A DNA stretch of 34,492 bases from assembly GCA_001771545.1 (NCBI GenBank), contig MEUC01000039.1, positions 1 through 34,492 on the forward strand, written 5' to 3'. The notes beneath the pieces were generated by a model that did no database searches, had not been told where the DNA came from, and saw nothing but the letters and a program-made list of their open reading frames with translations. Shown here in pieces: positions 1-34,492 of this stretch. A program made the translations under genes and the position numbers. The DNA is from a candidate division WOR-1 bacterium RIFOXYB2_FULL_42_35. GTDB taxonomy: Bacteria; Margulisbacteria; WOR-1; O2-12-FULL-45-9. Within the stretch, counting starts at the first letter, position 1; every line of letters starts with the position of its first letter.

Positions 1-95
1 AATTAGCCGTTCAAGGATTGCCCCGCCTCCCCAACGCTACCCCAGCCTAAAAAATAATACCTAAATAGTTACCTCTTTTTTAAAATTGCTCGTTT

Positions 96-104
96 TGCTA
101 TACT
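96..104 (+). promoter_or_regulatory. Extended -10 promoter of a leaderless unit
   Basis: TGC followed by TATACT (hexamer 99-104), then exactly 6 nt before the ATG at 111. Transcription would begin at or next to the A of the start codon. There is no clear -35 box and no ribosome binding site. It would drive the two small genes and ilvD. Confidence 0.7.
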
Positions 105-110
105 TACCTC

Positions 111-452
111 ATGACCAAGATTAGCAATTACATTGAAAGATTTGAGACTATTGACGAAAATTTTGTGGGCACCATTGCCTTTCGCAGTGAAGAAATCGCC
201 CTGCCCAATGAAAGCAAAATGGCCTTAGGTATTGATGGCAGCCATTGGGTTTTGGTCTACCAAAAAGAGCCCAAGGCCACTTTTCAGGTCTTTGAGTGCG
301 ACTGGCACGCCAAAAAAATTCTCGTTGATAAAAAAGCCGGCGGAGAAAAAGAACTTATACTTTTCAAAAAACTGGTCAAATATTTTCTCCGGAACGCAAC
401 GGTTGAAGACCTGATAACTATTTTCCCATCTAATGAGGAGCAAAAACCATAA
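111..452 (+). CDS. Hypothetical protein, first gene of the ilvD unit
   Basis: A 113-residue soluble protein that I do not recognise. It has no signal peptide or membrane segment. The composition is mixed alpha/beta with a lysine-rich middle (about residues 66-90) and a hydrophobic strand GSHWVLVYQK near residues 44-53. The ATG is preceded at 6 nt by an extended -10 box and has no Shine-Dalgarno site, so it is read as a leaderless start. Its stop codon overlaps the next ATG by one base (TAATG), which points to translational coupling with the following small gene. Its position upstream of ilvD suggests co-transcription but does not establish a role in branched-chain synthesis. Confidence 0.7.
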   Translation: MTKISNYIERFETIDENFVGTIAFRSEEIALPNESKMALGIDGSHWVLVYQKEPKATFQVFECDWHAKKILVDKKAGGEKELILFKKLVKYFLRNATVEDLITIFPSNEEQKP

Positions 453-682
453 TGGATATCAATGCTGTAGGGGCCTTTGGCTTCATGCCCTTTATGAACG
501 AAGAAATTAACAAAAAGTTTCGTGAAATAAAGAGTCAGGCCGGTCGCATTGCCTATTTAGCCAGTTTGGGCAAAAAAAGAGCCGCCAAACCCCACATCAA
601 AGAGGGGGTTTATGAAGCTAAGGGTGCCTTAAAGTGGATCTCAAATGTTTTAGACGAGGAGGATAAGAAAAATGAGAAGTGA
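452..682 (+). CDS. Small hypothetical protein upstream of ilvD
   Basis: A 76-residue protein with no family I recognise. The first 15 residues are rich in Gly and Phe. The rest is basic and helical, with KKRAAK near residues 50-55, and ends in an acidic/basic tail. Its start shares a base with the stop of the preceding gene. Its last 11 bases overlap ilvD, and the GAGGAGG site for ilvD (656-662) lies inside its coding sequence, so the three genes are probably one transcript. It might be a small DNA- or RNA-binding or regulatory protein; that is only a guess from charge and size. Confidence 0.65.
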
Positions 683-2324
683 TCAAGCAAAAAAAGGCTT
701 AGAGCGAGTTGGCAATCGTGCCCTGCTCTATGCTACAGGACTTACAAAAGAGGATATGAACAAACCATTTATTGGCCTTGCTTCATCCTTCACTAATTTA
801 GTCCCTGGACACATCAACATGCGCGACCTGGAACCATTGATTGAAAAAGGGATTAAAGAAGCAGGCGGTCAGCCATTTATCTTTGGTGTGCCGGCAATTT
901 GCGACGGCATTGCCATGGGGCACAAAGGGATGCACTACTCCCTCCCATCTCGGGAATTAATTGCTGATGAAATTGAATCAATTGCCCAAGCCCATGCCTT
1001 AGATGGTCTAGTTCTCTTAACAGCTTGCGATAAAGTTACCCCTGGCATGCTGATGGCTGCAGGCAGGCTGGATATTCCTTGTATAGTTGTAACGGTCGGA
1101 CCAATGCACTCTGGTGAATATAAAGGTAAGCGACTTTCTTTGGTTAGAGATACCTTTGAAGCCTTAGCTGCCTTTAAGGCCGGCAAAATTTCTAAAGAAG
1201 AATTGGATGCTTTGGAATGTCACGCTTGCCCTGGCGCTGGCTCTTGTCAGGGTCTTTACACAGCTAATACTATGAATTGCATAACTGAAACTTTGGGCAT
1301 GTCGTTGCCTGGCTGTGGAACTAGCTTAGCATTATCACAAAAGAAAAAAGAGCTCGCCTATGAAAGCGGTAAGACCGTTATGGAATTAGTTAAACACAAT
1401 ATCACCGCTAGAAAGATCATGACAGCGGCTGCCTTTAGAAACGCTATTAGAATGGACATGGCTCTCGGTGGGTCAACAAACACAGCCTTACACATTCCGG
1501 CTATTGCTCATGATGCTGGGCTTGAGATCCCCTTAGAACTTTTTGACGAAATCAGTCGCGAGGTTTCGCATATCACCAACTTGCGCCCCGGTGGCGAAGA
1601 TTTTATGGAAGACTTTGATCGGGCTGGCGGAGTAATGGCTGCCCTTAACGTTTTAAAAGATAAAATTGAGAGCTCTAAAACCGTTTGCGGCAAAGATATT
1701 AAGAAATTGGCTGATGAAGGCAATGTTTTAGATTCTAAGATCATTCATACCCTTGATAACCCTTACCATAAAGAAGGGGGCATTGCTGTTCTAAAGGGTT
1801 CGCTTGCTCCCGGGGGTTGCGTAGTTAAACAATCTGCTATCGCCCCAAAGACTTTAAAGTTTACCGGCAAAGCTCGCGTCTTTGAATCGGAAGAAACCGG
1901 CATGAAAGCAATTATGGATGGCAAGATAAAAAAAGGGGACGTAGTTGTTATTCGCTATGAAGGACCCAAGGGTGGACCGGGAATGAGAGAGATGCTCTCC
2001 CCTACTTCGGCGATTGCTGGTATGGGACTTTCTGAAGATGTTGTTTTGTTGACCGACGGAAGGTTTTCCGGGGGAACAAGAGGACCCTGTATTGGCCATA
2101 TTTCTCCTGAAGCTGCAGAAGGCGGACCAATTGGTTTGGTTAAAGATGGCGATACAATAGAAATCGACATACCAAACCGAAGTATCGAGTTGCGGGTTCC
2201 GAGTTCCGAGTTGGAAAAACGGAAGAAAGAATGGAAAGCCCCTGAACCCAAAATTAAAACCGGTTGGCTTACTCGTTATGCAAAGCTGGTAACGTCTGCT
2301 AATACGGGGGCTATTTTAAGATAG
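672..2324 (+). CDS. ilvD: Dihydroxy-acid dehydratase
   Basis: IlvD (550 aa) dehydrates dihydroxyisovalerate and dihydroxymethylvalerate to the keto acids of the valine/isoleucine pathway, using an iron-sulfur cluster and Mg2+. Visible family motifs are [11 protein letters not shown] (77-87), [10 protein letters not shown] (118-127) with candidate cluster Cys119, and [12 protein letters not shown] (183-194) with Cys192. The C-terminal domain carries [20 protein letters not shown] and the usual [14 protein letters not shown] end. Length is normal for the family. The start is fixed by GAGGAGG at 656-662. An unusual feature is a five-unit heptanucleotide tract at 2182-2216 that encodes the variable segment just before the last conserved block without changing the expected length. 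Confidence 0.97.
2182..2216 (+). repeat. Heptanucleotide tandem tract inside ilvD
   Basis: Five consecutive 7-nt units: GTATCGA, GTTGCGG, GTTCCGA, GTTCCGA, GTTGGAA. On the other strand the units read TCGGAAC, resembling tracts in aroA, apgM and miaA. It lies in the variable segment between IDIPNR and [10 protein letters not shown] of IlvD. Confidence 0.7.
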
Positions 2325-3170
2325 TATCAAAATACCTGTCAACATAAACACAAGACCTACGACCAACTTCTGTGGCTTGTAAAGGAAAAGCGGCACGATC
2401 GTCAAGTTTTCTCCCCTCATTAACAATCAAATTAAACATATGCCTGAGTAAATTATCATGAGGACCTTGTCCAAGTGTTTCTGGCAATAAAGGTTGATCA
2501 ACAACTTCTCCCTTTTTATCAAGCCCATGCAAAGTTACTTGCCCCCGATTGACCCGTAAAACAATGGCTTGATTGTTGATCCCCAGAGAAAATAAGGCGG
2601 AACGAATAGCAACCATAACGGCAGTAGTCAATCCCAGGACAATAGTCATTGCCAACAGGGGCAACAATTCGGTCTGCCTTAAAAGGGGGACCCTCTCCTT
2701 CCCAACGCTGAAACAAAGGGACAAAAACGGTTTGTTTATTTGTTTCATCTGCCACATTGTGTTTGACCCAGGCAGCCAGCAAAAAAGCAAAGTTGTCATA
2801 ACGACCAAATTCCCGGCCAAAATCATCGGTACGCCAGTTCAAAGCTTCCTTGGGTAACCATCTTATAACATCGTGCTTCACCACTCCTTCTTCTCTCAGA
2901 GCAGGGTCATTTGTCCTGCAATAGTCATTTACCGCTCTAAAATATGAGCTTCTAGCCCTAGCAAGCTGATTGGAAATTCTTTCGGGGATAAAGGCATAAG
3001 CTATCTTCAATGGTAAATCTGTTCTCAGGCATACCATATCTTCGCGTAAGACCTAGGCGGGCACCCATACGCCGCAATAAAGAGGGTCGAACAAATTTTT
3101 TACCGCCATAAACACGGTCTGGACGAAAGCTAGCCTGTCCGTTACCGCTTGTTGAAGATACGCCTGTCAT
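2311..3170 (-). pseudogene. Frameshifted hypothetical membrane protein gene
   Basis: Three overlapping minus-strand reading frames join head to tail into one protein of roughly 290 residues. Frame one starts at ATG 3170 behind a good GAGGAGG site and runs to about 3010. Frame two covers about 3020-2670, including PERISNQLARARSSYF and WLPKEALNWRTDD. Frame three covers about 2670-2311, with a hydrophobic segment LPLLAMTIVLGLTTAVMVAI followed by a soluble tail. Two frame changes are needed, near 3010-3030 and near 2640-2690. The N-terminus is Ser/Gly/Arg-rich and looks disordered. I recognise no family. It interrupts the ilv block on the opposite strand, and its end overlaps ilvD by 14 bp. It is either a decaying gene or one carrying two assembly indels. 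Confidence 0.6.
2351..2364 (+). repeat. Two-unit heptanucleotide remnant
   Basis: CAAGACC then TACGACC. The first 13 bases are identical to 11805-11817 in the aroA tract. It lies in the 3' part of the broken gene on the minus strand. Confidence 0.45.
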
Positions 3171-3226
3171 TTCTCCTCCTCAAAGGGAATGCTGGTTCCT
3201 TAATATATATTATCGACACTTTTTGA

Positions 3227-3246
3227 CTAAAATTGTACTATTTTAG
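3227..3246. promoter_or_regulatory. Inverted repeat upstream of the ilvB promoter
   Basis: Perfect 7-bp arms CTAAAAT (3227-3233) and ATTTTAG (3240-3246) around a 6-nt spacer, ending 9 bp before the ilvB -35 box. The position suits an operator for a dimeric regulator. A second AT palindrome, TAATATATATTA, lies at 3201-3212 near the promoter region of the broken minus-strand gene. Function is inferred from position only. Confidence 0.35.
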
Positions 3247-3255
3247 CAACTTTTT

Positions 3256-3284
3256 TTGACCATTTTCCCTCAATATGATAAAAT
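3256..3284 (+). promoter_or_regulatory. ilvBNC promoter
   Basis: A -35 TTGACC (3256-3261), a 17-bp spacer and TGA-TAAAAT (3276-3284). The -10 ends 10 nt before the ilvB ATG at 3295, so the leader is only about 3-4 nt and there is no room for a Shine-Dalgarno site. Confidence 0.75.
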
Positions 3285-3294
3285 TCCTATTCAG

Positions 3295-4971
3295 ATGAAA
3301 ATTAGTGGTGCACAAGCTTTAATAGAGTCGCTGAAAAAAGAGGGCGTGGAAATCGTTTTTGGTTATCCCGGCGGAACGGTTTTGCCAATTTACGATGTCC
3401 TTTATGGCGAAAAAGCGATCAAACATATTCTACCCCGCCACGAGCAGGGGTCTACTCACGCAGCTGATGGTTATGCTCGGGTAACCGGCAAAGTTGGGGT
3501 TTGTATTGCCACTTCTGGGCCTGGAGCAACAAACACCATAACAGGTATTGCAACTGCTTTTATGGATTCTATCCCGATGGTTATTATTACTGGTCAAGTG
3601 GCAACCCCTTTAATTGGTCGGGACTCTTTTCAAGAAGCTGATATTACTGGAATAACTCAACCGATAACCAAACACAATTATTTGGTTAAAACAGCAGAAG
3701 AAATTCCCAGGGTTATTAAAGAAGCTTTTTATATTGCCAGCACTGGCCGGCCAGGTCCGGTAGTTGTTGATATTGCCAAAGATGCACAGGTCAACAAGTT
3801 TGATTTCAAATATCCTGACAAAGTTAACTTGCCCGGCTATAAGCCAACCTTGAAAGGTGATCCGGAACAAGTTAAAGCCGCAGCTAAATTAATCGCTGAA
3901 TCTAAAAAACCGCTGATTTATGCTGGAGGGGGAGTAATTGCCTCTGGCGCAGCAGCAGAGCTAACTGAATTCGCTAGAAAATTAAATACCCCTGTAACCA
4001 CCACCTTGATGGGCTTAGGCGCCTTTCCTGAAACAGATAAATTAGCCCTGCAAATGCTGGGCATGCATGGTACAGCTTTTGCTAATTATGCCGTTCAAGA
4101 GTGCGACCTTTTAATTGCGGTTGGCGCCAGATTTGACGATAGGGTGACAGGTCACCTGCCAAGCTTTGCCCCCAAGGCCAAGCATATTCAGATTGACATT
4201 GATCCGGCAGAGATCGGCAAAAACGTGCGCATCGATGTGCCAATTGTTGGCGATGTTAAACAAACTCTAAAAGAATTAAATGCTTTGATTCCAGTTAAAG
4301 CTGGCCGGCATCTGGCCTGGTTAAAACAAATTGAAGAATGGAAAAATAAATTTCCTTTAAGCTACAAAAAAAATAACTTTATCAAACCTCAATACGTGAT
4401 AGAAATGATTGACGAAGTCACCAAAGGTGAGGCAATTATTTGTACCGAAGTGGGCCAACACCAAATGTGGGCAGCGCAATTTTTTAAATTTACCAAACCA
4501 AGAACCTGGGTCTCTTCCGGAGGATTAGGCACAATGGGTTACGGTTTCCCTGCCTCAATTGGGGCACAATTTGGCCGACCAGACTCAACTGTATTTAATA
4601 TTGCCGGTGATGGCAGCATTCAAATGAACATTCAAGAGCTGGCTACAGCGGTAATTCACAAGCTACCAATTAAAATTGTGGTTTTAAACAACAGCTTCTT
4701 AGGCATGGTGCGACAATGGCAGGAACTTATTTATGAAAAACGCTATTCTTCAACTAATTTGTGCAATAATCCAGATCTAGTTAAGATAGCAGAAGCTTAT
4801 GGGGCTAAGGCGATGAGAATAACTGATCAAACCAAAGTTAAAGCAGCGCTTGAAGAGGCCATGAAGATTACCGATGGCCCCGTGCTGCTTGATTTTAGTG
4901 TGGACAAAGAAGAAAATGTGCTCCCTTTTGTGCCGCCAGGCCAGGCCCTTAATGAGATGATAATTGACTAG
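3295..4971 (+). CDS. ilvB: Acetolactate synthase, large catalytic subunit
   Basis: A ThDP/FAD enzyme of 558 aa that condenses two pyruvates, or pyruvate and 2-ketobutyrate, as the committed step to valine/leucine/isoleucine. The N-terminal block has FGYPGGTVLPIYD and RHEQGSTHAADGYAR with the ThDP-activating Glu. The FAD domain lies in the middle. The ThDP motif GDGSIQMNIQELATA is near residues 436-450, followed by LNNSFLGMVRQWQ. I chose ATG 3295 because an in-frame TTG at 3256 falls inside the -35 box and the family starts at this MKISGAQAL position. It is followed after 9 nt by ilvN, whose AGGAG site overlaps this gene's stop region. Confidence 0.97.
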   Translation: MKISGAQALIESLKKEGVEIVFGYPGGTVLPIYDVLYGEKAIKHILPRHEQGSTHAADGYARVTGKVGVCIATSGPGATNTITGIATAFMDSIPMVIITGQVATPLIGRDSFQEADITGITQPITKHNYLVKTAEEIPRVIKEAFYIASTGRPGPVVVDIAKDAQVNKFDFKYPDKVNLPGYKPTLKGDPEQVKAAAKLIAESKKPLIYAGGGVIASGAAAELTEFARKLNTPVTTTLMGLGAFPETDKLALQMLGMHGTAFANYAVQECDLLIAVGARFDDRVTGHLPSFAPKAKHIQIDIDPAEIGKNVRIDVPIVGDVKQTLKELNALIPVKAGRHLAWLKQIEEWKNKFPLSYKKNNFIKPQYVIEMIDEVTKGEAIICTEVGQHQMWAAQFFKFTKPRTWVSSGGLGTMGYGFPASIGAQFGRPDSTVFNIAGDGSIQMNIQELATAVIHKLPIKIVVLNNSFLGMVRQWQELIYEKRYSSTNLCNNPDLVKIAEAYGAKAMRITDQTKVKAALEEAMKITDGPVLLDFSVDKEENVLPFVPPGQALNEMIID

Positions 4972-4980
4972 GAGTCAAGA

Positions 4981-5469
4981 ATGAAACATACAATTTCTGC
5001 AATAGTTGAAAACAAACCGGGGGTTCTCCACCGTGTGGTCGGGCTCTTTAGCCGTCGTGGTTATAATATCGATAGTTTAGCAGTAGGAACTACGGAAAAA
5101 ACCGAAGTATCTCGTATTACCATTGTGGTTACGGGTGATGATTTGGTACTCGAGCAAATCATCAAACAACTTTACAAGCAAATTGATGTGCTCGAAGTTT
5201 TTGACTTACCACAGAATGAATCAATTGAACGAGAGTTGGCATTAATTAAAGTGAAAGCTAACGAAAAAACTCGCAATGAAATTGCTCAGCTAGCCGAAAC
5301 GTTTAATGCCCGCATAGTTGATGTAGCAGAAGAAACCGTAATTATTGAGGTTTCATTAGAAAAAGAAAAGGTTGAGAATTTGCAGAAGCTATTGGAAAAG
5401 TTTGGGATTCAAGAATTGGTTAGAACCGGAAAAATCGCGATACAAAAAGGAGGAAAAAACAATGGCTAA
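4981..5469 (+). CDS. ilvN: Acetolactate synthase, small regulatory subunit
   Basis: A 162-residue subunit that activates IlvB and confers feedback control by branched-chain amino acids. The N-terminal ACT domain is clear: HTISAIVENKPGVLHRVVGL, then FSRRGYNIDSLAVG with the valine-site region. The C-terminal half has the ELALIKV and IVDVAEETVIIEVS blocks of the long-form small subunits. The start codon follows a TAGGAG site made by the ilvB stop region. The last 8 bases overlap ilvC, and the ilvC ribosome binding site lies within this coding sequence, so translation is likely coupled. Confidence 0.95.
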   Translation: MKHTISAIVENKPGVLHRVVGLFSRRGYNIDSLAVGTTEKTEVSRITIVVTGDDLVLEQIIKQLYKQIDVLEVFDLPQNESIERELALIKVKANEKTRNEIAQLAETFNARIVDVAEETVIIEVSLEKEKVENLQKLLEKFGIQELVRTGKIAIQKGGKNNG

Positions 5470-6454
5470 GGTTTATTACGATCAGGACGCAAATTTGGAG
5501 GTGTTGAAGGATAAAACAATTGCAATTGTTGGGTTTGGTAATCAAGGCGGTGCCCAGGCACAAAATTTAAAGGATAGCGGTTTGAATGTTATTATCGCTG
5601 AAGTCGAGGGGACACCAAACTGGAACCGGGCTAAAGAACTTGGCTTTGAGGTTATGGATGCTTCTACTGCTGCAAAAAGAGGCGATATTGTTCAAATTTT
5701 GATTCCAGATGAAATGCAAGCAGGGGTTTACAAAAAGTTTATCAAGAAATTTATGAAAAACGGCAAAACCTTGATGTTCTCTCATGGTTTTAATGTTCAC
5801 TTTAAAGCTATCAAACCTGCTAAAGATATCAACGTGATCATGGTTGCACCAAAAGGCCCCGGATTTATGGTTCGAGAAACTTATAACGAAGGCAAAGGGG
5901 TTCCTGCCTTGATCGCAGTTTACCAAGACGCTACTGGTAACGCAAAAGACTTAGCTCTTGCTTATGCCAAAGGGATTGGCGGAACTAGGGCTGGAGTTTT
6001 TGAAACAACTTTTAAGGAAGAAGTAGAGACCGATCTTTTTGGTGAGCAAACCGTACTTTGTGGTGGCTGTACATCATTGGTTAAGGCCGGTTTTGAAACC
6101 TTGGTTGAAGCCGGTTATCAACCTGAAATGGCTTATTTTGAATGTGTTCATGAATTAAAACTAATCGTTGACTTGATTTACAAACAAGGCATTGCCGGCA
6201 TGAGAAAAGCGATTTCCAACACTGCTGAGTTTGGCGATCTAACTGTTGGTCCGGAGATTATTTCCGAAAAAGTTAAAAAGCAGATGGGAAAGGCTTTAAA
6301 AAATATCCAATCCGGCAAATTTGCCCGCAAGTGGCTCAAAGATCACAAAGATGGCTATCCAATTTTTAGTGCCTTGCGGGAAAAGGACCAGAACCATCAA
6401 ATTGAAAAAGTTGGAGCTGAATTACGCAGCATGATGAGCTGGTTGAAGAAATAG
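5462..6454 (+). CDS. ilvC: Ketol-acid reductoisomerase, class I
   Basis: IlvC (330 aa) isomerises and reduces acetolactate or acetohydroxybutyrate with Mg2+ and NAD(P)H. The Rossmann motif is GFGNQGGAQAQNL (24-36). Candidate catalytic residues are His108, Asp191, Glu195, Glu227, Glu231 and Ser252. Length matches the short class. AAGGAGG at 5447-5453 fixes the start; an in-frame upstream extension through ilvN is not credible. The cofactor loop (about 45-56) reads AEVEGTPNWNRA, lacking the Arg/Ser pattern that usually binds the NADPH phosphate and carrying acidic residues, so NADH use is possible. The gene ends 4 bp from the convergent neighbour. Confidence 0.97.
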   Translation: MAKVYYDQDANLEVLKDKTIAIVGFGNQGGAQAQNLKDSGLNVIIAEVEGTPNWNRAKELGFEVMDASTAAKRGDIVQILIPDEMQAGVYKKFIKKFMKNGKTLMFSHGFNVHFKAIKPAKDINVIMVAPKGPGFMVRETYNEGKGVPALIAVYQDATGNAKDLALAYAKGIGGTRAGVFETTFKEEVETDLFGEQTVLCGGCTSLVKAGFETLVEAGYQPEMAYFECVHELKLIVDLIYKQGIAGMRKAISNTAEFGDLTVGPEIISEKVKKQMGKALKNIQSGKFARKWLKDHKDGYPIFSALREKDQNHQIEKVGAELRSMMSWLKK

Positions 6455-6458
6455 GCTC

Positions 6459-8909
6459 TTAAACAAACAAGCTGCGGTCAATCTCTAAAAGGCGGCATAA
6501 GAAATCTTTCATTTCTACAGTAACTTTACTAGTTGTTTGATGTGTCAGCAAAGTCATAATGCCTGTTTTCATTCTCTCACCATACCTCGTTGCCATGAGG
6601 GTAATGAGCCTCTTGGTTGTTTCGCTAAGCATGGGCGTGGTTTTGCTTAGATCTAACAACGAAGAAAGGACTGGATAGATTAGCACTCCCCCCTCAAACT
6701 TGTCCTGACCAGTTTCGGAAAAATCAGACTCCATTTCTTCATAAAGCTGTCCCAGAATTGGTCCGGCAGCGGCTTCATTGCTTTGATCTATTAAATATTC
6801 TGCTCTCCTGAGATAGCCTCGGTAATCAGTTCGAGACAAATCAACTAAAACCTGCTGTGCCTCCTCCTCTTTCCCCAGATGGGTTAGAACTTCAGCTAAA
6901 TCGACTTTGGCGTTATTGGTTGGAAACAAAACGATCGATCTTCTCAAGGCAACTTCTGCTGCTTCTAAAACTGGTTGCGCGGCAGCTGTTTCTACTCCTG
7001 CTTTTAACATGTTTGTTGCTTTAATTAAAGACAAAGCTCCTTGCAAATTCAACATTTCAACACGTATGTCTGCTTTTTGCCGGCTTAAGTATCTTTCGAC
7101 ACTAATCATTAAGTCTGCGGGGATTTGCTCTAATATATTGCGAGTAAAGCCCAAGATTCTCTCAATACATTGATCACTAAATTCTCCTCGAGACAGAACA
7201 AAGGAGGTCATGGCGACAGCATATAGCCCCCGATAATAGTATTCATCCCTGCTAGCCCAACCAGGAGCTCTATCTGGCAACCAAGCAACCACCCTCATTG
7301 CTGAATCAGTAAAATCTTTTCGGTTGGTTAATTTACGAGCTAAGACAATAATCTCTTGTAAAAAAACGGATCTTAATTCTGGGGAAATACCAAAGGCAGT
7401 TTCAAGAACTGTTAGTTTTGGTTGCATTGACCTCTCTTCAACCATATCCCCAATTGTTGCCAAATCAGCTTCTTTAAAGCTTTTTCCCAGACCAAAAAAA
7501 ACTTCGGTTTGAGCAATGGCTTCAGATAATGGAACCTGAACAGTTCTTTGGCCAAAAACTAAAAAAGCTGCCGCCAAAAGCCCGTTGGCCCGAATTTTAT
7601 CTTTTCTAAGTTTTTGAATAATATCTACAGCAGCTTTTTCTTCGCTAACAGAAACCGCTTTGGCCTTATTGTTCAATCCTCTAATTTGACTTTCAGACAA
7701 AGCATTTTCTCCTGAACAAAAATAAAAAGCCCCGGCAATAAGAGTTCTTTGCTCCGCTTCACAAAGATCAAAACCGGTGGTAAGTTTGTCAGCTAGCCGT
7801 CCCACGATTTTTTTTGCTAAGGGCAAGCCTGTTCCTGGGTGAAGTTCCTCAACGGTCATTAATATATTAAATAATCTCCAGGTTTGACTTGCTAATGATG
7901 GTTCTTTAACCTTTGCAGATAAGAAAGGATCAAAATCACTGCTAGGGAGCTGTGCAACAAAAACTTGAACAGCCTCCTTAAGCTCAGCTTGCGGTCTCTC
8001 TAACAAAACTTGCCACTCTCTCTCAAGATTCTGCGCTGCTGCTTCTTGTCTCTGTCGCTCAGCTGTCAAGAAAGAACCCAAGGCAGCATCTTGTTCTTGC
8101 TCAGATTGGCGCGCTAATGGTTGCCAAGCTCTGAAAATAGAACCATCTAGTTCTCCTTTGTAAGCAATTGACCCCTGTTGACAAATAAGCAAGGCTCGCA
8201 GTAAATAGCTCAGAGCTTGTTCTGGATTGTTCTGCTCTAAATAAAACCTACCTAAGTTCGCACTTAATTTTTGAGCTAACTCCTGGTCTGTGGTTTCTCT
8301 AATCATGACCTTGGAAAGCTCCTCATAAAAAGCTGGCCTTTCTCCCTGAGATAAAGCCTGATGAAAACGCAAAGCCATGGCAGGAAACTTAATGGCTAAA
8401 AAACCTGCAGCCTCTCTAAGCGATCCCTCGTCTTGATGGATTAGCTCATCAATAAAAGTCTCTCCATGAACAGCTAAGAGGGCCTCTGCTCTGTCAAGAT
8501 CTGCAATCATGTGGTTACGAAGCCAATTACCATAAAAACGCAAAAACCTTACTGCCCGTTGTTCACTGGCAGCTTGTCTCAAACCAAGTCGTCTGCGAGC
8601 GTTTTCATCTGAACTTGCCTCAGCTCGCGTCTCATTTCTGGCTGCCGCTCCACCATTAATTGCTGCTGGTTGTAACAAAAAAGTATTTGTCTCCTCTCCT
8701 GCCCGGACATATGCATGAGGATCAGCTAAAGCTGCTTGAACATCCTTAGGCGTTACTCCAGCACAAACTATCAAAATTGCTCCTGCAGGCAAAAAACCCT
8801 GTAAGGCATCTAAGTTAGGCTTCCCAACAGCAACCTTGCCAACAGCAGCGTTCCCTAATCTAATCTGCACATCTCTTAGTTTGCTCAGAGCCGTCTTTAA
8901 TATTGCCAA
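6459..8909 (-). CDS. Large helical-repeat (TPR-like) protein of unknown function
   Basis: An 816-residue, mostly alpha-helical protein. TPR-like pairs are visible at about 211-246 (NLGRFYLEQNNPEQALSYLL) and 647-715 (LAEVLTHLGKEEEAQQVLVD). It has no clear signal peptide. A short hydrophobic stretch LPAGAILIVCAGV sits near residues 40-52, followed by a low-complexity Ala/Asn/Glu linker. I prefer the TTG at 8909 because AGAGGAGG lies 6 nt upstream; a GTG at 8951 would add 14 residues. No enzymatic motif is recognisable. It is probably a scaffold or regulatory protein typical of this lineage. It stands alone on its strand between ilvC and the small export protein gene. Confidence 0.7.
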   Translation of the reverse strand: MAILKTALSKLRDVQIRLGNAAVGKVAVGKPNLDALQGFLPAGAILIVCAGVTPKDVQAALADPHAYVRAGEETNTFLLQPAAINGGAAARNETRAEASSDENARRRLGLRQAASEQRAVRFLRFYGNWLRNHMIADLDRAEALLAVHGETFIDELIHQDEGSLREAAGFLAIKFPAMALRFHQALSQGERPAFYEELSKVMIRETTDQELAQKLSANLGRFYLEQNNPEQALSYLLRALLICQQGSIAYKGELDGSIFRAWQPLARQSEQEQDAALGSFLTAERQRQEAAAQNLEREWQVLLERPQAELKEAVQVFVAQLPSSDFDPFLSAKVKEPSLASQTWRLFNILMTVEELHPGTGLPLAKKIVGRLADKLTTGFDLCEAEQRTLIAGAFYFCSGENALSESQIRGLNNKAKAVSVSEEKAAVDIIQKLRKDKIRANGLLAAAFLVFGQRTVQVPLSEAIAQTEVFFGLGKSFKEADLATIGDMVEERSMQPKLTVLETAFGISPELRSVFLQEIIVLARKLTNRKDFTDSAMRVVAWLPDRAPGWASRDEYYYRGLYAVAMTSFVLSRGEFSDQCIERILGFTRNILEQIPADLMISVERYLSRQKADIRVEMLNLQGALSLIKATNMLKAGVETAAAQPVLEAAEVALRRSIVLFPTNNAKVDLAEVLTHLGKEEEAQQVLVDLSRTDYRGYLRRAEYLIDQSNEAAAGPILGQLYEEMESDFSETGQDKFEGGVLIYPVLSSLLDLSKTTPMLSETTKRLITLMATRYGERMKTGIMTLLTHQTTSKVTVEMKDFLCRLLEIDRSLFV

Positions 8910-8989
8910 AATAAATCCTCCTCTTACGCAATCTCCCTTTTTTATCGCCACATTTTTCAGCCGATTTCAGTATTTTCCCAAATAAACTG

Positions 8990-8998
8990 TGTTAAAAT
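8990..8998 (+). promoter_or_regulatory. Extended -10 promoter, leaderless
   Basis: TGT plus TAAAAT (8993-8998), 6 nt before ATG 9005. No ribosome binding site and no good -35 box. Confidence 0.65.
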
Positions 8999-9004
8999 AA
9001 GAAC

Positions 9005-9484
9005 ATGTTTGTTGTTGAATTCTTAAAGAGCCTGCCTAAAGAGCTGGCAATCTTCCTAGGAGCAGCTATTCCTGTTACAGAAGTTAGGGCCTCTGTACCA
9101 CTAGGAATTCTTTATTTTCATCTCAAACCGTTGACAGTAATTGTTTTAAGCGTAGCCGGAAGCCTTTTACCCGTGATTCCCCTACTCTGGTTCCTTAACA
9201 CTGCAACTCAACGCCTCAGAAAAATAGCCGCTTTTGATAAATTCTTTGAGTGGTTGTTTACTCGCACCAGAAGTAAAAGCAAGATCATCGAGGACTTTGA
9301 GTTGGTTGGACTTACACTATTTATAGGGATTCCGTTCCCTGGCACTGGTGTTTGGACCGGCACAATTGCTGCTTATTTATTGGGTTTACCAAAAATCCCC
9401 ACCATCCTCTGTGCCATGATCGGCTCAACCATCGCTTCAACAATAATGTGGTTGGTTAGCGTTGGGATTTTGAGGTTGTTTTAA
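9005..9484 (+). CDS. Small multi-drug export family membrane protein
   Basis: A 159-residue integral membrane protein resembling the COG2426 / Sm_multidrug_ex family. Typical features are the N-terminal AIFLGAAIPVTEVRASVPLGI, which carries the conserved Pro-Glu-Arg-Pro pattern of these proteins, a loop with basic residues (about 67-97), and GIPFPGTGVWTGTIAAYLLGL near 112-132. I count about four hydrophobic segments. The family name implies transport, but the substrate is not established. Translation is probably leaderless. The methyltransferase gene follows after 3 nt. Confidence 0.8.
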   Translation: MFVVEFLKSLPKELAIFLGAAIPVTEVRASVPLGILYFHLKPLTVIVLSVAGSLLPVIPLLWFLNTATQRLRKIAAFDKFFEWLFTRTRSKSKIIEDFELVGLTLFIGIPFPGTGVWTGTIAAYLLGLPKIPTILCAMIGSTIASTIMWLVSVGILRLF

Positions 9485-9487
9485 TTA

Positions 9488-10756
9488 ATGCCTCAAAGAT
9501 ACGAAATCAAAGGCTTTGATCAGAAAGGACGGGGATTAGGAACAGGCGCAGGAACAGGAGAGACTCTGAATATACCCTTTACCTACCCAGGCGACATTGT
9601 TGAGGCAGAATTGCTTAACAAACACAAGAAGACCGGCCGATTGATTAACATCCTTGAACCCTCCCCTGACCGTCAAACTCCACCCTGCCCCCACTTTGCC
9701 AAATGCGGTGGCTGCTCCTGGCATGGCTTAACATATGAGGCACAACTGAAACATAAAGCCGAGAGAGTCAGAAATCTTTTTGGCGAAGCTGGCCAGATCA
9801 TCCCCTCCCCCGATCTTTACCACTATCGCAACCGCATGGATTACGCCTTTGGACCAGATTATTCAATTGGGCTCAAAGACCGTAACAACTACATTGTTGA
9901 TATTGAAAAATGCTCCCTCATGTCCGAAGAAAGCGTCGCGATTATGGATCGTTTACGCTATTTTATTCGCTTTAAGAAGCTAGTTGCCCACAGAGAAGGG
10001 ATTATGCGGCACGTGATTATTCGTGAAGGAAAAAACATTAAGAACACTATTCTAAACATCTTAACTTCAGATAAAGATAGGTTCCCCTTAGAAGAGTTTT
10101 GGGAGAAAATGCAGGATTTGGTCCAGGGAGTTACCTGGGCAATCAATCTCTCTCCTGCTGACAGATCCTACGGGGACATTCAACAAACCTTTGGTCAGGA
10201 TTATTATATGGAATCGCTTCATGGGATAAAATTCAAAGTGCCGGTGCAATCATTTTTTCAAACTAACGTTAAACAAGCAGAGAAGTTGTTGGACATTGTT
10301 AAAGACTTTGCTGATCTACAAAGGGGGGAAACCCTCTTGGACTTATATTCTGGCACTGGCAGCATTGGCTTGTCCCTAGCTGATCGAGCCAAAGAAGTCG
10401 TGGGCGTGGAAGAAAACGAGCCAGCTACAGAACTATCAAAAGAAAATGCTAGGTTAAATGGCATCAACAATTTTTCAGCCTTAGCCGGTCGAGCAGAAAA
10501 GGTCATTGGCTCATTGGAAGGCAAGTTTGATACCATTATAATGGATCCGCCTAGGCCTGGAGTTCACAAAAATGTTTTAAGGAAGCTGGGGGAGACAAGG
10601 CCAGCTAAGATTGTTTATGTTTCTTGCAATCCCTTCACCCAAAAGTATGATGCGGAGAAATTAAAAGAGTTTGGTTATAAGATTGAGAGATGTCAGCCCT
10701 TAGACATGTTTCCGCATACTCCGCATATGGAAAATGTTATTTTGCTAACGCTGTAG
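9488..10756 (+). CDS. TrmA/RlmD-family RNA uracil-C5 methyltransferase
   Basis: A 422-aa protein with an N-terminal TRAM-like domain, a 4Fe-4S site (Cys67, Cys73, Cys76 and Cys142, spaced Cx5Cx2C...C) and a SAM-binding domain LLDLYSGTGSIGL (283-295). The DPPRPGVH motif (353-360) and SCNP motif place the catalytic nucleophile at Cys380; HMENV has general base Glu415. These are the marks of 5-methyluridine formation in 23S rRNA (RlmC/RlmD) or tRNA (TrmA); which target applies is not decidable here. Hexanucleotide repeats (9538-9561) encode the Gly/Thr-rich stretch at residues 18-25. Its end overlaps the convergent ybgC by 20 bp. Confidence 0.9.
   Translation: MPQRYEIKGFDQKGRGLGTGAGTGETLNIPFTYPGDIVEAELLNKHKKTGRLINILEPSPDRQTPPCPHFAKCGGCSWHGLTYEAQLKHKAERVRNLFGEAGQIIPSPDLYHYRNRMDYAFGPDYSIGLKDRNNYIVDIEKCSLMSEESVAIMDRLRYFIRFKKLVAHREGIMRHVIIREGKNIKNTILNILTSDKDRFPLEEFWEKMQDLVQGVTWAINLSPADRSYGDIQQTFGQDYYMESLHGIKFKVPVQSFFQTNVKQAEKLLDIVKDFADLQRGETLLDLYSGTGSIGLSLADRAKEVVGVEENEPATELSKENARLNGINNFSALAGRAEKVIGSLEGKFDTIIMDPPRPGVHKNVLRKLGETRPAKIVYVSCNPFTQKYDAEKLKEFGYKIERCQPLDMFPHTPHMENVILLTL
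9538..9561 (+). repeat. Hexanucleotide tract inside the methyltransferase gene
   Basis: Four units AGGAAC, AGGCGC, AGGAAC, AGGAGA, in frame, encoding a Gly-x-Gly-x run. It has the same AGG-start hexamer pattern as the ychF tract and the 22327-22356 tract. Confidence 0.5.
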
Positions 10757-11120
10757 GCAATCGCACTGGCCTAAAGTCTTTTGCGCTCAAAGAACAAGCG
10801 GTAATTTTAGCAGAAACCAAAACTTTTTCGTCTAGCAAAGCTTCTTGTTTGAAAACAATCCTGACTTTACCGGTTTCTATAATTTCCGTGGTAATGGTTA
10901 TTTTGTCTTCTAATTTTGCCGGGGCTAAGTAATCACATTCAACTTTATTGATCGCAAAAAGGATGTCGTTTTTCTCTTTCATCTCCGTAAGAGCAATTCC
11001 CCTTTGGCGCAGCAGTTCCATCCTGCCCCGCTCAAAAAAACCCAGGTAGTTGGCATAGTAGACTACCCCTTCTGCGTCCGTGTCTTGGTAGATTATGCGT
11101 TGGGTAAAGCTATGTTTCAT
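10737..11120 (-). CDS. ybgC: YbgC/FadM-type hotdog acyl-CoA thioesterase
   Basis: A single hotdog-fold domain of 127 aa. The motif QDTDAEGVVYYANYLGFFERGRMELL (about 10-35) carries the catalytic Asp and the Tyr/Asn pattern of the 4-hydroxybenzoyl-CoA thioesterase/YbgC family. Such enzymes hydrolyse acyl-CoA thioesters; the physiological substrate is unknown. I place the start at ATG 11120, which overlaps the aroA stop as ATGAAACATAG; an ATG at 11135 is also possible. It ends the tyrA-aroA operon, and its 3' end overlaps the convergent methyltransferase gene by 20 bp. Confidence 0.88.
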   Translation of the reverse strand: MKHSFTQRIIYQDTDAEGVVYYANYLGFFERGRMELLRQRGIALTEMKEKNDILFAINKVECDYLAPAKLEDKITITTEIIETGKVRIVFKQEALLDEKVLVSAKITACSLSAKDFRPVRLPTALAK

Positions 11121-12450
11121 TGAAATCTTTTTCATTGTTAAATTGATATTGTGGGTCAACAATGCAACAATTCCCCAACCTCTCCCCAAATCCCGGAAAC
11201 GATGTCTCAATACAATCCGTATCTTCAACAACAGTTTGTCCTTCAGCCACAAGCCCTGCAATTGCCATGGCCATGGCAATACGATGGTCGCCATAACTTT
11301 TAACAGTAGTCCCCTTTAACTTGGTTGGCCCCTCGATAATCATCCCATCATCCAACTCTTTTATGTTGGCTCCCAACTTTCTTAACTCGGAAGAAACTGT
11401 CGCAATTCGATCTGATTCTTTAACTCGAAGTTCTTTCGCTCCACGAATTTCGGTAACTCCCTCTGCCTGAGTAGCTGCCACTGCAATAATCGGAATCTCA
11501 TCAATGATCCGCGGAATAATTGCCCCTTCAATTTTAACGCCCTTTAGCTTAGAGGTCTTAATTAAAATGTTGGCCCTGGGCTCCTCAGACAAAATTGTCT
11601 CGTCTAAAACTTGAATATCCGCCCCCATTCTATGTAGGACATCAAGAATTCCAGTTCGAGTGGGGTTAACCCCAACATTGCGAATTAAAATTTCAGAATT
11701 GGGTACTATCAAGCCCTGAACGATGAAATAGGCTGCTGAGGAAATATCCCCGGGAACATGGATCTCGGCTCCAGAAAACTCTTTTTGCCCCAGGACCCAG
11801 GACTCAAGACCTACGACTTGTATGTTTGCCCCGAAATACGACAGCATTCGTTCTGTATGGTCACGAGCTTGGTTTTTCTCAATAACAGTGGTTTTGCCCT
11901 CAGCAAAAAGACCGGCCAAGAGGATAGCTGATTTAACTTGAGCAGAAGCAATTGGCAGTCCATATTTTATTGGTGAAAGTTTTCCCCCAATAATTTTAAG
12001 TGGGGCATAAACATTTTCTCCCCTTACTTGTCCAGAAATGCTTGCTCCCATCTCCCTTAAGGGCCCAACAACTCGCATCATCGGTCTTTTTTGAATTGAG
12101 GAATCACCATTTATCTGAGAAGTAAAATTTTGCCCGGCCAAAATCCCCAGCATCAACCTCATTGTCGTTCCAGAGTTGCCAACATCAAGAGCCTCTTTGG
12201 CTTCTTTCAACCCTTTCAACCCTTTTCCCTTAACAATAATTTGGTCGTTGCCAATTTGTACTTCGATCCCCATTTTTCGGAAACACTTGATTGTCGCCTG
12301 ACAATCAGCACCGGTAAGAAAACCGTTAATAACCGTATCTCCGTTAGCTAGCGCTCCAATCATCACAGCACGGTGAGAAATAGATTTATCGCCGGGAACA
12401 GAGATTTCTGTTTTAACTCCAGAAGTTGGGTTGACAATTAAATTAACCAT
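11110..12450 (-). CDS. aroA: 3-phosphoshikimate 1-carboxyvinyltransferase (EPSP synthase), class II-like
   Basis: AroA (446 aa) transfers enolpyruvate from PEP to shikimate-3-phosphate. Motifs are VPGDKSISHRAVMIGALA (19-36), LDVGNSGTTMRL, NGDSSIQKRPM, SAQVKSA, NPTRTG and KESDRI. The GNSGTT and RPM forms fit class II enzymes. The first 8 bases overlap tyrA, so translation is coupled. A heptanucleotide tract at 11791-11818 encodes a variable segment before the VPGDISSAA motif. Confidence 0.97.
   Translation of the reverse strand: MVNLIVNPTSGVKTEISVPGDKSISHRAVMIGALANGDTVINGFLTGADCQATIKCFRKMGIEVQIGNDQIIVKGKGLKGLKEAKEALDVGNSGTTMRLMLGILAGQNFTSQINGDSSIQKRPMMRVVGPLREMGASISGQVRGENVYAPLKIIGGKLSPIKYGLPIASAQVKSAILLAGLFAEGKTTVIEKNQARDHTERMLSYFGANIQVVGLESWVLGQKEFSGAEIHVPGDISSAAYFIVQGLIVPNSEILIRNVGVNPTRTGILDVLHRMGADIQVLDETILSEEPRANILIKTSKLKGVKIEGAIIPRIIDEIPIIAVAATQAEGVTEIRGAKELRVKESDRIATVSSELRKLGANIKELDDGMIIEGPTKLKGTTVKSYGDHRIAMAMAIAGLVAEGQTVVEDTDCIETSFPGFGERLGNCCIVDPQYQFNNEKDFNET
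11791..11818 (+). repeat. Heptanucleotide tract inside aroA
   Basis: Units CAGGACC, CAGGACT, CAAGACC, TACGACT on the plus strand, antisense to aroA. Thirteen bases are shared with 2351-2363. It encodes part of the loop VVGLESWVLGQ. Confidence 0.65.
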
Positions 12451-13303
12451 ATATCGAATCTCTTAAGCTTTTAGCCTTTTCTAATTCTGCTTTAATCCTC
12501 TCCGCGTTACCATCTTTAATAACTTTTTCTAGGTTTGAAAGTGACGCTTTAAACGCAACAATCATTTTAAGCACTGCAGCCTTGTTGGTCGTAAACATAT
12601 CCACTCCCAAGATTGGATCGCCTGAAGCAACGCGAGTAGTATCACGAAAGCCTGAAGCAGCGGTCTTTTTCATTTCTGCCTGTCCCTCTTTTGCTTCAGC
12701 AATAGTGTTGACTAACGCAGCAGCAACGGCTAAAGGCATATGACTGATCCCTGCTACAACTAAATCGTGTAATTTGGGTTCCATCTTCATAACTTTTCCT
12801 CCTAATAGGGCCACATATTCCGCAACTGTTTCTAAGGCATTTTTGTCAGTATTGTCTGTTGGGGTTAAAACCCAAGTCGCCCCTTTGAATAAATCAGCCT
12901 CCGCAGCTTCCAGTTTAACCTTTTCTTTGCCGGCCATCGGATGACCTCCAACAAAAAAACAACCTTTAGGTGTTAATTTTTCTGCTTGGGCAACAATCAA
13001 TCCTTTAGTGCTAGCCACATCAGTAACAATCGCGCCTTGTTTTAAGGCAGGCACAATAGTTTTTAGGGTCGGAATAATTAACGAAATTGGCGTACAAATA
13101 AAAACAAGATCAGCATCTTTAACTCCCAACTTAAGGTCTGTTGTCCCCTCGTCAATTGCCCCACGATCTATTGCGGCCTGAATAGTTTCTTCTCTGCGGG
13201 AAATACCAATGACCTGACACGTTAAACCTTCAACATTACACCTCTTCAGCCCCAACCCTATTGAGCCGCCAATTAGCCCCAGGCCAATGATTGCAATCCT
13301 CAT
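12443..13303 (-). CDS. tyrA: Prephenate/arogenate dehydrogenase
   Basis: A 286-aa NAD(P)-dependent enzyme converting prephenate (or arogenate) towards tyrosine. The Rossmann motif IIGLGLIGGSIGLGL lies at residues 5-19. FICTPISLI, VTDVASTKG, GGHPMAGKE and the helical-domain ISHMPLAVA motif are all in family order. It has no fused chorismate mutase or ACT domain. ATG 13303 gives the standard MRIAIIGLG start; a TTG six bases upstream is less likely. TAATAT ends 7 nt before this ATG and may be another near-leaderless promoter, though without the TG extension. First gene of tyrA-aroA-ybgC. Confidence 0.95.
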   Translation of the reverse strand: MRIAIIGLGLIGGSIGLGLKRCNVEGLTCQVIGISRREETIQAAIDRGAIDEGTTDLKLGVKDADLVFICTPISLIIPTLKTIVPALKQGAIVTDVASTKGLIVAQAEKLTPKGCFFVGGHPMAGKEKVKLEAAEADLFKGATWVLTPTDNTDKNALETVAEYVALLGGKVMKMEPKLHDLVVAGISHMPLAVAAALVNTIAEAKEGQAEMKKTAASGFRDTTRVASGDPILGVDMFTTNKAAVLKMIVAFKASLSNLEKVIKDGNAERIKAELEKAKSLRDSIYG

Positions 13304-13374
13304 AACCAATATATTAAGTTAAAAAAATCTTTACTTCAACTGAAATTTAGCAAATTAAGAACCGAAGAAAGATT

Positions 13375-14106
13375 ATGATGGACATTAAATTTCCCAAACA
13401 GGGTTTTGGTAGTCTTGGACCACACCGGCAATTAAAGCCGGTTGGAAACCGTTTACAAACCAGCTTGCCCAGAAGATCATCGGCAAGCACAGCAATTAAT
13501 CCACCACCAGACATTAGCCTTGCTCCCTTGGCTGCTCATGATAATATTGAAAACTTATGCCTCTTATTCATTGGTCAATTGCGGGCTAGGTTCCCTTTCC
13601 TGACAAGCCTTGGACCAACAGCCCTCGGATCTGGAGAAAAGTGCCGTATAATACATGTATACAGAAGGCTAACTAAACGGCTTGAGGTAATCAGATATTT
13701 TCAGACCCATGGTCGTTGCAGCTTAAAAAGCCGTCGCGGTCAGGCCCTCCGCGTCTTTAATCTTATATATAACAAATCTTCGGGCAGGCTTTTTAGTGGC
13801 CAACTAGAGCGCGCCTGGGCGGCCGCTGGCCTGGTCGCTGATGCCGGGTTAACAGCCAGCCTTAAAGATGAAATTACCGCGGAATTTGATTCGGTTATAA
13901 AATTAGAACTGGCACCAAAAAGAGAAAGATCGAAAGAGTCAACAGAAGAAAAAACAGCTCGTTTACGCCAGGAAGCAATTCAATATTTTATTGACAACCC
14001 GAGAGCACAAAAAAAAGACTTGCCAGGGCGTATTTGGAGGATTCTTTATCGTTTGAAATTATTTCCTGGCGGCATAGAAGAGGCTAAAGGATTAGCGTGC
14101 AAATAA
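13375..14106 (+). CDS. Hypothetical basic protein with disordered N-terminus
   Basis: A 243-aa protein of no family I recognise. Residues 1-50 are rich in Pro, Ser, Arg and Gly and look unstructured. The middle is strongly basic (KRLEVIRYFQ and SLKSRRGQALRVF, about residues 99-127). The C-terminal third is helical and charged, from about residue 175. It has no signal peptide. Nucleic-acid binding is possible from charge alone. The start (ATG 13375 or the adjacent ATG 13378) has only a weak purine stretch upstream. Its 3' end overlaps the convergent apgM by 15 bp. The style resembles the broken gene at 2311-3170, with a Ser/Arg/Gly-rich head and no homologue in memory. Confidence 0.6.
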   Translation: MMDIKFPKQGFGSLGPHRQLKPVGNRLQTSLPRRSSASTAINPPPDISLAPLAAHDNIENLCLLFIGQLRARFPFLTSLGPTALGSGEKCRIIHVYRRLTKRLEVIRYFQTHGRCSLKSRRGQALRVFNLIYNKSSGRLFSGQLERAWAAAGLVADAGLTASLKDEITAEFDSVIKLELAPKRERSKESTEEKTARLRQEAIQYFIDNPRAQKKDLPGRIWRILYRLKLFPGGIEEAKGLACK

Positions 14107-15264
14107 CAAACGATCCAACAAAGAATAGCCAGAAGCAATTTGAAGCTTTGACTTCCTTATCTCTTTCTCGTTGTATCCCTTGACTCGTGACTCATTGTTC
14201 GTTGTTCGTGACTCGTAAACCACAAAAGGGACAGCCTCCATCGTATGCGTCATGTGTTTGATGGGTGTGGGGTGGTCGGGCAGAACAAGAATCCTAGTTT
14301 CCGTTTTCAATTTTCTAATTCCCTCAAGAATCGTTCCCACAACTAACTTATCAAAATCCTCAATCGCTTTTATTTTATTTTTTACATCTCCCTCATGTCC
14401 CGCCTCATCTGGCGCTTCAACGTGAACAAAAACAATATCGTGTTTCTTTAAGGCACGTAAAGCATATTCTGCTTTTCCCTTGTAATTAGTATCCAAATAG
14501 CCCGTAGCGCCGGGAACATTAATGACCTCAAGTCCGAGAATTTTACCAATTCCCTTCAAAAGGTGAACTGCTGTAATAATTGCGCCGGTTTTACCAAACT
14601 TCTTTTTAAAAGCCGGCATATCCGGGGATCCGCCTGGACTCCAGGGCCAAATTATGGTCGCTTTAGTCTTTATTTCATGAAGCAGGACTTCGCTCTCATT
14701 CATTAGTTGAAGTAAAAGCTCAGAACCTTTGCCTTTCGGTAAATAATCATGAATCTTTTTTCCCGTAATATCATGCGGCGGCGTTGTTTTCATCGTGCTA
14801 CTGGCTATTGCGCTACTGACTACCAGGAGGTGACGGTAACTCAAACCCGGATAGAACTTAATCTGCTTTGATCCCAGCTTCTTATCCAACTCTCGCATAA
14901 TCTTACTGGCTTCTTTCGTGGAAATATGCCCAGCAGTAAAATCTTTCATCCTGCCATCTTTGACTGTCACAAGATTACAGCGAAAAGCAATTTCGTCTTT
15001 TTTTAATTTGACTCCTAAGCTTGCGGCCTCCAAAGGCCCGCGACCAGAATAGTATTTTTTAGGATCGTAACCAAGAATAGACATTGCTGCTACGTCGGAC
15101 CCAGGCTCTAAGCCCTTGGGAACATTGTTGACCCAACCACAGGTTCCGTTTTGAACTAAGAAATCCATGTTGGGGGTTTTGGCAACTTGAAGGGGGGTTT
15201 TGCCGCCTAGAGACCTAACGGGCTCATCGCTCATGCCATCGCCGATTAGAACCAGATACTTCAT
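14092..15264 (-). CDS. apgM: Cofactor-independent phosphoglycerate mutase, archaeal (ApgM) type
   Basis: A 390-aa alkaline-phosphatase-superfamily enzyme of the COG3635 type, interconverting 3- and 2-phosphoglycerate. Visible features are LIGDGMSDEP (6-15) at the metal site, GSDVAAMSILGYDP with the nucleophilic Ser, GRGPLEAASLGV, the HVEAPDEAGHEGD metal ligands and LPDHPTPIKHMTHT. Relatives in some bacteria act as homoserine kinases, so that activity is an alternative. It starts with ATGA overlapping the cvpA stop. Two heptanucleotide-type tracts (14181-14215 and 14794-14829) encode variable loops. Confidence 0.9.
   Translation of the reverse strand: MKYLVLIGDGMSDEPVRSLGGKTPLQVAKTPNMDFLVQNGTCGWVNNVPKGLEPGSDVAAMSILGYDPKKYYSGRGPLEAASLGVKLKKDEIAFRCNLVTVKDGRMKDFTAGHISTKEASKIMRELDKKLGSKQIKFYPGLSYRHLLVVSSAIASSTMKTTPPHDITGKKIHDYLPKGKGSELLLQLMNESEVLLHEIKTKATIIWPWSPGGSPDMPAFKKKFGKTGAIITAVHLLKGIGKILGLEVINVPGATGYLDTNYKGKAEYALRALKKHDIVFVHVEAPDEAGHEGDVKNKIKAIEDFDKLVVGTILEGIRKLKTETRILVLPDHPTPIKHMTHTMEAVPFVVYESRTTNNESRVKGYNEKEIRKSKLQIASGYSLLDRLLFAR
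14181..14215 (+). repeat. Heptanucleotide tract inside apgM (C-terminal loop)
   Basis: Five units on the plus strand: TGACTCG, TGACTCA, TTGTTCG, TTGTTCG, TGACTCG. On the coding strand they contain CACGAAC and ACGAGTC words also found in the miaA tract. It encodes YESRTTNNESRVK, a variable loop near the C-terminus. Confidence 0.75.
14794..14829 (+). repeat. Second, imperfect heptanucleotide tract inside apgM
   Basis: Units CGTGCTA, CTGGCTA, TTGCGCTA (8 nt), CTGACTA; the CTA word recurs at spacings of 7, 8 and 7. It encodes VVSSAIASSTM in the middle of the protein. Confidence 0.5.
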
Positions 15265-15683
15265 TTTTCGCCTAACTTGGGGAGCTCAGTACTTTTTAGT
15301 TTTATCATCAGATCGTGAAGCTTAACCTCAGGCAAGTTTTTGTCAGGCAATTGTTTCATTATTTCTTCTTCTGTCTGTGAGGGGGGCTTAGATATAACTC
15401 TTTCTTTCATAAACTTATCAATATTCGGGGCATTGTTTTCAACTAAAGGATAAATCCATTTAATTAAGACCACCGAAACCTTGGCAATATAAGAATCACG
15501 GTAGCCGTCCCGCACAGATTGGGAAACTGGAAAGAGTAGAATAACCTCAGTCATGATGCCAAAGAAAAATAAAAAGAGAAAAATAACAACTATGTTTATA
15601 ATTGTCCTGATTGGTCCACCAATATTTTTGATCAGATATAAAACCATCAGGACGCCAAGGGTTAAATCAACTGCGTTTATCAT
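15261..15683 (-). CDS. cvpA: CvpA-family membrane protein
   Basis: A 140-residue protein with at least two hydrophobic segments (about 5-22 and 25-52) and a later amphipathic stretch with the SYIAKVSVVLIKWIYPLV motif (about 64-81), followed by a hydrophilic charged tail. The pattern fits the CvpA/colicin V production family, whose molecular function is unclear. It follows purE after 2 bp with an AAGG-rich region as ribosome binding site, and its stop overlaps the apgM start. CvpA next to purine genes is a common arrangement. Confidence 0.7.
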   Translation of the reverse strand: MINAVDLTLGVLMVLYLIKNIGGPIRTIINIVVIFLFLFFFGIMTEVILLFPVSQSVRDGYRDSYIAKVSVVLIKWIYPLVENNAPNIDKFMKERVISKPPSQTEEEIMKQLPDKNLPEVKLHDLMIKLKSTELPKLGEK

Positions 15684-15685
15684 CC

Positions 15686-16135
15686 TTACCCTTCCTGAAG
15701 CTTCTTTTTGTACGCCTTAAGCTTTTCTTTTAACTCTGGATATTTTAAAGCCATGATCTGAACGGCTAAGATGGCTGCATTTTTGGCGCCATCAATTGCC
15801 ACTGTCGCAACCGGAACACCAGAGGGCATCTGGACAATAGCAAAAAGTGCATCATGGCCGGAAAGGGCTTTTGAATGAACAGGGATACCAATCACAGGCA
15901 GAATAGTTTGGGCAGCAACACAACCTGGTAACGCAGCTGCCATTCCAGCTGCAGCAATAATTACGTCATACTTTCCTTCAGCAGAAGAGGCATACTCTTC
16001 AACTTTTTTGGGAGTGCGGTGAGCTGAGGCAACAGTAATATCACTTTCAATTCCAAAATCTTTTAAAGTGGCTTGGGCCCTTTCAACCACAGGAAGATCA
16101 GATTTGCTGCCAGTAATAATTCCAACTTTGGGCAC
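15686..16135 (-). CDS. purE: N5-carboxyaminoimidazole ribonucleotide mutase
   Basis: PurE (149 aa) of de novo purine synthesis. The N-terminus has GITGSKSDLP, then SAHRTPKKVEEYA with the conserved catalytic His, and SGHDALFAIVQMPSGVPVATVAI with NAKNAAILA-type helices. The usual GGAAHLPG loop reads AGMAAALPG, a variant that I recall from archaeal-type class I enzymes. No purK is adjacent. The start is a GTG with AAGGAGG 5 nt upstream (16141-16147). It is second in the operon, 15 bp after the DRE-TIM synthase. Confidence 0.95.
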   Translation of the reverse strand: MPKVGIITGSKSDLPVVERAQATLKDFGIESDITVASAHRTPKKVEEYASSAEGKYDVIIAAAGMAAALPGCVAAQTILPVIGIPVHSKALSGHDALFAIVQMPSGVPVATVAIDGAKNAAILAVQIMALKYPELKEKLKAYKKKLQEG

Positions 16136-16150
16136 AACTTCCTCCTTAAA

Positions 16151-17401
16151 TTAAGGGGTAACAGTCATGATTAATCTAGCAATTTCTGGATACCTAGCCA
16201 CAAAATACAACTCATTTTCTGTTAAAGACTTCTGAGTGTGCACATTGGCATAGCGAGCTAGTTCTAAAATTTTTGCAGCTTCATTATCGTCCTTAAACTC
16301 AATGGCTAATTTACCATAAACATTTCTAAAGCCTTTAATCCCGCTATATTCTCCGACTGTGATCATGCGACCGGTTTCAACCACTTTAGTTTCGCCCAAA
16401 CCAAGTTCTTCGTAGTCATATAATTCATAGTTGCGACGATTTTTCAATGCGCCATCAGCATGGATCCCTGATTCATGAGCAAAAGCATTACTGCCAATCC
16501 CAACTTGGTTAAGGGGAATGGGAATATCAAAGGCATAAGAAGCATATTGGGCAAAAGTCCAAGCCTTTTTAAGATTGATCCCTTTAGGAAAGAGGTTTTC
16601 ATTTTTGAAACCACTAGAGTATTTCAAAGCCAGCAGAACAGACAACAAGTCAGCGTTACCAGCCCGTTCCCCTACTCCATTAATAGTCGTATTAATATAA
16701 GCGTCCTGACCAGCGTCAATAACGCCCTTCGCTCCAGCCACAGAACAAGCCACCCCCATTCCTAAATCATTATGGCAGTGCAACTCCCAGGCAATCTCTG
16801 TTTCCTGGGCCAATTGATTTAAGCGCTTATAAATATTCATTGGGTCTTCCGCTCCCAAGGTGTCGCAATATCTTATTCTGGTTGCCCCATGTTCTTTAGC
16901 AGCTTTGGCAAATTTAATTAAATAATCCATGTCTGAGCGGGAAGCATCTTCAGCATTAACCCCAATAGATTTGGCCCCTTTTTTATAAGCGGCGTCAACA
17001 GCTTCTGTCATCATATTAATGATATCGTCTTTGCTCTTCTTGTCGCCAAACTTGCCCTTTAGCATAATATCTGAAGTAGAAACTGATAAATTTAGATGTT
17101 TGATCTTTGGCACCATTTTAAAGGCTAAGTCAATATCTTTCGTCATCGCTCGGCACCAGCCCTCAAGGCGGATTGAACCTAATTCCTTGCCTGTGGCCTG
17201 AAGTTTAAGATTGGCATTTAAATAGTTTGTTTCGTGTTTAGTAAAAGGAAAGCCAAATTCGGACTGAAAAATGCCCATATCGTTGAGGTATAGGTTGATA
17301 ATTGTCTTTTCCAGCTTAGCTAAACCAATACGTGAAGTTTGTACTCCATCCCGGTTAGTTACGTCAATAATATAGATTTGTGGCTTCTTCTTTTTTACCA
17401 T
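16151..17401 (-). CDS. DRE-TIM acyltransferase, probable Re-type citrate synthase or homocitrate synthase
   Basis: A 416-aa enzyme of the LeuA/NifV/homocitrate synthase superfamily, condensing acetyl-CoA with a 2-keto acid. The N-terminal motif DVTNRDGVQTSR replaces the usual DTTLRDGEQ. Other motifs are QSEFGFPFTKHETNYLNANL, NAEDASRSDMDYL, RYCDTLGAEDP, ELHCHNDLGMGVA (metal His pair), GVGERAGNADL and HESGIHADG. The C-terminal LeuA regulatory domain is absent. The RDGVQTSR and EFGFP pattern is what I recall from Re-citrate synthases of anaerobes, so citrate formation is my first choice, homocitrate second, isopropylmalate least likely. The ATG has AAGGAG upstream and a clear promoter. Confidence 0.8.
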   Translation of the reverse strand: MVKKKKPQIYIIDVTNRDGVQTSRIGLAKLEKTIINLYLNDMGIFQSEFGFPFTKHETNYLNANLKLQATGKELGSIRLEGWCRAMTKDIDLAFKMVPKIKHLNLSVSTSDIMLKGKFGDKKSKDDIINMMTEAVDAAYKKGAKSIGVNAEDASRSDMDYLIKFAKAAKEHGATRIRYCDTLGAEDPMNIYKRLNQLAQETEIAWELHCHNDLGMGVACSVAGAKGVIDAGQDAYINTTINGVGERAGNADLLSVLLALKYSSGFKNENLFPKGINLKKAWTFAQYASYAFDIPIPLNQVGIGSNAFAHESGIHADGALKNRRNYELYDYEELGLGETKVVETGRMITVGEYSGIKGFRNVYGKLAIEFKDDNEAAKILELARYANVHTQKSLTENELYFVARYPEIARLIMTVTP

Positions 17402-17442
17402 ATTTGTCTCCTTAAAACGTACTTTATTTCCTCAACAATTCA

Positions 17443-17471
17443 ATTATATCTCACTTTTTCGGCTTTTACAA
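17443..17471 (-). promoter_or_regulatory. Promoter of the citrate-synthase-like/purE/cvpA/apgM operon
   Basis: On the minus strand, TTGTAA (17471-17466), a 17-bp spacer and TATAAT (17448-17443). It gives a leader of roughly 35 nt containing AAGGAG, so this unit is conventionally leadered, unlike its divergent neighbour aroE. Confidence 0.7.
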
Positions 17472-17487
17472 CTTCATCTAAAACGTG

Positions 17488-17575
17488 TAGCGGAGACTCT
17501 CAGGCTCTGCTAGATTTGTTAAAAGGCACCGCCTCTTAGGCGGAGCTACGCCGAGAGAACAACCTTTCGGCCTCG
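17488..17575. repeat. Cluster of three hairpins between divergent genes
   Basis: Hairpin 1 pairs TAGCGGAG (17488-17495) with CTCTGCTA (17505-17512), one G:T. Hairpin 2 is CCGCCT-CTT-AGGCGG (17529-17543) with an outer GC/GC pair across an A:A mismatch. Hairpin 3 pairs GCCGA near 17550-17554 with TCGGC (17567-17571). Similar segments (CTCTGCTAGATTTGTTA and CCTCGCTAAGATTTATGTTA) flank the central palindrome. It fills most of the 200-bp gap before the aroE promoter. Confidence 0.45.
17526..17546. repeat. REP-like palindrome, copy 1
   Basis: The stem arms are GCxCCGCCT and AGGCGGxGC with a CTT loop; GCGTAGC flanks it on the minus strand. Copy 2 at 34433-34453 has the same loop, the same GCGTAGC flank and compensated stem bases. 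Confidence 0.6.
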
Positions 17576-17585
17576 CTAAGATTTA

Positions 17586-17594
17586 TGTTATACT
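17586..17594 (+). promoter_or_regulatory. aroE extended -10 promoter
   Basis: TGT plus TATACT (17589-17594), 9 nt before ATG 17604. The leader would be 0-3 nt and there is no ribosome binding site. Confidence 0.7.
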
Positions 17595-17603
17595 GATATT
17601 GTT

Positions 17604-18446
17604 ATGCACAAACTTGTTGGCTTAATCGGTTATCCCTTAGGACATACGGTTTCTCCTGCCATGCACAACACCGCCTTTACTCACTTGGGGATTGACTACG
17701 AATATGTCCCTTTTGAAATAGAATCTCGTGATCTATCAGACGGGGTTAATGGTTTACGGGCACTTCACGTGGCTGGATTTAATGTAACTGTTCCTTACAA
17801 AGAAAAAGTTATCCCCTTACTTGATGAAGTCACGGAACTTGCTCGTATTATTGGGGCGGTGAACACTGTTTTGAACCAAGATGGCAAGTTAATTGGCTAT
17901 AATACCGATGGAGCCGGCTTTATTGAATCATTAAAAGAAGATGCCAAGACTGACCCCAAAGATAAAAATGTAGTTGTGCTTGGGGCCGGCGGCGCCAGCC
18001 GGGCAATTTGTGTCTTGTTGGCTGAGAATAAAGTTAAATCACTAACTATCGTTGATCTTGAAGAAGAAAAATCTGCCGATTTAGCAGCTTATGTTAATTC
18101 ATACTTTGGAACCAAATGCAGCGCTGTCTCGGTAACAAGTCCAGACTTGCAAAAAGCCATTAAGAAGGCTGATGTTCTTATTAATTGCACCCCTATTGGC
18201 ATGCGGCCAAAGATGGATCAATCTCCTTTGCCAAAGAATACTAAACTGTCAGCCAAGTTATTGGTTTATGATTTAGTTTATAATCCTCAAGAAACAAAAC
18301 TGCTTAAAGAGGCTGAAGCTGCTGGTTGCAAAACCTGTTCCGGATTAGGCATGCTGGTGCGCCAAGGCGCTCTGGCTTTTACTATCTGGACGGGAGAAGA
18401 AGCCCCTGTTGATATTATGAGCAAAGCGGCTGAACAGGCACTTTAA
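17604..18446 (+). CDS. aroE: Shikimate dehydrogenase
   Basis: AroE (280 aa), NADPH-dependent reduction of 3-dehydroshikimate. The N-terminal substrate domain has GYPLGHTVSPAMHNTAF with the shikimate-binding Ser/Pro. GFNVTVPYKEKVIP has the catalytic Lys, and GAVNTVL and GYNTDGAGF carry the catalytic Asp. The Rossmann motif is VLGAGGASRAICVLL, and NCTPIGM and GLGMLVRQGALAF are present. Length is normal. The next gene begins 37 bp downstream with TGC-TACTAG exactly 6 nt before its ATG. Confidence 0.97.
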   Translation: MHKLVGLIGYPLGHTVSPAMHNTAFTHLGIDYEYVPFEIESRDLSDGVNGLRALHVAGFNVTVPYKEKVIPLLDEVTELARIIGAVNTVLNQDGKLIGYNTDGAGFIESLKEDAKTDPKDKNVVVLGAGGASRAICVLLAENKVKSLTIVDLEEEKSADLAAYVNSYFGTKCSAVSVTSPDLQKAIKKADVLINCTPIGMRPKMDQSPLPKNTKLSAKLLVYDLVYNPQETKLLKEAEAAGCKTCSGLGMLVRQGALAFTIWTGEEAPVDIMSKAAEQAL

Positions 18447-18483
18447 CCTTTCTCTCTGCCAACAATCTTGCTACTAGTCCTTC

Positions 18484-19464
18484 ATGAACTCCGCGCCAAC
18501 TTTGTTAGATGAAATAATTAATAAAGCCATTGAACTCAATGCTTCAGATATTCACCTTGAACCAAGGGAGAAGTTTTTAAAGGTTCGCTATCGAGTAGAC
18601 GGCCTGCTTCAGGACGGTAATATTATTCAAAAGAGCAAACAGGCTGCTTTGATTTCCCGAGTCAAAGTCATGGTCAACTTAGACATTGCCGAAAGTCGAC
18701 TGCCTCAAGATGGCCGCACCAACTATCAATCCGTTGATCTCAGGGTGTCGACAATTCCGACACTACATGGCGAAAAATCGGTCATCAGAGTTTTAAGGCG
18801 GGAACACGCTCATTTAAAATTGGCAGCCCTTGGCATGGAGGCAGAAGAATTGGATTTGTATAAAAAAATGTTGGCTAAAAAAAACGGCATTGTTCTGGTC
18901 ACCGGACCAACCGGATCAGGAAAAACTACAACTCTTTATGCAACCCTGACAACCCTTAATGACAAAGAAGTTAATATCATTACTATTGAAGATCCTGTTG
19001 AGTATCAGTTGCCAGGCATTAATCAGATCCAGGTTAATTCTAAAAGTGGCCTGACTTTTGCTCGCGGCTTACGCTCAATTCTCCGTCAGGATCCGGATAT
19101 TATTATGATAGGAGAAATCAGGGATTTAGAAACTGCTAAAATCGCCGTTCAAGCCGCCTTGACCGGCCATTTAGTTTTGGCCACACTTCACACCAACGAT
19201 GCCCCTTCCGCTGTCACACGATTAGTTGAGATGGGCATCGATAAATACCTGGTCGAGGCCTCGGTAATTGGGGTTATTGCTCAAAGGCTGGCAAGAAAAA
19301 TTACCCCTAACGGATTCAAGGGCAGAATTGGGATTTACGAAGTAATGCTTGGGACCAAACCACATCGGGAAATGAGATCATTAAAAAGTAATGGGTGGCG
19401 AAAAATCGGTCAGGGGGTAACTACTCAAGAAGAAGTGGCTCGTGTTGTTTTCTTAGACGATTAA
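18484..19464 (+). CDS. Reduced GspE/PilB-type secretion ATPase
   Basis: A 326-aa AAA ATPase of the type II secretion/type IV pilus family. It starts directly in the N2 domain (NASDIHLEPRE, 19-29). Motifs are Walker A GPTGSGKTTT (141-150), Asp box TIEDPVEYQL, Walker B region RQDPDIIMIGEIRD (201-214) and His box TGHLVLATLHTNDA (227-240). Two parts seen in most GspE/PilB proteins are missing: the N-terminal N1/MshEN domain and the four-Cys zinc finger, which should lie at about 269-279 where the sequence runs LARKITPNGFKGR. The C-terminal end is otherwise complete, so this is a compact form rather than a truncation. No pilus genes are adjacent. Confidence 0.85.
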   Translation: MNSAPTLLDEIINKAIELNASDIHLEPREKFLKVRYRVDGLLQDGNIIQKSKQAALISRVKVMVNLDIAESRLPQDGRTNYQSVDLRVSTIPTLHGEKSVIRVLRREHAHLKLAALGMEAEELDLYKKMLAKKNGIVLVTGPTGSGKTTTLYATLTTLNDKEVNIITIEDPVEYQLPGINQIQVNSKSGLTFARGLRSILRQDPDIIMIGEIRDLETAKIAVQAALTGHLVLATLHTNDAPSAVTRLVEMGIDKYLVEASVIGVIAQRLARKITPNGFKGRIGIYEVMLGTKPHREMRSLKSNGWRKIGQGVTTQEEVARVVFLDD

Positions 19465-19465
19465 C

Positions 19466-19786
19466 TTATCCGCCGCCGCCACCTCCTCCTCCTGCCCCAC
19501 CGCCCCCAGCTGCTCCTCCGGAAAAACCTCCTCCGATGTCTCCTCCACTCATCATATTCATCATAGTTATGGCCAATCCTTTTATTTTCCCAAAAATGTT
19601 CTGCACCACATTTTGACGGATAAACTGGGTCGCACGTGGACAACCGCGGCAGATTTTAAAGGCTAATCTAGGCGCGCAGCAAATTTTTTGAGTATCATAG
19701 ATACAAGCCTTGCCTCTCACCTTACCAAGATCAACATTGTTTGTGTTAGTCATCTGACTAGCTTCTTCAATTTTACTTATTTCCAT
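19466..19786 (-). CDS. Small Cys-rich protein with poly-Gly tail
   Basis: A 106-aa protein of unknown function. Cysteines 28, 36, 37, 46 and 49 (last pair CRGC) form a compact cluster that could bind a metal. From residue 81 the chain is almost pure glycine with a few Ala/Ser/Asp/Phe. It has no signal peptide; residues 60-79 are mildly hydrophobic with several Met. It converges with the ATPase gene with 1 bp between the stops. ATG 19786 has no ribosome binding site. The Gly tail is encoded by GC-rich triplet-like DNA (19478-19550), so its length may vary between strains. Confidence 0.55.
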   Translation of the reverse strand: MEISKIEEASQMTNTNNVDLGKVRGKACIYDTQKICCAPRLAFKICRGCPRATQFIRQNVVQNIFGKIKGLAITMMNMMSGGDIGGGFSGGAAGGGGAGGGGGGGG

Positions 19787-19879
19787 ATAATCTACTCGCT
19801 AATATTATGCAACTATTTCAGTTTGTTTTCAAAAAAGAAGAGTTGGGCCTTCTTCCGCCCTCTTTCCCCTCTTCCCATA

Positions 19880-19888
19880 TGCTATACT
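19880..19888 (+). promoter_or_regulatory. plsC extended -10 promoter
   Basis: TGC plus TATACT (19883-19888), 7 nt before ATG 19896; no ribosome binding site. Confidence 0.7.
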
Positions 19889-19895
19889 ATGTTCA

Positions 19896-20600
19896 ATGAT
19901 TGTCAGGATATTTCACACTGTTTTTTTCTATGTAGTAACAATACTAAGCTTTCTTATCGGGTCTTCCCTTGCTTTGCTCTACCTCCCCCTTTCCAAAACA
20001 AAAACTAAACCTTTTCAAATTGCGGCCCATCATTGGGCTCGGTTTTTGGCCTTCTTTTCCGGGATAAAGGTAACTGTTTCTGGTTTGGAAAACATCCCCA
20101 AGGATAAAGCCCTGATTATTGTTTCTAACCATCAAGGGGCAGCAGACATTTTGCTACTTTTAGCTTGCTTGCCAGTTCTTTTCAAATTTGCCATTAAAAA
20201 AGAACTCTTTGGACTTCCTGCCTTTGGTTGGTATTTAAAACGAGCCGGCTATTTTTCTGTTGACCGCAAAGTTGTTTTAAGTGCCTACAGAACCGTAGAA
20301 CAAATCACCGAGATTCTAAAAGAAGGGGGCAATGTCTTAATCTTTCCGGAAGGAACCAGAAGTAAAACCGGTGAACTAGGACGATTTAAGCGTGGCAGCC
20401 TACTTGCTGCCTTAAAGTCTGGCGCTCCCATTGTGCCAATTGCCATTTCCGGGAGTTTCAACATCATGCCAAGGGGAACCTTTCTTATTCATCCGCATCC
20501 AGTCAAACTAACTGTTGGCAAGCCGATTTATATTGCTTCTGAAGAGGATTATGACAACAAAGTTGGAGAAGTGCGCGACTCAATTGCCCGTATGTTATAG
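19896..20600 (+). CDS. plsC: 1-acyl-sn-glycerol-3-phosphate acyltransferase
   Basis: A 234-aa membrane-associated acyltransferase forming phosphatidic acid from lysophosphatidic acid. An N-terminal hydrophobic segment spans about residues 5-32. The catalytic HX4D motif is NHQGAAD (His79, Asp84), the acceptor-binding motif is FPEGTRSKTG (150-159), and VPIAISGS follows. Length is normal. It is monocistronic by appearance: leuD has its own promoter starting just after the plsC stop. Confidence 0.93.
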   Translation: MIVRIFHTVFFYVVTILSFLIGSSLALLYLPLSKTKTKPFQIAAHHWARFLAFFSGIKVTVSGLENIPKDKALIIVSNHQGAADILLLLACLPVLFKFAIKKELFGLPAFGWYLKRAGYFSVDRKVVLSAYRTVEQITEILKEGGNVLIFPEGTRSKTGELGRFKRGSLLAALKSGAPIVPIAISGSFNIMPRGTFLIHPHPVKLTVGKPIYIASEEDYDNKVGEVRDSIARML

Positions 20601-20604
20601 CTTG

Positions 20605-20613
20605 TGTTATACT
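20605..20613 (+). promoter_or_regulatory. leuD extended -10 promoter
   Basis: TGT plus TATACT (20608-20613), 7 nt before ATG 20621. A possible -35 TTGCCC (20584-20589) lies 18 bp upstream of the hexamer, inside the plsC end. No ribosome binding site. Confidence 0.7.
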
Positions 20614-20620
20614 TTTTACC

Positions 20621-21118
20621 ATGAAACTCAAAGGCAAAGCCCGTCGCTTTAAACAAGACAACGATATTAATACCGACTATATAATTTCTGGACGCTATAA
20701 ATTTAAAATCCAAGATCCTGTTGAACTGGCTAAACATGTGATGGAGGATTTGGATCCTGAATTTTATAATCGCATTGAAAAGGGTGACTTTATTGTAGCC
20801 GGGCGCAACTTTGGCTGCGGGTCCAGCCGTGAACAAGCCCCTATGGCCATTAAACATGCGGGGATCTCTGCGGTACTGGCCAAATCTTTTGCCAGGATTT
20901 TTTATCGCAATTGTTTTAATTTAGGTTTGCCAGCCATAGAATTTGATACTGATAAAATTAAAGAAGGCGATGAAATTGAAGTGGATCTGGACAAAGGTTT
21001 TGTCAGGATCAATGGTCAAGAACACAAAATCCCTGCTTTGCCGCCAACCATGCAAACACTATTATCTGATGGCGGACTGGTGGAACACTTCAAAAAACAC
21101 GAGGGATTTAAAATTTGA
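20621..21118 (+). CDS. leuD: Aconitase-family small subunit (LeuD/HacB type)
   Basis: A 165-aa swivel domain of the isopropylmalate isomerase/homoaconitase family (short archaeal-type subunit). Features are [13 protein letters not shown] (16-28), [28 protein letters not shown] with the conserved Gly/Ser/Arg, and [16 protein letters not shown]. The loop that usually sets substrate specificity (YLRT in homoaconitase, YLVY-like in LeuD) reads YKFK here, so the substrate cannot be assigned. No leuC-type large subunit is in the window. Candidates include isopropylmalate, citramalate, homoaconitate or citrate. Its stop overlaps mgtC by one base. Confidence 0.85.
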
Positions 21119-21549
21119 TGTCTGACCTAACAGTTGTTATTAATTTATCAGTGGCTTTTATTCTTGGTGGACTAATCGGCTGGCTTAGGGAAAAAGAGGG
21201 CAAAACTGCCGGGTTGCGCACCCATATTTTGGTTTGTGTGAGCGGTGCTTTACTGATGATGTTATCTGGAGAAATGATGGCTTTCTCTAAAATTGCTGAT
21301 CCGGGCCGTATTGCCGCCGGGGTTATCACTGGCATTGGCTTTATTGGCGCAGGTTGCATTGTTCAGGCCCGCGGCTCTGTTAAAGGAATTACTACCGCCG
21401 CTTCAATTTGGATCACCACAGCCATTGGCATGGCTTCCGGCTTAAGCCTTTACTTGTCAGCCGTAGTCGCAACAATAATTACCCTTATCACCCTGGAGGC
21501 TTTACGTCACGTAGAAAAAAGAATCATTAAGACCAAGGACAGTGACTAG
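21118..21549 (+). CDS. mgtC: MgtC/SapB-family membrane protein
   Basis: A 143-aa protein with about four hydrophobic segments. Family motifs are LGGLIGWLREKEGKTAGLRTHILV, GRIAAGVITGIGFIGAGCI and GSVKGITTAASIWITTAIGM. MgtC-like proteins are linked to Mg2+ limitation and ATP synthase control in pathogens; the role of environmental versions is unclear. This is the short form with no cytoplasmic C-terminal domain. I use ATG 21118 (TGATG overlap with leuD) rather than the TTG just before it. Confidence 0.9.
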   Translation: MSDLTVVINLSVAFILGGLIGWLREKEGKTAGLRTHILVCVSGALLMMLSGEMMAFSKIADPGRIAAGVITGIGFIGAGCIVQARGSVKGITTAASIWITTAIGMASGLSLYLSAVVATIITLITLEALRHVEKRIIKTKDSD

Positions 21550-21551
21550 CC

Positions 21552-22304
21552 ATGGGCTTGGGTTTCCTCCGACGTTATTATTACCAAATCATTCATCTCC
21601 CTCGCAGGCTTTTACGTGATCCAATCTTTTTGCTAATTCTTGCTGCTTTAGCCTTTTCTTTCTATGCTTGGTCGCAAAGAAAAAAAACAGCCAAAAGATT
21701 TGGAGAGACAAAGCCCGCTGCTAATACAACCGGCCACCAGTTAGTTCAGCAAATCTTTAAGGAACAAGGGGTCGAGGATGTTAAAGTTGAGCAATCTGCC
21801 CAACCATTTTCAGACTATTATGATCCTACAACCAAGATCGTGGGACTCTCTGAAGAAGTTTATAGCGGCAATTCTATTGCGGCCTTAGCCACTGCAGCCC
21901 AAAAAGTCAGCTTGGCCTTGCAAGATCATAAGAAATATCGACCCTTTAGGATTCGTTTTAGATTAACTCCGCTGGTAAGTTTTCTAGCCACCTTGGCTAT
22001 CCCACTTTATGCCGTCGGCTTGTTTGCTGGAATGTATCAATTAACAAAGTGGGGGCTTAGAATAGGTCTGTTTGTCTCCGCCTTTCCTCTCCTGACACTG
22101 CCAATAGAGATAGACGCTAGTCAAAAAGCCTTACAACTCCTTGAAAATGGAAAATTTTTAAAAGATGAGGAGCTACGCCTGGCTAAAGAATTTTTATCTT
22201 TTGAAGCCTTAAGCCTTGTCGCCTACCCTGCAATGATTATTTCAAATATAATTACTGCTATAAAAGCCAGACAAACACAAAAAGAAGCTAAAGCTCTCGA
22301 CTAA
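21552..22304 (+). CDS. Inactive paralogue of a YugP-like zinc membrane peptidase
   Basis: A 250-aa membrane protein that aligns along its length with the peptidase at 22379-23059. Shared landmarks are the DxYDPxxK segment (88-95), the NSIAAL block (107-112), the RPFRIRF segment, VGLFAGM and LPIEIDASQKAL. The zinc-binding HEIGH of the neighbour is replaced by QKVSL at residues 117-121 (21900-21914), so it cannot be a gluzincin-type protease. The reading frame is intact, which argues for a retained non-catalytic role, for example partner or regulator of the active copy. It starts 2 bp after mgtC. Confidence 0.8.
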   Translation: MGLGFLRRYYYQIIHLPRRLLRDPIFLLILAALAFSFYAWSQRKKTAKRFGETKPAANTTGHQLVQQIFKEQGVEDVKVEQSAQPFSDYYDPTTKIVGLSEEVYSGNSIAALATAAQKVSLALQDHKKYRPFRIRFRLTPLVSFLATLAIPLYAVGLFAGMYQLTKWGLRIGLFVSAFPLLTLPIEIDASQKALQLLENGKFLKDEELRLAKEFLSFEALSLVAYPAMIISNIITAIKARQTQKEAKALD

Positions 22305-22326
22305 AGGCCTTTTCCTTGTTCTTCCC

Positions 22327-22356
22327 TTACTCTTCGCCTCTGCCTTAGCCTTCACC
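22327..22356 (+). repeat. Hexanucleotide tract upstream of the peptidase promoter
   Basis: Units TTACTC, TTCGCC, TCTGCC, TTAGCC, TTCACC. On the minus strand they read AGGCGA-like, matching the tract in ychF (33798-33838). It ends 8 bp before the extended -10 box. Confidence 0.6.
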
Positions 22357-22363
22357 TAAATTA

Positions 22364-22372
22364 TGTTATAAT
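22364..22372 (+). promoter_or_regulatory. Zinc peptidase extended -10 promoter
   Basis: TGT plus a perfect TATAAT (22367-22372), 6 nt before ATG 22379. No ribosome binding site. Confidence 0.75.
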
Positions 22373-22378
22373 TTATGT

Positions 22379-23059
22379 ATGTTCTTCTACGACCCAACAT
22401 TATTATTAATAATACCAGCCATAATTTTGGCCACTTACGCCCAAGTTCAAATCAAAAGCACCTATAATAAGTTTTCCAAGGTCGTTAGCCAGCGCGGGTA
22501 TTCTGGGGGACAATTAGCCCGTTACATTCTCGACGACCGCCGCATGAGAGAGGTCACAATAGAATCTATCCCCGGAGAACTTTCTGACCACTATGATCCC
22601 AGGAGTAAGACCCTTCGACTCTCACAAGGTGTTATTAATAGTAATTCTATTGCCGCGCTAGGCATTGTGGCTCACGAGATTGGCCATGCTATTCAAGACG
22701 AAAAATCATACGCCCCGCTAAAAATACGTAACAGCATTGTTCCGGTCGCAAACCTTGGTTCAGGCCTGGCTTTCCCGCTTTTCTTCGTTGGTCTTTTCGC
22801 AGGTATGCCAATCTTTATGGACATTGGCATTCTCTTGTTTGCCCTAGCTGCTGTTTTTTCCATAGTTACTTTACCGGTAGAGTTTAACGCCAGCAAGCTG
22901 GCCATCAAGATTTTAGCTGATGGCAGATATTTAACCGCCAAAGAACTTCCTTTGGCTAAACAGGTCCTCTCAGCCGCTGCTTTGACTTATGTCGCAGCTA
23001 CAACCATGGCAATCCTTAACTTGGTTAGGCTTTTAATCCTGCGTGGCAGTCGTGACTAA
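22379..23059 (+). CDS. YugP-like zinc-dependent membrane peptidase
   Basis: A 226-aa protein of the DUF2268/YugP neutral zinc metallopeptidase-like family (PF04298 type). The N-terminal membrane segment (about 6-22) is followed by a soluble part with SGGQLARYIL and LSDHYDPRSKTLRLSQGV. The zinc motif VAHEIGHAIQD has HEIGH at 99-103. Later hydrophobic segments (about 118-160) and LPVEFNASKLA supply the probable third ligand Glu. The substrate is unknown. It has its own leaderless promoter although a related inactive gene lies just upstream. Its end overlaps miaA. Confidence 0.9.
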   Translation: MFFYDPTLLLIIPAIILATYAQVQIKSTYNKFSKVVSQRGYSGGQLARYILDDRRMREVTIESIPGELSDHYDPRSKTLRLSQGVINSNSIAALGIVAHEIGHAIQDEKSYAPLKIRNSIVPVANLGSGLAFPLFFVGLFAGMPIFMDIGILLFALAAVFSIVTLPVEFNASKLAIKILADGRYLTAKELPLAKQVLSAAALTYVAATTMAILNLVRLLILRGSRD

Positions 23060-23951
23060 AACATTAATCATCCTCGGGCAGACCGCCGTTGGCAAATCTA
23101 AATTGGCAATTACGTTGGCCAAAGAAATAAACGCTGAAATCATCTCCGCCGACTCGATGCAAGTCTATCGTGGCCTGGATATTGGTACGGCCAAACCAAC
23201 CATTGAAGAACGCCTAGGAATTCCTCATCACTTAATTGATATTAGAAACCCTGATGAAGAATGGACTGTCTCTGATTTTGTGGCAGGAACAAGGAAACTA
23301 ACAGATCAAATAACAAAAGCCGGAAAAACTCCAATTATTGTCGGGGGAACAGGATTATACTTGTGGACTTTGTTAGAGGGCTACTCTTTTCCCGTTGCTC
23401 CAGCGGATAAAGAAATCCGAGAACGCTTAGAGCAGCTTCCTACCCCTACGCTCTACGCTCAACTTTCTACTATCGACCCTGAGGCTTGCAAAAAAATTCA
23501 CGCTAACGACAAAAAAAGAATCGTTCGAGCATTGGAGGTCTACGAGTTGACCGGAAAACCAATTTCTCAAACACAAAAAACACGAACCAAGAGCCACGAA
23601 CCAAGAGCCACGACCCTAATCGGTCTCACTCTCCCCCGCGACCAACTTTACCAACGCATCAACCAACGAGTCGACCAAATGATCCAAAAAGGCTTAATTT
23701 ATGAAGTTAAGGGTTTATTGGTGAATGGTTACTCTAAAAATCTACTAGCGTTCCAAGCCTTAGGCTACAAAGAGGCTATCGAACACTTAGAAAATAGTTG
23801 GAATAAAGAAAAGATGATTGAGGAATTAAAAAAAAGGACTCGTAATTTCGCTCGCCGGCAAATGACCTGGTTTAAGAGGTTCAAAAACGTGCAATGGTTC
23901 AATCAGCCGGTTGACACTAATACGGTTTTATCGTATATTAAGAACATATGA
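23043..23951 (+). CDS. miaA: tRNA dimethylallyltransferase
   Basis: MiaA adds an isopentenyl group to A37 of tRNAs reading UNN codons. The 302-aa sequence has P-loop GQTAVGKS (12-19), SADSMQVYRGLDIGTAKPT, HHLIDIRNPDEEWTVSDF, PIIVGGTGLYLW, and the C-terminal GYKEAIEHL and RNFARRQMTWFKR motifs. The start is GTG 23043 (or GTG 23052), inside the end of the peptidase gene. Two heptanucleotide tracts (23439-23466, 23581-23615) encode variable loops, the second inserted between TGKPIS and IGLTLPR. Its stop overlaps the next ATG as ATGA. Confidence 0.96.
   Translation: MAVVTKTLIILGQTAVGKSKLAITLAKEINAEIISADSMQVYRGLDIGTAKPTIEERLGIPHHLIDIRNPDEEWTVSDFVAGTRKLTDQITKAGKTPIIVGGTGLYLWTLLEGYSFPVAPADKEIRERLEQLPTPTLYAQLSTIDPEACKKIHANDKKRIVRALEVYELTGKPISQTQKTRTKSHEPRATTLIGLTLPRDQLYQRINQRVDQMIQKGLIYEVKGLLVNGYSKNLLAFQALGYKEAIEHLENSWNKEKMIEELKKRTRNFARRQMTWFKRFKNVQWFNQPVDTNTVLSYIKNI
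23439..23466 (+). repeat. Heptanucleotide tract 1 in miaA
   Basis: Units CCTACCC, CTACGCT, CTACGCT, CAACTTT, encoding the LPTPTLYAQL segment. Confidence 0.5.
23581..23615 (+). repeat. Heptanucleotide tract 2 in miaA
   Basis: Five units: CACGAAC, CAAGAGC, CACGAAC, CAAGAGC, CACGACC. The word CACGAAC also occurs in the apgM tract on its coding strand. It encodes RTKSHEPRATT-like residues in a variable loop. Confidence 0.75.
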
Positions 23952-24064
23952 TCCGCTTAAGAAAACAAGAAATTAAACGCCGCAGGAAAAGAAGAAAAGA
24001 GAAGCTCCGCAAAAGAGGCTCCCTTAAAAAGACCGTTAAGCAGTCAACCAGCGCCGCCGCTTAA
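23948..24064 (+). CDS. 38-residue highly basic peptide
   Basis: A 38-aa peptide starting MIRLRKQEIKRRRKRRKEK; more than half of its first 31 residues are Lys or Arg, followed by a Ser/Thr/Ala tail. The ATG overlaps the miaA stop (ATGA), a layout typical of real coupled genes. Size and charge resemble very small ribosomal proteins such as the bS22/mS38 (COX24-domain) type, so a ribosome-associated role is a reasonable but unproven guess. Its TAA stop and the hisD stop share the palindrome TTAA (24061-24064) on opposite strands. Confidence 0.6.
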   Translation: MIRLRKQEIKRRRKRRKEKLRKRGSLKKTVKQSTSAAA

Positions 24065-25329
24065 GAAAATCTAACATCAATCGCCCGAGCATGCGCATCC
24101 AGGCCTTCTACCTCCGCTAAAGCTTTAATGTCTTTCCAAACATCTTTTAAAGCTGGTTTAGTATACCCAACAATGCTTTGGGTTTTAACAAAGTCATAAA
24201 CCCCCAATGGAGAGGCAAACCTGGCAGTTCCACCAGTCGGCAGAACATGGTTCGGTCCAGCGAAATAGTCGCCAACCGGCACCGGTGAATGCGGCCCAAG
24301 AAAAACAGCCCCGGCATTTTTAATTTTTTCCAGTTTACGCTGAGGCGAGCTAACCTGTAATTCTAAATGCTCGGGAGCAATCTGATTACAAATATCAATG
24401 GCCTCTTTCATGTTATCAACTAAGAATATTTTTATTTCTGCCTTTTCAATAATTTCTTGGCGTTTTAATTTCTTGACCTGTTTCTCAAGCTGTTGCCTGG
24501 TTTTTTCGGCAACTCTAGAAGAGTCGGTAATTAAAACCGCAAAAGAGTCTTGGTCATGCTCAGCCTGAGAAAGAAGATCAGCAGCCAAGAATTCCGGTTC
24601 AGCGTCATCATCAGCAATAATCACCACATTAGAAGGACCAGCCAAGCTGTCGATCCCAACTACCCCAAAAACTAATTTTTTTGCCAGGGTAACGTAGATA
24701 TTACCTGGGCCAACAATTTTGTCTACTTGGGGAATTGTTTTGGTGCCAAAAGCTAGCGCGGCAATTGCCTGCGCCCCACCTACTCGAAAAACTCTTGACA
24801 CCCCAGCTTCTGCAGCAGCCACCAAGACATAAGGGCTAATTGGCGGGGGAGAAACCATAATAATTTCGGCAACCCCGGCAACCTTAGCTGGAATCGTATT
24901 CATTAGAACCGAAGAGGGATAGACCGCCTTGCCTCCAGGCACATAAATCCCTACCCGCGAAAGAGGGATAACGCGTTGTCCCAAGACAACATCTAAAGGT
25001 AAAGTTTCAAACCATTCGTCAGGCTGCTGTTTTTGGTGGTAGGCGGTAATGTTTTGAATTGCCTTTACCAAAGCCTCCCGAAAACCTTTGCCAATCATTG
25101 AGTAAGCCGCATCAATTTCAGCTTTCGGCACCTCAAGATTTTCTAAAGAAAAATCCTTATCGTCAAACTTCTTCGTATATTCCAGCAGAGCCTTATCTCC
25201 ACGCTTAGCAACATCTGTAACAATTCCCTTAACAACTTCTTCCTTTGCAGATCCGATCTGGAAACGCTGACTGACCATGATCGCCTTCACTTCTTTAGCG
25301 ATTTCTTCTTTGACAAATGTTTTCATCAT
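24061..25329 (-). CDS. hisD: Histidinol dehydrogenase
   Basis: HisD (422 aa) catalyses the last two NAD-dependent oxidations to histidine with Zn2+. Motifs are YVPGGKAVYPSSVLMN, VGGAQAIAALAFGT, KIVGPGNIYVT, GIDSLAGPSNVVIIAD, LLSQAEHDQDS with zinc ligands Gln/His, and APEHLEL. Full family length. The start is ATG 25329 or the adjacent ATG 25326, overlapping the stop of the upstream gene. No other his genes are in the window; it closes an operon with cell-envelope sugar genes. Confidence 0.96.
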   Translation of the reverse strand: MMKTFVKEEIAKEVKAIMVSQRFQIGSAKEEVVKGIVTDVAKRGDKALLEYTKKFDDKDFSLENLEVPKAEIDAAYSMIGKGFREALVKAIQNITAYHQKQQPDEWFETLPLDVVLGQRVIPLSRVGIYVPGGKAVYPSSVLMNTIPAKVAGVAEIIMVSPPPISPYVLVAAAEAGVSRVFRVGGAQAIAALAFGTKTIPQVDKIVGPGNIYVTLAKKLVFGVVGIDSLAGPSNVVIIADDDAEPEFLAADLLSQAEHDQDSFAVLITDSSRVAEKTRQQLEKQVKKLKRQEIIEKAEIKIFLVDNMKEAIDICNQIAPEHLELQVSSPQRKLEKIKNAGAVFLGPHSPVPVGDYFAGPNHVLPTGGTARFASPLGVYDFVKTQSIVGYTKPALKDVWKDIKALAEVEGLDAHARAIDVRFS

Positions 25330-26399
25330 AACGAAATTCGACTCCCTTTTTTTATTACCGAATTATCAGCCAAAACAACCCCGTGTTCAATAATCGACTG
25401 GTCTTCAATAACACAATTTCTACCTAAAACACAGTCGACGAAGTGAACCCCCTTGCCAATTTTGCAACCCTCCCAAACCACACAACGATCTAACGTGCTC
25501 CCTTCATCAACTATAACATTGTCACCAAGCACAACATAGTCTCTAATTTCTGTATTTCTTCCCAAACGAACATTGTTTCCCAACAAACAAGGTCCCAAGA
25601 TTTTAACGGTTGCATCTGGATGAGTTCCCTCGCCAAGCCAAACCTTATTGTTAATCCTCGTCCCCATAATTTTAACGGCAACCTCTCCACGCAAAATCGC
25701 CTGATGGACCTCTTTATATTTTTCCGGATTACCAATATCAATCCAGTAAGCTGTTGATAGGTATCCAAACATGCGGACCCCTTTTTCCAGCAAAGAAGGA
25801 TAAAGTTGCCGCTCAAAAGAATACGGTTCTCCGACAGGAACATCCCTAAATATTTTGGGATCAATAATATAGGTCCCGGCATTAATTGCCTTTGTCTTCG
25901 CCTGGATGACTTGTTCCCAATTTGGTTTTTCCAAAAATTTAGTTACGCGCCCGTCTTTGTCTCTTAAAATCAAACCAAAGGCTGTCGGATCCTCTACTTC
26001 GGTTAAGGCCAGGGTTACCACAGCTTGCTTCTGATGGTGGAAGCCAATAAGCTTGGTCAGGTTGAGGTCGGTAATAACGTCACCATTAAAAACAATCAAG
26101 GGATCTTCATCAAAAAACTGTTCGGCATTTTTTACTGCCCCGGCAGTCCCCAAAGGTTCGTTTTCGATGGAATAATAAATTTTAATACCCCATTTTCTGC
26201 CGTCACCTAAAATCTTCTTTATTTCATGAGAGAGGTAATGGAGGTTAATGATAACTTCGTTAATGCCATGACAAACTAAAAGATCAAGCTGTCTAACAAT
26301 CATCGGTAAATTGGCTAAGGGAACAATTGGTTTTGGGGTATTATTGGTTAACGGTCTAAGTCTCGTGCCCAAGCCGCCGGCAATTATGACCGCCTTCAC
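25326..26399 (-). CDS. Sugar-phosphate nucleotidyltransferase (GDP-mannose pyrophosphorylase-like)
   Basis: A 357-aa protein with an N-terminal nucleotidyltransferase domain, AVIIAGGLGTRLRPLTNNTPKPIVP (3-27), holding the signature Gly-rich loop and the Lys of the KP motif; FNGDVITDLN carries the metal-binding Asp, and FLEKP follows. From about residue 245 it has a left-handed beta-helix with hexapeptide-like repeats (LGNNVRLGRNTEIRDYVVLG). It likely makes GDP-mannose or a related NDP-sugar. GTG start; GTGA overlap with the upstream isomerase gene, which would supply mannose-6-phosphate. Confidence 0.88.
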   Translation of the reverse strand: MKAVIIAGGLGTRLRPLTNNTPKPIVPLANLPMIVRQLDLLVCHGINEVIINLHYLSHEIKKILGDGRKWGIKIYYSIENEPLGTAGAVKNAEQFFDEDPLIVFNGDVITDLNLTKLIGFHHQKQAVVTLALTEVEDPTAFGLILRDKDGRVTKFLEKPNWEQVIQAKTKAINAGTYIIDPKIFRDVPVGEPYSFERQLYPSLLEKGVRMFGYLSTAYWIDIGNPEKYKEVHQAILRGEVAVKIMGTRINNKVWLGEGTHPDATVKILGPCLLGNNVRLGRNTEIRDYVVLGDNVIVDEGSTLDRCVVWEGCKIGKGVHFVDCVLGRNCVIEDQSIIEHGVVLADNSVIKKGSRISL

Positions 26400-27463
26400 C
26401 GCTTTAGTTCCTTTTTTAAGCGGGTGATTGCTTCTACCGGTGTGGGGTCAATTCCTTGCAAAATTGCTAGGTAAACAGAAACAAAATCACCCAAATAAAT
26501 TAGTGATAAAATCCTAGCTAAGCGGCTTTTTCCTTTGGACCAAATCTGGTTAACTCCTCCTAGTTGATTGCCAATCAACGACTTAGTGATCTCCATCCGT
26601 TTTTTGATGCGCTCACTATCTTTTTCATCACGCAAGAACAAAAGGCTATAGTTGTGCTGGTTGCGCTTCAGGGCAGCCAAGGCGACTATTTCATTATGAT
26701 TTAACTCTGGAAAAAGATTAATTGCGGCCATGATTTTGCTGTTCTCATTAAGCTGCGTCTTAAATCTTAACCCGACGGAATCGGTTATTCCCACTGAGGC
26801 AAAAACCAATGGGGTCTTGCCTAATAATTTCTGGGCAGTTTGCTTGGCCAAGTTAGCCCGCACAGGTTTTTCTAAACCATACTCGTCTTTGAGCTCATTT
26901 AGCAGGGCCAAAGTTTCTTGAAGCTCTTTTTCTTTTAACTCTGCCAGACCCAAAGCCTTAACAGCATTTAAGATTGGAGCCAGGAGATAAGGCAGGGCAG
27001 CTCGAGGCTGAAAACCAGCAGGAATAAGATAAAAGGGAAAGCCATGTTGCTCAGCCAGTTTTTTAAGTGCTCCCCCTGAAGTAATACAAATGATTTTTGC
27101 CCCTCGCTTAGCAGCTTCCTTGGTTGCCCCCAAGGTTTCTTCTGTGTTGCCGGAATAGGAAATCGCAAAAAAGACCGTCTCCTTATCGACAAAAGCTGGA
27201 GAATAATAACTACGATTGACGAAGACTGGGAACGGGGCTTTCTCACGAAGCAAACTACCAAGAATATCGCCAGCAATGGCAGATCCCCCCATACCAGCAA
27301 CAACAAGCTGCTTAATTTTCTTTTGCTGGCGCAATGATCCCTGAGGCAAGAGCCCAATGGCATTGGCAAGCATGTCGGGAAAATTAGTCACCGCCAAAAG
27401 CATGCCGCCTTTATCAATGTCGCCAACTCTTTTTTTATCGTCTAAAAGCTCAACTTTATCCAT
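26396..27463 (-). CDS. Bifunctional phosphoglucose/phosphomannose isomerase
   Basis: A 355-aa SIS-domain protein of the bacterial/archaeal PGI/PMI type. The first SIS domain shows VAGMGGSAIAGDIL and FAISYSGNTEETL (sugar-phosphate loop). FQPRAALPYLL is typical for this subgroup, and NHNEIVAL in the second domain carries the conserved Glu/His region. It interconverts fructose-6-P with glucose-6-P and mannose-6-P. It overlaps ctpA by 8 bp upstream and the nucleotidyltransferase by 4 bp downstream, so a fructose-6-P to NDP-mannose route is encoded in one transcript, apart from the phosphomannomutase step. Confidence 0.9.
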   Translation of the reverse strand: MDKVELLDDKKRVGDIDKGGMLLAVTNFPDMLANAIGLLPQGSLRQQKKIKQLVVAGMGGSAIAGDILGSLLREKAPFPVFVNRSYYSPAFVDKETVFFAISYSGNTEETLGATKEAAKRGAKIICITSGGALKKLAEQHGFPFYLIPAGFQPRAALPYLLAPILNAVKALGLAELKEKELQETLALLNELKDEYGLEKPVRANLAKQTAQKLLGKTPLVFASVGITDSVGLRFKTQLNENSKIMAAINLFPELNHNEIVALAALKRNQHNYSLLFLRDEKDSERIKKRMEITKSLIGNQLGGVNQIWSKGKSRLARILSLIYLGDFVSVYLAILQGIDPTPVEAITRLKKELKR

Positions 27464-28667
27464 TGGTTTTTAGTATTTTAGCCTTAAGGATGTCTATTGC
27501 TTTGCTTAATTGGGCATCGTTTCCTTGCTCGATTTCCGGTAGCAGCTGAGCTTTTGCTTCTTCGCTAGGAAGCGCCACCTCAACCTCTGGGGTTATCCCA
27601 ATCTTATTAATATAATGGCCATTAGGAGTCAGGTACTTGGCAATTGTAACCAGCAAGGCCGATCCATCGCTTAGTCGTCTGACATTTTGGACAGAAGCTT
27701 TGCCAAAAGTTTTTTCCCCTACCAAGGTAGCAATATGATTGTCTCTCAAAGCCCCAGCCAGAATTTCAGAGGCAGAAGCAGAGGCTCCGTTTACCAAGAC
27801 AACCGTTGGCTTTTGCCACAACACCCGTCCACGAGAATCAATTTTTTCCTTTCTCCCATCTCTGTCTACGGTTTGGACAATTACCCCATTATCAATAAAC
27901 ATACTGCCTATATCAATAGCATTCTGTAGCAATCCCCCACCATTATTTCTTAAATCAATAATTAGTCCGTCAGAATCCTGGACGCTGCGCAAAGCTTTTT
28001 CAAATTCGCTGGATCCTTTCAGGTTTTCAAAGGTAATCAGTTTTATGTAAGCAATGTTGTCGTCAAGTCTTTTTGTCTTGATGCTTTTAATCTTTATGCT
28101 TTCCCTGACAATCGCAAAATCCTTGGTTTTTTCCCAGCCATCTCGAAGAATCCCTAATTTAACACTTGTTCCTCGGGGACCACGGATTAAGCTAACGGCC
28201 TGTTCCAGGGCCATATCCTTAGTTATTTTCCCATCAATTGTCATAATTTTGTCGCCAGCTATCAATTTTACCTTAAAGGCGGGGGTCCCTTCTATCGGAG
28301 CAATAACGCTGATTTGGTGCTCTTTCATGCCAATGTAAATCCCGATACCAGAATAACTCCCCCCCATTCTAATCACCATTTCTTGGTACGCTTTTGGTTC
28401 CACAAAACGGGTATAGGGATCATCCAAAGATGACAACATCCCCCTGATTGATCCATAAACCAGTTTTTCATTATCAATATCTTTCTCCACAAAATCATGC
28501 TTAACAATGTTTAAAACCTCAAGGTAGGTCTCTAATTTTCTCTCTAGTCCCTCTTGAGCAATTCCTCTGCCCACAATCGAGACCAAGATTGTTAGGGCCA
28601 TCAAGCCAACCAGGGCTATCCTAAATATTTTATTTCTTCCTTTTGCTTCCTTGAAAGTTCTTTTCAT
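27456..28667 (-). CDS. ctpA: C-terminal processing peptidase, S41 family
   Basis: A 403-aa periplasmic/extracytoplasmic serine protease. An N-terminal membrane anchor or signal spans about 14-37. The PDZ domain is at about 100-180 (GSYSGIGIYIG, GDKIMTIDG, IRGPRGTSVKL). The catalytic domain has LRNNGGGLL, NGASASASEI with probable nucleophile Ser298, and GEKTFGKASVQ with Lys323 and Gln327. Its ribosome binding site AAGGAG is about 12 nt upstream, and an extended -10 box lies at 28701-28709, so this unit has a leader of about 30 nt. First gene of ctpA-PGI/PMI-nucleotidyltransferase-hisD. Confidence 0.95.
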   Translation of the reverse strand: MKRTFKEAKGRNKIFRIALVGLMALTILVSIVGRGIAQEGLERKLETYLEVLNIVKHDFVEKDIDNEKLVYGSIRGMLSSLDDPYTRFVEPKAYQEMVIRMGGSYSGIGIYIGMKEHQISVIAPIEGTPAFKVKLIAGDKIMTIDGKITKDMALEQAVSLIRGPRGTSVKLGILRDGWEKTKDFAIVRESIKIKSIKTKRLDDNIAYIKLITFENLKGSSEFEKALRSVQDSDGLIIDLRNNGGGLLQNAIDIGSMFIDNGVIVQTVDRDGRKEKIDSRGRVLWQKPTVVLVNGASASASEILAGALRDNHIATLVGEKTFGKASVQNVRRLSDGSALLVTIAKYLTPNGHYINKIGITPEVEVALPSEEAKAQLLPEIEQGNDAQLSKAIDILKAKILKTNG

Positions 28668-28700
28668 TTGCTTATATTCTCCTTCTCTTTCTCTTGTCCT

Positions 28701-28709
28701 ATTCTAACA
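28701..28709 (-). promoter_or_regulatory. ctpA operon extended -10 promoter
   Basis: On the minus strand, TGT plus TAGAAT (28706-28701), roughly 33 nt before ATG 28667 and just after the envC-like stop. A leadered transcript with AAGGAG. Confidence 0.6.
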
Positions 28710-28720
28710 GAATTAAATCG

Positions 28721-29839
28721 TTAATTTAAATATTTTATTGGGTCGGTTGGTTTGCCGTTTATTCTAACCTCAAAATGCAGGTGCGGGCCGGTAGAATATC
28801 CTGTATTGCCTTCAAGGCCGATCACTTGCCCCTTAGCAACGGAATCCCCTACTCCCTTATATATTCTGGAAAGATGACCATAGACAGTTGTCGTTTTGCG
28901 GCCGTGATCAACAACAATCGCTTTGCCATAACCATCCCACCAACCGGAGAAGATTACTTCCCCGGCATCAGCAGCACTAATGGGGGAACCATATTTGGCG
29001 GCAATGTCCAGTCCGGTATGGAAGGCTCTTCGTCGGTAAAATGGGTGACGTCGATAGCCAAAACGAGAGGTTATTCTCCCTTTAAGCGGCCAAATAAAGC
29101 TCCCACTGCCGCTAACCTTTGTTCCTTTCCCTGTAGCAACCTTTTTCAAAATCAAAACCTCAAGATCTTGCGAGCTTTTTTCCAGCTCGGCAATCTGATC
29201 TTCATATTCCTGGCTTCTTTGTTTAAGCGATTTATAGATTTTTTCTTTTTCTTCGGCCACAACCTCAATTTCGGTTTTTTTCTTAGTTATGATTTCAGCC
29301 AAATCTTTTATTTCTTCGGTTTTTGTTTTGAGGGTGACCTTTTTTGTTTTTGCGCTTTGCACTTCTTGGCGAACACTCTGAATCAAGTCGGCATCATAAT
29401 CTACAATCTTCTTAAAAAAATACATTCTGTTAAAGAAATCAGACATTGATTTTGAAGAAATGAGCAGTTCAAGATAGTTCAGGTTGCTGCTCTTGTAAAC
29501 TTCCCTGAGTCGGGCAACTAGCCGAGCCTCTTTTTGTTTTAACCCTTCCTCTGTTTGTCTAAGCTCAACCGTAAGCTTGCCTATTTGCGCTTGGTTCCCT
29601 TCTATCCGCTTTTGGGCAGACTGCAGGGTTTTTTTTGTTTCTTTAAGCTCTTTGTTGATGGTTGCCAACCGTCCCAAGACCGCCTGCTCTTCTTGTTTGG
29701 TTTTTTTAAGCGCTTCCTTCCGCTCTTGCAGTTCTTTTTGGATAGATTCCAGCTTTTTTTCTTCGTTGGCAGCATAAGCAGGGGCCAAAAGTGTCAGCAT
29801 AAAAAAAAGTAAAAAAAAGACGCTAAAAAGTCTTCTCAT
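28721..29839 (-). CDS. EnvC-like murein hydrolase with coiled coil and M23 peptidase domain
   Basis: A secreted protein of 372 aa: signal peptide MRRLFSVFFLLFFMLTLLAP to about residue 23, a long charged coiled coil (about 25-235), then a LytM/M23 domain. All zinc ligands are present: HTGLD (His and Asp), YGHLS, and GPHLHFEVR. So unlike E. coli EnvC, whose LytM domain is catalytically dead, this one should be an active endopeptidase. It probably acts in peptidoglycan remodelling at division. I choose ATG 29839 because the signal peptide starts there and TGC-TATGCT lies 9 nt upstream; upstream in-frame codons would bury the signal. Confidence 0.9.
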   Translation of the reverse strand: MRRLFSVFFLLFFMLTLLAPAYAANEEKKLESIQKELQERKEALKKTKQEEQAVLGRLATINKELKETKKTLQSAQKRIEGNQAQIGKLTVELRQTEEGLKQKEARLVARLREVYKSSNLNYLELLISSKSMSDFFNRMYFFKKIVDYDADLIQSVRQEVQSAKTKKVTLKTKTEEIKDLAEIITKKKTEIEVVAEEKEKIYKSLKQRSQEYEDQIAELEKSSQDLEVLILKKVATGKGTKVSGSGSFIWPLKGRITSRFGYRRHPFYRRRAFHTGLDIAAKYGSPISAADAGEVIFSGWWDGYGKAIVVDHGRKTTTVYGHLSRIYKGVGDSVAKGQVIGLEGNTGYSTGPHLHFEVRINGKPTDPIKYLN

Positions 29840-29848
29840 TGGAAAACA

Positions 29849-29878
29849 AGCATAGCATAAATGGTGGCTAGTTGGCAA
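29849..29878 (-). promoter_or_regulatory. Promoter of the EnvC-like gene
   Basis: On the minus strand, TTGCCA (29878-29873), an 18-bp spacer, TGC plus TATGCT (29857-29849), then 9 nt to ATG 29839. It overlaps the 3' end of uvrC. No ribosome binding site. Confidence 0.6.
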
Positions 29879-31127
29879 ACAGGCTCTTTTTACGTTTTTC
29901 CCGATGAAAAGTAATCGCAAAACGATGAACCTCATCCCTAACTCTCTGTAATAATCGTAATGCCGCTGAAGTTTTGGGAAGCTTTAAATCTTCTCCGCTA
30001 GCGAAACAAATTGTCTCTTCTCTTTTTGCTAAACCAATCATGGGGAGAGAAGTTAGCCCGGCTTCTTTAAGCGCCTGCTTGGCCGCGTTAACTTGGGCAT
30101 GGCCACCATCAACTAAAATCAAATCGGGCAAAGGCAACCTTTTGCTTAAAGAAAGCGTGTAGCGTCTTTTTATAACTTCAAGAATAGCGGCAACATCGTT
30201 TGGTTTATCTTCAACGCTTCTGATCTTAAAACGCCGATAGTCCTTTTTTAAAGGAATACCTCCATAGAAAACCACCATTGCTCCCACCATGTTGGATCCA
30301 GAAATATTCGAGACATCAAAAGCCTCAATTCTCAAGGGTGACTTCCTTAGCCTGAGAACCGTTTTTAATTCTGTTAGATCCGCTAGGTTAAGGGGAACAG
30401 GGGCCTTTCTTAGGCCTTGTCCCTCTAACAACTTTTGCAAAGTTTTTATCTTGTCCCTCAGATAGGCCGCCATTTCATAGTCAAGTACCCTGGAAGCTTT
30501 TTTCATTTCTTGGTTCAACTTTTTAAGGGCTTTGTCACTTTTCCCTTTTAAAAGCAAAAGAATCCCCCGAATAAGGTTCAGGTAATCTTTACGACATATT
30601 TTGCCAATGCAGGGACCGGAACAATTGCCAATACGATAAAAAAGACAGGGCTGTTGGCGCTTTTTTAGCGGTGATTCTTTGCACCATCGAATAGGGAAAA
30701 TTTTTTTTACCAATAGTATGGCTTCTCTGGCTACTCCCCCAGGGAAAGGGCCAAAATAAAGGGATCCGTCCTGTTCCTTTTTGCGCACAAAAAGCAGACG
30801 CGGCCATTCTTCGTGGATGGTCAGTTTTAGAGATGGGTATGTTTTGTCGTCTTTTAGCGAAATGTTATAGCGTGGTTGATATTTTTTGATCAGCCGATCT
30901 TCAAGAATTAAAGCATCCGATTCTGAGCCGGTAGCAATATATTCAACATCCCGCAGGCGACCTGCTAATATCTGAGTTTTAATGTCATCGTGAGGCTGAA
31001 AATAAGAGGCAACTCTTTTGCGCAGCGATTTGGCCTTACCAACATAAATAATTAGCCCTTTATTGTCTTTAAATAGATAAACGCCTGGTTTGTCGGGGAG
31101 GGATTTCAACTTCTCTTTAATGTCCAC
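29868..31127 (-). CDS. uvrC: Compact UvrC excinuclease subunit
   Basis: A 419-aa UvrC, well short of the usual 550-620. Present: GIY-YIG nuclease (GVYLF 15-19, YVGKAKSLRKR 28-38, Glu76), a Cys cluster at 149, 161, 169 and 173 with the 12-8-4 spacing of the UvrC iron-sulfur site, a UVR helix (about 204-236), and the RNase H-like 5' nuclease with Asp271, Asp340 and His401. Absent: most of the segment between UVR and nuclease domains, and the C-terminal helix-hairpin-helix domain. The GTG 31127 start lies 6 nt after TGC-TATAAC and gives the expected N-terminus; the longer Arg-rich extension upstream is not credible. Confidence 0.9.
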   Translation of the reverse strand: MDIKEKLKSLPDKPGVYLFKDNKGLIIYVGKAKSLRKRVASYFQPHDDIKTQILAGRLRDVEYIATGSESDALILEDRLIKKYQPRYNISLKDDKTYPSLKLTIHEEWPRLLFVRKKEQDGSLYFGPFPGGVAREAILLVKKIFPIRWCKESPLKKRQQPCLFYRIGNCSGPCIGKICRKDYLNLIRGILLLLKGKSDKALKKLNQEMKKASRVLDYEMAAYLRDKIKTLQKLLEGQGLRKAPVPLNLADLTELKTVLRLRKSPLRIEAFDVSNISGSNMVGAMVVFYGGIPLKKDYRRFKIRSVEDKPNDVAAILEVIKRRYTLSLSKRLPLPDLILVDGGHAQVNAAKQALKEAGLTSLPMIGLAKREETICFASGEDLKLPKTSAALRLLQRVRDEVHRFAITFHREKRKKSLFAN

Positions 31128-31133
31128 GTTTAT

Positions 31134-31142
31134 GTTATAGCA
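31134..31142 (-). promoter_or_regulatory. uvrC extended -10 promoter (leaderless GTG)
   Basis: On the minus strand, TGC plus TATAAC (31139-31134), exactly 6 nt before GTG 31127. It lies in the 76-bp gap after rplI. Confidence 0.65.
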
Positions 31143-31203
31143 AGAAACCGCGAGCTTTGCCAGGCACAGAGGAATCATGACTGTGTGTAAGGCGAAGGGA
31201 TAT

Positions 31204-31704
31204 CTATTGTTCGCTTTTCTCTGCCGTCTCTTCTTTTTTCTTCTCCGCCTTATCCTCGGCCTTCTTTTCCACCACAACTTTTATCACGGCAGAGATTTCC
31301 TTATAAAGCCTAACGGTTACGGTGTATTCACCCAAAGCCTTAATAGCCTCACTAAGATGGATTTTTTTCTTATTTAGCTCTACATCAGCAATCGCCTTAA
31401 TTGCATCCGCAATATCTTGAGAAGTAACCGAACCAAAAAGCTTCCCCTCTTCCCCTGCTCCAGCTGATATTTTAATCTCTAGAGAAGCCAGTTTTTGTGC
31501 TAATTGCTCAAACTCGGCTTTTTTAGCTGCCAAACGCTTTGTTTTTTCAGCGCCTCTTTTTCCCACGGCGACCAATTCGCTCTTGGTGGCTACAACAGCC
31601 AGTCTTTGCGGCAAAAGAAAATTGCGGGCATAGCCTCCGGCAACCCTAACAACATCATCAATTTCCCCGAGGTTTTCCAGATCTTTTCTTAAAACAACTT
31701 CCAT
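31204..31704 (-). CDS. rplI: 50S ribosomal protein L9
   Basis: L9 of 166 aa. The N-terminal RNA-binding domain reads LENLGEIDDVVRVAGGYARNFLLPQRLA (10-37), with the canonical GYARNFLLP. A long linker helix is followed by the C-terminal domain (KLFGSVTSQDIADAI, about 88-102). The C-terminus has an extra Lys/Glu-rich tail of about 20 residues beyond the usual end. It starts one base after the rpsR stop and ends the rpsF operon. Confidence 0.97.
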   Translation of the reverse strand: MEVVLRKDLENLGEIDDVVRVAGGYARNFLLPQRLAVVATKSELVAVGKRGAEKTKRLAAKKAEFEQLAQKLASLEIKISAGAGEEGKLFGSVTSQDIADAIKAIADVELNKKKIHLSEAIKALGEYTVTVRLYKEISAVIKVVVEKKAEDKAEKKKEETAEKSEQ

Positions 31705-31705
31705 A

Positions 31706-31960
31706 TTAATCCACCAAATAAGGCACTAAAGTAAGTTGCCTTGCCTTTTTAATTATTTTGGCTACCATTCGCTGATGCAGAGTGCAGCAACCGCTAATCC
31801 TGCGGGGAGCAATCTTGCCCCGATCGGTCATAAAGCGTCGCAAAAACCCAACGTTCTTATAGTCGAGCGGTTGTTTTTCTACGCAAAAAACACACGGCTT
31901 TATTTTCCTTTTTCTAAATACTCCCGGCTTGGCTTTTGGTTTTCTTCTTTCCCGTGACAT
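31706..31960 (-). CDS. rpsR: 30S ribosomal protein S18, zinc-binding (C+) form
   Basis: S18 of 84 aa with CVFC (Cys23, Cys26) and SGCCTLHQR (Cys58, Cys59), the cysteine pattern of the zinc-binding form. DYKNVGFLRRFMTDRGKIAPRR is the rRNA- and S6-contacting core. A good AGGAGGT site precedes ATG 31960. The cysteine-bearing form implies no zinc-free replacement at this locus. Confidence 0.97.
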   Translation of the reverse strand: MSRERRKPKAKPGVFRKRKIKPCVFCVEKQPLDYKNVGFLRRFMTDRGKIAPRRISGCCTLHQRMVAKIIKKARQLTLVPYLVD

Positions 31961-31970
31961 TGATTACCTC

Positions 31971-32378
31971 CTAAAATGGAATTTCTTCTTCGCTACTTTG
32001 GGCTAAGGAATCTACAGTTTTTTCCTCAACGGGCACAGAACTGGCTCCATCGGTCTTTCTGCCCAACATTTGCATGTTATCGGCCACAACTTCAACCATG
32101 GTCCGTTTTTCGCCGGTTTTAGCATCATATGTTCTGACCTGAAGCCGGCCTTCAATCGCAACAGGTCGTCCTTTTTTTAAAAACTCGCCACAAATTTCGG
32201 CCAATCTGCGCCAGGCAACAATATTAATAAAATCAACATCTTGTCCTGTTTCCCCAGAATCTTTGCGTTTAAACCGATTAACCGCAAGAGCAAAATGTGC
32301 TACTGGAATTCCTGAGGCCGTGTAGCGCAATTCTGGATCACGAGCCAAATTTCCAATTAAAAAAACTTTATTATACAT
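31971..32378 (-). CDS. ssb: Single-stranded DNA-binding protein, second tandem copy
   Basis: SSB of 135 aa with an OB fold: NKVFLIGNLARDPELRYTASG, FINIVAWRRLAEICGEFLKKG, EGRLQVRTYDAKTGEKR. A short linker leads to the acidic tip ending EEEIPF, the protein-interaction tail. The gap to the preceding ssb is 3 bp and no clear ribosome binding site is visible, so translation probably depends on coupling. This copy is closer to the standard rpsF-ssb-rpsR version. Confidence 0.93.
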   Translation of the reverse strand: MYNKVFLIGNLARDPELRYTASGIPVAHFALAVNRFKRKDSGETGQDVDFINIVAWRRLAEICGEFLKKGRPVAIEGRLQVRTYDAKTGEKRTMVEVVADNMQMLGRKTDGASSVPVEEKTVDSLAQSSEEEIPF

Positions 32379-32381
32379 AAT

Positions 32382-32777
32382 TTAAAAAGGTAAATCCTCT
32401 GCCAGGCCCAAATCGTCTTCGGGTTCGTTATTCGTGGCTACTTGTACTGGCTGATGCTCTGCTTGTGACTGCGATTTTTCCATCATTTGGATGCTGCGTG
32501 CCACAACTTCTGTTGCCCAACGGCGCTGTCCAGCCTGATCTTCAAAAGAACGAACTTGAATCCGCCCCTCAACTAAAATCATTTGCCCTTTTTTGAGATA
32601 GTCACGGCAGATTTCAGCTTCTTTTCTCCAGGCAACGATGTCGATAAAATCCGTACCACCAAAAGGCCGATTCACCGCCAAGCTAAACTTTGCCATTAGC
32701 AAGCCTTCCATCGTGCTGCGGGCTTCTGGGTCGGCGGTAAGTCGTCCAACTAGAATAATCCGGTTAAGGTTAGCCAA
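32382..32777 (-). CDS. ssb: Single-stranded DNA-binding protein, first tandem copy
   Basis: SSB of 131 aa starting at TTG 32777 inside the rpsF end (8-bp overlap), with an AGGGGG stretch upstream. OB-fold motifs are NRIILVGRLTADPEARSTMEG, FIDIVAWRKEAEICRDYLKKG and EGRIQVRSFEDQAGQ. The linker is Gln/Ser-rich and the C-terminal tip ends LAEDLPF. It is clearly diverged from the copy at 31971-32378, so the duplication is old or one copy was acquired. Both keep functional tails. Confidence 0.93.
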   Translation of the reverse strand: MANLNRIILVGRLTADPEARSTMEGLLMAKFSLAVNRPFGGTDFIDIVAWRKEAEICRDYLKKGQMILVEGRIQVRSFEDQAGQRRWATEVVARSIQMMEKSQSQAEHQPVQVATNNEPEDDLGLAEDLPF

Positions 32778-33165
32778 TTGCTTCTTTCGCCCCCTCGTCT
32801 ACGCTTTTTATCTCGCCCACCACAACAGGCTGAATCTCTTCTTCTTTGGTCTCATCTTTTTTCTTTGCTTCCTTGCCAGCAAGAGAGAGTCCCCCACGGA
32901 GAATTTCTTCTGTCACCTTGATAGTTTTTTGCACTTCATTCGGAACAGAAGGGTCGGCCGTAAAAAATATTACTGCGAAATAAGCCTGAGTAGCTTTTTT
33001 AGGGGATCTCATGGTATAAGCAAGCCTCTTTAATCCAAGTTTATCTGTTTTGCTAATTTCCCCACCCAAAGATTTTATCTTGTCTTCTATTTTGGTAACT
33101 GCCGCAGCAGCTCTCTCGTCTCCTACGCCCGCATCAAGAATCAACATTAACTCATATGCCTTCAA
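32770..33165 (-). CDS. rpsF: 30S ribosomal protein S6
   Basis: S6 of 131 aa: KAYELMLILDAGVGDERAAAAVTKIEDKI, then DKLGLKRLAYTMRSPKKATQAYFAVIFF, typical of the S18-binding fold. A Lys/Glu-rich C-terminal extension follows. The start is TTG 33165, since AAGGAGG lies at 33180-33174; an in-frame ATG at 33186 would put that site inside the gene. First gene of rpsF-ssb-ssb-rpsR-rplI, with its own promoter and a leader of about 59 nt. Confidence 0.95.
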   Translation of the reverse strand: MKAYELMLILDAGVGDERAAAAVTKIEDKIKSLGGEISKTDKLGLKRLAYTMRSPKKATQAYFAVIFFTADPSVPNEVQKTIKVTEEILRGGLSLAGKEAKKKDETKEEEIQPVVVGEIKSVDEGAKEAIG

Positions 33166-33192
33166 GAAAAAAACCTCCTTGGTCAATATTCG

Positions 33193-33213
33193 CCCAATAC
33201 AACACGTACCGGG
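33193..33213 (-). promoter_or_regulatory. Hairpin in the rpsF leader
   Basis: On the minus strand an 8-bp stem including two G:U pairs (CCCGGTAC with GTATTGGG) closes a GTGTT loop. It sits between the promoter and the AAGGAGG site. Many bacteria carry an S6:S18-binding autoregulatory motif in this leader; this could be one, but I cannot match its consensus from memory. Confidence 0.4.
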
Positions 33214-33230
33214 GTTTAAGTCGAATAGAT

Positions 33231-33239
33231 ATTATAACA
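33231..33239 (-). promoter_or_regulatory. rpsF operon extended -10 promoter
   Basis: On the minus strand, TGT plus perfect TATAAT (33236-33231). A weak -35 TTGTTC (33260-33255) is 18 bp upstream. It produces a leader of about 59 nt with a Shine-Dalgarno site, unlike the leaderless units nearby. Confidence 0.7.
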
Positions 33240-33280
33240 TAAGCATGGGGGACAGAACAATAGCTATGGCCTAGTTTCCC

Positions 33281-34354
33281 TTAAACATTAAACCTAATCA
33301 GCACCACATCTCCATCTTCAACCACATATTCCCGGCCAACCAAGTGCAGTTGACCTGTTTCTTTTAATTTCTGGTAGCTTCCGGCAGCTTCTAAATCCTT
33401 AAAATGTGCCACCTCAGCAGCAATAAAGCCTTTTTGTATGTCAGAGTGAACCTTACCCGCAGCTTCGAAAACTGTTGAGCCAGATTTTAATGTCCAAGCG
33501 CGAGCTTCTTTGTTGTTGGCAGTAAAAAAAGAAATTAGACCTAAAAGCTTGTAGCTGGCACTAATAAATCTATTTAGACCTGTTTCTTTTTGTCCCGCTG
33601 ATTCAAGAAATTCTTTGGCCTCTTCTGGCTCCAAGTCTTTTAGTTCGGCTTCTAGCTTAGAACAAATAGCCACAACTTTTGATCCCTCTTTTTGAGCAAT
33701 TTGTTCAATGATAGCAACTTGATCTGTATTGCCAGACTCATCAACATTGGCAACATAAAGAATTGGTTTAGAAGTTAATAGGTTTAAATCCGGAACCTTT
33801 GCCTTCTCCTCACCTGTGCCTATGCCTTTGCCTTCGCCTAACAAGTTTCTATAAGTTTTCAACAGTCTCAATTCTTCCAGGGTCTTCTTCTCTCTTGCTT
33901 TTGCGACAATTTTAGTTTTCTCAAGGCGCTTTTCAACAACTGCCAGGTCGGCGAGAACCAATTCGGTTTGAATAATTTCAATATCTGCCTTAGGATCAAC
34001 CTGGCCAGAAACGTGGGTTACGTTATCATCGCTGAAACAGCGCACCACATGAACAAGGGCATCAACGTCTCTTATATTAGCCAAGAACTTATTGCCTAAG
34101 CCTTCCCCTTTATGCGCTCCCTTGACCAGGCCAGCAATATCGTGGAAATCTATAATAGTAGGGATGGCCTTGGGAGATCCCATGATTTTCTTGATTTCAG
34201 AAAGCCTGGGGTCTGGAACTTCAACCACGCCAATATTGGGATTAATAGTACAAAAGGGATAATTGGAAGCTTCTGCCTTAGCTGAAGAGAGGGCGTTAAA
34301 CAAAGTTGATTTGCCAACATTGGGCAGGCCGATAATTCCTAAAGAAAAACTCAT
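33281..34354 (-). CDS. ychF: YchF-type GTP/ATP-binding protein
   Basis: A 357-aa OBG-family P-loop protein. Motifs are LPNVGKSTLFNALS (G1), NYPFCTINPN (G2 region), DIAGLVKGAHKGEGLGNKFL (G3) and NVDE in place of NKxD, which gives YchF its ATP preference. The C-terminal TGS domain ends with YVVEDGDVVLIRFNV. It binds ribosomes and takes part in stress responses. ATG 34354 gives the standard MSFSLGIIGLP start, with TGC-TATAAT 9 nt upstream. A hexanucleotide tract (33798-33838) encodes Gly/Lys/Glu residues in the coiled-coil insertion. Confidence 0.96.
   Translation of the reverse strand: MSFSLGIIGLPNVGKSTLFNALSSAKAEASNYPFCTINPNIGVVEVPDPRLSEIKKIMGSPKAIPTIIDFHDIAGLVKGAHKGEGLGNKFLANIRDVDALVHVVRCFSDDNVTHVSGQVDPKADIEIIQTELVLADLAVVEKRLEKTKIVAKAREKKTLEELRLLKTYRNLLGEGKGIGTGEEKAKVPDLNLLTSKPILYVANVDESGNTDQVAIIEQIAQKEGSKVVAICSKLEAELKDLEPEEAKEFLESAGQKETGLNRFISASYKLLGLISFFTANNKEARAWTLKSGSTVFEAAGKVHSDIQKGFIAAEVAHFKDLEAAGSYQKLKETGQLHLVGREYVVEDGDVVLIRFNV
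33798..33838 (+). repeat. Hexanucleotide tract inside ychF
   Basis: Units on the plus strand include TTTGCC, TTCTCC, a 5-nt TCACC, TGTGCC, TATGCC, TTTGCC, TTCGCC. They encode a GEGKGIGTGEEK stretch. The family matches the tract at 22327-22356. Confidence 0.6.
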
Positions 34355-34363
34355 GGTTTGGCC

Positions 34364-34392
34364 ATTATAGCAAGGGCCTTGGCAACTGGCAA
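34364..34392 (-). promoter_or_regulatory. ychF promoter
   Basis: On the minus strand, TTGCCA (34392-34387), a 17-bp spacer, TGC plus TATAAT (34369-34364), then 9 nt to ATG 34354. The leader would be 2-3 nt. Confidence 0.75.
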
Positions 34393-34432
34393 TTTTATCA
34401 AAATATTTGTAACTATTTAGGTACCCCGCGTA

Positions 34433-34453
34433 GCAGCGCCTCTTAGGCGCTGC
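34433..34453. repeat. REP-like palindrome, copy 2
   Basis: A perfect 9-bp stem GCAGCGCCT/AGGCGCTGC with a CTT loop, preceded by GCGTAGC-type sequence. Same loop and flank as 17526-17546. It lies about 40 bp upstream of the ychF -35 box, in a gap of about 140 bp at the window edge where I see no gene. Confidence 0.65.
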
Positions 34454-34492
34454 GTTATTCTTTTGGCTCATTTTCCCCAAAATACACTTTGG

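Follow-up and report, generated by a model that had tools for sequence, protein, structure and literature searches.

A compact UvrC without helix-hairpin-helix and middle domains in the candidate division WOR-1 class

Described UvrC architectures and the WOR-1 gene

Orthodox UvrC proteins (TIGR00194), such as those of E. coli, Thermotoga maritima and Bacillus, carry a GIY-YIG nuclease, a four-cysteine (Cys4) module, a UVR motif and an RNase H nuclease in this order, together with a middle domain (PF22920) and C-terminal helix-hairpin-helix motifs, (HhH)2. In the part of PMC1564403 used here, this architecture is given as C4-UvrBb-EndoV-HhH for 318 members, and a review (PMC7835731, likewise used in part) cites E. 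coli evidence that (HhH)2 is required for single-stranded DNA binding and 5′ incision. Both kinds of domain loss are already in print for Helicobacter: as described in PMC9426483 (2022), the UvrCs of H. felis and H. suis have no middle region (‘strikingly absent’), and every Helicobacter UvrC aligned there has an HhH region truncated to a single motif or none at all. The same source assigns to H. pylori UvrC a role in chromosomal microimports that is independent of the nuclease sites and HhH. According to PMC9426483 and PMC7835731, a complete structure of UvrC was unavailable.

The window analysed here is the whole stretch of 34,492 nucleotides from contig MEUC01000039.1 of candidate division WOR-1 bacterium RIFOXYB2_FULL_42_35, a 51-contig draft genome with one UvrC locus. 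Reading on the minus strand from a GTG at 31127 to a TAG at 29868-29870, this locus encodes a UvrC of 419 aa (Table 1), which passes the curated threshold of the TIGR00194 uvrC equivalog (cut-off 285.45 bits). The order of its domains and its catalytic residues are those of orthodox UvrC. Alignment revealed that Y17, Y28, R38, E76 and N88 of the GIY-YIG domain are all kept, as is the D-D-H triad D271, D340 and H401 of the RNase H-like domain (PF08459, UvrC_RNaseH_dom); these correspond to the metal-site and catalytic positions of model UvrCs. C149, C161, C169 and C173 are spaced 12-8-4 and are predicted to hold an Fe-S cluster, and the UVR motif is predicted to bind UvrB. The initial annotation of a 419-residue UvrC retaining both nuclease sites and the 12-8-4 cysteines therefore agrees with Pfam, TIGR00194 and the aligned residues.

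Table 1. Features of the compact uvrC gene and its neighbours in the window
Feature	Position	Strand	Basis
Compact uvrC gene, GTG to TAG, 419 aa	29868..31127	-	ORF; TIGR00194 439.5 bits
GIY-YIG nuclease domain, aa 14-88, 3′ incision site	30864..31088	-	Pfam PF01541; Foldseek to 1yd6
Four cysteines, aa 149/161/169/173, presumed [4Fe-4S] site	30609..30683	-	Alignment
UVR (UvrB-binding) motif, aa 199-232	30432..30533	-	Pfam PF02151, E 5e-9
Junction, aa 233-255, site of absent PF22920	30363..30431	-	115-132 extra residues in relatives; model
RNase H-like endonuclease domain, aa 256-405, 5′ incision site	29913..30362	-	PF08459, E 7e-52; PDB 2nrt
C-terminal basic tail, aa 406-419, preceding the position of the absent HhH	29871..29912	-	ORF, alignment
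M23 peptidase with coiled coil, downstream neighbour	28721..29839	-	Pfam; ATG at 29839
Ribosomal protein L9, upstream neighbour	31204..31704	-	Pfam

Unlike orthodox UvrC, the window protein has neither the middle domain nor (HhH)2: Pfam gave no match for HhH or PF22920 in the 419-aa sequence, and a genome-wide search found no PF22920 elsewhere in the same genome. The absence of the C-terminal HhH, noted in the initial annotation, was confirmed with a UvrC-HhH profile, which gave no HhH reading near the gene in any frame; as also noted, the stop lies 28 bp before the start codon of the M23 peptidase gene. No detached UvrC-type HhH copy was found in the genome. Since HhH is absent from the protein, from its vicinity and as a detached copy, and PF22920 is likewise lacking, we file the protein as a compact rather than an orthodox UvrC. 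It is also distinct from Cho, which shares the GIY-YIG and Cys4 region but has a C-terminal domain of its own and no RNase H nuclease (PMC1564403, as far as used here), in place of the UVR motif and RNase H domain of the window protein; the Cho model NF007833, with its cut-off of 367 bits, gave the window protein only 64.1. Further upstream on the minus strand of the window, two adjoining ORFs (31971-32378 and 32382-32777) both resemble single-stranded DNA-binding protein in their translations, as judged by eye.

An AlphaFold2 model of the 419-aa protein had a pLDDT of 87.8 with a low pTM (0.49), residues 238-245 at the junction falling below a pLDDT of 50 and the C-terminal tail lying within a long helix (388-418). 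Foldseek matched the model to C-terminal halves of UvrC (2nrt, E 6e-17) and to UvrC GIY-YIG domains (1yd6, E 1e-9). In the model of a full-length comparator from Heliobacterium (L087), the middle domain consists of strands and helices at residues 250-345, from where a long helix (347-388) runs towards the nuclease; the relative placement of domains is unreliable in both models. As the matches listed in a PDB sequence search were solely partial UvrC chains, a UvrC of about 420 residues is offered as a target for structural work.

The compact form across the WOR-1 class and its phylum

A UvrC match was found in all 31 genomes of the candidate division WOR-1 class, also named Saganbacteria and placed by GTDB in the phylum Margulisbacteria. 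Two of the UvrCs (G016 and G017) are cut by contig ends, leaving 29 complete ones. HhH is absent from every one of them (29/29) and the middle domain from 28, the sole exception being a 537-aa UvrC (L030, genome G020) with a middle domain and no HhH. PF22920 was correspondingly found in one of the 31 class genomes versus 11 of 14 control genomes.

The search of the phylum took in 74 genomes. Of the 43 that lie outside the class, 39 gave a UvrC match, and all 39 sequences were judged. Seventeen of them have HhH and 22 do not; the middle domain occurs in each one whose frame spans the junction, a test that leaves aside a fragment beginning after the junction (G075) and a gene split over two contigs (G036). 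Within the phylum, HhH loss is thus widespread and loss of the middle domain confined to the WOR-1 class. In full-length relatives, PF22920 (UvrC Ribonuclease H-like domain) lies between the UVR motif and the nuclease and HhH (PF14520) follows the nuclease; PF22920 was scored in seven of the eight relatives scanned but not in L035, although this protein has 127 residues at its junction. The initial annotation was right that a stretch before the RNase H-like domain is missing, but its estimate of 80-100 residues was a little too low, the junction of relatives outside the class being 115-132 residues longer.

The sizes of both regions are bimodal. Among 122 aligned sequences, junctions measured 9-26 residues without the middle domain and 127-160 with it, and tails 0-7 residues without HhH and 56-107 with it, rows cut by contig ends excepted. 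Excluded before this alignment were L027 and L029 (contig ends), L072, L090, L099, L114 and L121 (partial or broken) and L051 (the same record as L022). No aligned class member departs from the triad D271/D340/H401. In the same alignment, E76 is a gap in L028 and the first tyrosine a gap in L032, L040, L043, L048 and L124, for at least four of which the choice of start codon is the explanation. One class member of 391 aa (L031, G001:C96) has an in-frame gap that removes all four cysteines, with both nuclease sites and the UVR motif kept.

Proposed working of the compact UvrC

Fourteen of the most similar class pairs were listed for a test of selection; dN/dS was 0.10-0.16 in the eight that were computable, the other six giving no computable synonymous distance. 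These values mark the class uvrC as an undamaged gene, not a pseudogene. Conservation of the RNase H triad and a dN/dS near 0.1 also argue that the 5′ nuclease is under selection. The potential partners are in place as well: all 31 class genomes have a UvrA scoring over the cut-off and 28 a UvrB that does so, the three without such a UvrB (G007, G022 and G030) being listed as 80-89% complete. The genome of the window itself encodes full-length UvrA and UvrB, the latter with a C-terminal UVR motif, and contains no second full-length UvrC. In 17 other genomes, 16 with a compact UvrC and one full-length control, the search for a second UvrC yielded only further pieces of the one gene or short weak stretches; three extra matches, the frames of which measure 209-700 aa, were limited to the surroundings of the UVR motif, and a weak extra match in G069 contained three stops. 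The view in the initial annotation that the shortening is settled is upheld by the common end point of the 29 complete class proteins, the low dN/dS and the lack of any HhH nearby or detached, and the compact UvrC is a settled natural variant rather than a broken gene.

Beyond the domain content, residue conservation, class-wide distribution and purifying selection observed for this protein, we consider it likely that it is the genuine and sole UvrC of the organism, making both incisions of UvrABC repair with minimal parts, and that it was inherited vertically within the class. In the proposed mechanism, the UVR motif would dock on the UVR motif of UvrB, the GIY-YIG domain would make the 3′ cut and the RNase H domain the 5′ cut, with the Cys4 (Fe-S) module retained in the minimal enzyme. 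The 5′ cut would be positioned without HhH, through the docking on UvrB, the DNA surface of the RNase H domain itself and the basic tail. We infer that the compact UvrC makes both cuts; dual incision would be expected to be normal, and most of the positioning would come from UvrB.

The statement in the initial annotation that HhH is normally needed at the 5′ incision has a basis in E. coli, but its generality is weakened by H. pylori, in which cells lacking the hairpin of the single HhH were not markedly more susceptible to UV (PMC9426483). Because HhH is required for 5′ incision in E. coli according to the consulted part of PMC7835731, a 3′-only or context-limited enzyme is conceivable: UvrC would bind UvrB and make the 3′ cut, the 5′ cut would be weak or limited to certain sequence contexts, and another nuclease or a helicase would complete excision. 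Cho, an existing 3′-only UvrC homologue (PMC1564403, in part), provides a precedent. We regard such reduced function as unlikely, given that D271, D340 and H401 are kept in all aligned class members and that dN/dS is about 0.1 over the whole gene.

The microimport role of H. pylori UvrC (PMC9426483, as described there in part) raises the alternative that the WOR-1 protein has been repurposed and now serves chiefly in recombination or some other process, repair being a side role. Retention of the nuclease residues, the UVR motif and both UvrA and UvrB speaks against this, and we find it quite improbable. Slightly less probable again is supply of the HhH function in trans by another protein. The UvrC-HhH profile did match two proteins of the same genome at E <= 0.001, but these are the ordinary HhH proteins DprA and RuvA. 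In the other class genomes the profile matched frames of about 195-260, 356-426 and 561-682 or more residues, lengths as expected of RuvA, DprA, DNA ligase and similar proteins (identities assumed from length), and in five of the 31 class genomes it matched nothing. That an assembly error or frameshift shortened a normal UvrC, as a 51-contig draft might allow, is refuted by the relatives, all 29 complete class members stopping at the same place, and by the lack of an HhH reading in any frame before the closely following gene, leaving it next to no probability.

Recurrence in other phyla and number of origins

The architecture is not peculiar to this genome: it is common to the class and recurs in other phyla. 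Among the best 80 loci of a genome-contig scan, a sample biased towards query-like forms, neither domain was present in three Omnitrophota (L055, L058 and L062), two Endomicrobia (L056 and L067), two Levyibacteriota (L073 and L075) and another Patescibacteria record (L128). UvrCs without the middle domain but with HhH came from Verrucomicrobiota and relatives, Anaerovibrio slackiae, a WS6 genome and one Omnitrophota.

Three phyla, each named after its centre locus, were then sampled evenly. In Elusimicrobiota, all 60 sampled genomes matched, every match running through the junction without a middle domain, and HhH was absent from the 20 UvrCs examined (20/20). Among 59 sampled Verrucomicrobiota genomes, 57 matched, all 57 without the middle domain, and HhH was present in 20 of 20 UvrCs examined, so that in the sampled members of this phylum the middle domain alone was lost. 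The phylum of the Levyibacteriota locus (59/59 sampled genomes matched) has mixed architectures: of 20 UvrCs picked for lacking the middle domain, nine have HhH and 11 do not.

The compact UvrCs of Elusimicrobiota, some Omnitrophota and Patescibacteria, roughly 410-470 aa long, have the same four-part architecture as the WOR-1 form, but a single origin with it is rejected by sequence trees. The UvrCs of Verrucomicrobiota and of Anaerovibrio slackiae (L052) resemble the window protein in lacking the middle domain and differ from it in keeping HhH. The Helicobacter variants share middle-region and HhH losses with the window protein, as known here from the description in PMC9426483 (used in part); their losses are scattered within one genus whereas the WOR-1 loss is class-wide, a comparison made by description, not alignment. 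Open-licence literature, searched mainly by titles and the starts of abstracts, yielded no paper describing UvrC losses in WOR-1, Elusimicrobiota, Omnitrophota or Verrucomicrobiota.

Trees were built on 397 core columns, an 87-row tree without 35 of the 122 rows and a 58-row tree without 29 more. In the 87-row tree, all 25 rows from the class group together (SH-aLRT 100), and the sister of the Anaerovibrio slackiae row is a full-length UvrC from Selenomonadaceae (SH-aLRT 99). With 58 rows, a single ancient compact lineage was rejected, whether all rows with neither domain were placed together (AU p 2.2e-5), or all middle-less rows were joined as one clade (p 3.6e-67, or 4.2e-5 without Anaerovibrio), and so was a grouping of WOR-1 with the PVC, Omnitrophota and Endomicrobia rows (p 7.6e-4), to which rejection the separation of Endomicrobia from the PVC rows in this tree contributes. 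These results argue for more than one loss; the number is not fixed, since the AU sets were chosen after inspection of quick trees with a weakly supported backbone. A clade of the class minus G020 was not rejected (AU p 0.465), so the class may have lost the middle domain just once: G020 may stand at the class base, implying one loss, or be nested inside the class.

We tentatively suggest that the four-part UvrC (GIY-YIG, Cys4, UVR and RNase H) could be a complete dual-incision machine, relied upon by entire bacterial lineages, to which HhH and the middle domain are separable add-ons, the loss of which may shift the 5′ cut or the choice of lesion. If so, these phyla would have an incision pattern unlike that of E. 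coli. The whole WOR-1 class and, in the samples, the whole phylum Elusimicrobiota live with one UvrC without HhH or the middle domain, which makes the roles of both domains testable on naturally occurring forms as well as on engineered ones, the natural comparison taking the place of deletions.

Among UvrCs the Fe-S site is not universal, as the cysteines are missing in the rows of five Verrucomicrobia MAGs (L077, L080, L082, L085 and L092) and two of the four are replaced in the two Levyibacteriota UvrCs (L073 and L075), in contrast to all four in the window protein. In Anaerovibrio slackiae (L052), represented by a strain genome, the middle domain is lost and the Selenomonadaceae relative L113 keeps it; in this named strain, then, the loss is recent. 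Finally, the UvrC of L065, from a record titled Candidatus Paceibacterota MAG15, has as its tree neighbour, with very short branches between them, the UvrC of Verrucomicrobia subdivision 6 (L066), and its contig may be misbinned.
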